This document shows, in pieces, positions 1 through 37,618 of a DNA stretch of 37,618 nucleotides (within the stretch, counting starts at the first letter, position 1; every line of letters starts with the position of its first letter). Source of the DNA: a virus; the IMG/VR virus record IMGVR_UViG_3300046458_000053, positions 1-37,618 of that record; one strand, 5' to 3'. Below the pieces are notes generated by a model. That model was given only the letters and a program-made list of their open reading frames with translations. It ran no database searches and was not told where the DNA came from. Made by a program: the position numbers and the translations under genes.

Positions 1-148
1 GATGGCAAATCGCCCGCCAATAACAATACCTGTCGGACAGCTTGTTCCGGATCGACACAGGGCCATTCCCAGGCGCATGCCTACCTGTCACGAAAACCCG
101 TGCAATTTCGGTTGCGCGCTAATCCGTTCACGTCAGGAGACATACGAT

Positions 149-1042
149 ATGAGGCCAGAAATTTCTGTGCTTGATATACAGGGCCAGTTCCGGGTCTACA
201 CGGAGTTTTATCGCGCAGAGGCGGCGGAGAAGACCATCGTCATGGTCAATGGGTCATTGGCCACGACCGCATCCTTTGCCCAGACCGTCCGCAACCTGCA
301 TCCGCAATTCAACATCGTGCTGTACGACCAACCCTATGCGGGCAAATCCAAGGCCCATAACCTGCACGAAAAGCCGCTGACCAAAGAAATGGAAGGCCAG
401 ATCCTGCTGGAACTGATCGACCACTTCGCCGCCGAACATGTGATGTCTTTTTCCTGGGGCGGCGCCGCCACCCTGGTCGCCCTGGCGCATCGCCCACGGC
501 GTATCGAAAAGGCGGTGATCAGCTCGTTCTCGCCGGTGATCAACGAACACATGCGCGACTACCTCGAACGCGGTATCAAGCACCTGGGTGCACGGGATCG
601 CTACGAGGTCGGCAACCTGGTCAACGACACCATCGGCAAGCACCTGCCGTCATTGTTCAAGCGCTTCAATTATCGGCATGTCAGCAGCCTGGATCTGCAT
701 GAATACGATCAGATGCACTTCCATATCAGCGAGGTGCTGACCCTCAACGAGACCAACTACCTGGGCACTGCCAGCAACATCAACGTGCCGGTAATGTTCA
801 TGAACGGTGAGTGGGACGAATACACCGCCGCCCAGGACGCCCGATTGTTCGGGCAATGCGTGCAGAAGAGCACCTTCAGCACCATTCAGAGCACCGGGCA
901 CTTCCTCGACATGGAACACAAAGCCGCCTGCCGCGACTCACGCAACGCGGTACTGGACTTCCTCAAGACCGATCAACCCGGCAGCCAGCCAAGCCGCCAC
1001 CGCCTCCATCAACCTCAGGAGCAACATGCATTTGCACTCTGA
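149..1042 (+). CDS. phaG: PhaG, 3-hydroxyacyl-ACP:CoA transacylase/thioesterase
   Basis: A 297-residue alpha/beta-hydrolase-fold enzyme. It matches PhaG of P. putida, as I remember it, over its whole length, from the MRPEI start through INGSLATTASF-like and FSWGG segments to a QHAFA-type C-terminus. PhaG links de novo fatty acid synthesis to medium-chain polyhydroxyalkanoate by releasing or transferring (R)-3-hydroxyacyl groups from ACP; whether it is a transacylase or a thioesterase has been debated. The nucleophile-elbow region reads SFSWGGA, and GEWDEYT and GHFLDME carry the later Asp and His of the fold. RhlA is a paralogous family but is less similar. The reading frame is open upstream to base 2, but the start at 149 has a good ribosome site (GGAGA at 136-140) and matches the family start. 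It is host chromosome outside the prophage. Confidence 0.93.
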   Translation: MRPEISVLDIQGQFRVYTEFYRAEAAEKTIVMVNGSLATTASFAQTVRNLHPQFNIVLYDQPYAGKSKAHNLHEKPLTKEMEGQILLELIDHFAAEHVMSFSWGGAATLVALAHRPRRIEKAVISSFSPVINEHMRDYLERGIKHLGARDRYEVGNLVNDTIGKHLPSLFKRFNYRHVSSLDLHEYDQMHFHISEVLTLNETNYLGTASNINVPVMFMNGEWDEYTAAQDARLFGQCVQKSTFSTIQSTGHFLDMEHKAACRDSRNAVLDFLKTDQPGSQPSRHRLHQPQEQHAFAL

Positions 1043-1070
1043 ATCAACCGCCCGACCGAGCACCGGAATC

Positions 1071-1105
1071 ATTCGCCAACGAGCCACCCAAGGCACTTGG
1101 CGAAT
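1071..1105. terminator. Inverted repeat downstream of phaG, possible terminator
   Basis: ATTCGCCAA (1071-1079) is matched perfectly by TTGGCGAAT (1097-1105) around a 17-base loop, 29 bases after the phaG stop. There is no T tract after it, so intrinsic termination is only a guess. It could also be a protein-binding palindrome between phaG and the tRNA. Confidence 0.35.
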
Positions 1106-1191
1106 GACTTCCGCGCGGTGACACCGATCAACGAGGCAAAATTAGCGCTTCAAATAATGGGCCGCTTCTGGTACAAAGTCAGCCGCTCAAA

Positions 1192-1265
1192 GCGGGTGTC
1201 GTATAATGGCATTACTCCAGCTTCCCAAGCTGATAACGAGGGTTCGATTCCCTTCACCCGCTCCA
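1192..1265 (+). tRNA. tRNA-Gly (anticodon CCC)
   Basis: A 74-base cloverleaf. Acceptor stem GCGGGTG (1192-1198) pairs with CACCCGC (1255-1261), followed by T and an encoded CCA. The anticodon loop TTCCCAA gives anticodon CCC between CCAGC and GCTGA (one mismatched outer pair). The T arm is GAGGG-TTCGATT-CCCTT. It resembles E. coli tRNA-Gly(CCC). The 3' part from 1219 is identical to the copy at 35693-35739, so this is the prophage integration target. The 3' half is probably phage-supplied and restores the gene. Confidence 0.95.
1219..1265 (+). repeat. attL core (47-bp direct repeat, 3' half of tRNA-Gly)
   Basis: Bases 1219-1265 are identical to 35693-35739, running from AGCTTCCC in the anticodon loop region to the terminal CCA. 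The flanking base differs on both sides (C versus T before, G versus A after), which fixes the ends of the identity. The tRNA is intact here and only a fragment at the other copy, so this is the left prophage junction. Confidence 0.93.
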
Positions 1266-1312
1266 GTATTTCCAAGCCCTCCAGCCCTGTTTTCCCATCC
1301 TCATATCCTCAT

Positions 1313-1334
1313 GGGGGCCGTTTCGGGGGCCGTT
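1313..1334. repeat. Paired GGGGGCCGTT repeats, candidate integrase arm sites (left)
   Basis: GGGGGCCGTT occurs at 1313-1322 and 1325-1334, 12 bases start to start. Nearly the same pair (GGGGGCCGTA and GGGGGCCGTT) lies at 35544-35566 just upstream of int, in the same orientation. A directly repeated short motif on both arms beside the att cores is what tyrosine integrase arm-type sites look like. Binding is inferred. Confidence 0.55.
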
Positions 1335-1423
1335 TATGTTCTTGCGCGGATATTGCCAGCGCGCCCAGTAATCCCCCGCTATCCGCACCCCTTCCCTTAA
1401 AATCTGAGGGTGGTCCGAAAACC

Positions 1424-1610
1424 TGTAACCTTTGTAACCTTTTGCCGAAATGCTCTGAAACCCTCGGAATACAAGGCTTTGAACGAAGCGGTTGCAGTAA
1501 CCTTTCAGTAATCTATTAGTATTTAAGTTACCTTTAATTTAGTAATTTCCTTATTTTAAAAAATCATTTAAAAACAACACCTTAAAAAAAGGTTACAGAG
1601 TGGGTTACTT
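1424..1610. repeat. Cluster of TGTAACCTTT-like repeats in AT-rich DNA
   Basis: TGTAACCTTT occurs at 1424-1433 and 1433-1442 (sharing one base), AGTAACCTTT at 1496-1505, AGTTACCTTT at 1526-1535, and the inverted AAAGGTTAC at 1588-1596. A weaker GGGTTACTTT lies at 1603-1612. These could be binding sites for an excisionase, integrase or replication protein. The function is not known. One more perfect copy lies outside attR at 35865-35874. Confidence 0.55.
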
Positions 1611-2144
1611 TCAGATACCTGATTTTGTAATCTCAGGAGCCCAGTAAAACCAAGGCCTCCAGAGCCTTTCCCGTCAAAAGTCGCCGTGGTTACTCTTTTC
1701 AGAATCCCCACCCCTCGCCCTGGGATCGATCGCAACCAGATCACGTTTTTTAAGAGCAGATGACCAGGCGCAAAACTCGCTTACCTGGTGTGCAGCGCTG
1801 TGCAATCGCCATGGCTGGCTACAGCCCTTGATGCGCGGTGCTTCCAGATGGTTTGCCCTCCCTTCGCATCCCCATTTTCCGAGCGTTGAAAAGACTTGGC
1901 GCGGTTTTGAAAACACACCAAATTCCACATTTTTTAATTTTTCATCCAATGAATACGGGGCTTTCCCCCGACACGCTTTGTCGTGAGCGCTTCACAGCCG
2001 CTGTGCAACGGCATGACATTTCCCTGCAAAAGTTTGCACTGTGTGCAATGGCCGATCGGCTGAGAGAGCCCACGGCGGGCCTGGGCTAGAGCCTGGATAG
2101 CACCACCCCCATGGTTTGCACAAAAAAGGGACACAAAGCCCGTC

Positions 2145-2171
2145 GGCGAGGGGGGGATAAGTGTTTTATCC
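2145..2171 (+). other. Candidate cos site (P2-like cohesive-end sequence)
   Basis: The sequence GGCGAGGGGGGGATAAG starts at 2145. The P2 cohesive end is GGCGAGGCGGGGAAAGCAC, so the first 13 bases differ at one position. It overlaps a small palindrome, GGATAA (2155-2160) with TTATCC (2166-2171). Position supports it: in phage phiCTX, attP, cos and the cargo gene lie next to each other, and here the order is attL, this site, then cargo genes. The exact nicking positions cannot be read from sequence. Confidence 0.55.
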
Positions 2172-2413
2172 ATTGCTTTTTTCTTGATGAGGGCAATTTA
2201 CGTTCGGTGGCCCAAGAGCAAAAGCGCAGTTTGCAAGCGCTTAAAGGCAGTGCCCTTAGCCAGCCGTAACGGACTAGAGCTCCAGGGGTGTGGCCAGCAC
2301 CACTGCGGCGAGGCTGAAGTGAAACCTCCTGCGTTCCCTAGCGAGAACAAATCGCATATACTCTGAAAATATTTAAGCTTAATTAGCTTTAGGTAAAAGT
2401 ATTGGAGCAACAA

Positions 2414-3487
2414 ATGATCCATGACTTTAAAATAACTGGGTTCAGACATTTCAGAGATGTCAAACTAACGCAACTCAAACGAGTCAACTTGTTTGTAGGG
2501 AAAAATAGCTCCGGCAAAAGTGCGCTGCTAGAGGCACTTATTCTATTTTTCAGCGAGATGTCCCCGAGGTATCTACCTTTAATTCAAGCCGCTCGGCATG
2601 AAAACTGGGACGTCGGCGAAGAGGACTCCCCTAGCCCATTGCGACATTTGTTTTTCAATCATACATTTCCTGAAATTGGGGCTCCAGGGATCGGGCTAGC
2701 ATCTACAAATGACGCTAGATCGTTCGAGCTTAAAACAAAAAATTACAAAGTAGAAGTTGATGGGCAAGCGACGATATATACACCAATAACTGAAGATCTA
2801 TTTATTGACGCAGATTACCTTGAACCCTGCCTCGTGATTGAGAGACAAGGTTATCAAAAACGCCTCAGTCGCTTGGATAAACCAGACCAACTTCGAAGAT
2901 CAATTGGTTATCTTCACAACAGAGGAAACTCTCAAGTTTTCTTTGTGCCTACTCGCGGCATGGGGGATAGGGAACTTGGTAGTCTTTGGGATATGGTTAG
3001 CTTGACCGACGCCGAGGCAGACGTAATCACAGGCTTGAAACTCATTGAGCCAGATGTTGAAGGTATAGCGTTTGTCGGATCTCCGTCTAGAGATAGAACG
3101 GCATTGGTACGCCTTCGTAATCACTCTGTCCCCGTCCCCCTAAAAAGTTTGGGGGATGGCATGAGCCGTATTCTACAAATAATAGTGTCACTGGTTAACG
3201 CTAAGAACAATACACTTATTATCGATGAGTTTGAGAATGGACTTCACTGGAGCGTACAAGAGGAAGTTTGGGCTTTGATTTTTCGGCTTTCTCAGCTGCT
3301 GAATGTTCAAGTATTCGCAACGACACACAGTAGGGACTGTGTTGAGGGATTTGAAAAGGCGTGGGCTGTTGATCCATCCATCGGATCATTTGCAAGAGTG
3401 CAAAAAAAAGATAATGAAGCGAGTGTGCGAGAGTATACATTCGGTTTGCTAAAAGACTCAATTGACATGGATGTCGAGGTTCGCTAA
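2414..3487 (+). CDS. OLD/AAA_15-type ATPase, candidate phage-defence sensor
   Basis: A 357-residue ABC/SMC-like ATPase of the OLD and AAA_15/AAA_21 kind. Visible motifs are Walker A GKNSSGKS (29-36), a signature-like SLGDGMSR (245-252), Walker B LIID with E272 followed by ENGLH, and the H-loop ATTHS with H305. The ATG at 2414 is chosen over the upstream TTG at 2402 because GGAG lies 6 bases before it. The next gene, 3 bases on, encodes a TOPRIM protein, so the OLD architecture (ATPase plus TOPRIM nuclease) is split over two genes, as in PARIS (AriA/AriB). The gene is clearly more AT-rich than the phage genes around it, which suggests separate acquisition. Role inferred: ATP-dependent sensing and control of the TOPRIM partner. 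Target and trigger are unknown. Confidence 0.85.
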   Translation: MIHDFKITGFRHFRDVKLTQLKRVNLFVGKNSSGKSALLEALILFFSEMSPRYLPLIQAARHENWDVGEEDSPSPLRHLFFNHTFPEIGAPGIGLASTNDARSFELKTKNYKVEVDGQATIYTPITEDLFIDADYLEPCLVIERQGYQKRLSRLDKPDQLRRSIGYLHNRGNSQVFFVPTRGMGDRELGSLWDMVSLTDAEADVITGLKLIEPDVEGIAFVGSPSRDRTALVRLRNHSVPVPLKSLGDGMSRILQIIVSLVNAKNNTLIIDEFENGLHWSVQEEVWALIFRLSQLLNVQVFATTHSRDCVEGFEKAWAVDPSIGSFARVQKKDNEASVREYTFGLLKDSIDMDVEVR

Positions 3488-3490
3488 TCA

Positions 3491-4141
3491 ATGTCTGAAT
3501 TTAAATACAAAGGCCCAAAAGTTCTGTTAGTCGAAGGAAAGAACGACGCGCATCTTATCTGCGCATTGTGCATCCACTTTAATATTCCGGAGACGTTCGG
3601 AATATATAATTGCGAGTCAGACAACCACGTACTAAAACGTTTGAATGTGCTTTTAATTGGTTCCGAACCACTTGAAGTCGTTGGCGTTATACTCGATGCC
3701 GATGCACCAAGCCTGGCCAGCAAATGGCAAAGCTTATCAGTTCTACTTACGGAAGCCGGATATGATGTGCCTCCCGCGCCGATGAAAGGTGGAACCGTAA
3801 TCCCTGCGCATGGCCGACCTACTATCGGAATTTGGCTAATGCCTGACAACGAAGTAGACGGCATGTTAGAGGACTTTTGCCTTCGCTTAGCCCCGCCCGC
3901 TGCAGTGGCTTACGCGGCTCAATGCGTGGCCGAGGCTGCGAGAGGTGGGCACGCTACGTTCACTTCTACACACCGAGCGAAGGCTGCAGTCCACACTTAC
4001 CTTGCTTGGCAGGATGAGCCCGGCATGCCTCTCGGGCTTGCTGTCAAAGCTAGGGCTCTGGATCCTGCCCAGCCTATCGCAGCGGAATTCAGTAGTTTTT
4101 TACAGAACCTTTTCGTCGATACTCTATTAATAAACGCCTGA
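3491..4141 (+). CDS. TOPRIM (DUF3226-like) protein, candidate defence effector
   Basis: A 216-residue protein with a TOPRIM-like layout: VLLVEGKNDAHLI near the N-terminus with E15 and D19, then VVGVILDADAP with D69 and D71, then GIWLMPDN...GMLED (113-128), which is typical of DUF3226. These acidic residues would bind metal in a TOPRIM nuclease and all appear intact. It starts 3 bases after the ATPase stop and is surely co-transcribed with it. The family is related in layout to AriB (DUF4435) of PARIS and to the TOPRIM half of OLD and GajA. I infer a nuclease or toxin effector held by the ATPase. The substrate (DNA, RNA or tRNA) cannot be told from sequence. Base composition is lower in G+C than the tail genes. 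Confidence 0.8.
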   Translation: MSEFKYKGPKVLLVEGKNDAHLICALCIHFNIPETFGIYNCESDNHVLKRLNVLLIGSEPLEVVGVILDADAPSLASKWQSLSVLLTEAGYDVPPAPMKGGTVIPAHGRPTIGIWLMPDNEVDGMLEDFCLRLAPPAAVAYAAQCVAEAARGGHATFTSTHRAKAAVHTYLAWQDEPGMPLGLAVKARALDPAQPIAAEFSSFLQNLFVDTLLINA

Positions 4142-4167
4142 CGTGTACTGCAGAAAATCAGCGTCAG
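4138..4167. terminator. Inverted repeat at the end of the cargo operon
   Basis: CTGACG (4138-4143, overlapping the TOPRIM stop) pairs with CGTCAG (4162-4167) around an 18-base loop. It is followed by AAATTT rather than a clean T tract. It is a weak terminator candidate for the ATPase-TOPRIM operon. Confidence 0.3.
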
Positions 4168-4368
4168 AAATTTAAGGGGCTACATAGCGGTCTAATTTAT
4201 GTGACTTGAACGAGTTAGCCGACGGTTCATTGATGTGTGCTATCGAAAAAATGTGCGTTTCTAACGAATGCAAACGAACCAACCGAGTAAACGCAGTAAA
4301 TTATCGTGATTAAATTGGTAAGGCGCATGCTTTACCTAGCACGCGCTGGAATGAAAACACTTGTATAG

Positions 4369-5403
4369 CTAGATAATCCAATCATTATTTTTTCTTATAT
4401 GGATCTCATCTCTCCAATTAGTAATGCAAAATTGATCAGCACCTATAGCTCCGTGCTTCCCCAATACGTTGCTTAATGCTAACACCTCCGACCCTGACAT
4501 ATTCGCAATAATACCTTCCTTGGGATTATTACGTAATGTAAGGTCATGATGATGTGCAGGCTCCGCTTCAAGCTGCCATGTTCCCGACTTCATTCTTAAT
4601 GCATAAACATCCCAGTTCTGAGCTACAGCTTTTTCACGGAGGCTGCTATCGACTGACCCCAGCCCTTTGCTAACTGGAGAGCGATTATAAATTAGAGGGT
4701 TACGTAAACCTAAATAAACTTCGGCAATCCGTACGGGGTGATGAAAAACATTTAACCCTCGAATTCTCTCTCGACACTGGCCGGGCGCCACATCTTCATA
4801 GGGAGTTGAGCTGCTAAAATATTCAGCTTCGGGCCCTTCACCTTCCTCACTAAGATTGAAGATTCGCTTAATGACTCTTACTTCTTCCTCGTACACCCAC
4901 GATGAATGCTTGGTTAGAAATAATTTTCGCATTATTATTTCCATTGCATCCCTGTCGACCTCTTCGAAGGGAAATCCTACCGCATTGATTCTAAGATTAT
5001 AAATCAAGCGTGCGGTTTCATCCGTTAGGGTATGAGGGGCCTTAGAACTAGTATAAAGGACATCGCCTCTATCCACTGTAACCAGACTGAATTGACGATC
5101 AATTAGGAACGGGGTGTCTACGTCATACCCAATAACAAATCCTGTATGATCCACACCGTAGTGTGCCCACATTAAAGGATTTAAAGCGGTCCTCGTTAAA
5201 GATAGCACCCCAACATTCCTTTTTAACTCATGAATCGCATCTTCCAAATTCCGCAGCTTATCCTCATCACCAATTGCATTATCGAGGTTTGACAGTTCAA
5301 AGGGATCATTAAACTCGGCGGGCTCCCTAAACCCTAGCATTGATGATTTTAGTGCGCTAATGCCAGCGCCATAACTGTAATATTTATATAGAATCATCTT
5401 CAT
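4369..5403 (-). CDS. DUF2971 family protein, cargo gene of unknown function
   Basis: A protein of about 344 residues with DUF2971 hallmarks: an N-terminal LYKYYSYG and FNDPFE stretch, a central MWAHYGVDHTGFVIGYD, and SWVYEEEVRVIKR. The molecular function of DUF2971 is not established to my knowledge; members are common in mobile and defence-type gene neighbourhoods. The frame is open to 5454, but residues 1-17 of the longest form look non-conserved. I place the start at 5403 (5397 is nearly as good), and no start has a strong ribosome site. It is convergent with the ATPase-TOPRIM operon with 227 bases between them, and tail-to-head with the late operon on the same strand but AT-rich, so it is an independent cargo gene. 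Confidence 0.75.
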   Translation of the reverse strand: MKMILYKYYSYGAGISALKSSMLGFREPAEFNDPFELSNLDNAIGDEDKLRNLEDAIHELKRNVGVLSLTRTALNPLMWAHYGVDHTGFVIGYDVDTPFLIDRQFSLVTVDRGDVLYTSSKAPHTLTDETARLIYNLRINAVGFPFEEVDRDAMEIIMRKLFLTKHSSWVYEEEVRVIKRIFNLSEEGEGPEAEYFSSSTPYEDVAPGQCRERIRGLNVFHHPVRIAEVYLGLRNPLIYNRSPVSKGLGSVDSSLREKAVAQNWDVYALRMKSGTWQLEAEPAHHHDLTLRNNPKEGIIANMSGSEVLALSNVLGKHGAIGADQFCITNWRDEIHIRKNNDWII

Positions 5404-5508
5404 CAATCCAAACATGGAGACTAAAACGGTAGCACAAAGCTGAACATTCAACATTTTTATGCATCACTGTTGATACCAGGGTTCGAAGAGCGATTGTCTT
5501 GCGCACCA

Positions 5509-6480
5509 TCAAAAAGTAATTGATTTCAAATTTGCCGACAGCAATCCGGCCTTGGCCGCATCGGCTGCAAACGCTGCAGCGTTGGTCGGCACCGGCGACG
5601 AGCCATGCATGTGACCGGCCAGCTGGGCGTTCATCTCCTGCACCAGGTCGAGCAGATCGACCACCACCTGGAAAATATTGACGTTCGCTGACCCGACCCA
5701 GTTTTTCGGCGCCTGCAGGCGTTGGCTCTCCTGGGTAATGCTCTCGCGCAGGCCCTGGATCCGCTCGGACATGTCGCCACCCACGGCGGCGTTGTACTTC
5801 CTGCCCACTACCTGATTGAGGTCCCGGCCGGTGGCCTGGTGCATGTCGCCCAGGGCGGCGAGCGTGGCCGTGCCGGCGGAATTCAGCTTGAGCGCGCCCA
5901 GGGCGTCGATCCGCTTGATGCCGCCGACCTGTTCGGTCGAGTGCGTGGCCACGTCCTGGGCGTGGCTCTGGTACTTCTCTTGGTTGGTGCCGCTGTCGAC
6001 CTGGCGTTCCAGGGACTGGTCGGCGATCTTCCCATCGGTCAGGCGGTGCCAGTTGCCGTCGGCGTCGACGCGCTGTTGGGCCAGGTCGCTGTGCTGCCAG
6101 ACCTGGTCACCCTTCGGCACCTTGGGCAGGCTCAGGCCATGCGGCAGGATCGTTTGGATGTACGGGCAGTGAGGCAGGCCGTAGGCAAAGCACACCACTA
6201 CCCGGGTTCCTTCGTGCGGGAACGCATACATGCCCATCTCTTCACCCCCGGTCGGTACTGGCAACGGCACCCCGGGCAGCGGCGGCAGGTCGGGATCTGG
6301 CGAGCCGTCCGGCAGCAGCACCTGCAGGTCGGCCGCATAGCGCGGCCTGAAGTCATCACAGAGGCCTGCATCAGCCGGCGCGTCGGCGATGGCCACCACC
6401 ACCGCGAACCTGGGCAGGTGGTATTTGCCGGACAGCTCCGGGAATTGTCGCTCTACGCTGCGTTTGACTGCGTCGTCCAT
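5509..6480 (-). CDS. Baseplate spike/assembly protein (gpV/gp5-like)
   Basis: A 323-residue protein with the order of gpV-type spikes. An N-terminal OB-fold-like part contains MGMYAFPHEGTRVVVCFAYGLPHCPYI (about 80-110), followed by a repetitive polar region with GDMHQATGRD and GGDMSER elements (about 160-245), then a helical stretch and a C-terminus with an HMHGSSPVPTN motif that often binds metal in spike tips. It would form the trimeric needle at the baseplate centre. It is the last gene of the late operon and overlaps the hub gene before it by 28 bases. It is shorter than VgrG fusions because hub and spike are separate genes here. The assignment rests on order and motifs. Confidence 0.75.
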   Translation of the reverse strand: MDDAVKRSVERQFPELSGKYHLPRFAVVVAIADAPADAGLCDDFRPRYAADLQVLLPDGSPDPDLPPLPGVPLPVPTGGEEMGMYAFPHEGTRVVVCFAYGLPHCPYIQTILPHGLSLPKVPKGDQVWQHSDLAQQRVDADGNWHRLTDGKIADQSLERQVDSGTNQEKYQSHAQDVATHSTEQVGGIKRIDALGALKLNSAGTATLAALGDMHQATGRDLNQVVGRKYNAAVGGDMSERIQGLRESITQESQRLQAPKNWVGSANVNIFQVVVDLLDLVQEMNAQLAGHMHGSSPVPTNAAAFAADAAKAGLLSANLKSITF

Positions 6481-7163
6481 TTGATTGCCATCTGAGTGCC
6501 GGCAAGTGCCACGCTGGTGACCCGCTCGCCGTTATTGATAGATGCGCCAGGGCGCAACCCGGGAATCGCGGCTATCACCGCGCTCTGGTTGCCCTGGTAC
6601 TCGTTGAATAGATCCAGCGGCAGTGCCAGCGCCGATCGGGCGCCAAAGAAGCTGTCCGCCCAACTGCCAGCGAATACTTCGCCGTTGCCCTGCTGTTGCC
6701 ACATGAAGTCGGGAATACCGTAAACCTGGGCCAGGCTGTCCATGGCCAAATATCCGGACGCCAGGCTGTAGAAGAACGGCGCCTTTACCCGGGTGTAGTC
6801 CCGATCGGGGACGCGGAACGACAGGCCAGTCTGTTTGCTGATCGCTTCCAGGACCTGGCGCATGTCGACATGGCGCAAGTTCATCGGCAGCGGATTGGCC
6901 AGGATCCCGCTCAATTCACGACACGCGACCACTTGTTCCGTGCGGTTCGACATGGTGCAGCGCTCCACGTAACCCAGGAAGTGCCGCTGCAGCGTGTTGT
7001 CGTTGTAGCCAATGTCCAGGGTGACCAGGCCTTTTACCGCGGACTCGGCCTTAATCGTAAAAACGGCCCGCCCTGGGCTTTTCAGATCGAGGCGGACATC
7101 GTTTTTGACCAGCGGGTAGACGGTGCCGCCGATGGCCAGCACCTGGTGCAGTTTCATGCTCAT
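6453..7163 (-). CDS. Baseplate hub protein (gpD/gp27-like)
   Basis: A 236-residue protein. It begins with a beta-rich domain (GGTVYPLVKNDVRLDLKSPGRAVF), contains LGYVERC and a segment ISKQTGLSFRVPD (about 110-122) that recalls the fold of late-control gpD and gp27 hub proteins, in which a peptide-like domain helps pierce the envelope. The order hub then spike supports it. The start (7163) overlaps the stop of the upstream gene in an ATGA junction; a second ATG two codons on is possible. It is only about 60 percent of the length of P2 gpD (387 residues), so it is a compact hub. Confidence 0.68.
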   Translation of the reverse strand: MSMKLHQVLAIGGTVYPLVKNDVRLDLKSPGRAVFTIKAESAVKGLVTLDIGYNDNTLQRHFLGYVERCTMSNRTEQVVACRELSGILANPLPMNLRHVDMRQVLEAISKQTGLSFRVPDRDYTRVKAPFFYSLASGYLAMDSLAQVYGIPDFMWQQQGNGEVFAGSWADSFFGARSALALPLDLFNEYQGNQSAVIAAIPGLRPGASINNGERVTSVALAGTQMAIKWTTQSNAA

Positions 7164-7720
7164 GTGCCGGTACCAGCAGCACTATCCTTCGCCGCGTCGG
7201 TGCTACCCAGCCAGTTGTCGGCCTTCTTCAGCAGTTTTTCAAAGCTGCTCAACTCCGGCTCACCGGCGCTGGCACTGCCGACGGCATCACCAGGCGCGGC
7301 TTGGCTCGCTGTGCCATTGGCGGCCCGGCGTTGCTCGGTTTTCTCCGGGTTGGAGAGTTTTTCCGTCAGGGTGAACTGGATGATCCATTGGGCCAGGCTG
7401 TCGTCTTCCCGTGCGCTGACGCTGTCGCTGAACTGCGCCTGGCGCACGCCGAAGGCCTCGGCCGTGTCGTTGACCACCCGGTAGGTCTTGCGCTGGCCAC
7501 CGCTCTCGGTGGCCTCGGCCATGCTCAACAGTGCCGACAGGTCCGAGGCGTCCTTGTACTTGATCATCATGGCCACGGTCAGCTTCTTGGGCTTAAAGCC
7601 CTTGTCAGCCGTGTCGGTGGCACTGGTCTGTCCCGACATGTCGTCGCTCTCGATGCTGAGGCTACCGGTCAACTTCATGCGGTGGCCACGGATCTGGGTG
7701 CCGTCCAGGAGCAGCGTCAT
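7160..7720 (-). CDS. Baseplate-associated structural protein
   Basis: A 186-residue protein. The first 125 residues look like a beta-rich structural domain (LLDGTQIRGHRMKLTGSLSIE, then LTVAMMIKYKD, then WIIQFTLTEK), followed by a low-complexity Ala/Gly/Ser-rich tail with a short helix (SSFEKLLKKADNWLG). I recall similar proteins annotated as baseplate complex proteins in P2-headed myophages. The ATG at 7720 overlaps the previous stop (ATGA); the longer open frame upstream is out-of-frame shadow. It sits directly before the hub gene. A tail-tube-initiator or wedge role is a guess from position. Confidence 0.62.
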   Translation of the reverse strand: MTLLLDGTQIRGHRMKLTGSLSIESDDMSGQTSATDTADKGFKPKKLTVAMMIKYKDASDLSALLSMAEATESGGQRKTYRVVNDTAEAFGVRQAQFSDSVSAREDDSLAQWIIQFTLTEKLSNPEKTEQRRAANGTASQAAPGDAVGSASAGEPELSSFEKLLKKADNWLGSTDAAKDSAAGTGT

Positions 7721-8709
7721 AGACCGATCATCTCCCGTACAAAGCTCAGGCCCTTGAGGGACCCGACAAACATCACACCGGAAGACATCACCCATTCGTG
7801 CCCGGGCGTGCTGTCGTCCTCCTCGAGCAGCTGCTTGCGCAGCTCGTCGGTGTCGCCCGGTCCGAGAAAGCGCGTCTGCAGGCCTGCGTCGTCCGTGCCG
7901 CTGTTCAGCAGCTCGCGCAGCGCGCTCAGTTGATCGGACTGCTCGAGCACCTGGTCTGCCTTGCGCTGGGCCAGCTCGGCCAGGTCGGACAGCGGCGAGC
8001 TGTCGGCCGCATACGATTCAAGGCTGGCCAACTGCGCGTTGAACGCCTGGCTGGCTTCACGCAATACGGTGCAGCGCTCCATAGGCGCAGTGAACCAGCG
8101 CGGCTGCTCACCTGCAGCGGGGATCTGCCATTTCTCGGTATCCAGCTGCACCAGGTTCAACGCCCGGCGCTCGGCCCGCTGCAGGTCGCCGATCGGCATC
8201 AGCGCGTTGAATTTCCCAAGCAACCCCGACATACCGTCGTAGCCGGTGCCCAGGAACAGGATCACCACCGCGTGCTGCTCGCCGTCTGGCTTGTTCGGAT
8301 CGGAGCTGTCCTGCAGCTTGTCGGCCAGGCGCTGTATGACGCTGGGCGCTGACAACGTGCACTGATAGCCGTTGCTCTCACCGACACCGGGTTGAAACGG
8401 CGTCACGGTGATGCAGCGCGGGGTTTCGCCAAACTGAATGTCCATGGCCTGGCGCCCAATCGCTGCGGCGTTCTTGGCCAGCTCGCCAATCTGGCTCAGG
8501 TCCGTGGTGACCAGATCGACCAGGCCGGTGACCCGGTCAGCCGCGCTTTGCAGTTCGCTGACCGCCTGGTCCTTGGTCTGATTGAGGTCATCCATCCAGC
8601 TGGTGGCCGCTTCGGGCCACTGCATGCTGACGGAAACCCACTTTGGCAGCGGCGGAAGGTCCGGCAGCGGGATGTCCGGAATATCCGGGATTTCAATGTC
8701 CAGGCTCAT
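7717..8709 (-). CDS. Uncharacterised late-operon protein, probably virion-associated
   Basis: A 330-residue protein I cannot assign to a family. It opens with a Pro/Asp-rich stretch (IPDIPDIPLPDLPPLPKW, residues 7-24), then has predicted helices with Gln/Ala/Asp-rich sequence (about 40-95 and 225-275), and a central segment VVILFLGTGYDGMSGLLGKFNAL. There is no signal peptide or membrane segment. It overlaps both neighbours by 4 bases (ATGA), so it is translationally coupled within the baseplate gene set between the DUF4376 protein and the hub group. A minor baseplate or adaptor protein is plausible. Confidence 0.55.
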   Translation of the reverse strand: MSLDIEIPDIPDIPLPDLPPLPKWVSVSMQWPEAATSWMDDLNQTKDQAVSELQSAADRVTGLVDLVTTDLSQIGELAKNAAAIGRQAMDIQFGETPRCITVTPFQPGVGESNGYQCTLSAPSVIQRLADKLQDSSDPNKPDGEQHAVVILFLGTGYDGMSGLLGKFNALMPIGDLQRAERRALNLVQLDTEKWQIPAAGEQPRWFTAPMERCTVLREASQAFNAQLASLESYAADSSPLSDLAELAQRKADQVLEQSDQLSALRELLNSGTDDAGLQTRFLGPGDTDELRKQLLEEDDSTPGHEWVMSSGVMFVGSLKGLSFVREMIGL

Positions 8710-9335
8710 GGGTTCATCACCTCGTCCACAGCGGCCTGATAGGCCTCATGGAACAGATCGGCGATGTGGATCGCTTCGAGCTCGTCAATGGTTTGCGCAG
8801 TGCTGATCAATGCCTGGACAGTGAATTCGCCCCGGAAGCAACCGCGAGTGTGAGCGGCGACCGCCTTGGCGATCGGCTCCAACTGCTCCAGGTTCACCCG
8901 CTGCCAGGTATCAACCGCTTTCCAATCCGTGTCCGGGATCAAACCGTTCAGCAGCGTTGAATAGGCAATGTTCAGCTGCGACTGGCTCTCGCGGTCAGTG
9001 CGCACGGTCAGCCCGTCGTGCTGCAGGCCGCCCACTTCGAAGGCAAAACGGTATTCCGCCAAGCTGGCCAGTACCTCGGCCCTGATCGTGTCCTGGGACT
9101 TATCAGTGATGGTGTAGGCAGCGGTGATTTTCTCACCGTCAAAAGCCAGTGCCGGCAACTCGGAGCGTACTTGCCTGAATGAGTTGTATGACTCGTTCAC
9201 CATCTCGCACAGGTACCAGCCATAAGCGGCGCGCTCTTCGTCTGTAAGCGTGTGCCAGGCCCCTACACCATTGAAGTTGGAACACATGGTCAGCGGTGCG
9301 GTGATCACGTCGTTAATAACGGTGCCGTAATTCAT
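8706..9335 (-). CDS. DUF4376 protein, probable tail-fibre assembly/cap
   Basis: A 209-residue protein. The C-terminal half shows the DUF4376 pattern: ASLAEYRFAFEVGGLQHDGLTVRTDRESQSQL, then WKAVDTWQRVNLEQLEPIAKAVAAHTRGCF, then an AQTIDEL end. DUF4376 proteins are usually encoded directly after tail fibres and take the place of, or are fused to, tail-fibre assembly chaperones. Here the gene starts 3 bases after the fibre stop. The first 75 residues are a short beta-type region of unknown role. I infer that it assists fibre folding or trimerisation. Confidence 0.72.
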   Translation of the reverse strand: MNYGTVINDVITAPLTMCSNFNGVGAWHTLTDEERAAYGWYLCEMVNESYNSFRQVRSELPALAFDGEKITAAYTITDKSQDTIRAEVLASLAEYRFAFEVGGLQHDGLTVRTDRESQSQLNIAYSTLLNGLIPDTDWKAVDTWQRVNLEQLEPIAKAVAAHTRGCFRGEFTVQALISTAQTIDELEAIHIADLFHEAYQAAVDEVMNP

Positions 9336-9338
9336 TGA

Positions 9339-11711
9339 TTAAGCTCCTAGCCCTGGTGGGTTATAGGCAATAGCGTACGGAGCCGCAGACGGCAGTACTG
9401 CGGGATTCGCAAGTTTTACGAAAGAGTCGCCATCACGCTTCAAGACGAATATGAAGGGCGACGCTTGGCCGCCAAACACCAGGTACTGGCCGTCTTTGCT
9501 CCAGGAGACGCACGAGCACTGAACCGTTATGCCCGCAGGTGTAGGCAAAATGTTCCACACGTCTCCGGTGCGTTTGTAGATGGCAATAAATGGTGACTCA
9601 CTGAGCGCGACCGCGATGTAGGCACCGTCGTCTGACAGAGCGATCGCATTTGGAATCCCGGTGAAAGCGCCATTAACGGTGAGCTGCACCCAGTTGTTAT
9701 TGGCATAAACCCGAAAGCAACTGATCGATCCAGCATAAAAAGACCCGAATGCGACATAGGGGCCTGCAATCGACATTCGGCGTATTGCCCCATTCGAGAC
9801 AGGAAGGTTCGAAGGCCCGACGACATACTGCCAATCATTGCCAGAACGAGCGATCGTGAAATTGGGCGGCGATACCTGGCTGCCAATGAATAGATAAGCG
9901 GAGTTTGGACCAAAGCACATGTCTATGACCGATCCGACACTAGCCCCGGTATAGGCGACGTAGGTGAATACATCTCCAGCACGCTTATAAATCAACAGCC
10001 CCGGATTGGCTTCACAAGCCACAGCCATATAAAGCCCGTCGTCACTGAATGCGACGGCAGTGCAGAAACCCGTTGGCATTACAGACGGTGAAGGCAACAG
10101 GGTGAGATCGTTGCCGATCTTTTTGTAGATCTGCAGGTAGGGGGCTGAGGAGAACGCAAGCGCCATGTGCACACCGTCATAGCTATAGGCGACGGCCTGC
10201 GCAGACTGAGAGGGTTGTGGGTTGGGCGTATCCAGCTTACGCAGCGTGTCGATATCCTGCCCGTACACACCAATCCTGAAACCGGCAGTCGCAGTCAACA
10301 TCGTGACCGAGCGATCAAAGACAAATGCGGACTTCGTGATAAAGCCAGACGACTGCCATGGCGTGCTGGGCAGCGTCATCCCGTTGTACTGCACCTCAAT
10401 CGTATGGTTTTTCGACACGACCAGGAGGCCAGCCGGCAGCTTGATGCTGGTCAGGTTCACCGTGTCGTTCATGGACGACCAAATCACATCGCCCGCCGCA
10501 TTGCGCAGCCGCCAGTTGGCCGACTTTTGAGTGTCCGAGGCCGCCGGCACAGTCGCAAAGGCACTTGCCATGAATGTCGGCGTTTCATCGACCTCAGTGG
10601 CGCCGTTGATCGGCTGCAGGATTGTCGGCGTGCTGATGCTGACCGCACTGGTAGTGAACTTGGAAACAGCGCTATACGCGGAGGATCCCAGCGACACGCC
10701 ATTATGCCGGGCCAGCGGGAAGTACTGCACACCCGGCTGGAGCGCACCGGCGGGCAACGTGATGGTGGTTTTGTTGGTGCTGTTGGCCAACGACTGCCAG
10801 ACCACATCACCGGCAGCGTTCTTGATGATCCAGTCGGTGTCCTTGTGAGTGTCGGCGGTCGCCGGGTAGGCCACGAAGGCTGACGTGGTCAGCGTGACAC
10901 CGAGCGCTACCCCGACCGCGTTGTTTGCCGGGCTGGTGAGGGTCGGTGCGCCGATTGCCTGGGCGCCCAGGGCGACCTTGAACGTGGTCTTGATCCCATC
11001 GCGCAACACGTCCAGGACGACGACACCAGCTGCTGCGCCGGCTGGAATGGTCAATGTCAGCGTGTCGCTGGCGATCGCAACGGTTCCCAGGGACGTGGTG
11101 GCCGAATAGACGCTGAAACGGCTGTAATCGGTGATCTTGTAGGCGTTGCTGCTGTTCGGGTAGATCAGGACCGCGCCGTCCAAGCTGACGACGTTAGCGG
11201 CGTTGGCCACCCCGATTTTCAATGCGGCGATATCGTCCCGGATTGACGCGAATTCGGTTGTGAAGTCGAACTGCCAGGTGCTGGCCGGCACCGTGATACC
11301 GGTCAGGCTGCGTGCACCGTCGTAGTCCAGGACGATATTACGGGTCAGGTTGTTACCCGACTGCAGCGGCGGGATCTCGCGGCGCTTCTGCTGAGTGGGC
11401 ACGTAGGCCACGATCAGCGGCACACCCTCGGCGGTCACCAGGCCCATCCAGTTGAAGTCGAAGTCGCCGATATCGCTACCCAACAAGGTGCTGAACACGA
11501 CTCGGTTGGGGCTCAGATAGCCCTTTCGGGTGACCGCTGTGGTGTAGACGACATCCGCCGCGTCCGGCAGGCCTGCCGATCGATCAACCGGCAGGGTGGT
11601 GTCCAGCCCGGGGACGAAGGCGAAAATGATCTGCGTGACGTCCAGGATCTGCTTGTTGCCTTGCTTCTGCGCGATCAGGCTTTCGCCCGCGATGGTGATG
11701 CTTGCCCCCAT
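9339..11711 (-). CDS. Tail fibre with N-terminal collar domain and C-terminal beta-propeller
   Basis: A 790-residue fibre. Residues 1-160 resemble the tail-collar fibre N-terminal domain (DUF3751 type) that anchors fibres to P2-like baseplates. Residues about 253-354 and 359-460 are two related fibronectin-like repeats, both with NAAGDV(V/I)W and LPAG landmarks. From 466 to the end there are six clear repeats of about 45-50 residues of the type AVAFSDDGLYMAV...LLIYKRAGD, plus an AIAYNPPG end strand and an N-terminal strand (GFRIGVYGQD) that would close a seventh blade. This predicts a seven-bladed WD40-like propeller as receptor-binding head, probably for a surface sugar. The C-terminus differs in style from the phage-conserved N-terminus, consistent with domain swapping. 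Confidence 0.85.
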   Translation of the reverse strand: MGASITIAGESLIAQKQGNKQILDVTQIIFAFVPGLDTTLPVDRSAGLPDAADVVYTTAVTRKGYLSPNRVVFSTLLGSDIGDFDFNWMGLVTAEGVPLIVAYVPTQQKRREIPPLQSGNNLTRNIVLDYDGARSLTGITVPASTWQFDFTTEFASIRDDIAALKIGVANAANVVSLDGAVLIYPNSSNAYKITDYSRFSVYSATTSLGTVAIASDTLTLTIPAGAAAGVVVLDVLRDGIKTTFKVALGAQAIGAPTLTSPANNAVGVALGVTLTTSAFVAYPATADTHKDTDWIIKNAAGDVVWQSLANSTNKTTITLPAGALQPGVQYFPLARHNGVSLGSSAYSAVSKFTTSAVSISTPTILQPINGATEVDETPTFMASAFATVPAASDTQKSANWRLRNAAGDVIWSSMNDTVNLTSIKLPAGLLVVSKNHTIEVQYNGMTLPSTPWQSSGFITKSAFVFDRSVTMLTATAGFRIGVYGQDIDTLRKLDTPNPQPSQSAQAVAYSYDGVHMALAFSSAPYLQIYKKIGNDLTLLPSPSVMPTGFCTAVAFSDDGLYMAVACEANPGLLIYKRAGDVFTYVAYTGASVGSVIDMCFGPNSAYLFIGSQVSPPNFTIARSGNDWQYVVGPSNLPVSNGAIRRMSIAGPYVAFGSFYAGSISCFRVYANNNWVQLTVNGAFTGIPNAIALSDDGAYIAVALSESPFIAIYKRTGDVWNILPTPAGITVQCSCVSWSKDGQYLVFGGQASPFIFVLKRDGDSFVKLANPAVLPSAAPYAIAYNPPGLGA

Positions 11712-11722
11712 GGGGAAATTCC

Positions 11723-12322
11723 TTATCGAGTGACCAGCGTCATGTGGTCGTTGTTGAATTCCGCTGCACCGAGGCCCAGGACAACCGAGTCGGTGTCGCT
11801 GAATTTGGCGGTCAGGGTCATGTGGTCGTTGCTGAACTCGAACGTCGCGATCGACAGCGAAACCGCCGTGGTAGTGACGAATTCGTAACGCCGGCAGGTG
11901 CGGCCGTACTGATGAATGATCATGTCCAGGAGCAGCGGGTTAGCCGCCAATTGCTCGTCGGTCAGGTGCAACTGGACGATGTCCCAGTCACGATCGGGCT
12001 GGCGTTCGCTAATCGTGAGATCACCGATGCCCAGGCGCTGGAAAATCCGCTTGAAGCCCGCCACGCTGCCGGCGTCCACCGCGTTGACGTATGCGTACTT
12101 GACCCGCAGCCGGTACAAGCCCTCGGACTCGCCACGAAAGCGGCTGATATCGCGCTGCCAGGCGATCAGATCGAGCACAGCTAAGTGGCAGGTCTCCGGG
12201 TCCATCTGCTGCAGCGGCCAGCCGACCCAGGACTCCACGGCTTCCCACCAGGACTGGGCAGCCACCTGCAGCTTTGTCAGCTCCTCGCCGCCCAGCCAGA
12301 ACGGCAGCTCCAGTTTGATCAT
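11723..12322 (-). CDS. Tail protein I (gpI-like baseplate wedge)
   Basis: A 199-residue protein matching gpI-type tail proteins in position after gpJ and in features: KLQVAAQSWWEAVESWVGWPLQQMDPETCHLAVLDLIAWQRDISRF, then RLRVKYAYVNAVDAGSVAGFKRIFQRLGI. gpI helps join the baseplate periphery and the fibres. The C-terminus is odd: NDHMTL occurs twice (FSNDHMTLTAKF and FNNDHMTLVTR) in an imperfect 28-residue repeat, and the DNA shows the matching duplication at 11734-11756 and 11818-11840. This tail would face the fibre, so it may be a fibre-docking segment. It overlaps gpJ by 4 bases. Confidence 0.78.
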   Translation of the reverse strand: MIKLELPFWLGGEELTKLQVAAQSWWEAVESWVGWPLQQMDPETCHLAVLDLIAWQRDISRFRGESEGLYRLRVKYAYVNAVDAGSVAGFKRIFQRLGIGDLTISERQPDRDWDIVQLHLTDEQLAANPLLLDMIIHQYGRTCRRYEFVTTTAVSLSIATFEFSNDHMTLTAKFSDTDSVVLGLGAAEFNNDHMTLVTR

Positions 12323-13491
12323 TGCAGCGTCACCTCGACCGCCTGCAGGCGCGGGATCGTCAAATCCGACACGATGTCGTCATTGGCAAATTTCAACGAA
12401 CCGATGCCGGCGAATTGGGCGTGCAGTTCTTCGGTCAGGCGGCTGAACGAAAACCGCGCCTGTGGCCAGGTCAGCGTCGGGCTGTAGTCCTTGGCGCTGC
12501 TTTCACGGAAGGCGGCGCGGATAAACAGCTCGATATCCGCCTGCAGATCTGCACGCTGTTTGACGGTCAGGTTGGCCACCGGCCAGATCTCAACGTTCAC
12601 CAGGTGCTGGGTCTCAGGCATGACCATGACCAGCATGTCATCGCCGTGGCCATGATTGCCCTCGACCATGATTTTCGCGTTGATCTGCTCCAGGTACGTG
12701 TCCGCCGGCACACCGGCCTCAAACAGCACATAGGCATTGGCGCTGCCCGGGCCACGCGGGGCGCCGTGCTGAAAAAACACGCCATCAGGCGACACGCCCT
12801 GGAATGCGGCGATCAGGGCGCGATATACCGAGTCGGTGTGCCACTGGTTGACGGCACTGAACTGATTGCGCACGCGCAGGCGCAGCTCGTCGTCGGGCTC
12901 ATCATCTGCCCCGGGCACGGTCAACCAGTCTTCCGGGGTGCTGACCGCGATGATCCCGGCGATCGGCGTCGGCAACACGGCGTAGTAACCCGGAGCCAGG
13001 TTGTAGCCGCTGCCGGCATCGACGGCGATAGCTGGAATTTGTAGTCGTGACTGGCCATCGGCGAACACGCCCAGGGCGGTGGTCACCAACTGGTAGACGT
13101 TGCCGTTGATCGGGGCCGACTGCACAACGGTGCCGATCGGAACCTGCAGCGCGCCCGAGGCCCCCGATCGGGTGAACTCAACGATGCCGACCGTCTTGCT
13201 CGCACCCTTGCGGGTGATGTCCACCGCCCAAGCGAGGGTATCGAGCCACTGTTTACCAGCGGTTTTGACGAAGAAGTTCGGCAGGACGGTGTCACTGACG
13301 AAGGTCAGCAGCCACAGCACGGGCTTGGTCACCAGGGCGGTGACAACCCGCCAGAACGGCGAATAGGCGCTGGTGTTGGCGATCTTGGCGCCCTGGGCGA
13401 CGACTTCCGCCTCCCAGGCAGCGCGCAGCGCGGCGTCGGTTGTCGGGATCCCGGAGTCGGCCAGAACGTCCTTGAAGTTGAGGTCAGTCAC
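12319..13491 (-). CDS. Baseplate J protein (gpJ/gp47-like)
   Basis: A 390-residue wedge protein of the baseplate_J family. Landmarks are WLDTLAWAVDITRKGASKTVGIVEFTR, the beta-hairpin VPIGTVVQS, AVDAGSGYNLAPG, then WLTVPGADDEPDDELRLRVRNQF (about 195-217), a signature of this family. With gpI and the DUF2590 protein it forms the wedges around the hub that move on contraction. It overlaps the gene on each side by 4 bases. Length agrees with other J proteins (P2 J is shorter at about 300). Confidence 0.88.
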   Translation of the reverse strand: MTDLNFKDVLADSGIPTTDAALRAAWEAEVVAQGAKIANTSAYSPFWRVVTALVTKPVLWLLTFVSDTVLPNFFVKTAGKQWLDTLAWAVDITRKGASKTVGIVEFTRSGASGALQVPIGTVVQSAPINGNVYQLVTTALGVFADGQSRLQIPAIAVDAGSGYNLAPGYYAVLPTPIAGIIAVSTPEDWLTVPGADDEPDDELRLRVRNQFSAVNQWHTDSVYRALIAAFQGVSPDGVFFQHGAPRGPGSANAYVLFEAGVPADTYLEQINAKIMVEGNHGHGDDMLVMVMPETQHLVNVEIWPVANLTVKQRADLQADIELFIRAAFRESSAKDYSPTLTWPQARFSFSRLTEELHAQFAGIGSLKFANDDIVSDLTIPRLQAVEVTLQ

Positions 13492-13805
13492 AGCACCACC
13501 TCAACATCGCCGAATTCCAGGGTTTTCGCCGTGACCAGGTACTGGCCGTTGCCCAGCGATTTCACCTTCGCGGTGCCCGGTACCAGGCGCACGTCGGTTT
13601 CCACTAGCAGCTCCAGTTGCTGGCGGTAATCGCGCTGCACCAGGCCGCTGCGCTCGGCGACCAGGGCAACCAGCAGGCCGCTGTCGCGGATCATGTGGCC
13701 GAGATCCTGAGCGATGCAGGCACGGTCAACCACAGGCTCCGGCTGACGGCCCGGATCAAGCACCAGGTCATCGTCGGTAATCAGCAGATCAATGTACTCA
13801 ATCAT
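13488..13805 (-). CDS. DUF2590 protein (gpW/gp25-position baseplate protein)
   Basis: A 105-residue protein with DUF2590 character: MIEYIDLLITDDDLVLDPGRQPEPVVDRACIAQDL followed by LLVALVAERS and VRLVPGTAKVKSLGNGQYLVTAKTLEFGD. It lies directly before gpJ, where gpW/gp25 is found in P2 and T4-like baseplates, and it has a similar length, so it probably fills that wedge role. Four-base overlaps with both neighbours show tight coupling. Confidence 0.75.
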   Translation of the reverse strand: MIEYIDLLITDDDLVLDPGRQPEPVVDRACIAQDLGHMIRDSGLLVALVAERSGLVQRDYRQQLELLVETDVRLVPGTAKVKSLGNGQYLVTAKTLEFGDVEVVL

Positions 13806-15829
13806 CCGCTCACCGCCATGCCGACCATGTTTTCGAGTTCCAATGGCGTCATTGGCTTGTCGTTCTTGATAGTCAGGTTTTCCACATGGATGCCTTGCTG
13901 CTGGGTGTTGTTGGTCGTGTTTTGGATCGAGCGCAGCAGGCCGCCCGCCGGTACGGCGTTGGGGCGTAGCGGCGAGATGCTGGCGGTGTTTGCGCTGATA
14001 CGTTCGCGGGTCTGGTCGGCCTGTTCGCCCAGGGAAGGGACGCTGACCAACTGGGGCACTTGTGGCGTGGCCACCAGGGGCGCAGAGATCCCAGGCAGCT
14101 CAGGCACCTTTGGCATGTCGCCAAAAGCCGCATCAATCTGCACGCCCGGGATTTTGTTCAGCATCTCGATCAGGCTATTGATCGCGCCCTTGAAGATCGC
14201 AACGATGCCGTCCCACGCGGCGCTGGCCATGCCGGACCAGCCGCCGATCGAGCCGAACCAATCAGAGAGCGCCTGTAGCTTCCCGCTGACCCACTGGAAC
14301 GCGGCCGTATCCATCAGGGCGCTGGTCCAGTCGTCCCAGTAGTAGACGGCGGCGGCAATGACCGCGATCGCGGCGACGACGCCGGCAATGATCAGCCCGA
14401 TCGGGTTGGCATACATGGCGGCGTTGACCAGCCAGATCGCGCCTTGCCAGAGCAACATCGCGCCCCGGACCACGCCCATCCAGGTGTACATGGCCACCAT
14501 GCCCACGACGAAAGCCGAGATCATGACGGTGTGGTACAGGAACATGGCGATCGAGCGGTAGCCGGTCCAGGTCAGCACTTTCCAGATCGTGACCATCGAT
14601 AGCCAGACCATTTTGCTCATGCCCACGATCAGGGTCATGGCGGACATGGCAGCGATCAGGCCCAGGATGACCAACGTGGTGATGCCCATAACCCGGGTGA
14701 TGTTGGGGAACATCTGAGACCAGCGGGTCAGCGTCGACGCGATACCGACGAGCTTTTCCATCAGCGGCGTGAGCATCGGGATCAGCGCCTGGCCGAACGA
14801 AATGCGCAGTGCCTGGACGGCGGCGTTGAACTGCTGCCAGGGATCGACCATGGCCTGGGCCATTTTCTCGGCGTTCTCCAGTCCGCGGACTTTGCCGATC
14901 TGCTCGATACCATCGCGCAATCGCCCGGTATCCTTGGCCAGGGCACCGATCACCTGGGCGCCTTCGCCGCCGAATGCGGCCAGCAGTTTGGCGTTGGCCG
15001 ATGCGGTGGTGAGGTCGCCCAGCTTGCCCTGCAGCTTCCCGAGCACGTCCATGATGGGCAGCATGTTGCCCTTGGCGTCGGTCAGCTTGACGCCCAGGGT
15101 CTTGGCGCCGTTGGCGGCGTTCTCGAAAAAGGCCTTGAGTCGTCCGCCGGCGTCGCCGCCTTCCATGGTGCTGCTGAGCGTGCCGATCACGGCGAATTGC
15201 TCGGCAATGCTCATGCCTGAGGACGTCGCGATCGCGCCGACCTCCTTAAATGCGTCCTTGAGCTGGGCGCCGTCGGTGCGGAACAGCTTCACGACCGTGG
15301 CCGCCTGCCCGCCCAACTGCTCGACCCACTTGTCCTTACCCATGGCGTCGGCGCCGGACTTGAAGATGTTGTACATCGTGCCGACGTACTGCCCCATGGT
15401 CTCGGCGTCGGATTTGGTGGCCTTGGCCAGCAGGTTGGACGTGTTGGTAAAGGTGGCCAGCTGGTCGCCGGCCAGTCCCTTGATCGCCCCGGAAATGCTG
15501 TAGGCCGACTCCACGAACTCGGCCGCGCTGGTGGCGTACTGAACGGAAAAGGCCAGAGCCTTCTTGTTCAGGGCGTCCAGGGCGTCCCCGGCGACGTCCA
15601 GGGATCGCACCTGGCCCAACGCCCGATTCATCTCAAGCGCCGGCTCCAGGGACTCGGAAATGCCCTTGGCCGCGCCGATCATGCCGCCCAGGCCAAGGCC
15701 CATCTGCTTGATGTTGTTCTCACCTGCAGCAGCCAGGTCGGAGAAGGTGGTTTTCACCTTGCCCAACGGCGCACTGACCTTGTCGGTCAGGCTGAGAATG
15801 AAAGCCAGGCGGGCGGAGCGGTCGGCCAT
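13802..15829 (-). CDS. Tail tape measure protein (gpT-like)
   Basis: A 675-residue tape measure. The N-terminal 340 residues are helical with the TP901-type pattern (LAKATKSDAETMGQYVGTMYNIFKS, AFKEVGAIATSSGMSIAEQFAVIGTLSSTMEGG). A hydrophobic stretch of several membrane-like segments follows (about 370-500, from RVMGITTLVILGLIAAMS to AIAVIAAAVYYWDDW), then a soluble C-terminus ending in IHVENLTIKNDKP. It sets tail length and may enter the inner membrane at injection. It is shorter than P2 gpT (about 815), predicting a shorter tail. It starts 6 bases after the end of the frameshifted E/E' gene. Confidence 0.92.
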   Translation of the reverse strand: MADRSARLAFILSLTDKVSAPLGKVKTTFSDLAAAGENNIKQMGLGLGGMIGAAKGISESLEPALEMNRALGQVRSLDVAGDALDALNKKALAFSVQYATSAAEFVESAYSISGAIKGLAGDQLATFTNTSNLLAKATKSDAETMGQYVGTMYNIFKSGADAMGKDKWVEQLGGQAATVVKLFRTDGAQLKDAFKEVGAIATSSGMSIAEQFAVIGTLSSTMEGGDAGGRLKAFFENAANGAKTLGVKLTDAKGNMLPIMDVLGKLQGKLGDLTTASANAKLLAAFGGEGAQVIGALAKDTGRLRDGIEQIGKVRGLENAEKMAQAMVDPWQQFNAAVQALRISFGQALIPMLTPLMEKLVGIASTLTRWSQMFPNITRVMGITTLVILGLIAAMSAMTLIVGMSKMVWLSMVTIWKVLTWTGYRSIAMFLYHTVMISAFVVGMVAMYTWMGVVRGAMLLWQGAIWLVNAAMYANPIGLIIAGVVAAIAVIAAAVYYWDDWTSALMDTAAFQWVSGKLQALSDWFGSIGGWSGMASAAWDGIVAIFKGAINSLIEMLNKIPGVQIDAAFGDMPKVPELPGISAPLVATPQVPQLVSVPSLGEQADQTRERISANTASISPLRPNAVPAGGLLRSIQNTTNNTQQQGIHVENLTIKNDKPMTPLELENMVGMAVSG

Positions 15830-15835
15830 TGAGGG

Positions 15836-16302
15836 TTATCCGTTCAGTGCGAGAGCGATGCCGTTGGCGACGGCGATTTCCATGCGGCGCCAGTGCTCGT
15901 CCTCCAGCCACTTGGCCGTGCCCATGTTTTCAATGGTGAGGTCGGTACCGGGGAGCCAGCAGGTGGTCAGTACCACCAGCTGGCTCATGCCGTCTTCGGT
16001 CAGGCGTTCTGCGTGCTCGAGGACTTTTTTACGATCACATCCAGATCAGGCGAGTACTCCTCGAGTAGCGCGCTGGCCAACTCCATGACGGTGACCGGAT
16101 TGGTCAGCAACGGCTTCAGGGAAGCGCGTTGCTCCTGCAGCACGGTGTTGACCAGCAGGTTGTTGGCCGGCGCGACTTTGCTGGACTGGGTGGTCGAGTT
16201 GAAGTACTTCGTCACGACCTGGGGATCGAGCTTGAAAGTGAACTCCTGGTCGCCGATTTCCAGGGTGATTTCGCGTACGGCGTCGTTGGTGGTAGTGGTC
16301 AT
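15836..16302 (-). CDS. Tail assembly chaperone E+E' made by -1 frameshift
   Basis: The zero-frame product E (16302 to stop at 16000, 100 residues, starting MTTTTNDAVREITLEIGDQEF) contains the in-frame slippery sequence A AAA AAG (16030-16024: codons GTA AAA AAG). A -1 slip there leads to VLEHAERLTEDG...WLEDEHWRRMEIAVANGIALALNG, ending at TAA 15838-15836, just before the tape measure. This matches the E/E' (G/GT) arrangement seen before the tape measure in nearly all long-tailed phages. The fusion binds the tape measure during tail assembly and is absent from virions. An 8-bp inverted repeat brackets the slippery site. ATG 16302 is chosen over an earlier ATG because it has GGA 10 bases before it and looks like other E starts. 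Confidence 0.85.
16000..16302 (-). CDS. Tail assembly chaperone E, zero-frame product
   Basis: The 100-residue unshifted product of the preceding frameshift gene. It contains a beta-rich start (ITLEIGDQEFTFKLDPQVVTKYFN) and a helical end (PVTVMELASALLEEYSPDLDVIVKK) and terminates 8 codons after the slippery site. In lambda and P2 the unshifted form is the more abundant one and coats the tape measure. It lies 26 bases after the Rz stop. Confidence 0.82.
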   Translation of the reverse strand: MTTTTNDAVREITLEIGDQEFTFKLDPQVVTKYFNSTTQSSKVAPANNLLVNTVLQEQRASLKPLLTNPVTVMELASALLEEYSPDLDVIVKKSSSTQNA

Positions 16303-16328
16303 AGTGATTTCCGTTGGTTTGAGGTGAT

Positions 16329-16814
16329 TCAGGGTTGTGCCGGCGTGCTCATGCACACCTGGCGGATGTGGTCCTGCAGGCCGAGGGTCATTTTCCGGCT
16401 GAGGGTGAGTTCGTCGCGGAGGGTGAAATAATCCGATCGAGCGTCTGCAGCGAGTTCGGCGGTTCCTGCATCAGCCATGCGGCCGGCGCCGGCATTGGCG
16501 GGCACTGCGGGGCGGCTGCAGGTGGCACGGACGAGCAGCCGCTGATTGCCGTCGTCAACGTCACGGCGCAAAGCCGCGTTTTCAGCGCGTTCATGGTTCA
16601 GTTCCTCGGTGCGTTTTTGGTCGATCTGGTCGCGGGCGGCGAGCATTTCGCCCGACAGCACAGCAGCGGCGCGTAGGCCTTTGACTTCGGTTGTGGCGGT
16701 GGCCAGGTCGCGCTGGGCGGTATCACGCTGGTCAGCGATGTGATCGAGCCAGGTCCAACCGAGAAGGCCGACCACAAGGAGCACCAGGGCGAGTCGTAGC
16801 GGGCTGATGGTCAT
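16329..16814 (-). CDS. Rz-like inner-membrane spanin (i-spanin)
   Basis: A 161-residue protein with one N-terminal signal anchor (LALVLLVVGLLGWTWL, about residues 7-22) and a long charged coiled-coil-like helix (QRDTAQRDLATATTEVKGLRAAA to NHERAENAALRRDVDDGNQRLL). This is the layout of Rz/LysB i-spanins, which link the inner membrane to the outer-membrane partner and finish lysis. The ATG at 16814 overlaps the endolysin stop (ATGA); an ATG three codons earlier is possible. A second reading frame inside it encodes the Rz1 partner. Confidence 0.85.
   Translation of the reverse strand: MTISPLRLALVLLVVGLLGWTWLDHIADQRDTAQRDLATATTEVKGLRAAAVLSGEMLAARDQIDQKRTEELNHERAENAALRRDVDDGNQRLLVRATCSRPAVPANAGAGRMADAGTAELAADARSDYFTLRDELTLSRKMTLGLQDHIRQVCMSTPAQP
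16388..16594 (-). CDS. Rz1-like outer-membrane lipoprotein (o-spanin), nested in Rz
   Basis: A 68-residue product in another frame entirely inside the Rz gene. It has a lipoprotein signal (MNALKTRLCAVTLTTAISGC, with the lipobox cysteine at 20) followed by a Pro/Ala-rich segment (SSVPPAAAPQCPPMPAPAA). The embedded arrangement, the size and the proline-rich mature part are those of Rz1. Lipidated at Cys20, it would sit in the outer membrane and bind Rz across the periplasm. Confidence 0.85.
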   Translation of the reverse strand: MNALKTRLCAVTLTTAISGCSSVPPAAAPQCPPMPAPAAWLMQEPPNSLQTLDRIISPSATNSPSAGK

Positions 16815-17338
16815 TTCAGGCACAGCTCCATTTCGGCCAGGCGCCGGTTATGCAGGCCCGGGACGAATCGCTTGCTGCCCTGGGCGTCGGTGATGAAAGC
16901 CCAGACCGGCGTTTTGCCGTCCGGGGCCCAGGCCAGGGCTTTGCAGCCCTCGGCGATACGGCCAGCGTTGATCAGGCCCATGGCGCGACTGGCGCAGGTG
17001 CTGGGGTTGCCGACGTTGTGGCCATGGCTGGTCAGGGCGTCGAACGTGTTCTGGCCGACGGCCTGGTTGGTGATGCAGTCCGCCAGTTCCAGTTGGCCCT
17101 TGCTGATGACCAGGTGCTCAACCTCGGCGCAGCGCGCGTCCGACCAGTAATCACCTACCACCACCGGATACGGACTGGTGTGCTTCGTAATGCCCTTGCA
17201 AACAGTGGGCAGGCCTCGGGCCAGCCTGTCGGGGTACACGGTGTTTTGGCCGTTACCTTCCCAGTCGCCCAGGAACGCAGTGAGCGTGCCGCTGCAGAGC
17301 ACCAGGACGCCGGCGGCGATCTTGTTGCGCAGGCTCAT
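16811..17338 (-). CDS. SAR endolysin, GH24 lysozyme
   Basis: A 175-residue lysozyme of the R21/RrrD type. The N-terminus (KIAAGVLVLCSGTLTAFLG, about 6-24) is a weakly hydrophobic, Gly/Ala/Ser-rich signal-arrest-release segment. The catalytic region has E27 in DWEG, D37 in YPDRLARGLPT and T45, though spacing is longer than in P21 (10 and 8 instead of 9 and 6). Cys15 in the SAR helix and Cys47 in the VCKG segment could take part in the thiol-disulphide switch known from P1 Lyz-type enzymes. ATG 17338 overlaps the holin stop (ATGA). The enzyme would be released from the inner membrane on depolarisation by a pinholin or holin. Confidence 0.87.
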   Translation of the reverse strand: MSLRNKIAAGVLVLCSGTLTAFLGDWEGNGQNTVYPDRLARGLPTVCKGITKHTSPYPVVVGDYWSDARCAEVEHLVISKGQLELADCITNQAVGQNTFDALTSHGHNVGNPSTCASRAMGLINAGRIAEGCKALAWAPDGKTPVWAFITDAQGSKRFVPGLHNRRLAEMELCLK

Positions 17339-17541
17339 ACCTTGCTCTTCCAGTCGCGGAGCATTTGGCGGTACTTGGGGACCAGCAGCAGGATCTGCAG
17401 CACCATGTAGAGCGCGGTCAGCATGTAAGCGACCGACGACCAATCAACGGCGCCCGTTGCACCGGTAGCGGCGACGCCGATGGCCGGGGAGGCTTTTACC
17501 AGGGCGATGGCAGTGTCCTGAGCCGCCTGATTCGTGCTCAT
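17335..17541 (-). CDS. Small holin/pinholin candidate
   Basis: A 68-residue protein with a short hydrophilic start, an Ala/Gly-rich helix (IALVKASPAIGVAATGATGAV, about 13-33) and a hydrophobic segment VAYMLTALYMVLQILLLVPKY, ending in a basic tail (RQMLRDWKSKV). Size, two possible membrane segments and position just before a SAR endolysin point to a holin, possibly a pinholin. The ATG at 17541 shares one base with the preceding stop (TGATG). A longer start at 17580 would read through the DksA-like gene and is rejected. Confidence 0.75.
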   Translation of the reverse strand: MSTNQAAQDTAIALVKASPAIGVAATGATGAVDWSSVAYMLTALYMVLQILLLVPKYRQMLRDWKSKV

Positions 17542-17747
17542 CAGCGTTTTCCTTCGGTAAGGGTTTGGCACGGCACGCAACGAGTCATGCCGCCCAGCGC
17601 CTGGCGCGCTTCGGGGATCGGCTTGTCGCAGTCTTCGCAGTGGGTGAGGCTGGGCCCGGTCGGACGCACCTGGGCCAGCGCGGCGGCGATGGCCTGGTCA
17701 CGCTGACGCTGTTCCAGTGCCTGGGCGCGGTCGAACGGGCAAACCAT
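17541..17747 (-). CDS. TraR/DksA-type C4 zinc-finger protein
   Basis: A 68-residue protein with an N-terminal helix (RAQALEQRQRDQAIAAALAQ) and a C4 zinc finger, CEDC at 37-40 and CVPC at 57-60, in the context SLTHCEDCDKPIPEARQALGGMTRC. This is the TraR/DksA family, where short TraR forms bind RNA polymerase's secondary channel without ppGpp and change promoter choice. P2-like phages (for example P2 orf82) carry such a gene near the lysis genes. It overlaps the tube and holin genes by one base each, so it is made late. Confidence 0.85.
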   Translation of the reverse strand: MVCPFDRAQALEQRQRDQAIAAALAQVRPTGPSLTHCEDCDKPIPEARQALGGMTRCVPCQTLTEGKR

Positions 17748-18199
17748 CAGGTCAGGTCCTCGATTTCCGAGGCAGCCAGGTACGGCACGTCATCGATCTT
17801 GATGAAGTCCGGCGAGGTAACATCAAACGGCAGCTTGACCGTCGACTTCGTTGCGCCCTTGGGGTCTAGGCTGAGCAGGCTGGAAATGCGGATCTTGCAG
17901 CCGAACGCCTCGTACTTGATCTCTTCCTCGCCGGCCTTGGCATAGAACACGATGTCGAACGGCTCCAGCTCGCGGAAACTGCCGGCAGCGGAGGCCTGTT
18001 CGGTGATCAGTTTGAAGTTGGTGATATCGACCTCAATTTCACCGGCCGCTGCTACGTCACCGTCGACGTGACCGTTGGGTACGCCCCGGGTTTGCGCCAC
18101 GGCGGTGTTGTCGGTGATATCCAGGGTGCAGGCCTCGCAATGCACCTTGGTATCGCCCAGGGAAATGTCGAAATTCTTACCGCCAATCTTTGCCGCCAT
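17747..18199 (-). CDS. Tail tube protein (DUF2597-like)
   Basis: A 150-residue protein starting MAAKIGGKNFDISLGDTKVHCEACTLDITDNTAVAQTRGVPNG, the DUF2597 pattern, followed by beta-strand sequence (GEIEVDITNFKLI, PFDIVFYAKAG, KYEAFGCKIRISSLLS, KSTVKLPFDVTSPDFI). It directly follows the sheath gene, the usual tube position in contractile tails (FI then FII in P2). It would stack as hexameric rings that form the channel. It shows no resemblance to P2 FII, so the tail comes from a different lineage. Confidence 0.78.
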   Translation of the reverse strand: MAAKIGGKNFDISLGDTKVHCEACTLDITDNTAVAQTRGVPNGHVDGDVAAAGEIEVDITNFKLITEQASAAGSFRELEPFDIVFYAKAGEEEIKYEAFGCKIRISSLLSLDPKGATKSTVKLPFDVTSPDFIKIDDVPYLAASEIEDLT

Positions 18200-18202
18200 G
18201 GG

Positions 18203-19318
18203 TCACTCCGAATCCAGGGAAAGATCCAGCGCCAGGTTGGCGGTGATGTCTTTCGGGCAGTTGAGGGGGCGCAGGGTCAAGTAGGCGACCACTGCGGTTT
18301 TGCTGGTCCAGGCCAGGGTGATGGCATCTTTACCGGGCTGTTCGATCTCGCCCGGGAACACGTTGGCCCCCACGCGGGTGGACTTGGCCATAGCGCGCAG
18401 CGGCGCCATGAGCGCGGTGCGGTTGACCTCCATGCTGGCGGGTGAGCTATTCAAACGGCGATCGCCCACGCGCTGGATCAGCAGTACACGAACCCGGCGG
18501 GCTGCCTTGTCCAGGACACGCAGGTACTCGATCACCTGAACGTCCGCGCCTGGGGCTGCCAGCATGTTGGCGTCGGCCCAGTACACGCCCGGGTAGCCGG
18601 CATAGGTCTGGCTGACGGACAGCCGCGCCGAATCGAGCACGGCAGCGGTCGCAGACTGCAGCGGCACGTTGTCCTTGTCCGTGGGGGTCGGGCCCAGGCC
18701 GATCAGGGCACCGGTGGCCACGCGCATCGGCGTGTCGGCAATGCTGACCGCCGCGTTGGCCAGGCGACCGGCCAGCACGCCCAGGTCGTTGCCGTGCAGC
18801 TGCGGTACCGCAATCACACGATCAGCGACCAGGCCGTTGACCAGGTCACGCTGGGCGGTCTGATAATCGGCCCAGGCCTCGGTGGTTCCGTCGATGCCTT
18901 CAGTGGCAGCGATGATGAATACGCGCCGACCGTAGGTGTTCTGTACGCCCACGGCGGCGGTGTTCATGGCGCTCAGTTCGGCAGCGGTGGCCACCGGTCG
19001 GGTGATCACTACGGCTTCAACGTCATAACCGTGCTGCTGGGCGTAGGTGAATGCCGGCAGCCAGTCGCCATCGGCGGCGATCGGCATAGCCAGGGCGTTC
19101 CAGCGGTCGCCGCCGTTGGCCAGGGCGGCAGTGACCTGGGTTTTCAGGTCACTGGCCGGGATGCCCAGCTGGACGTCCAGGTCGCTTTCCGTGTTGAGTG
19201 CGAGGATCTGGCCGATGTTCTTGGCGCCAGGCCCGATGAACAGGAACAGGCGCTCGACTTCTGTCGAGGTGCCCTGTCCAAGGTTCTGGTTGTTAACTGA
19301 AACTCTACCGAGTGGCAT
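18203..19318 (-). CDS. Tail sheath protein (DUF2586-like)
   Basis: A 371-residue protein with DUF2586 character: MPLGRVSVNNQNLGQG start, LFLFIGPG, then RWNALAMPIAADGDWLPAF, and a C-terminus TLAWTSKTAVVAYLTLRPLNCPKDITANLALDL. DUF2586 proteins fill the sheath position between head-completion and tube genes in some P2-headed myophages. The C-terminal half (AAPGADVQVIEYLRVLDKAARRVRVLLIQRVGD) resembles the sheath core that contracts. Length is close to P2 FI (396). It lies 9 bases after the gpS-like stop. Confidence 0.82.
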   Translation of the reverse strand: MPLGRVSVNNQNLGQGTSTEVERLFLFIGPGAKNIGQILALNTESDLDVQLGIPASDLKTQVTAALANGGDRWNALAMPIAADGDWLPAFTYAQQHGYDVEAVVITRPVATAAELSAMNTAAVGVQNTYGRRVFIIAATEGIDGTTEAWADYQTAQRDLVNGLVADRVIAVPQLHGNDLGVLAGRLANAAVSIADTPMRVATGALIGLGPTPTDKDNVPLQSATAAVLDSARLSVSQTYAGYPGVYWADANMLAAPGADVQVIEYLRVLDKAARRVRVLLIQRVGDRRLNSSPASMEVNRTALMAPLRAMAKSTRVGANVFPGEIEQPGKDAITLAWTSKTAVVAYLTLRPLNCPKDITANLALDLSLDSE

Positions 19319-19326
19319 GGGAACCT

Positions 19327-20007
19327 CTAACGGGGTGCAGTGAGGGTTTGGCGCAGCACCAGGTTGACCAGTTGGCTGGTCTCGCTGGTGCTGGCGCCCA
19401 GGAATTGGCGGGCGGGCAACTGGATGTTCCAGGCCTGCTTACCGGTTGAGGCTTTGTGTTCGGTGTCCAGGACGCGGATCAACAGACCGGCCTTCGTGTA
19501 TTCCAGGTTTTGCTGGATCCAGGCCACGCTGGGCTTGGAAGGCTTTTTCTTCCCGGGCAAGCGGATCCGATAGTTGAGCTGGCGCAGGCGCTTGGCCTGT
19601 TTTTCCGTGGCTGCGGTACCGGGCGGGACCTTGTTCAGCTCGCGCATCTGGTGCGCGGTAACGCGCTCACTGCCGCCGTTGTTCTGTTGCGAGGCGACAT
19701 ACTGGGTCAGGCGGTTGCGCCAGCCGAGTTCCGCTTCCTGGGCGGTCAGCTTCACGACATCGAGCAGCTTGGCCAGGCCGGTTTCCATCTTCTTCTTGGA
19801 CTTGCTGGTGTCCTTGCGCGGGGCGAACGACGAACCGTCCAGGTTCTCCTGGTTGCGCACGCGGCCACGGCTCAGGCTGCGCACACGCTTGCTGACGTTG
19901 TTCAGCAGACGCCGGCGTTTCACCGGTGGCAGCTCCATCAGGGCGAGCAGATCCTCGGCGCCCAACAGGCCGCGTATGTCGAGGCTGAGCGGGCTAGACG
20001 CTGTCAT
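19327..20007 (-). CDS. Tail completion/virion morphogenesis protein (gpS-like)
   Basis: A 226-residue basic protein of the phage virion morphogenesis (gpS) family. Landmarks are LLALMELPPVKRRRLLNNVSKRVRSLSR, RNQENLDGSSFAPRKD, then KKMETGLAKLLDVVKLT. P2 gpS (about 150 residues) is needed to join and stabilise the tail end at the head. The extra length lies in the middle (110-185), a Lys/Arg-rich segment. It overlaps the gpR-like gene by 14 bases. Confidence 0.78.
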   Translation of the reverse strand: MTASSPLSLDIRGLLGAEDLLALMELPPVKRRRLLNNVSKRVRSLSRGRVRNQENLDGSSFAPRKDTSKSKKKMETGLAKLLDVVKLTAQEAELGWRNRLTQYVASQQNNGGSERVTAHQMRELNKVPPGTAATEKQAKRLRQLNYRIRLPGKKKPSKPSVAWIQQNLEYTKAGLLIRVLDTEHKASTGKQAWNIQLPARQFLGASTSETSQLVNLVLRQTLTAPR

Positions 20008-20440
20008 GGCGCACTACCTCGCCGCTCTCGGCGACCCACAGTTCAAACGGAACGGCCGACCAGGTCTTGCCGTACACCTCGATTTCGCCTGCAGGATCCT
20101 CGGCCAGGTATTGCGGTTCACTGAACTGCAGGGTCAGGTCGACGTCGGCCAGGTCGTCATCGAGCATATCGATGGCAAAGGTCGGCGCGGCCAGGTCCTC
20201 GCGGTCTCCGTCATTCGCTTCCAGCCAACTGCCCACCAGGGCGATCAGTCGCGCCGGGCTGTCGGCGAAGCGCTCGAACGAGATCGTCGCGGTGTAGTTC
20301 AGGTCGCCCATGTACATGCCCTTTTCGTCGGGCTTCCAGATCAGGTCGACCTGCACGTTGTCAGTCCAGCTGTCGAGCTGCGCGGTGGCCACCAGCTGGC
20401 GACCGATCAGGTAGGCGGTCAACGCCCGGAGCTTGATCAC
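19994..20440 (-). CDS. Tail completion protein (gpR-like)
   Basis: A 148-residue protein beginning MIKLRALTAYLIGRQL, the same style of start as P2 gpR, with TISFERFADSPARLIALVGSWLEAND and an acidic beta-rich end (MLDDDLADVDLTLQFSEPQY). gpR acts with gpS in tail completion and head joining. Overlap with the gpL-like gene is 4 bases. In P2 several genes (X, lysis) lie between L and R; here they are missing and the lysis genes are downstream. Confidence 0.72.
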   Translation of the reverse strand: MIKLRALTAYLIGRQLVATAQLDSWTDNVQVDLIWKPDEKGMYMGDLNYTATISFERFADSPARLIALVGSWLEANDGDREDLAAPTFAIDMLDDDLADVDLTLQFSEPQYLAEDPAGEIEVYGKTWSAVPFELWVAESGEVVRHDSV

Positions 20441-20901
20441 AGCAGCTTCGCCGTGATGCGGCCGCGACCCTGGATAGCTCGCACGGCTTGCTGACTGAAC
20501 GCCAGGAAGGTGTCGGAGCGCTCGGGCAGGTCCTTGCCAGTGTTCTCGGCAGAGTCGCGGCGGGTGACGGTTGCGAACTGGGTCAGCAAGCTGGCCTTGG
20601 CGCGGCAGTAGACGGCGCGCTTGTACAGGTCGACTTTAAAGGTGCGCTCCGGCAGGACGGTGGTGTCTGCAGACTCAACGCTTGACACTCCAGCGCCCTG
20701 CCAGCGCGCTTTACACGTAGCCAGGTCCAGGTTTACCTCGTGCATGGCCATGGTCAGGTCAGCGGCCAGCATGTCGACCAGGTATTCCGCCGGCAGGCGG
20801 TACCCCTTCTGGAACTCAGACACGGAGAGGTCGGGCCAAAAGCCGTCGTTCTCTACTGCCTGGTCCACAAAGGTGGTGGGTTTACCTGAAAAGCCGCTCA
20901 T
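20437..20901 (-). CDS. Head completion/stabilisation protein (gpL-like)
   Basis: A 154-residue head completion protein. The start MSGFSGKP at 20901 matches Pseudomonas gpL-type starts and is preferred over the longer frame to 20952. WPDLSVSEFQKGYRLP and LADLTMAMHEVNLDLATCKARW correspond to the helical gpL core, and the C-terminus KASLLTQFATVTRRDSAENT is the usual second half. gpL closes the DNA-filled head and makes the connector to the tail. A 99-base gap to the gpM gene holds nothing recognisable. Confidence 0.82.
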   Translation of the reverse strand: MSGFSGKPTTFVDQAVENDGFWPDLSVSEFQKGYRLPAEYLVDMLAADLTMAMHEVNLDLATCKARWQGAGVSSVESADTTVLPERTFKVDLYKRAVYCRAKASLLTQFATVTRRDSAENTGKDLPERSDTFLAFSQQAVRAIQGRGRITAKLL

Positions 20902-21000
20902 GCTGGACGCTCGAATAGGGCAGGTTGCGGCTTCGGGGCAGACCGGGGGCATAAATGACCTGGTCGTTCCGTGGCAGCTCCCTGCGGGGGGTGGAGTCGG

Positions 21001-21792
21001 TTATTCGGTGCCGTTGCCGGCGTCTTCTTCGGTGGCGTTCGCCTGCAGCTCTGCATCCGGCTGCGCGGCGGTTTCAGCGGTTGGGTCGGTGGCCTGGGCC
21101 AGTTGCTTAGCCAGGGCCTTGCGGGCACCTTTCAAGCGGGTCTCGACGCGGATTTCCGGGTACAGGGCCTCGGCACGCTCTAGATGGGTCACTGCCAGTG
21201 CCCAGTCCTTGCGGTCCATGGCCAAAAAACCCAGCAGCCTGTGGTAACGAGCGGGGATGCGCTCGAACAGCTTCCACTCGGTCTCAACACGCGGCAGCAG
21301 ATCGGAGAGATAAGGTTCCGGGCTGTGGCCCGCCTTATGCTCGGCCTCTGCCCAGTCGATTACGGCATCACCCACAAACGTCGGAATGTTGCGTTTGAAA
21401 CGCTCCGGCAACGTTTGCCCTTGAGACATGGCGAAGTCAGCCAGCTCCAAGCCTTCAACGAATTTGCCGGTGTCGAACAGCCAGACCAGGACGTACACCA
21501 GCACCTGGTTGGGGAAGTTCAACCCCGAGCCCCGGTAGCGGGTGACGTACTCCTGGTACTTGGGCAACAGCTCGTCACGCTTGAGCTGCTGTTTCGAATC
21601 GATGCTGTCCAGTTCGTGTAGGCGATCGAGGTCACCGGCCAGCGCGATTTCCATCAATTTCAGGTGCTTCTGCGCGTTGGCCGGGCTGTTCAGGGCAGCA
21701 GCGGGCGAATAGGCAGCGGGCTCGGCACTGGCGGACGCGGCCGCAGAGCCTTGGGCGATCACGCGGCGCTTGTGCGCCAGTGCCAGGCTCAT
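21001..21792 (-). CDS. Terminase small subunit (gpM-like)
   Basis: A 263-residue protein that opens SLALAHKRRVIAQGSAA, like P2 gpM (247 residues). The middle has NFPNQVLVYVLVWLFDTGKFVEGLELADFAMSQGQTLPERFKRNIPTFVGDAV, the gpM/endonuclease signature of P2-like phages, then FLAMDRKDWALAVTHLERAEALYP. P2 gpM carries the cos-cleaving nuclease. The last 35 residues are Ala/Glu-rich. Start overlaps the capsid stop in TAATG. Confidence is high from sequence plus order. Confidence 0.9.
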   Translation of the reverse strand: MSLALAHKRRVIAQGSAAASASAEPAAYSPAAALNSPANAQKHLKLMEIALAGDLDRLHELDSIDSKQQLKRDELLPKYQEYVTRYRGSGLNFPNQVLVYVLVWLFDTGKFVEGLELADFAMSQGQTLPERFKRNIPTFVGDAVIDWAEAEHKAGHSPEPYLSDLLPRVETEWKLFERIPARYHRLLGFLAMDRKDWALAVTHLERAEALYPEIRVETRLKGARKALAKQLAQATDPTAETAAQPDAELQANATEEDAGNGTE

Positions 21793-22808
21793 TAGATGAC
21801 CTCCACGTTTTCAGCGGCCGCGAACTTGCCCAGTTGCTCGATCACATAGCCTTCGTTACGGGCGTTGTAATCCTCCACGCGGGAGCGCTTCGGGTTCTCG
21901 ATCAGGTGGCGGCGCCAGCTGCTGTCCTGGAAGTAGATCGAGAGGTTGTCCCAGCTAGTGACCACGACGGCGTCAGTCGGGAAATGCGGGACGGTGAAGG
22001 TCGGCAGGCCGCCATAGGTCGCGATGACCTGCTGGTTTTCGATGCGTTCTTTCTCAGTCGGCTTGCCCGCCTGGTTCGAATACAGCTTGGCCTTGTCGTG
22101 GGCCAACAGGTCGCTGCCAACGATCGCAATCAGATCACCGCCGTCACGGAACACCGTGTCGATCATCTGCTTGACGTCATGCACCAGGGCGTCGAGATTT
22201 TCGTAGTCGCCACCATCGCCCAGGGTGATTTTCCCGGCGACCGCGCCTTGCTCCATGACCTGTTCAGGCACTTGCTCGCGAGCGATCTGCAGCCAACCTT
22301 TGTTGACGTCCTGCAGCATCGGGTGAGTGACCAAGTCGGTCTGTACCGCAGCCAATACCCCGTGCCAGCCGGTCATGATGCGATCGAGGGCAATTTGTTT
22401 TTGCACGGCAGCCGAGTAGCGATCGGCGAAGTCCGGGAACTTGGCCCAGCTGTCAATCTTCGCGAACGGCAAGCCCACGTCGGATTCAGTGGAGTACAGC
22501 TCGTAATCCAGACCGTTCAGGTCCGACACGTCCTTGGCTTCGCGGTCGGTGGTCTTGGTGTTGGTACGGCTGGTGACCGGGCCGTTGATACCGAGCATGA
22601 CCTTTTGGCCCCTGATCTCGGTGACCGGCACGACGTTGATGCGTTCCAGGAAGTCGGCGCGCTCGGTGATAGCGTCGTTCAGCTCCTGGGCAATGCTCGG
22701 TTCCACGGTGAATTGGCGATCGACATCAACGCCGTAGGTTTCAGCGATCGCGGCGCGTAGCGTGGCGTATTGCTCAACGGCGCGGTTACTCAGTGCTTGA
22801 CCGGCCAT
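21792..22808 (-). CDS. Major capsid protein (gpN-like)
   Basis: A 338-residue HK97-fold capsid protein of the P2 family: MAGQALSNRAVEQYATLRAAIAETYGVD start, FLERINVVPVTEIRGQKVMLGINGPVTSRTNT, then PDFADRYSAAVQKQIALDRIMTGWHGV and LIAIVGSDLLAHDKAKLYSNQAGKPTEKERI. P2 gpN is 357 residues and is cleaved by gpO after about 31 residues. It is 2 bases downstream of gpO and is the second head gene of the operon. Confidence 0.95.
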   Translation of the reverse strand: MAGQALSNRAVEQYATLRAAIAETYGVDVDRQFTVEPSIAQELNDAITERADFLERINVVPVTEIRGQKVMLGINGPVTSRTNTKTTDREAKDVSDLNGLDYELYSTESDVGLPFAKIDSWAKFPDFADRYSAAVQKQIALDRIMTGWHGVLAAVQTDLVTHPMLQDVNKGWLQIAREQVPEQVMEQGAVAGKITLGDGGDYENLDALVHDVKQMIDTVFRDGGDLIAIVGSDLLAHDKAKLYSNQAGKPTEKERIENQQVIATYGGLPTFTVPHFPTDAVVVTSWDNLSIYFQDSSWRRHLIENPKRSRVEDYNARNEGYVIEQLGKFAAAENVEVI

Positions 22809-22810
22809 AA

Positions 22811-23725
22811 TCAGAGCACTCGCTTAACGGCAGGGGCGCCGGTGGTTTTCGCAAATTGACGGCCAGCCGGGGTGTCTTTGAGCGCGCTGAACTCTTTGAG
22901 CAGCGCATCGACTTTGCCTTCCAGCGTTGGGTTGCCCTGTGGCTTTTGCTTGAGCTTGAACGCGGCTTCGGCAGCGGTCACGACGTCGTCAACAGCCGTC
23001 TGCACGCCGTCGGTCAGGCTGGCATCGGGTTCGGGGGCGGCAGCGGCCGCACCTTCGATCACAGCGTCCAGGCCTGCGACGATGATTAGGAACTGATCGC
23101 GCAGCGCCTTGAGGGCCGTGGCGGTGGTTTCATCCATTTGGGTGGTCTCTTCGGGAGTTGTCGGGGTGGTCGTGCCGGCCTCTTCATCAATGCCGAAGCG
23201 CTTGAACAGGCTGCGGAACATGCTGAAAAGCTTGCCCATCTCGCCCACCGGCTCTTCGTCTTCGAAGGAGCCCAGGGGCACGCCGGCGCCGTAATGCACG
23301 GGTTTGCCGGTCTTGCGGGAAAAGTAGAGTTCCTGGGTGCCGAGGCTTGCCGGCGAGTCGGTGACCGCCAGGCCGGTCAGATAGGCTTTGCCGGTGTTGG
23401 CAAAGTCAGGGGTCACCTCAATGCTGGTGAACAACTTTTCGCCCTGGTCATTGAGGGCCAGCAGCTTGTCGTTGGGTTTGAGCTGAGCTTCCAGGCCGAT
23501 CTGGCCCGGTTTCAGACTCGGATCATCTTCGACCAGGCGCACGGCAAACACGGTGCCGTACGAGCCTGGCCAGCGCTCATGTTCGGACCAGATCACGGCC
23601 GTGTACGTCTCGGACGTGTAGGTTTCGGCGATATCGCGCAGCTCCTGGGGAGTGATCACGCGGCCATCGGCGGTCGGGCCGCTGGTGGCGACACGTTTCC
23701 AAAAACTGACAAGAGAACGGGGCAT
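22811..23725 (-). CDS. Capsid scaffold and protease (gpO-like)
   Basis: A 304-residue scaffold-protease. The N-terminal protease half has candidates for the catalytic triad in line with P2 gpO (D19, H48, S107): D20 in TADG, H49 in WSEHERWPG, and S124 in VTDSPASLGT. The C-terminal half from about 190 is a helical, Ala/Glu-rich scaffold with LKALRDQFLIIVAGLDAVIEG. It guides gpN assembly and then cuts it. It is the first gene of the long minus-strand late operon and is divergent from the terminase. Confidence 0.93.
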   Translation of the reverse strand: MPRSLVSFWKRVATSGPTADGRVITPQELRDIAETYTSETYTAVIWSEHERWPGSYGTVFAVRLVEDDPSLKPGQIGLEAQLKPNDKLLALNDQGEKLFTSIEVTPDFANTGKAYLTGLAVTDSPASLGTQELYFSRKTGKPVHYGAGVPLGSFEDEEPVGEMGKLFSMFRSLFKRFGIDEEAGTTTPTTPEETTQMDETTATALKALRDQFLIIVAGLDAVIEGAAAAAPEPDASLTDGVQTAVDDVVTAAEAAFKLKQKPQGNPTLEGKVDALLKEFSALKDTPAGRQFAKTTGAPAVKRVL

Positions 23726-23882
23726 TTACTGCGCTCAATCGGTGAGGTGAGGCCCCACGATAGGGACGTCACTACCCCCGAACAAACGGTTAACTTTTGC
23801 CTTTCTCCTATTTTCGATTTATAGGACGAACCCGGATTTTCTCCGCACGTTTTCCGCGTTTTCGCCGCATAGACTGCGGCCT
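23726..23882. promoter_or_regulatory. Divergent late-promoter region (gpO versus gpP)
   Basis: This 157-base gap separates the two divergent late operons, as in P2, where Ogr-dependent promoters lie. I looked for TGT-N12-ACA, the P2 Ogr site, and found none; no TGT occurs on the plus strand here. A late promoter region is inferred from position only, and the activator recognition sequence may differ. Confidence 0.5.
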
Positions 23883-25889
23883 ATGTTCTATTCAGCCGAA
23901 GTTAAAGAAGCCGCCAAACGCCTGTTTCTGCGCCGCCATAAGGCCAAGGAAATTCAGGCGCAACTCAACCTGCCCCACGTTCGGATCGTCTATTACTGGA
24001 TCCGCCAGGGCGGGTGGGAAGACATGCTGACGGACGAGGAGCCGCTGACCGCCTGCAGCCGGCGCATCACGCTTCTCCTTGAAAAGACCGACACACTGAC
24101 AAAAGGCGAACTGGACGAACTGGACCGGCTCACCACGCTGCGCGAACGCCTGGCCAAGCAATGCGCCAAACCGGCGCCGGCAACGACCGATGCGCCACCT
24201 GCAGGAGATGGCCAGCGCGACGAGGGAAAGCGCCGTGACCGTGGCGAGCGGCGCGAGCGCGGGGACCGCAAGAAGGAAAAGAAGAGCAAGAACGACATTG
24301 CCGGGCTGACCGAAGTCGACTTCCTGGACAAATTCATCAGCAAGATGTTCGGCTACCAAAAGGAGCTGTTTGCCGCCAAACAGAACCCGCTGACCGCCCG
24401 GATCCGGAACATCCTCAAGTCGCGCCAGGTAGGCCTGACGTACTACTTTGCCGGCGAAGCCTTCATGGATGCCGTGCTGACCGGCGATAACCAGGTGTTC
24501 CTGTCCGCAAGCCGGGCCCAGTCCGAGATCTTCCGCAGCTACATCATTTCATTTGCCATGGAGTGGTTCGGCCTGGAGCTGACCGGTAACCCGATCGTGC
24601 TCAGTAAAGACGGCCAGCCTTGGGCCGAACTGCGTTTCCTGAGCACCAACAGCAGCACCGCCCAGGGTCACCATGGCCACGTCTACATCGACGAATATTT
24701 CTGGATCCGCGACTTCGAGAAGCTGAACACCGTGGCGTCGGCGATGGCCACCCACAAGAAGTGGCGCAAGACCTACTTTTCCACGCCCAGCGCGGTCACG
24801 CACCAGGCCTATCCGTTCTGGACCGGCGAGACGTTTCGCAACAGCAAGCGCAAGAAAGCCCGCGATCCGTGGCCAGGCGCCGCGCAGTACACGGGTGGCG
24901 CGCTCTGTCCGGACGGCCAATGGCGCAAGGTCATCACCATCCTGGATGCCATTGCTGGCGGCTGCGAATTGTTCGACCTCGAGCAGCTGCAGCTGGAGTA
25001 CGACGACGACAAGTTCCAGCAGCTGTTCATGTGCAAATTCATCGACAGCACGCAGAGCGCGTTTTCCCTGGGCGACCTGGAGCGCTGCTATTCCGATCTG
25101 TCGCTGTGGACCGACTACGATCCCGACGACCCGCGTCCCTACGGCAACAGCCCGGTCTGGATCGGCTACGACCCAAGCCGTACCCGCGACGATGCCACCT
25201 GCGTGGTCATTGCGCCGCCACTCGAACCCGGGGCCAAGTTCCGGATCCTGGAGAAGCACAGCTGGCGCGGGACGTCGTTCACGCACCAGGCCGCCCAGGT
25301 CAAAAAGCTGGTGGAGCGCTTCAACGTGCAGCACATCGGTATCGACACCACGGGCATCGGCTACGGGGTGTTCGACCTGGTGCGCGACTTCTACCCGCGT
25401 GCGACTGCCATTCACTACAGCCTGGAAGCCAAAAATGCCCTGGTGCTCAAGGCCCAGGACACCATCACCGGCCGTCGGCTGGAGTGGGACGCCGGCTGGA
25501 ACGACATTGCCCAGGCCTTCCTGACGATCAAGCGCGGTACCACCAGCAGCGGCCAGATCACCTACAGCGCCTCGCGCACCGAGGCCACCGGCCACGCGGA
25601 CGTTGCCTGGGCAATCATGCACGCCCTGGCCAACGAACCCTTGAACATCAACAAGCAGCGGCGCAGCCGCTACGTCACCAGCGGATCAGGTACCCATGCC
25701 AAAACGTCACCAAAAGCAGGCAACCACGCCGGCGCACGCGCCCAAGGGGCCAATGCGTTCATTCACGTTCGGCGCACCCGAGGCCGTGCTAACCGAGAAC
25801 ATCGGCCAGTACCTAGGCGTGTTCGCCAGCCACGACGCTCAGATCTATACGCCGCCGGTATCGCGCCACGGGTTGGCCAAGCTGCTTAA
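23883..25889 (+). CDS. Terminase large subunit, ATPase (gpP-like)
   Basis: The frame gives 668 residues. The N-terminal 60 residues are the gpP helix-turn-helix region (YSAEVKEAAKRLFLRRHKAKEIQAQLN). The ATPase motor includes KSRQVGLTYYFAG as Walker A variant, then GHVYIDEYFWI as Walker B, and the nuclease-like part has VWIGYDPSRTRDDATCVV (about 423-440) and GIDTTGIGYGVFDL. P2 gpP has 590 residues. The last 64 codons overlap the portal gene (194 bases) and read as Arg-rich sequence typical of a shadow frame, so the natural stop may have been lost or the extension is tolerated. Weak ribosome site before 23883. It pumps DNA with gpM and gpQ. Confidence 0.92.
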   Translation: MFYSAEVKEAAKRLFLRRHKAKEIQAQLNLPHVRIVYYWIRQGGWEDMLTDEEPLTACSRRITLLLEKTDTLTKGELDELDRLTTLRERLAKQCAKPAPATTDAPPAGDGQRDEGKRRDRGERRERGDRKKEKKSKNDIAGLTEVDFLDKFISKMFGYQKELFAAKQNPLTARIRNILKSRQVGLTYYFAGEAFMDAVLTGDNQVFLSASRAQSEIFRSYIISFAMEWFGLELTGNPIVLSKDGQPWAELRFLSTNSSTAQGHHGHVYIDEYFWIRDFEKLNTVASAMATHKKWRKTYFSTPSAVTHQAYPFWTGETFRNSKRKKARDPWPGAAQYTGGALCPDGQWRKVITILDAIAGGCELFDLEQLQLEYDDDKFQQLFMCKFIDSTQSAFSLGDLERCYSDLSLWTDYDPDDPRPYGNSPVWIGYDPSRTRDDATCVVIAPPLEPGAKFRILEKHSWRGTSFTHQAAQVKKLVERFNVQHIGIDTTGIGYGVFDLVRDFYPRATAIHYSLEAKNALVLKAQDTITGRRLEWDAGWNDIAQAFLTIKRGTTSSGQITYSASRTEATGHADVAWAIMHALANEPLNINKQRRSRYVTSGSGTHAKTSPKAGNHAGARAQGANAFIHVRRTRGRANREHRPVPRRVRQPRRSDLYAAGIAPRVGQAA

Positions 25890-26733
25890 GGCGAACGCGC
25901 ACCACGGCGCAATCCCGCCTTTCAAGCGCAACCTGATCCTGCGTGAATTCATTCCGTCTCCAGGTTTCTCCGTTCAGACCATGAGCCGGTCAGCCCTGGA
26001 CTATGTGGTGTTCGGCGAGACCTATCTGCTGCGCAAACGTAATGCGTTCGGCCAGGTTCTGGAGCTGCAACATCTGCCCGCCATCAACATGCGCGTGAAG
26101 CTGGACGGCGGCTATCGGATGCTGCTGCGCGACGGCAAGTACGAGGACTTCGACCAGGACGAGATCGAGCACATCTACAACTACGACGTGGAACAGGAGA
26201 TCTATGGCGTGCCGGATTACCTGGGCGGCCTGCAGGCGCTGTTGCTCAACGAAGCCGCCACGCTGTTCCGCCGGCGCTACTACAGCAACGGCGCGCACGT
26301 CGGTTACATCTTCTATTCCAACGACCCGAACATGAGCCAGGAGGACGAAGACCACCTGCAGGCGCAGATCGCCGACGCAAAGGGCGTGGGCAACTTCCGG
26401 TCGATGTTCGTCAACATCCCAGGTGGCAGCGAGAAGGCGATTCAGATCATCCCGGTCGGTGACTTCCAGGCCAAGGATGAGCTGGAGAAGGTCAAGAACA
26501 TCACTCGCAACGACGTGATCGCAGCCTGGCGCATGAACCCCGCCCTGGCCGGGATCATCCCGGAGAACGTCGCAGGCTTTGGCGACATCGTGAAAATTGA
26601 CCAGGTGTACACCAACAACGAGATCCGGCCGATCTGCCAGCTGTTCAACCAGGTTAACGACACCCTACGACCTGACAGGCATATCACCTGGATAGAGCCA
26701 CCTAAACAAGTTGAAACCACTACATCCAGTTAG
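25696..26733 (+). CDS. Portal protein (gpQ-like)
   Basis: A 345-residue P2-family portal (P2 gpQ is 344). Typical segments are FTFGAPEAVL near the start, YTPPVSRHGLAKLLKANAHHG, LDYVVFGETYLLRKR, EQEIYGVPDYLGGLQALLLNEAATLFRRRYYSNGAHVGYI (about 175-215), and AAWRMNPALAGIIPENVAGFGDI. Twelve copies form the DNA gate at the head vertex. The start at 25696 lies inside the terminase frame and has AGG 8 bases upstream. The C-terminus diverges from P2 and is about the same length. Confidence 0.94.
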   Translation: MPKRHQKQATTPAHAPKGPMRSFTFGAPEAVLTENIGQYLGVFASHDAQIYTPPVSRHGLAKLLKANAHHGAIPPFKRNLILREFIPSPGFSVQTMSRSALDYVVFGETYLLRKRNAFGQVLELQHLPAINMRVKLDGGYRMLLRDGKYEDFDQDEIEHIYNYDVEQEIYGVPDYLGGLQALLLNEAATLFRRRYYSNGAHVGYIFYSNDPNMSQEDEDHLQAQIADAKGVGNFRSMFVNIPGGSEKAIQIIPVGDFQAKDELEKVKNITRNDVIAAWRMNPALAGIIPENVAGFGDIVKIDQVYTNNEIRPICQLFNQVNDTLRPDRHITWIEPPKQVETTTSS

Positions 26734-26802
26734 TTCAGCAGAGAATGCCACTACAGATTGTGGCAAAATGGTGGCTACTGGACATCTCTGGGGAGGGGCG
26801 CA

Positions 26803-27063
26803 ATGCGGATCTATTGCACAGCTTGTGGGCATAAGGGGCGGATCGGATCGAGGGATGATCTAGACGCTAAATTTGCCAAACTTTATTGCCAATGTCTTGA
26901 CCCTAAGTGCGGTCATACGTGGGTGGCCAACCTAACTTTTTCACACACGCTCAGCCCATCAGCGCAGTCATTTGACCGGATTCTATTCGACCGCTTAAAG
27001 GATTTGCCCAGGGCGAAACAGCGTGAATTGTTCGACAAGTTGGGAACTCAGGCGGTTGCCTGA
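26803..27063 (+). CDS. Ogr/Delta-family late transcription activator
   Basis: An 86-residue zinc-finger protein: MRIYCTACGHKGRIGS with CxxC, then LYCQCLDPKCGHTWVANLTFSHTLSPSA with C and CGHTW. This is the Ogr/Delta pattern CxxC-(about 22)-CxxxxC. Ogr activates P2-type late promoters by contacting RNA polymerase alpha. The ATG at 26803 follows GGGGAGGGG; the open frame upstream has no start signal. It lies after the portal gene rather than after gpD as in P2. Confidence 0.87.
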   Translation: MRIYCTACGHKGRIGSRDDLDAKFAKLYCQCLDPKCGHTWVANLTFSHTLSPSAQSFDRILFDRLKDLPRAKQRELFDKLGTQAVA

Positions 27064-27139
27064 AACAGCGGGAATGCCAGCCACACAAGGGCTGGCGATG
27101 ATGTCCCAACTGGAATGCATCAATCCAGAGGACGCTAAA

Positions 27140-27313
27140 TCATTTTTCCGGATTAGCTGCCATGGCCTCGGCGAGGCGCTGGATGTGCTGCTGTTCTTGC
27201 TCACTTAACTGACGATAAGACTTTATCAACCGGCGCTCAGTGCTACTCAAAGCGTGCCATTCAAATTCGACGGTTTCCAGATAACGGCTTTCGGTTGTTA
27301 CACGATCCAACAT
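27140..27313 (-). CDS. Small helical protein next to the repressor
   Basis: A 57-residue frame (MLDRVTTESRYLETVEFEWHALS start, AEAMAANPEK end) with GGAG 8 bases before the ATG at 27313. It is charged and probably all-helical (LSEQEQQHIQRLAEAM). It is on the same strand as and just after the repressor gene. I cannot name a family. Good ribosome site and codon use support a real gene, possibly a lysogeny-expressed moron. Confidence 0.5.
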   Translation of the reverse strand: MLDRVTTESRYLETVEFEWHALSSTERRLIKSYRQLSEQEQQHIQRLAEAMAANPEK

Positions 27314-27415
27314 GCTTACTGCTCCATTTAGTGCATGGCTGAATCACACGTTATAGGGGCGGCAGATCGTTTCAGAAATGAAGGAGCACGAATGTTTTAC
27401 ATATTTTGTTACAAA

Positions 27416-27784
27416 CTAATTCGACTCCTTAGCAGCGTCATCGGCCAGGGCTTTGAGAAAACGACGCACAGCTTTTTGGTCATCTGGTGGGATGCTGCGG
27501 TACTGGTTGACCAGTTTCGTTTCGTCCGGTCCAAGCTCTCCCACGGACGTCGGAGCCCGCACACCCGTAACAACGAACAAAACGTCCAAACCCGCGCCAT
27601 ACAGTGCTTCCAAATAGCCAGTATCAGGACGGCGCTCGTCTCTTTCATAACTACCTTGGGTATTTCGCGTCACTCCTCCGATCTGGGCTGCTTCTTCCTG
27701 TTTTAGCGCCAAACGAATCCTTTCTTCGCGCAAGCGCTCACCGGCGCTCAGAGCCGAGGCCTGCACGGATGACAAATTTTCCAA
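27416..27784 (-). CDS. Short XRE-family prophage repressor (C/CI-type)
   Basis: A 122-residue protein with an N-terminal helix-turn-helix domain: RLREERIRLALKQEEAAQIGGVTRNTQGSYERDERRPDTGYLEAL (about 18-62), then GLDVLFVVTGVRAP and a helical C-terminus (ETKLVNQYRSIPPDDQKAVRRFLKALADD). There is no S24 peptidase domain, so RecA-mediated self-cleavage is not expected; P2 C (99 residues) is similar in this way. It has GGG 6 bases before the ATG and is divergent from the Cro-like gene. It should maintain lysogeny by repressing the 27785-27869 switch. Confidence 0.85.
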   Translation of the reverse strand: MENLSSVQASALSAGERLREERIRLALKQEEAAQIGGVTRNTQGSYERDERRPDTGYLEALYGAGLDVLFVVTGVRAPTSVGELGPDETKLVNQYRSIPPDDQKAVRRFLKALADDAAKESN

Positions 27785-27869
27785 ACTTCTAGCCCTTTAC
27801 AAGACAAATAAACTGGTCATAATCGCCGCAGATGAACACGAACGAACACGAACAAACAGAGTACGCACT
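27785..27869. promoter_or_regulatory. Lysis/lysogeny switch: promoter and repeated operators
   Basis: The 85 bases between the divergent repressor and Cro-like genes contain a good plus-strand sigma70 promoter: TTTACA (27796-27801), 16-base spacer, CATAAT (27818-27823). Downstream GAACACGAAC occurs twice in tandem (27834-27843, 27844-27853) and a partial third (AAC) follows. These are the best operator candidates. The minus-strand repressor promoter must overlap this region, but I see no clear -10/-35 for it. Confidence 0.65.
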
Positions 27870-28070
27870 ATGCCCGCGACCGTAACGCCCGAGCAAGCCC
27901 GCGCAGACCTGGAACGGAAGGGGATCAGCATCGCGGATTTTTGCCGGAAGCATGGCCTGAACAAGAATTTAGTCAGCGATCTGCTGAACGGACGCAGTAA
28001 AGGGCGCCGAGGGGAGGCACATAGAGCCGCCGTTCTGCTGGGGATCAAAGACGGCGAGATTGAACAGTAG
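27870..28070 (+). CDS. Cro-like DNA-binding protein
   Basis: A 66-residue protein with a single helix-turn-helix: LERKGISIADFCRKHGLNKNLVSDLLNGRSKGRRGEAHRAAVLLGI. Size and place (divergent from the repressor, first gene of the early operon) point to Cro or Cox. It would repress the repressor promoter on induction. It has only a weak ribosome site (AGAG). Whether it also acts as an excision factor, as P2 Cox does, cannot be told; an AlpA-type candidate lies near int. Confidence 0.8.
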   Translation: MPATVTPEQARADLERKGISIADFCRKHGLNKNLVSDLLNGRSKGRRGEAHRAAVLLGIKDGEIEQ

Positions 28071-28099
28071 CCATACCGGCCTACAGGGAGAAGTAGAAA

Positions 28100-28579
28100 A
28101 TGAAACATCCAGTTCTAAAAACACGGCGCGAAGTAGTCAGCGCGATTATTTGCAGCTTTCCAGGTGGTCGCGAATGTGCCGCTGCCAGGATTGGCTTGCA
28201 ACTTAAGAAGTTCGACAACCACGCCTATGAAAACAACAACGTCCGCCCGCTGACCGACGCGCAGATCTACCAGCTGGAACAACAAACAGGCAGCCACCAT
28301 CTACCGGTCTACATCGCCGCCATGTACGGCGGTCTCTTTGTGCCGGTTGCGGATCCCGAGACCCTGGATAACGTCGAGCTCTATGCACGGTCCGTGCAAG
28401 TGGCTGCCAAGCGCGGCACCGTAGACCAGGAAATTGCCCAGGCAATCGCTGATGGTTCGATCAATGAAGAAGAAGCTCAACGCATCCTGGACGCCCACAA
28501 CCATCATATGGCCGCTCGTCATGCCGAAGTGCTGGCCGCTATCGATTTGTATCGTTCCCGCTCGGAGAGTACGCGATGA
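28100..28579 (+). CDS. Phage regulatory CII/YmfL-type protein
   Basis: A 159-residue protein: VLKTRREVVSAIICSFPGGRECAAARIGLQLKKFDNHAYENNNVRPLTDAQIYQLEQQTGSHHLPVYIAAMYGGLFVPV. This is the phage regulatory CII family (YmfL-like) that follows cro in many Pseudomonas and enteric prophages. It probably binds DNA and takes part in the early transcriptional decision. A second helical domain (EIAQAIADGSINEEEAQRILDAHNHH) completes it. The ribosome site GGGAGAAG is 6 bases before the ATG. It overlaps the next gene by 4 bases. Confidence 0.83.
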   Translation: MKHPVLKTRREVVSAIICSFPGGRECAAARIGLQLKKFDNHAYENNNVRPLTDAQIYQLEQQTGSHHLPVYIAAMYGGLFVPVADPETLDNVELYARSVQVAAKRGTVDQEIAQAIADGSINEEEAQRILDAHNHHMAARHAEVLAAIDLYRSRSESTR

Positions 28580-28941
28580 ACCCGGTACCGGCAGTGCAGG
28601 AGTACCAGGACATGCTGAAAAACGCGGCGCTCTCATTCATGGAGCGTCACCAGTGCGAACACCTGGGCAACGATCAGCAACTGTTTGATCGCACGGTTCA
28701 GCATCTGATCGCAGATTACGACGTCCTGACTCAACTGGCGGAAAAGCTGGTTCACCTCGCGTGCAGCGATCTGACCGCGATCAGCGATCGCCAGCGCCTC
28801 GACGTCATCAGCAGCACTGAAACCCACTCGGTCATCATCGATCCGTCAACCGGCCACACCTGGGCGATCCCGGTCAGTCTGATCTACGAACGGATCATCA
28901 ACGCGCCAGATAACGGTCGCTACCGCGTTACCAACCAGTAA
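28576..28941 (+). CDS. Hypothetical early phage protein
   Basis: A 121-residue protein without a family I recognise. Residues 1-85 are helical (QEYQDMLKNAALSFMERHQC, FDRTVQHLIADYDVLTQLAEKLVHLACSD); the rest (VISSTETHSVIIDPSTGHTWAIPVSLIYERI) looks like a small beta region. It starts in the last codon of the CII-type gene (ATGA), so it is coupled to it. Confidence 0.65.
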   Translation: MNPVPAVQEYQDMLKNAALSFMERHQCEHLGNDQQLFDRTVQHLIADYDVLTQLAEKLVHLACSDLTAISDRQRLDVISSTETHSVIIDPSTGHTWAIPVSLIYERIINAPDNGRYRVTNQ

Positions 28942-29013
28942 CACCCCCATAACCCCTGCCCTACCCCACTTCCCGTGGGTTTGGGTGAACTGCGCCTGAA
29001 ATCGAGGTTTTTG

Positions 29014-29247
29014 ATGGGAAACGCCCTATTTATCAACGCCGAAATGAGCCCGGCCGAGGCCAGAGCGCTCCTGTCGGACCTGCGCGCACAGTACATATCC
29101 AGCCTCAACGAGCATTGGTACGACGACATGTATCGCTATGTCCCCAAAGACAAGCGGCACGAAGCGATTCGTATGCATTCCCCAGTAATGGCCGCACAGA
29201 TCCGACTGATCAGTGCGATTGCCAGCAGTCTTAAGGCAGTGAAGTAA
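29014..29247 (+). CDS. Hypothetical early phage protein
   Basis: A 77-residue helical protein (ALFINAEMSPAEARALLSDLRAQYISSLNEHWYDDMYRYVP). The ATG at 29014 has GAGG 6 bases upstream and is preferred to an in-frame ATG at 28975 that lacks a ribosome site. It ends 2 bases before the primase-helicase gene, so it is co-transcribed with it. Function unknown. Confidence 0.65.
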   Translation: MGNALFINAEMSPAEARALLSDLRAQYISSLNEHWYDDMYRYVPKDKRHEAIRMHSPVMAAQIRLISAIASSLKAVK

Positions 29248-29249
29248 CC

Positions 29250-31952
29250 ATGAAAGAAGATCTACGCCACGACGTGTTACAGCGCATCGAGCATGACTAC
29301 GGCCTCAAGCATCGCTCAGGCACCGATTACATGCGAGGTGGCACCTGCCCTAAATGCAACAAAAGGGAGCTGTACACCCGCTTTAGCAAGCCCTGGCAAT
29401 TGGTCTGCGGTAGGCAGGAGAAATGTGGCCAGATCCTCAACGTAAAGGAGATCTACGGCGACTTGTTTGAAGACTGGAGCACCCGTGCTCCGGCTAGCGA
29501 TGACGCACCAACCGCCACCGCTCGCGCCTATTTGGAGTTTCATCGCAGCTTCAAAATGGAGCTGATAGCAGGATGGTTCACCCAGGAGGCTTTCCATTCG
29601 CCAAAGGATAACGCCGGTAGTGCCACCGTCCGATTCGCCCTGGATAAAGGTGGCTACTGGGAACGGCTGATCGATCGCCCTGCGCGCTTCGGCAAGATGA
29701 AAGCACGGTTTAAGCCTGGTGAAAGCTACAAGGGAGTGTGGTGGTGCCCACCATCCGTTGACCTGAAGGAAGTGAAGGAGCTTTGGATTGTCGAAGGGAT
29801 CTTCGATGCGATCGCCCTGGTGCACAACGACATTTCTGCCGTGTCGGCAATGTCCTCAAACGCATTTCCAGAAGACTCCTTAAAGGAGCTGGCAACTGCT
29901 CGCGCAGGCAATTTGCCTAAGCTTGTCTGGGCGCTGGATAACGAGCCTGGCGCACACGCTTATACCAAGCGTTGGGTCCGTCAGGCCCGTGAAATGGGCT
30001 TCGTGTGCGAGGCGGCGCAGATACCCCAACGCGACAACCGGAAAGTGGACTGGAACGATTGGCACCAGCGCTGGGCTTTCCTAGACGACGGTGAGCCGCG
30101 GAATAAACAGGTCGACAAGGACATAACCACTGCTCGCCACCACGGCGCCTTACTCATCGCTGAAAGCCCCAGTGAAAAGGGGTTGATCATGTTCGACTGG
30201 AAGCGCCACAACGAATTTCATTTGGAGTTCGGCAATCGGCTCTATTGGTTCCGGCTCGACCAAGACAAATTCAACAAGGCAATGAAACAGCTTGAGGACA
30301 GCGAAGACCACTACAACCAGCAGTTGAACGATAAACAGCGCCGGGCGCAGGCCTTGCTTGAATCTGGATCAATCCAACGCATTGCGACCTGCAATCCCAA
30401 GGCGTTGTATTACCAGGAAAACAAGCTGACAGACGAGTCCTGGTACTACTTCCGCATCACGTTCGCCCACGATGCTCCCGCCATTAAGAATACTTTCACC
30501 AGTGCCCAGATCGCATCGTCGGCCGAGTTCAAGAAACGCCTACTGGGCATCGCACCTGGTGGCATGTTCACCGGCACGACTCAGCAGCTGGACGCCTTTA
30601 TCGAGGCCCAGACCAATGCTCTGAAAACCGTTCAGACCATCGACTTCACCGGCTACACCCGCGAGCACGGCGCCTATGTGTATGGCGACGTGGCAGTGCG
30701 TAATGGCCAGGTGTTCAAGCTCAATGAAGAAGACTTCTTCGACATGGACAGGCTGAGCATCAAGACCTTGAGCCAGTCGGTGACGCTGCACATCAACACC
30801 GACCTCAACAAATTCAGCACCGAGTGGATCGACATTCTCTGGGAGTGCTTCGGCGCAAAGGCGATCGTCATTTTGGCCTTCTGGTTTGGCACCTTGTTCG
30901 CCGAACAGATCCGCCAGATCCAAAAGAGCTACCCCTTCCTTGAAGTTGTAGGCGACCCCGGTGCAGGTAAGTCAACGATTATCGAGTTCTGCTGGAAGCT
31001 GGTCGGCCGTACGGACTATGAGGGCTTTGACCCGTCCAAAGGTACGCCAGTTGCCAGGGCCAGGAACTTCGCCCAGGTAGGAAATCTCCCCGTCGTCTTA
31101 ATCGAATCCGAGCGTGAAAAAACAGATGGTGCCGCGACCAAACAGTATGACTGGGACGAGCTGAAAACCGCCTACAACGGTCGCAGCGTCCGGTCCACTG
31201 GCGTAAAGAACAACGGCAACGATACCCGCGAGCCGCCATTCCGGGGCGGATTCGTATTTGGCCAGAACCACCCTGTGAATGCGTCGGTGCCGATCCTGCA
31301 GCGGATCGTTCACGTCGGCATGACTACCGAAGGCCAAACGTCGCGAACCAAGGAACTGGTCGAAGAGCTTGAGCGTATGCCAGTTGATCGTCTGAGCGGG
31401 TTTCTGATCGCCGCCACCACCAGAGAGTCGAAGGTGATGGAGATCGTCAAAGAGCGGACCCCGTATCACGAATCCGAGCTATTGAAAGAGCCCGAGATTC
31501 GCACCATCCGAATCGCCAAGAATCACGCCCAGCTCCACGCCCTGGTCGACGCGCTGGCCACAGTCATTCCCCTGAAAGCACATCACATCAGCGGCGCCCA
31601 TGGCGAGATCCGGACCATGGCCAAAGAACGCCAGCTGGCAATCAGCGCAGATCACCCGCTTGTCGTTGAATTCTGGGAATTGTTCGAGTTCCTGGACAGT
31701 AGTGAAGGCGAGGGGGACGGGATGCTGAATCACTCCCGAAAGGACGGGCTGATAGCCGTCAACCTCAATGAATTTGCAGAAATGGCCGCAAACAAGCGGC
31801 AGAGGGTGCCGGATCTGACCGAACTGAAACGCCACCTGAAAACCAGCAAGTACCCCCGATTTATCGAGAACAACCGCGTCGTCAACTCGACCCGTGGCCG
31901 GGATGCATTCGACCACAAGAAATCCGTCCGCTGCTGGGTGTTCCAGCCATAA
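29250..31952 (+). CDS. Primase-helicase replication protein
   Basis: A 900-residue multi-domain replication initiator. A CHC2-like zinc finger (C33, C36, C53, C59) is followed by a TOPRIM primase domain with LWIVEGIFDAIAL (E182) and WALDNEPG (D230, E232), then a long middle region, then a helicase-like ATPase with GDPGAGKS (568-575), VVLIESERE as Walker B region and a Q/N-rich sensor PPFRGGFVFGQNHPVN. This replaces P2's A nicking protein by a primase-helicase like P4 alpha, which suggests a different replication mode, possibly bidirectional from an origin. Starts 2 bases after the preceding gene. Confidence 0.9.
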   Translation: MKEDLRHDVLQRIEHDYGLKHRSGTDYMRGGTCPKCNKRELYTRFSKPWQLVCGRQEKCGQILNVKEIYGDLFEDWSTRAPASDDAPTATARAYLEFHRSFKMELIAGWFTQEAFHSPKDNAGSATVRFALDKGGYWERLIDRPARFGKMKARFKPGESYKGVWWCPPSVDLKEVKELWIVEGIFDAIALVHNDISAVSAMSSNAFPEDSLKELATARAGNLPKLVWALDNEPGAHAYTKRWVRQAREMGFVCEAAQIPQRDNRKVDWNDWHQRWAFLDDGEPRNKQVDKDITTARHHGALLIAESPSEKGLIMFDWKRHNEFHLEFGNRLYWFRLDQDKFNKAMKQLEDSEDHYNQQLNDKQRRAQALLESGSIQRIATCNPKALYYQENKLTDESWYYFRITFAHDAPAIKNTFTSAQIASSAEFKKRLLGIAPGGMFTGTTQQLDAFIEAQTNALKTVQTIDFTGYTREHGAYVYGDVAVRNGQVFKLNEEDFFDMDRLSIKTLSQSVTLHINTDLNKFSTEWIDILWECFGAKAIVILAFWFGTLFAEQIRQIQKSYPFLEVVGDPGAGKSTIIEFCWKLVGRTDYEGFDPSKGTPVARARNFAQVGNLPVVLIESEREKTDGAATKQYDWDELKTAYNGRSVRSTGVKNNGNDTREPPFRGGFVFGQNHPVNASVPILQRIVHVGMTTEGQTSRTKELVEELERMPVDRLSGFLIAATTRESKVMEIVKERTPYHESELLKEPEIRTIRIAKNHAQLHALVDALATVIPLKAHHISGAHGEIRTMAKERQLAISADHPLVVEFWELFEFLDSSEGEGDGMLNHSRKDGLIAVNLNEFAEMAANKRQRVPDLTELKRHLKTSKYPRFIENNRVVNSTRGRDAFDHKKSVRCWVFQP

Positions 31953-31963
31953 CGAGGCAAGAC

Positions 31964-32257
31964 ATGCACATTCAAGTTATCACCGGCCCAGTAGCGCATG
32001 AAAAGACAGCACAACTGCAACAGACGCTCGAAGACCTGATGAGGAAGGGCATAGCGGCACGAATCATCCAGGCATCCGCGTACAGCGACCAAGGCTTGCT
32101 CGTGATCATGGACGTGGTCGCCAGCGGCGGACAGCGGACCCTGCTGGTCGATGACTGCACCAGAGCCCAGATCGAGGCGGTTTTGATGTGGCAATCGGAG
32201 ACGGATGAAGACAGTAGCTTTGAGGATTTAGTGATTCACCTAGTGCGACAGGCGTAA
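31964..32257 (+). CDS. Small protein with degenerate P-loop
   Basis: A 97-residue protein. The start HIQVITGPVAHEKTAQLQQTLEDLMRKGIAARII has the shape of a P-loop strand-loop-helix, but the Walker A reads GPVAHEKT, with Glu where GKT would need Gly. A later hydrophobic strand with acidic end, RTLLVDDCT, resembles Walker B. I read it as a relic or non-hydrolysing form of a small P-loop protein. It follows the primase-helicase by 11 bases and is probably co-transcribed. Confidence 0.6.
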   Translation: MHIQVITGPVAHEKTAQLQQTLEDLMRKGIAARIIQASAYSDQGLLVIMDVVASGGQRTLLVDDCTRAQIEAVLMWQSETDEDSSFEDLVIHLVRQA

Positions 32258-32353
32258 GCCCACCCACCAGCAACTGACACCGGCCAAAGCCGGAATTGAG
32301 AGGCGTCGAGGAGTACCAGCTCCCCGACACCGACCACCACTGAGGGCAACACC
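32258..32353 (+). other. Leader with two RNA hairpins
   Basis: Between the P-loop-like gene and the next gene are two potential hairpins: CCGGC-CAAA-GCCGG (32280-32293) and GTCGAGGAG-TACCAG-CTCCCCGAC (32305-32328, one mismatch). The second lies 14 bases before the ribosome site GAGGG. They may be a weak terminator plus a translational or processing element. Confidence 0.35.
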
Positions 32354-32584
32354 ATGCAAGCACAGCACCACAACGGCAGCGGGACGAATGCTAACACGAC
32401 AGCGCGGCACCTGCTGGCCACCGCCATGATCGGCGCCGCATTGATCGGCTACCAGATCCACAAAACCCCGGACGCCCGGACCCGACTCGAAAGCCTGGCC
32501 ACGATGGCGCAGCAACTGGGCGAACTCAACGACACCGACGCTGCCTTGGTAGCCCGGACCCTGGCCACCGTTCAAACCATTTGA
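32354..32584 (+). CDS. Small protein with one hydrophobic helix
   Basis: A 76-residue protein. The first 18 residues are polar (QAQHHNGSGTNANTTARH), then a weakly hydrophobic helix LLATAMIGAALIGYQI, then an amphipathic helix (RTRLESLATMAQQLGEL). It has GAGGG 7 bases before the ATG. It could be a small membrane protein. No family recognised. Confidence 0.6.
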   Translation: MQAQHHNGSGTNANTTARHLLATAMIGAALIGYQIHKTPDARTRLESLATMAQQLGELNDTDAALVARTLATVQTI

Positions 32585-32595
32585 GGGAAGTCGAT

Positions 32596-32790
32596 ATGCA
32601 ACAGATAGATACTATCCAGAAGCACGAATTCAAACCCACAACTGCCAACATCAAACGGCGGGCAAAGCGGCTTAAAAAAGAGTCGGATGGGCAAATTACC
32701 CACACCCAGGCGCTTGAGGTAGTCGCCCGTGAAAGCGGCTTCGAAAACTGGAAGCACGCGCTGCGCATCCTTGGCGAGGTGTCGAAATGA
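32596..32790 (+). CDS. Small protein with HxQALExxAxxxGFxNW motif
   Basis: A 64-residue protein. The C-terminal part NIKRRAKRLKKESDGQITHTQALEVVARESGFENWKHAL is a helix-hairpin motif recurring at the start or as the whole of many plasmid and phage proteins; its role is not known to me. ATG 32596 is chosen since GAGGGAAG ends 5 bases upstream. It overlaps the HNH gene by 4 bases. Confidence 0.72.
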   Translation: MQQIDTIQKHEFKPTTANIKRRAKRLKKESDGQITHTQALEVVARESGFENWKHALRILGEVSK

Positions 32791-33476
32791 CTGCTCCGAC
32801 TAACCCTATTGCACGCCAAGCACTCGAACGAGCCCGCCAGCAAGGCGTCGGCCAGCCCACCACAACCAAGTTGTACTGGACCAATCACGAGGTTGCTCTG
32901 CTTACTGAGCTATATGCGGACCACCCCAGCGCCGTGATTGCCGATCGCCTCGGCAGACCGCTCCATAGCGTGTACTCAAAGGCCAAGGCCTTGGGACTGT
33001 CGAAGAGCGAAGCGTTTCTTACCGGTCCATTCTCCGGTCGGTTGGATGGGGTCCGTGGTGCGTCGACTCGCTTTCAGAAGGGCGGCACTCCGTGGAGTAA
33101 AGGTAAGTCTTGCCCCACCCGAGGAAGAGCTGCCGAAACACAATTTGCAGCTGGAAATCTCCCACACAACCATGTACCGGTCGGAACCGAGGTCATGGCC
33201 ACAATGGGATATCTCAAAATAAAGGTGGCCGAGCCTAATAAGTGGGAGTGGACGCACAGGCGCACTTGGGAGGCAGCACACGGGCCGGTGCCCAAAGGGA
33301 TGGCCCTAGTGTTTAAAGATGGGGACCGCACGAACTGCAACCTGCATAACCTGGAAGTCGTGGATCGTACTGAGCTGATGCGCCGCAATTCCATCCAGCG
33401 ATACCCGCAGGAGGTAAAGGACACCATCCGACTGCTTGGGAAAATCAAACGCACGATCGAGGCTCGCCATGAATAA
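32787..33476 (+). CDS. HNH endonuclease with N-terminal Myb/SANT-like domain
   Basis: A 229-residue protein. Residues 30-72 (WTNHEVALLTELYADHPSAVIADRLGRPLHSVYSKAKALGL) look like a Myb/GcrA-type DNA-binding domain. The HNH core is EWTHRRTWEAAHGPVPKGMALVFKDGDRTNCNLHNLEVV (154-192), with H157, N184/N186 and the NLE end; the usual central His before Asp-Gly is Phe-Lys here. Such free-standing HNH proteins are common in Pseudomonas phages and may be homing endonucleases or packaging helpers. Here the packaging genes are elsewhere, so homing or replication-linked cutting is more likely. Confidence 0.82.
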   Translation: MTAPTNPIARQALERARQQGVGQPTTTKLYWTNHEVALLTELYADHPSAVIADRLGRPLHSVYSKAKALGLSKSEAFLTGPFSGRLDGVRGASTRFQKGGTPWSKGKSCPTRGRAAETQFAAGNLPHNHVPVGTEVMATMGYLKIKVAEPNKWEWTHRRTWEAAHGPVPKGMALVFKDGDRTNCNLHNLEVVDRTELMRRNSIQRYPQEVKDTIRLLGKIKRTIEARHE

Positions 33477-33708
33477 CAAAATGACGGATCTGCGGAACCA
33501 CCTTTTCGCTACGCTTGAGGCCCTGCAGGACAAAGACGCGCCGATGGATCTGGACCGTGCGAGAGCAATTGCGGAGGTGGGCCAGGTGCTTGTGGACTCG
33601 GCCAAGGTTGAGGTGATGTTCCTGAAAGTGATGGACGGTGATGGCAAGAGCACTGGCTTTATTGAGTCGGAGAAATCTCTGCCAGCGATCCAAGGAAGAA
33701 GCCAATGA
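33469..33708 (+). CDS. Hypothetical early phage protein
   Basis: A 79-residue protein: helical DLRNHLFATLEALQDKDAPMDLDRARAIAEVGQVLVDSAKVEVMFLKV, then a short polar tail. I have seen this LEALxDxxxPMDLxRARAIxxV pattern in many Pseudomonas prophages next to HNH genes, but no function is known. GAGG lies 6 bases before the ATG. It overlaps the HNH stop by 8 bases. Confidence 0.72.
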   Translation: MNNKMTDLRNHLFATLEALQDKDAPMDLDRARAIAEVGQVLVDSAKVEVMFLKVMDGDGKSTGFIESEKSLPAIQGRSQ

Positions 33709-33956
33709 CCTCGGCCTACGGAACTCCATGCGCTGTCCCGTTCGTTTCCGGCTGCCCAACCACGGAAATTTACCGCATCCCCTGTGAGCCAGAACCCAGC
33801 CTTGAAAACGTCGGTTTGAAATGCACCAGGTGCGGGTTTACGGCGAGCGCCACCTGCGAGCGAAAAGACTGGTGCGCCACCATGTCTCGGCTTAGATCAG
33901 AGTGCGGTTGCCCTGATTGCGGTTCGTCAATCGTTCAGATAGAGGAGCACGATTGA
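33705..33956 (+). CDS. Small zinc-ribbon-like protein
   Basis: An 83-residue protein with CTRC (about 40-43) and CPDC (about 69-72), plus CATM and CGC nearby, which would make a two-CxxC zinc ribbon. There is no family I can name; zinc ribbons of this kind are frequent in phage early regions. Overlaps both neighbours (4 bases before, one base after), so it is translated in a coupled series. Confidence 0.66.
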   Translation: MTSAYGTPCAVPFVSGCPTTEIYRIPCEPEPSLENVGLKCTRCGFTASATCERKDWCATMSRLRSECGCPDCGSSIVQIEEHD

Positions 33957-34126
33957 TGGCCGAGAATGGAAAACGCTTCCCCTGGAACATGGACATGACG
34001 CCCAAGTGCGACCAATGTGGCAAAAACCGGGCACACGGCAATCACATCAAATGCAGCAGGATTCGGCAGGCGTTAGCCGCTAAAGGCCGGGAACAGGCAG
34101 GGGTAGGAGGCAACCAACGTGAGTAA
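33956..34126 (+). CDS. Small CxxC protein
   Basis: A 56-residue basic protein with CDQCGKNRAHGNHIKCSRIRQAL; CxxC, His and Cys could bind zinc. ATG at 33956 shares its first base with the preceding TGA and has GAGGAG upstream. Short but well placed in the coupled gene series. Function unknown. Confidence 0.62.
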   Translation: MAENGKRFPWNMDMTPKCDQCGKNRAHGNHIKCSRIRQALAAKGREQAGVGGNQRE

Positions 34127-34331
34127 GCTGGATCGTTTCATGCGTGAAAAGGACGTGCTTGAAGCGACGTCCCTTTCCAGAACCACACTCTGGCGGGTGA
34201 TGAAGATCGGGCGCTTCCCGAAGCCCATACGCATCTCACCTGGGCGCGTGGGCTGGCGTGAATCCTCGATCGCCAGCTGGCAGCAGGACCCACAAAAATG
34301 GCAATCCCCTGAGACAACCGAAGCCGCGTAA
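34119..34331 (+). CDS. AlpA/excisionase-type DNA-binding protein
   Basis: A 70-residue protein: SKLDRFMREKDVLEATSLSRTTLWRVMKIGRFPKPIRISPGRVGWRESSIASW. This is the AlpA/MerR-like winged helix-turn-helix. The GTG at 34119 follows GGAGG by 8 bases and overlaps the previous gene by 8. It lies beside and convergent with the integrase, so an excisionase (recombination directionality factor) role is likely, possibly acting at the repeats near the att sites. AlpA in E. coli instead activates the CP4-57 integrase. Confidence 0.85.
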   Translation: MSKLDRFMREKDVLEATSLSRTTLWRVMKIGRFPKPIRISPGRVGWRESSIASWQQDPQKWQSPETTEAA

Positions 34332-34339
34332 GCGGCTTC
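34320..34339. terminator. Hairpin between AlpA-type gene and int, bidirectional terminator candidate
   Basis: GAAGCCGC and GCGGCTTC form a perfect 8-bp stem with GTAA loop. It contains the stop codon of the AlpA-type gene and ends 2 bases before the int stop. The T tract is poor on both strands (CTCATTTC on plus). It is the only obvious structure between the convergent genes. Confidence 0.6.
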
Positions 34340-34341
34340 AC

Positions 34342-35541
34342 TCATTTCAGCTCGGCATAGACCACATGTTTGTGCAGCCACACCGACCAGCGCAGCAGCG
34401 CTTGTTGCTTTTCCTTGAAGTAGTCGTGCCGGTCGTAGTGCTTCGACGACACGTCGTTGAATGCGTGTCCCTGGATGCGGTCCCGCACTTCCTTACCCAG
34501 CCCAGCCACCCCCATCAGGGTTTTGCAGGTCCGGCGTATATCCCGCAATGTAAACGGACCATTGAATTTGTCTGCGTGTCGGCCGTACAGCTTGGTGACG
34601 GCTCGAGACAAAGATTGCGTATGCAGCGACTTCCCTTCCACCTTGCCTTCGAAAGGATAGGCGCTGGTTTCGCTGATCTCGCTCATGACCTTCAAGCTTC
34701 GCCGCATCAGCGTGTTATAGGGCACTGCGTGCAACGACCGCTCTTTTCCCTTTTTATTGCGAATGAGCAGATGGTCCTTGAAGTAGTGCCGGCGCTCGGT
34801 GGCCAAGACCTGTTCAGGCCGCTGGCCACCGGAAGCAATCAGGAATTTGAGCAATTCAGATGTGACTAACGTCAGATGCTCCGGCAGCATCTGCCAAAGC
34901 ATGGCCAGCTCGTCCGGAGACAATGCCCGATCCCCAGGACGCTCCCAGTCAGCCTGGACCGGAACGCTGGCCACCGGATTGCTGACCAGCCCGAACTTGA
35001 GCGCCGCTTTCTGATAACTGCGCGGATTGAACTCCTGTTCAAGCCCGACCTGGAACGCGGCATGCAGTTGCGATCGGACCCTGTTGCAGTAGGTCGTGAC
35101 ACCGGCGTTGATCATCTTGGCCAGTATGTCGCGGATGTCTCCAGGGCCAATCAACGCTGCAGGCCGCGAGACCAGGTTAGGAAATGGCTCAGACACATAA
35201 TGATTCAACGACCATTTCACCGCATCAGCCGTTGCAGCCTCTTCAACTTCAAGTTTGCTGGTGTACGCATCGATCAAGTTTTGAAACGTTCCAGCCGCTA
35301 CAGCGACTTCCTTTTCAACCCGGCACAGATCTCGCGCTTGAACCAGGCTCATCGATGGCCAGGCGCCGAGTTTGGTTTTGATCTTCCTACCATCCAGCCG
35401 ACGCTGGAAATAGAACTCCTTGGTGCCTGTCGGTCGCACTCTCAAAAGTAGAACGCCCTCGCCTCTCGCGCTGCGTCCATCCGACACCGTGTATTCCCGT
35501 TCCTCGGGCTTCATTGCCCTGATCTGTTTGTCCGTAAGCAT
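34342..35541 (-). CDS. int: Tyrosine-type site-specific integrase
   Basis: A 399-residue integrase. The N-terminus (MLTDKQIRAMKPEEREYTVSDG to FYFQRRLDGRKIKTKLGAWPSMSLVQAR) is the arm-type DNA-binding domain of P4-like integrases. The core domain follows with catalytic Arg in GGQRPEQVL, Lys in IRNKKGKER, TLRDIRRTCKT (Arg in box II), QGHA with His, and HYDRHD with Tyr369. It recombines attP with the tRNA-Gly gene. It lies directly inside attR and reads away from it, so its promoter and start lie near the GGGGGCCGT pair, which integrase could bind to limit its own expression. Confidence 0.95.
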   Translation of the reverse strand: MLTDKQIRAMKPEEREYTVSDGRSARGEGVLLLRVRPTGTKEFYFQRRLDGRKIKTKLGAWPSMSLVQARDLCRVEKEVAVAAGTFQNLIDAYTSKLEVEEAATADAVKWSLNHYVSEPFPNLVSRPAALIGPGDIRDILAKMINAGVTTYCNRVRSQLHAAFQVGLEQEFNPRSYQKAALKFGLVSNPVASVPVQADWERPGDRALSPDELAMLWQMLPEHLTLVTSELLKFLIASGGQRPEQVLATERRHYFKDHLLIRNKKGKERSLHAVPYNTLMRRSLKVMSEISETSAYPFEGKVEGKSLHTQSLSRAVTKLYGRHADKFNGPFTLRDIRRTCKTLMGVAGLGKEVRDRIQGHAFNDVSSKHYDRHDYFKEKQQALLRWSVWLHKHVVYAELK

Positions 35542-35543
35542 TT

Positions 35544-35574
35544 GGGGGCCGTATCTGGGGGCCGTTCGGCCGAA
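35544..35574. repeat. Candidate integrase arm sites (right) and palindrome upstream of int
   Basis: GGGGGCCGTA at 35544-35553 and GGGGGCCGTT at 35557-35566 lie 13 bases apart, a pair like that at 1313-1334. The first begins 3 bases upstream of the int start codon. TTCGGCCGAA (35565-35574) is a perfect 10-base palindrome touching the second copy. Binding of integrase here could regulate int. Confidence 0.5.
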
Positions 35575-35692
35575 TCATGGGGGTGAACGGTGGTACAGCA
35601 TGGAACTGACCACCTGGCGCAAAGTCCTGATCTAGATGGCTTAAGCGCACGCAAGCATACCTTACGTGACTACCTGATACTCCACCCACCAT

Positions 35693-35739
35693 AGCTTCCC
35701 AAGCTGATAACGAGGGTTCGATTCCCTTCACCCGCTCCA
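35693..35739 (+). repeat. attR core (47-bp repeat, detached 3' end of tRNA-Gly)
   Basis: Identical to 1219-1265. Upstream there is no acceptor 5' half or D arm (the preceding bases read CACCCACCAT), so this is a tRNA fragment and not a second gene. It is the original 3' end of the host tRNA, displaced by the prophage. Confidence 0.92.
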
Positions 35740-35960
35740 ATTTTCAAACGTCTCCAGCGCAGTCCCCGGACATCCAATAGCGGTTGGTGACGACTCCCCC
35801 CCTTAGCAGTATTCCCTCCGATTCTCCCCGCGTCCTCCAAGCTGCACGCCTCTTCTGAAAAACTTGTAACCTTTTTATATGAGCGTCGGGCCGTTTGTAT
35901 CACCCGATTTTCAGTGAGCTGCTGCGGTAATCTTTAAGCACTTTTTGACTGGACATCCCG
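35740..35960. other. Host-side sequence after attR with att-arm-like motif
   Basis: No gene is seen here. At 35865-35874 there is a perfect TGTAACCTTT within the context GAAAAACTTGTAACCTTTTT, closely matching the left phage arm (GAAAACCTGTAACCTTTG, from 1418). The distance from the att core is also comparable (125 versus 158 bases). This suggests a relic of the arm of an earlier, related element. The segment also lies just beyond the stop of the SDR gene. Confidence 0.5.
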
Positions 35961-36722
35961 CTAGGTCAGGTTCAACCCGCCATCTGACAGGAGTATCTCG
36001 CCGGTCAGGTAGTCCGAATCAATTAACATTGCTACCGCCTTGGCGATGTCGTCCGGGCTGGCGCTCCTGCGCATCGGAGCGCGAGTTCGCCACAACGCTT
36101 GGGCATCGGTCCACTCTGCGGTCAGAGGCGTATCGACCAAGCCAGGCGCTACAGCATTGACGCGGATATCGGGCCCAAGCGACACCGCGAGTAAACGGGT
36201 CATGTGATTAAGCGCAGCTTTGCTTACCGCGTAGGGTATCGATGCGCCTTTAGGACGGACACCGGCATGCGAACTGATGTTTACGACGCTACCCGCGCGG
36301 CGGTAACGGGCGGCTTCACGCAATGCCGGCTCGGCCAGTGCGATCAGATGGAATGGCGCCACGACATTAACCTCGTTAAGTTCGCGCCACACCGCCGAAG
36401 TGGCAGAGGTAAGGTCGTCATGCGCAATGACTTTACTGATACCGGCGTTATTAACCAGTACGTCGAGTTGCCCCCACTCGGCGATAGCCTCATTGATAAG
36501 CCTGACCCTGTCAGCCTCTAAAGCAAGATCAGCCTGCACGTAAACAGCCTGCTTCATTTCGGCAGCCATAGCGCGCCCCGTATCCGCAGAACTTCGCGAA
36601 TGGAGCACCACCGCATAGCCTGCCCGACTTAGCGCACGGGCAATGGCCGCACCGATACCGGAAGTGGATCCTGTAACCAACGCGACGCGTAGCACGTTAT
36701 CAATTGTCGAATTGGGCTCCAT
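35961..36722 (-). CDS. SDR-family NAD(P)-dependent oxidoreductase
   Basis: A 253-residue classical short-chain dehydrogenase/reductase. The cofactor motif TGSTSGIG is at 17-24, NNAG follows LDVLV near 92, the catalytic Ser lies in VVNISSHAG, and YAVSK holds the Tyr and Lys. The C-terminus has DIRVNAVAPGLVDTPL and DYLTGEILLSDGGLNL, typical of FabG-like SDRs. Arg at the end of beta-2 (LHSRSS) suggests NADPH preference. Substrate is unknown; FabG-like 3-ketoacyl reduction is possible but not shown. It is host chromosome, transcribed toward attR. Confidence 0.9.
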   Translation of the reverse strand: MEPNSTIDNVLRVALVTGSTSGIGAAIARALSRAGYAVVLHSRSSADTGRAMAAEMKQAVYVQADLALEADRVRLINEAIAEWGQLDVLVNNAGISKVIAHDDLTSATSAVWRELNEVNVVAPFHLIALAEPALREAARYRRAGSVVNISSHAGVRPKGASIPYAVSKAALNHMTRLLAVSLGPDIRVNAVAPGLVDTPLTAEWTDAQALWRTRAPMRRSASPDDIAKAVAMLIDSDYLTGEILLSDGGLNLT

Positions 36723-36845
36723 AGGGATATCTCGATAGTGGTTGCCAGAGAGCCATCACCGTAGCACCAAGCGGGCCGGATCGGCGCCGGGCGATCATAA
36801 GAAATACGCTTTAGTCCCATGCCTTTTCTGTCCGCAGCCTCCCGG

Positions 36846-37370
36846 TTAACGCAACAAGCCCCCCACCAACCGCGCCCAAAACGACCCGCGCATAGCTTCC
36901 CCCTGAACCTGCACCAACTCCGGCAAATCCCGCACTTTGAGCCACAGCTCCCCTCGCCATCGCAGGGCGCTCATCACACCGCCCTGCCAACGCATTTCAA
37001 CCGATGCCGGCCCCATCTTTGTGCGCTCGGCATCCAGAGCGGGCAGGACGTCCTGTGCCAGCCAGCGGCGCAGGGCGCGGTTTTCCGGGATGTAGTGATG
37101 GATCAGCAAGGCGTAGACGCCGGACTCGCTGATCATCAGGCATTTTTCCCAGTGCCCGCTGGTCAGCAGCCAAGCCATGCGGCGTTGATCGGCATCGAGC
37201 TTGAGGGTGCTGCGCTCACACAGGCGTATGCCCATCAGACGGGCGATATCGATCAGGGGGAACCAGGCCTGGGCGTCCAGGGTGATGGCGCGCAGCATGC
37301 GGTGATGGCGGATAAAGAGTGTGGGCTCGAAGGTGTCGGTGCAGGGTTGGTAGGGTATCTGAGGGTCCAT
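36846..37370 (-). CDS. BRO-N domain protein, chromosomal
   Basis: A 174-residue protein. The first two-thirds have BRO-N (phage antirepressor N-domain) character: IRHHRMLRAITLDAQAWFPLIDIARLMGI, then TSGHWEKCLMISESGVYALLIHHYIPENRALRRWLAQDVLPAL. The C-terminus (RWQGGVMSALRWRGELWLKVRDLPELV) is a short extra region. The ATG at 37370 is preferred over 37397 since AGGAG lies about 10 bases upstream. Such small BRO-N proteins are found as stand-alone genes in Pseudomonas chromosomes; the function is unknown. It may come from an old phage. Confidence 0.78.
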   Translation of the reverse strand: MDPQIPYQPCTDTFEPTLFIRHHRMLRAITLDAQAWFPLIDIARLMGIRLCERSTLKLDADQRRMAWLLTSGHWEKCLMISESGVYALLIHHYIPENRALRRWLAQDVLPALDAERTKMGPASVEMRWQGGVMSALRWRGELWLKVRDLPELVQVQGEAMRGSFWARLVGGLLR

Positions 37371-37618
37371 AAGGGCGAGGCTCCTGAGTCGGGCCACCCG
37401 TTACGTGATTGTTTGTATAAGGGTGGCAACTGTGTGGCGGTTAGCGAACCGGCCTTAGAGCAAGCAATCACCGGCAGACCCGAAGGTCTCCGACACACAG
37501 TCACCATAAAACATGCTTCAGGCGTGATCGGCCCAATGCAGACAGTGGATGCTTGCTCAAGATTCGGATCGCTAAATCCGGTCGCTGATTTTGCAGCGAC
37601 GGCGCACCATAAATCGCC
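37371..37618. other. Intergenic end of window with hairpin
   Basis: No gene seen. One perfect hairpin, GTCGCTG-ATTTTG-CAGCGAC (37581-37600), lies near the end. It has no T tract after it. It may be part of a regulatory region of a gene outside the window. Confidence 0.3.

Follow-up and report, generated by a model that had tools for sequence, protein, structure and literature searches.

A WD40-like propeller predicted as the head of an HP1/P2-type phage tail fibre, on a shaft that carries alternative heads with a matched downstream gene

Propeller receptor-binding proteins and joint swaps of a fibre with its chaperone are both already known. The C-terminal domain of phiKZ gp131 (PDB 4GBF) is a seven-bladed propeller at the baseplate periphery of a Pseudomonas myophage tail, proposed to be receptor-binding or cell-degrading, and the receptor-binding proteins of Staphylococcus phage phi11 (Gp45) and of PRD1 (P2) contain five-bladed propellers; the phi11 protein is a trimer in which the propeller forms a middle platform, followed by a C-terminal tower (PMC4901313, in the part available). 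In R-type syringacins, the fibre end and chaperone of Rbp/chaperone pairs are swapped jointly by localised recombination, which retargets killing (PMC6331570, available in part), and the eBAP3 fibres of eCIS carry propeller lectins on collagen shafts (PMC12923769, likewise).

The tail fibre analysed here lies in a virus record of 37618 bases (the window). It resembles phiKZ gp131C in placing a seven-bladed propeller on a Pseudomonas-phage tail, but does so on an HP1/P2-type PF12571 fibre instead of at the baseplate periphery (PMC4901313, in part); gp131C is absent from the head-profile matches at E ≤ 0.001 and is not among the structure matches listed, and a relation between the two is still conceivable. 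The phi11 and PRD1 proteins share with it a propeller inside a receptor-binding protein, although theirs have five blades and the window's has seven (PMC4901313, in part). The likeness to the syringacin pairs lies in the joint exchange; the word 'propeller' is absent from the main text of PMC6331570. The eCIS eBAP3 fibres also place a propeller in a contractile-tail fibre but combine it with a collagen-like shaft and a TNFR-like end domain, in contrast to the anchor and Ig shaft of the window fibre (PMC12923769, in part). What is new is an HP1/P2-type fibre slot that accepts propellers of two families as well as a lectin-like fold, together with a matched partner gene; no description of a WD40- or Kelch-headed HP1/P2-type fibre was found in the titles and abstract beginnings searched, and one may exist in print. 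The result extends the HP1/P2-type fibre to a WD40-like propeller head, reveals a single shaft with three head folds and breakpoints at domain borders, and helps to annotate tail fibres left hypothetical by automatic annotation.

The genes concerned are as follows.
9339..11711, minus strand: tail fibre gene, 790 aa, stop codon included
11723..12322, minus strand: Tail_P2_I (gpI-like) gene, directly upstream of the fibre gene
12319..13491, minus strand: Baseplate_J gene
8706..9335, minus strand: partner gene, 209 aa, with a first half (residues 1-84, 9084-9335) and a DUF4376 half (residues 85-209)

The N-terminal PF12571 domain of the fibre (E 1.2e-24; 87.5 bits against a cut-off of 23) and the gene order Baseplate_J, Tail_P2_I, fibre, small gene both identify the HP1/P2 type. 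Over the window's first 25 kb the nearest deposited phage is Pseudomonas phage UFJF_PfPro (37% covered, 74% identity), with phi3 and its relatives also among the nearest, and the fibre relatives in named genomes (n = 2) are both from Pseudomonas. The window phage is best explained as a temperate, HP1/P2-type relative of Pseudomonas phages.

The C-terminal head of the fibre (residues 458-790) is resolved into the following elements, all on the minus strand; blade borders are taken from the AlphaFold2 model and, for blades 2-7, also from the repeat scores.
9342..10340, minus: seven-bladed WD40-like propeller head, residues 458-790 (AlphaFold2, structure and profile matches)
10233..10313, minus: blade 1, three N-terminal strands, residues 467-493
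10098..10202, minus: blade 2, residues 504-538
9960..10064, minus: blade 3, residues 550-584
9822..9923, minus: blade 4, residues 597-630, a weaker repeat
9672..9785, minus: blade 5, residues 643-680, its repeat unrecognisable by sequence
9549..9653, minus: blade 6, residues 687-721
9414..9518, minus: blade 7, residues 732-766
9360..9380, minus: closing strand of blade 1, residues 778-784

The head comprises six full repeat units of 44-47 residues each, with the first blade divided between both ends of the domain, and units 2-7, compared in pairs, reach a mean score of 41.3, as opposed to 1.3 ± 2.0 in 500 shuffles (maximum 9.7). The head fold is a prediction: the AlphaFold2 model, built from a 10-row alignment, has 28 strands in a 7 × 4 order that form seven closed four-stranded blades (mean pLDDT 83.4, pTM 0.85), with confidence lowest near blades 4-5 and at both ends. 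Its C-terminal strand (322-328 of the head model, fibre residues 778-784) completes blade 1. Of two alignments considered, one of trimmed heads (A3) kept its rows in register, whereas one of all fibres and heads (A2), in which the relatives lost blade 5, was kept out of the prediction. The original prediction, made from the letters alone, had proposed a seven-bladed propeller with split end strands as the fibre head; the 28-strand model, its closure of blade 1 by the C-terminal strand, its Z scores of about 33 to solved seven-bladed propellers (below) and its position at the C-terminus of a PF12571 fibre bear this out. The accompanying count of six clear blade repeats was slightly generous, as units 2, 3, 6 and 7 are clear but unit 4 is weaker and unit 5, with scores of just 6-15 to the remaining full units, is identified as a blade from the model and not from the sequence. 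A beta-helix fold of the repeats was rejected, the structure prediction of the head region having given a closed propeller.

The best solved match to the head model is the lactonase propeller 6nau_A (Z 33.8 over 315 residues, 2.8 Å), with 1ri6 (Z 33.7), 7bid (Z 33.2) and the archaeal surface-layer YVTN propeller 1l0q_A (Z 32.9) also matched, and a POR1 protein ranks first among predicted viral structures (TM 0.85 by query length). The head-family profile matches the WD-40 protein 2ymu_A at E 5.9e-64. The WD40 family (PF00400) itself scores 22.4 bits with the window head, under the cut-off of 27, and 28.9 bits, above it, with the head of relative L008; an NCBIfam search gave no match. By definition, repeats of the WD40 family carry GH and WD dipeptides. 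These canonical dipeptides are absent from the head repeats, as read by eye in the repeat units and the family consensus, and 'IYKRxGD' occupies the WD position; the head is therefore named 'WD40-like'.

The head is joined to the N-terminal end of the fibre through a shaft modelled as Ig-like.
11241..11711, minus: fibre anchor (Phage_tail_fib, PF12571), residues 1-157, 68-75% identical to L007, L008, L009, L012 and L013
11199..11261, minus: helix, possibly a short coiled coil, residues 151-171 (full-length model); first swap boundary
10947..11195, minus: Ig-like domain 1, residues 173-255 (model), 58-63% identical to the same five relatives
10647..10946, minus: Ig-like domain 2, residues 256-355 (model), 51% identical to L008 and 31-39% to four Kelch-head fibres
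10341..10646, minus: Ig-like domain 3, residues 356-457 (model), 53% identical to L008 and 25-30% to four Kelch-head fibres

The AlphaFold2 model of the full-length fibre (15 rows) places three Ig-like domains, approximately at 176-252, 258-355 and 364-459, before the propeller, and Pfam finds Ig-type domains (Ig_Rha78A_N) in some of the relatives. An Ig/FnIII-like spacer had been anticipated as two fibronectin-like repeats; its nature holds, but the number is three. Global confidence in this model is low (pLDDT 74.1, pTM 0.45), with pLDDT under 50 at anchor residues 61-84 and 107-150, and it carries no information on oligomer state.

Comparison with related fibres supported the proposal that heads are swapped. 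An anchor search of the loci gave 120 fibre ORFs, 112 of them distinct and 110 long enough, which reduced to 82 at 85% C-terminal identity; the window's shaft occurs in 16 of the 82 (13 Kelch, 2 WD40-like and 1 Lcl_C-like). Four representatives chosen by eye from a later shaft search (L145 with a Kelch head; L142, L143 and L159 with Lcl_C heads) were added, and L146, L148, L149 and L150 (like L145), L153 (like L077), and L010 and L160 (partial) were left out. The resulting 20 representatives with the same anchor and shaft have 14 Kelch-propeller heads, 2 WD40-like heads (the window and L008) and 4 Lcl_C-like heads, the Lcl_C scores of L159 and L056 lying under the curated cut-off; the WD40-like heads on this shaft form only two lineages. 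The remaining 66 non-redundant relatives share the anchor with no BLAST match to the window shaft, and none of them (0/66, of which 8 run off their loci) matches a propeller family; they include 33 with Gp53-like_C, 9 with Collar, 4 with Gly_rich_2 and one each with mtd_2nd and DUF2510. The claim that a propeller replaces the usual knob is therefore right against the wider family, and so is the claim that a WD40-like head is unusual, but the latter fails within this shaft because propellers are the rule there (16/20).

The sequences also indicate where heads are joined. Identity of the window head is 35% to L008 and 12-17% to four Kelch fibres. L111 and L071 share 100% of their DNA sequence over 360 codons, then drop to 91% identity over codons 361-380 and to 35-78% (mostly 50-65%) beyond, with a change point just before Ig3, and L142 (Lcl) matches L111 (Kelch) at 91-100% for 220 codons, then at 86% for one block and 45-81% beyond. 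Swaps had been expected at about residue 160 or 460: the helix after residue ~160 is indeed one swap point, the 66 relatives with another shaft keeping the anchor before it, but in place of 460 the further breakpoints fall at the Ig1/Ig2 and Ig2/Ig3 boundaries. Furthermore, a score of 162 relates Ig2 of the window to an Ig-like domain in the otherwise unrelated protein L128, compared with 108-146 for Kelch-head fibres, 180-211 for Lcl-head fibres and 268 for L008; as the likeness to L128 is above that to any Kelch-head fibre, the travelling module may be an Ig domain plus the head.

The gene beside the fibre stop changes with the head. We compared the ORF starting there with the window's partner gene at 22 loci (3 WD40, 15 Kelch and 4 Lcl, some of them near copies), splitting the partner at its domain border or, in six Kelch loci where no border was found by pattern, at residue 80. 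Local scores for the first half reached 332 and 329 at both of the remaining WD40-head loci, compared with 20-40 at 15/15 Kelch loci and 16-22 at 4/4 Lcl loci, whereas the DUF4376 half scored 320 and 355 (WD40), 204-358 (Kelch) and 22-36 (Lcl); the partner gene thus co-varies with the fibre tip across the 22 loci. At E ≤ 1e-4 the first half matches only WD40-head loci of this lineage, apart from 48 residues in the distant WD40-like locus L129; this match is short and may reflect a common motif. Pfam detects DUF4376 in the partners of the window, L008 and L007 and not in those of L056, L142 and the G130 prophage, and the DUF4376 half has no match in the 46 of 66 other-shaft loci with at least 700 nt past the fibre (20 are too short). 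Kelch-headed HP1-like Pseudomonas fibres (L007, L012, L013 and others) share the anchor, the first Ig domain and the fibre-partner order with the window, but their head belongs to the Kelch family and the first half of their partner gene differs. Judged from these alignments, the exchange unit reaches into the downstream gene. DUF4376 is the only Pfam family above cut-off in the partner, which matches no known chaperone family in Pfam; its PHROGs match is to 'tail fiber protein' (phrog_10508, E 1.1e-17), and by analogy it is probably a fibre-assembly protein.

Relatives of the head are also present in other proteins. Peptide patterns drawn from the window head alone found no close relatives in the viral or genome contigs searched, and relatives emerged only once an alignment with L008 was used. 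A scan with the alignment of the window, L008 and L011 heads returned 11 loci, two of them the contigs of L008 and L011; the remaining nine (L128-L132, L134-L137) contain the same module, with the consensus 'SPDGxYLAVAHxxSPYITIYKRxGDTFTKLxNPxxLP', behind different N-terminal parts (in L128 a collagen-like part and two Ig-like domains, in L129 and L131 two Ig-like domains, and in L132 a LamG-like domain, assigned partly by reading). In L135 the module (at about 5001-6017) sits within a 1139-aa protein, the start of which, on our own reading, appears to resemble a podovirus tail-tube/stabilisation protein. These nine, Pseudomonas phage POR1 orf76, Salicola phage CGphi29 and Xanthomonas phage XacN1 belong by sequence to the same propeller family, but with other N-terminal parts and in other phage types than the window; PF12571, present in the window fibre, is absent from L129, L130, L132, L135 and POR1 orf76, and in POR1 the propeller is a separate gene with a fold match of TM 0.85 to the window head. 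Eleven 'YKR' motifs in L131 and eight in L128 indicate that arrays grow beyond seven. Nine records of the phages collection match the head at E ≤ 1e-3. Searches with the head profile, run without a positive control, gave no match at E ≤ 1e-25 in 369 genomes of the class (uninformative for this reason) and one at E ≤ 1e-20 in 398 genomes of the genus. A second propeller gene lies downstream in L130 and L132, and L129 and L131 have a second gene that begins similarly (first 230 residues). In a genome of the Pseudomonas set, L138 (527-2826) encodes a WD40-like fibre of another N-terminal type, with a small gene after it.

The relatives with another propeller or a lectin-like tip and a matching neighbour gene point to the head as an apparently exchangeable cell-recognition part. 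We consider it very probable that the window gene encodes a host-recognition fibre, presumably trimeric, with a receptor-binding propeller that is exchangeable at Ig boundaries together with its matched partner. The N-terminal domain would dock the fibre on the baseplate, the short helix and three Ig-like domains would form the shaft, and the C-terminal WD40-like propeller would bind the cell surface, most likely by its variable d-a/b-c loop face. Recombination at Ig boundaries would exchange the head, along with one or two neighbouring Ig domains, for a Kelch propeller or a head of the Lcl_C-like (C-type-lectin-like) kind. The downstream gene would arrive in its matching version and probably helps to fold or cap the fibre tip. 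Over nine rows (L011, a near copy of L008, was dropped), loop entropy is 1.68 bits for b-c plus d-a and 1.18 bits for a-b plus c-d (permutation p 0.001, the positions not being independent), which in the modelled propeller fits recognition by the b-c/d-a face; loop conservation in WD40-type blades can serve folding, so the contrast between faces need not mean binding.

That the propeller is instead a lactonase-, sialidase- or lyase-like enzyme acting to degrade surface polysaccharide, making the fibre a tailspike and not a pure adhesin, is suggested by the 6-phosphogluconolactonases among the best solved matches and by weak Pfam Lactonase matches (E 0.0019 for the window, E 4.3e-4 for L008). 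It is nevertheless unlikely: the window head scores 17.9 bits against the cut-off of 21.7 for the seven-bladed lactonase family (PF10282), Z scores of about 28-34 are common to enzymes and non-enzymes, and Kelch and Lcl_C-like heads fill the same slot. The presence of related propellers in non-tip proteins (L135, POR1 orf76) counts against the recognition fibre, and related modules inside other tail proteins would suit a structural spacer or assembly surface, with recognition left to another fibre or to Ig-domain loops; a seven-bladed propeller is structural in the SU10 nozzle (PMC9509320, available in part). However, the propeller is the C-terminal tip of a PF12571 fibre and the protein's most exchanged part, while conservation is usual for structural parts, and we regard such a role as quite improbable. 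Least credible, and only barely so, is a decaying or recently captured module with no function in the window phage, to which the low GC3 of the head (60, where the remaining domains have 80-83) and the divergent blades 4-5 might point; the 790-aa frame is intact, the closed model is confident and the matched partner gene has been kept.

Returning to the recognition fibre, its tip may, tentatively, be a fold-agnostic socket for propellers of either family and for a lectin-like fold, with the partner as a two-part adaptor, its DUF4376 half going with either propeller family and its first half being family-specific. If true, this would give a readable head-partner pairing code and make the WD40-like module a general phage adhesin that moves between unrelated tail proteins. 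Three folds on a single shaft, natural breakpoints and a matched partner make head-partner specificity and the receptor of the propeller tip directly testable.

The base composition of the fibre gene changes at its head: GC3 is 83.4 in the anchor, 81.9, 81.0 and 80.0 in Ig1, Ig2 and Ig3, and 60.0 in the head, and among windows of 330 codons (n = 100, 12 genes) only the DUF2971 gene falls below the head. The head is lower than the anchor in 16/16 relatives, by more than 10 points in 10. The L008 WD40-like head shows almost no dip (78.8 versus 79.0), which indicates that the fold does not force low GC3 and that the dip is not general; the best reading is that the window head is an import with a foreign base composition. 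The DUF2971 gene (4369-5454, minus strand), with a GC of 42.5 and a GC3 of 39 against about 80 in structural genes, adjoins the tail genes and is likely a cargo gene.

A tRNA-Gly (ccc) lies at window positions 1192-1265 on the plus strand. Sequence at the ends of two further phage records likewise matches the 3' part of this tRNA, which may therefore be the attachment site. At the end of the record, on the minus strand, the window contains a C4 antisense RNA (RF01695) and its a1/b1 targets (RF03163), at 37419-37511 and 37561-37612; C4 antisense RNA is the immunity RNA of P1-like phages.
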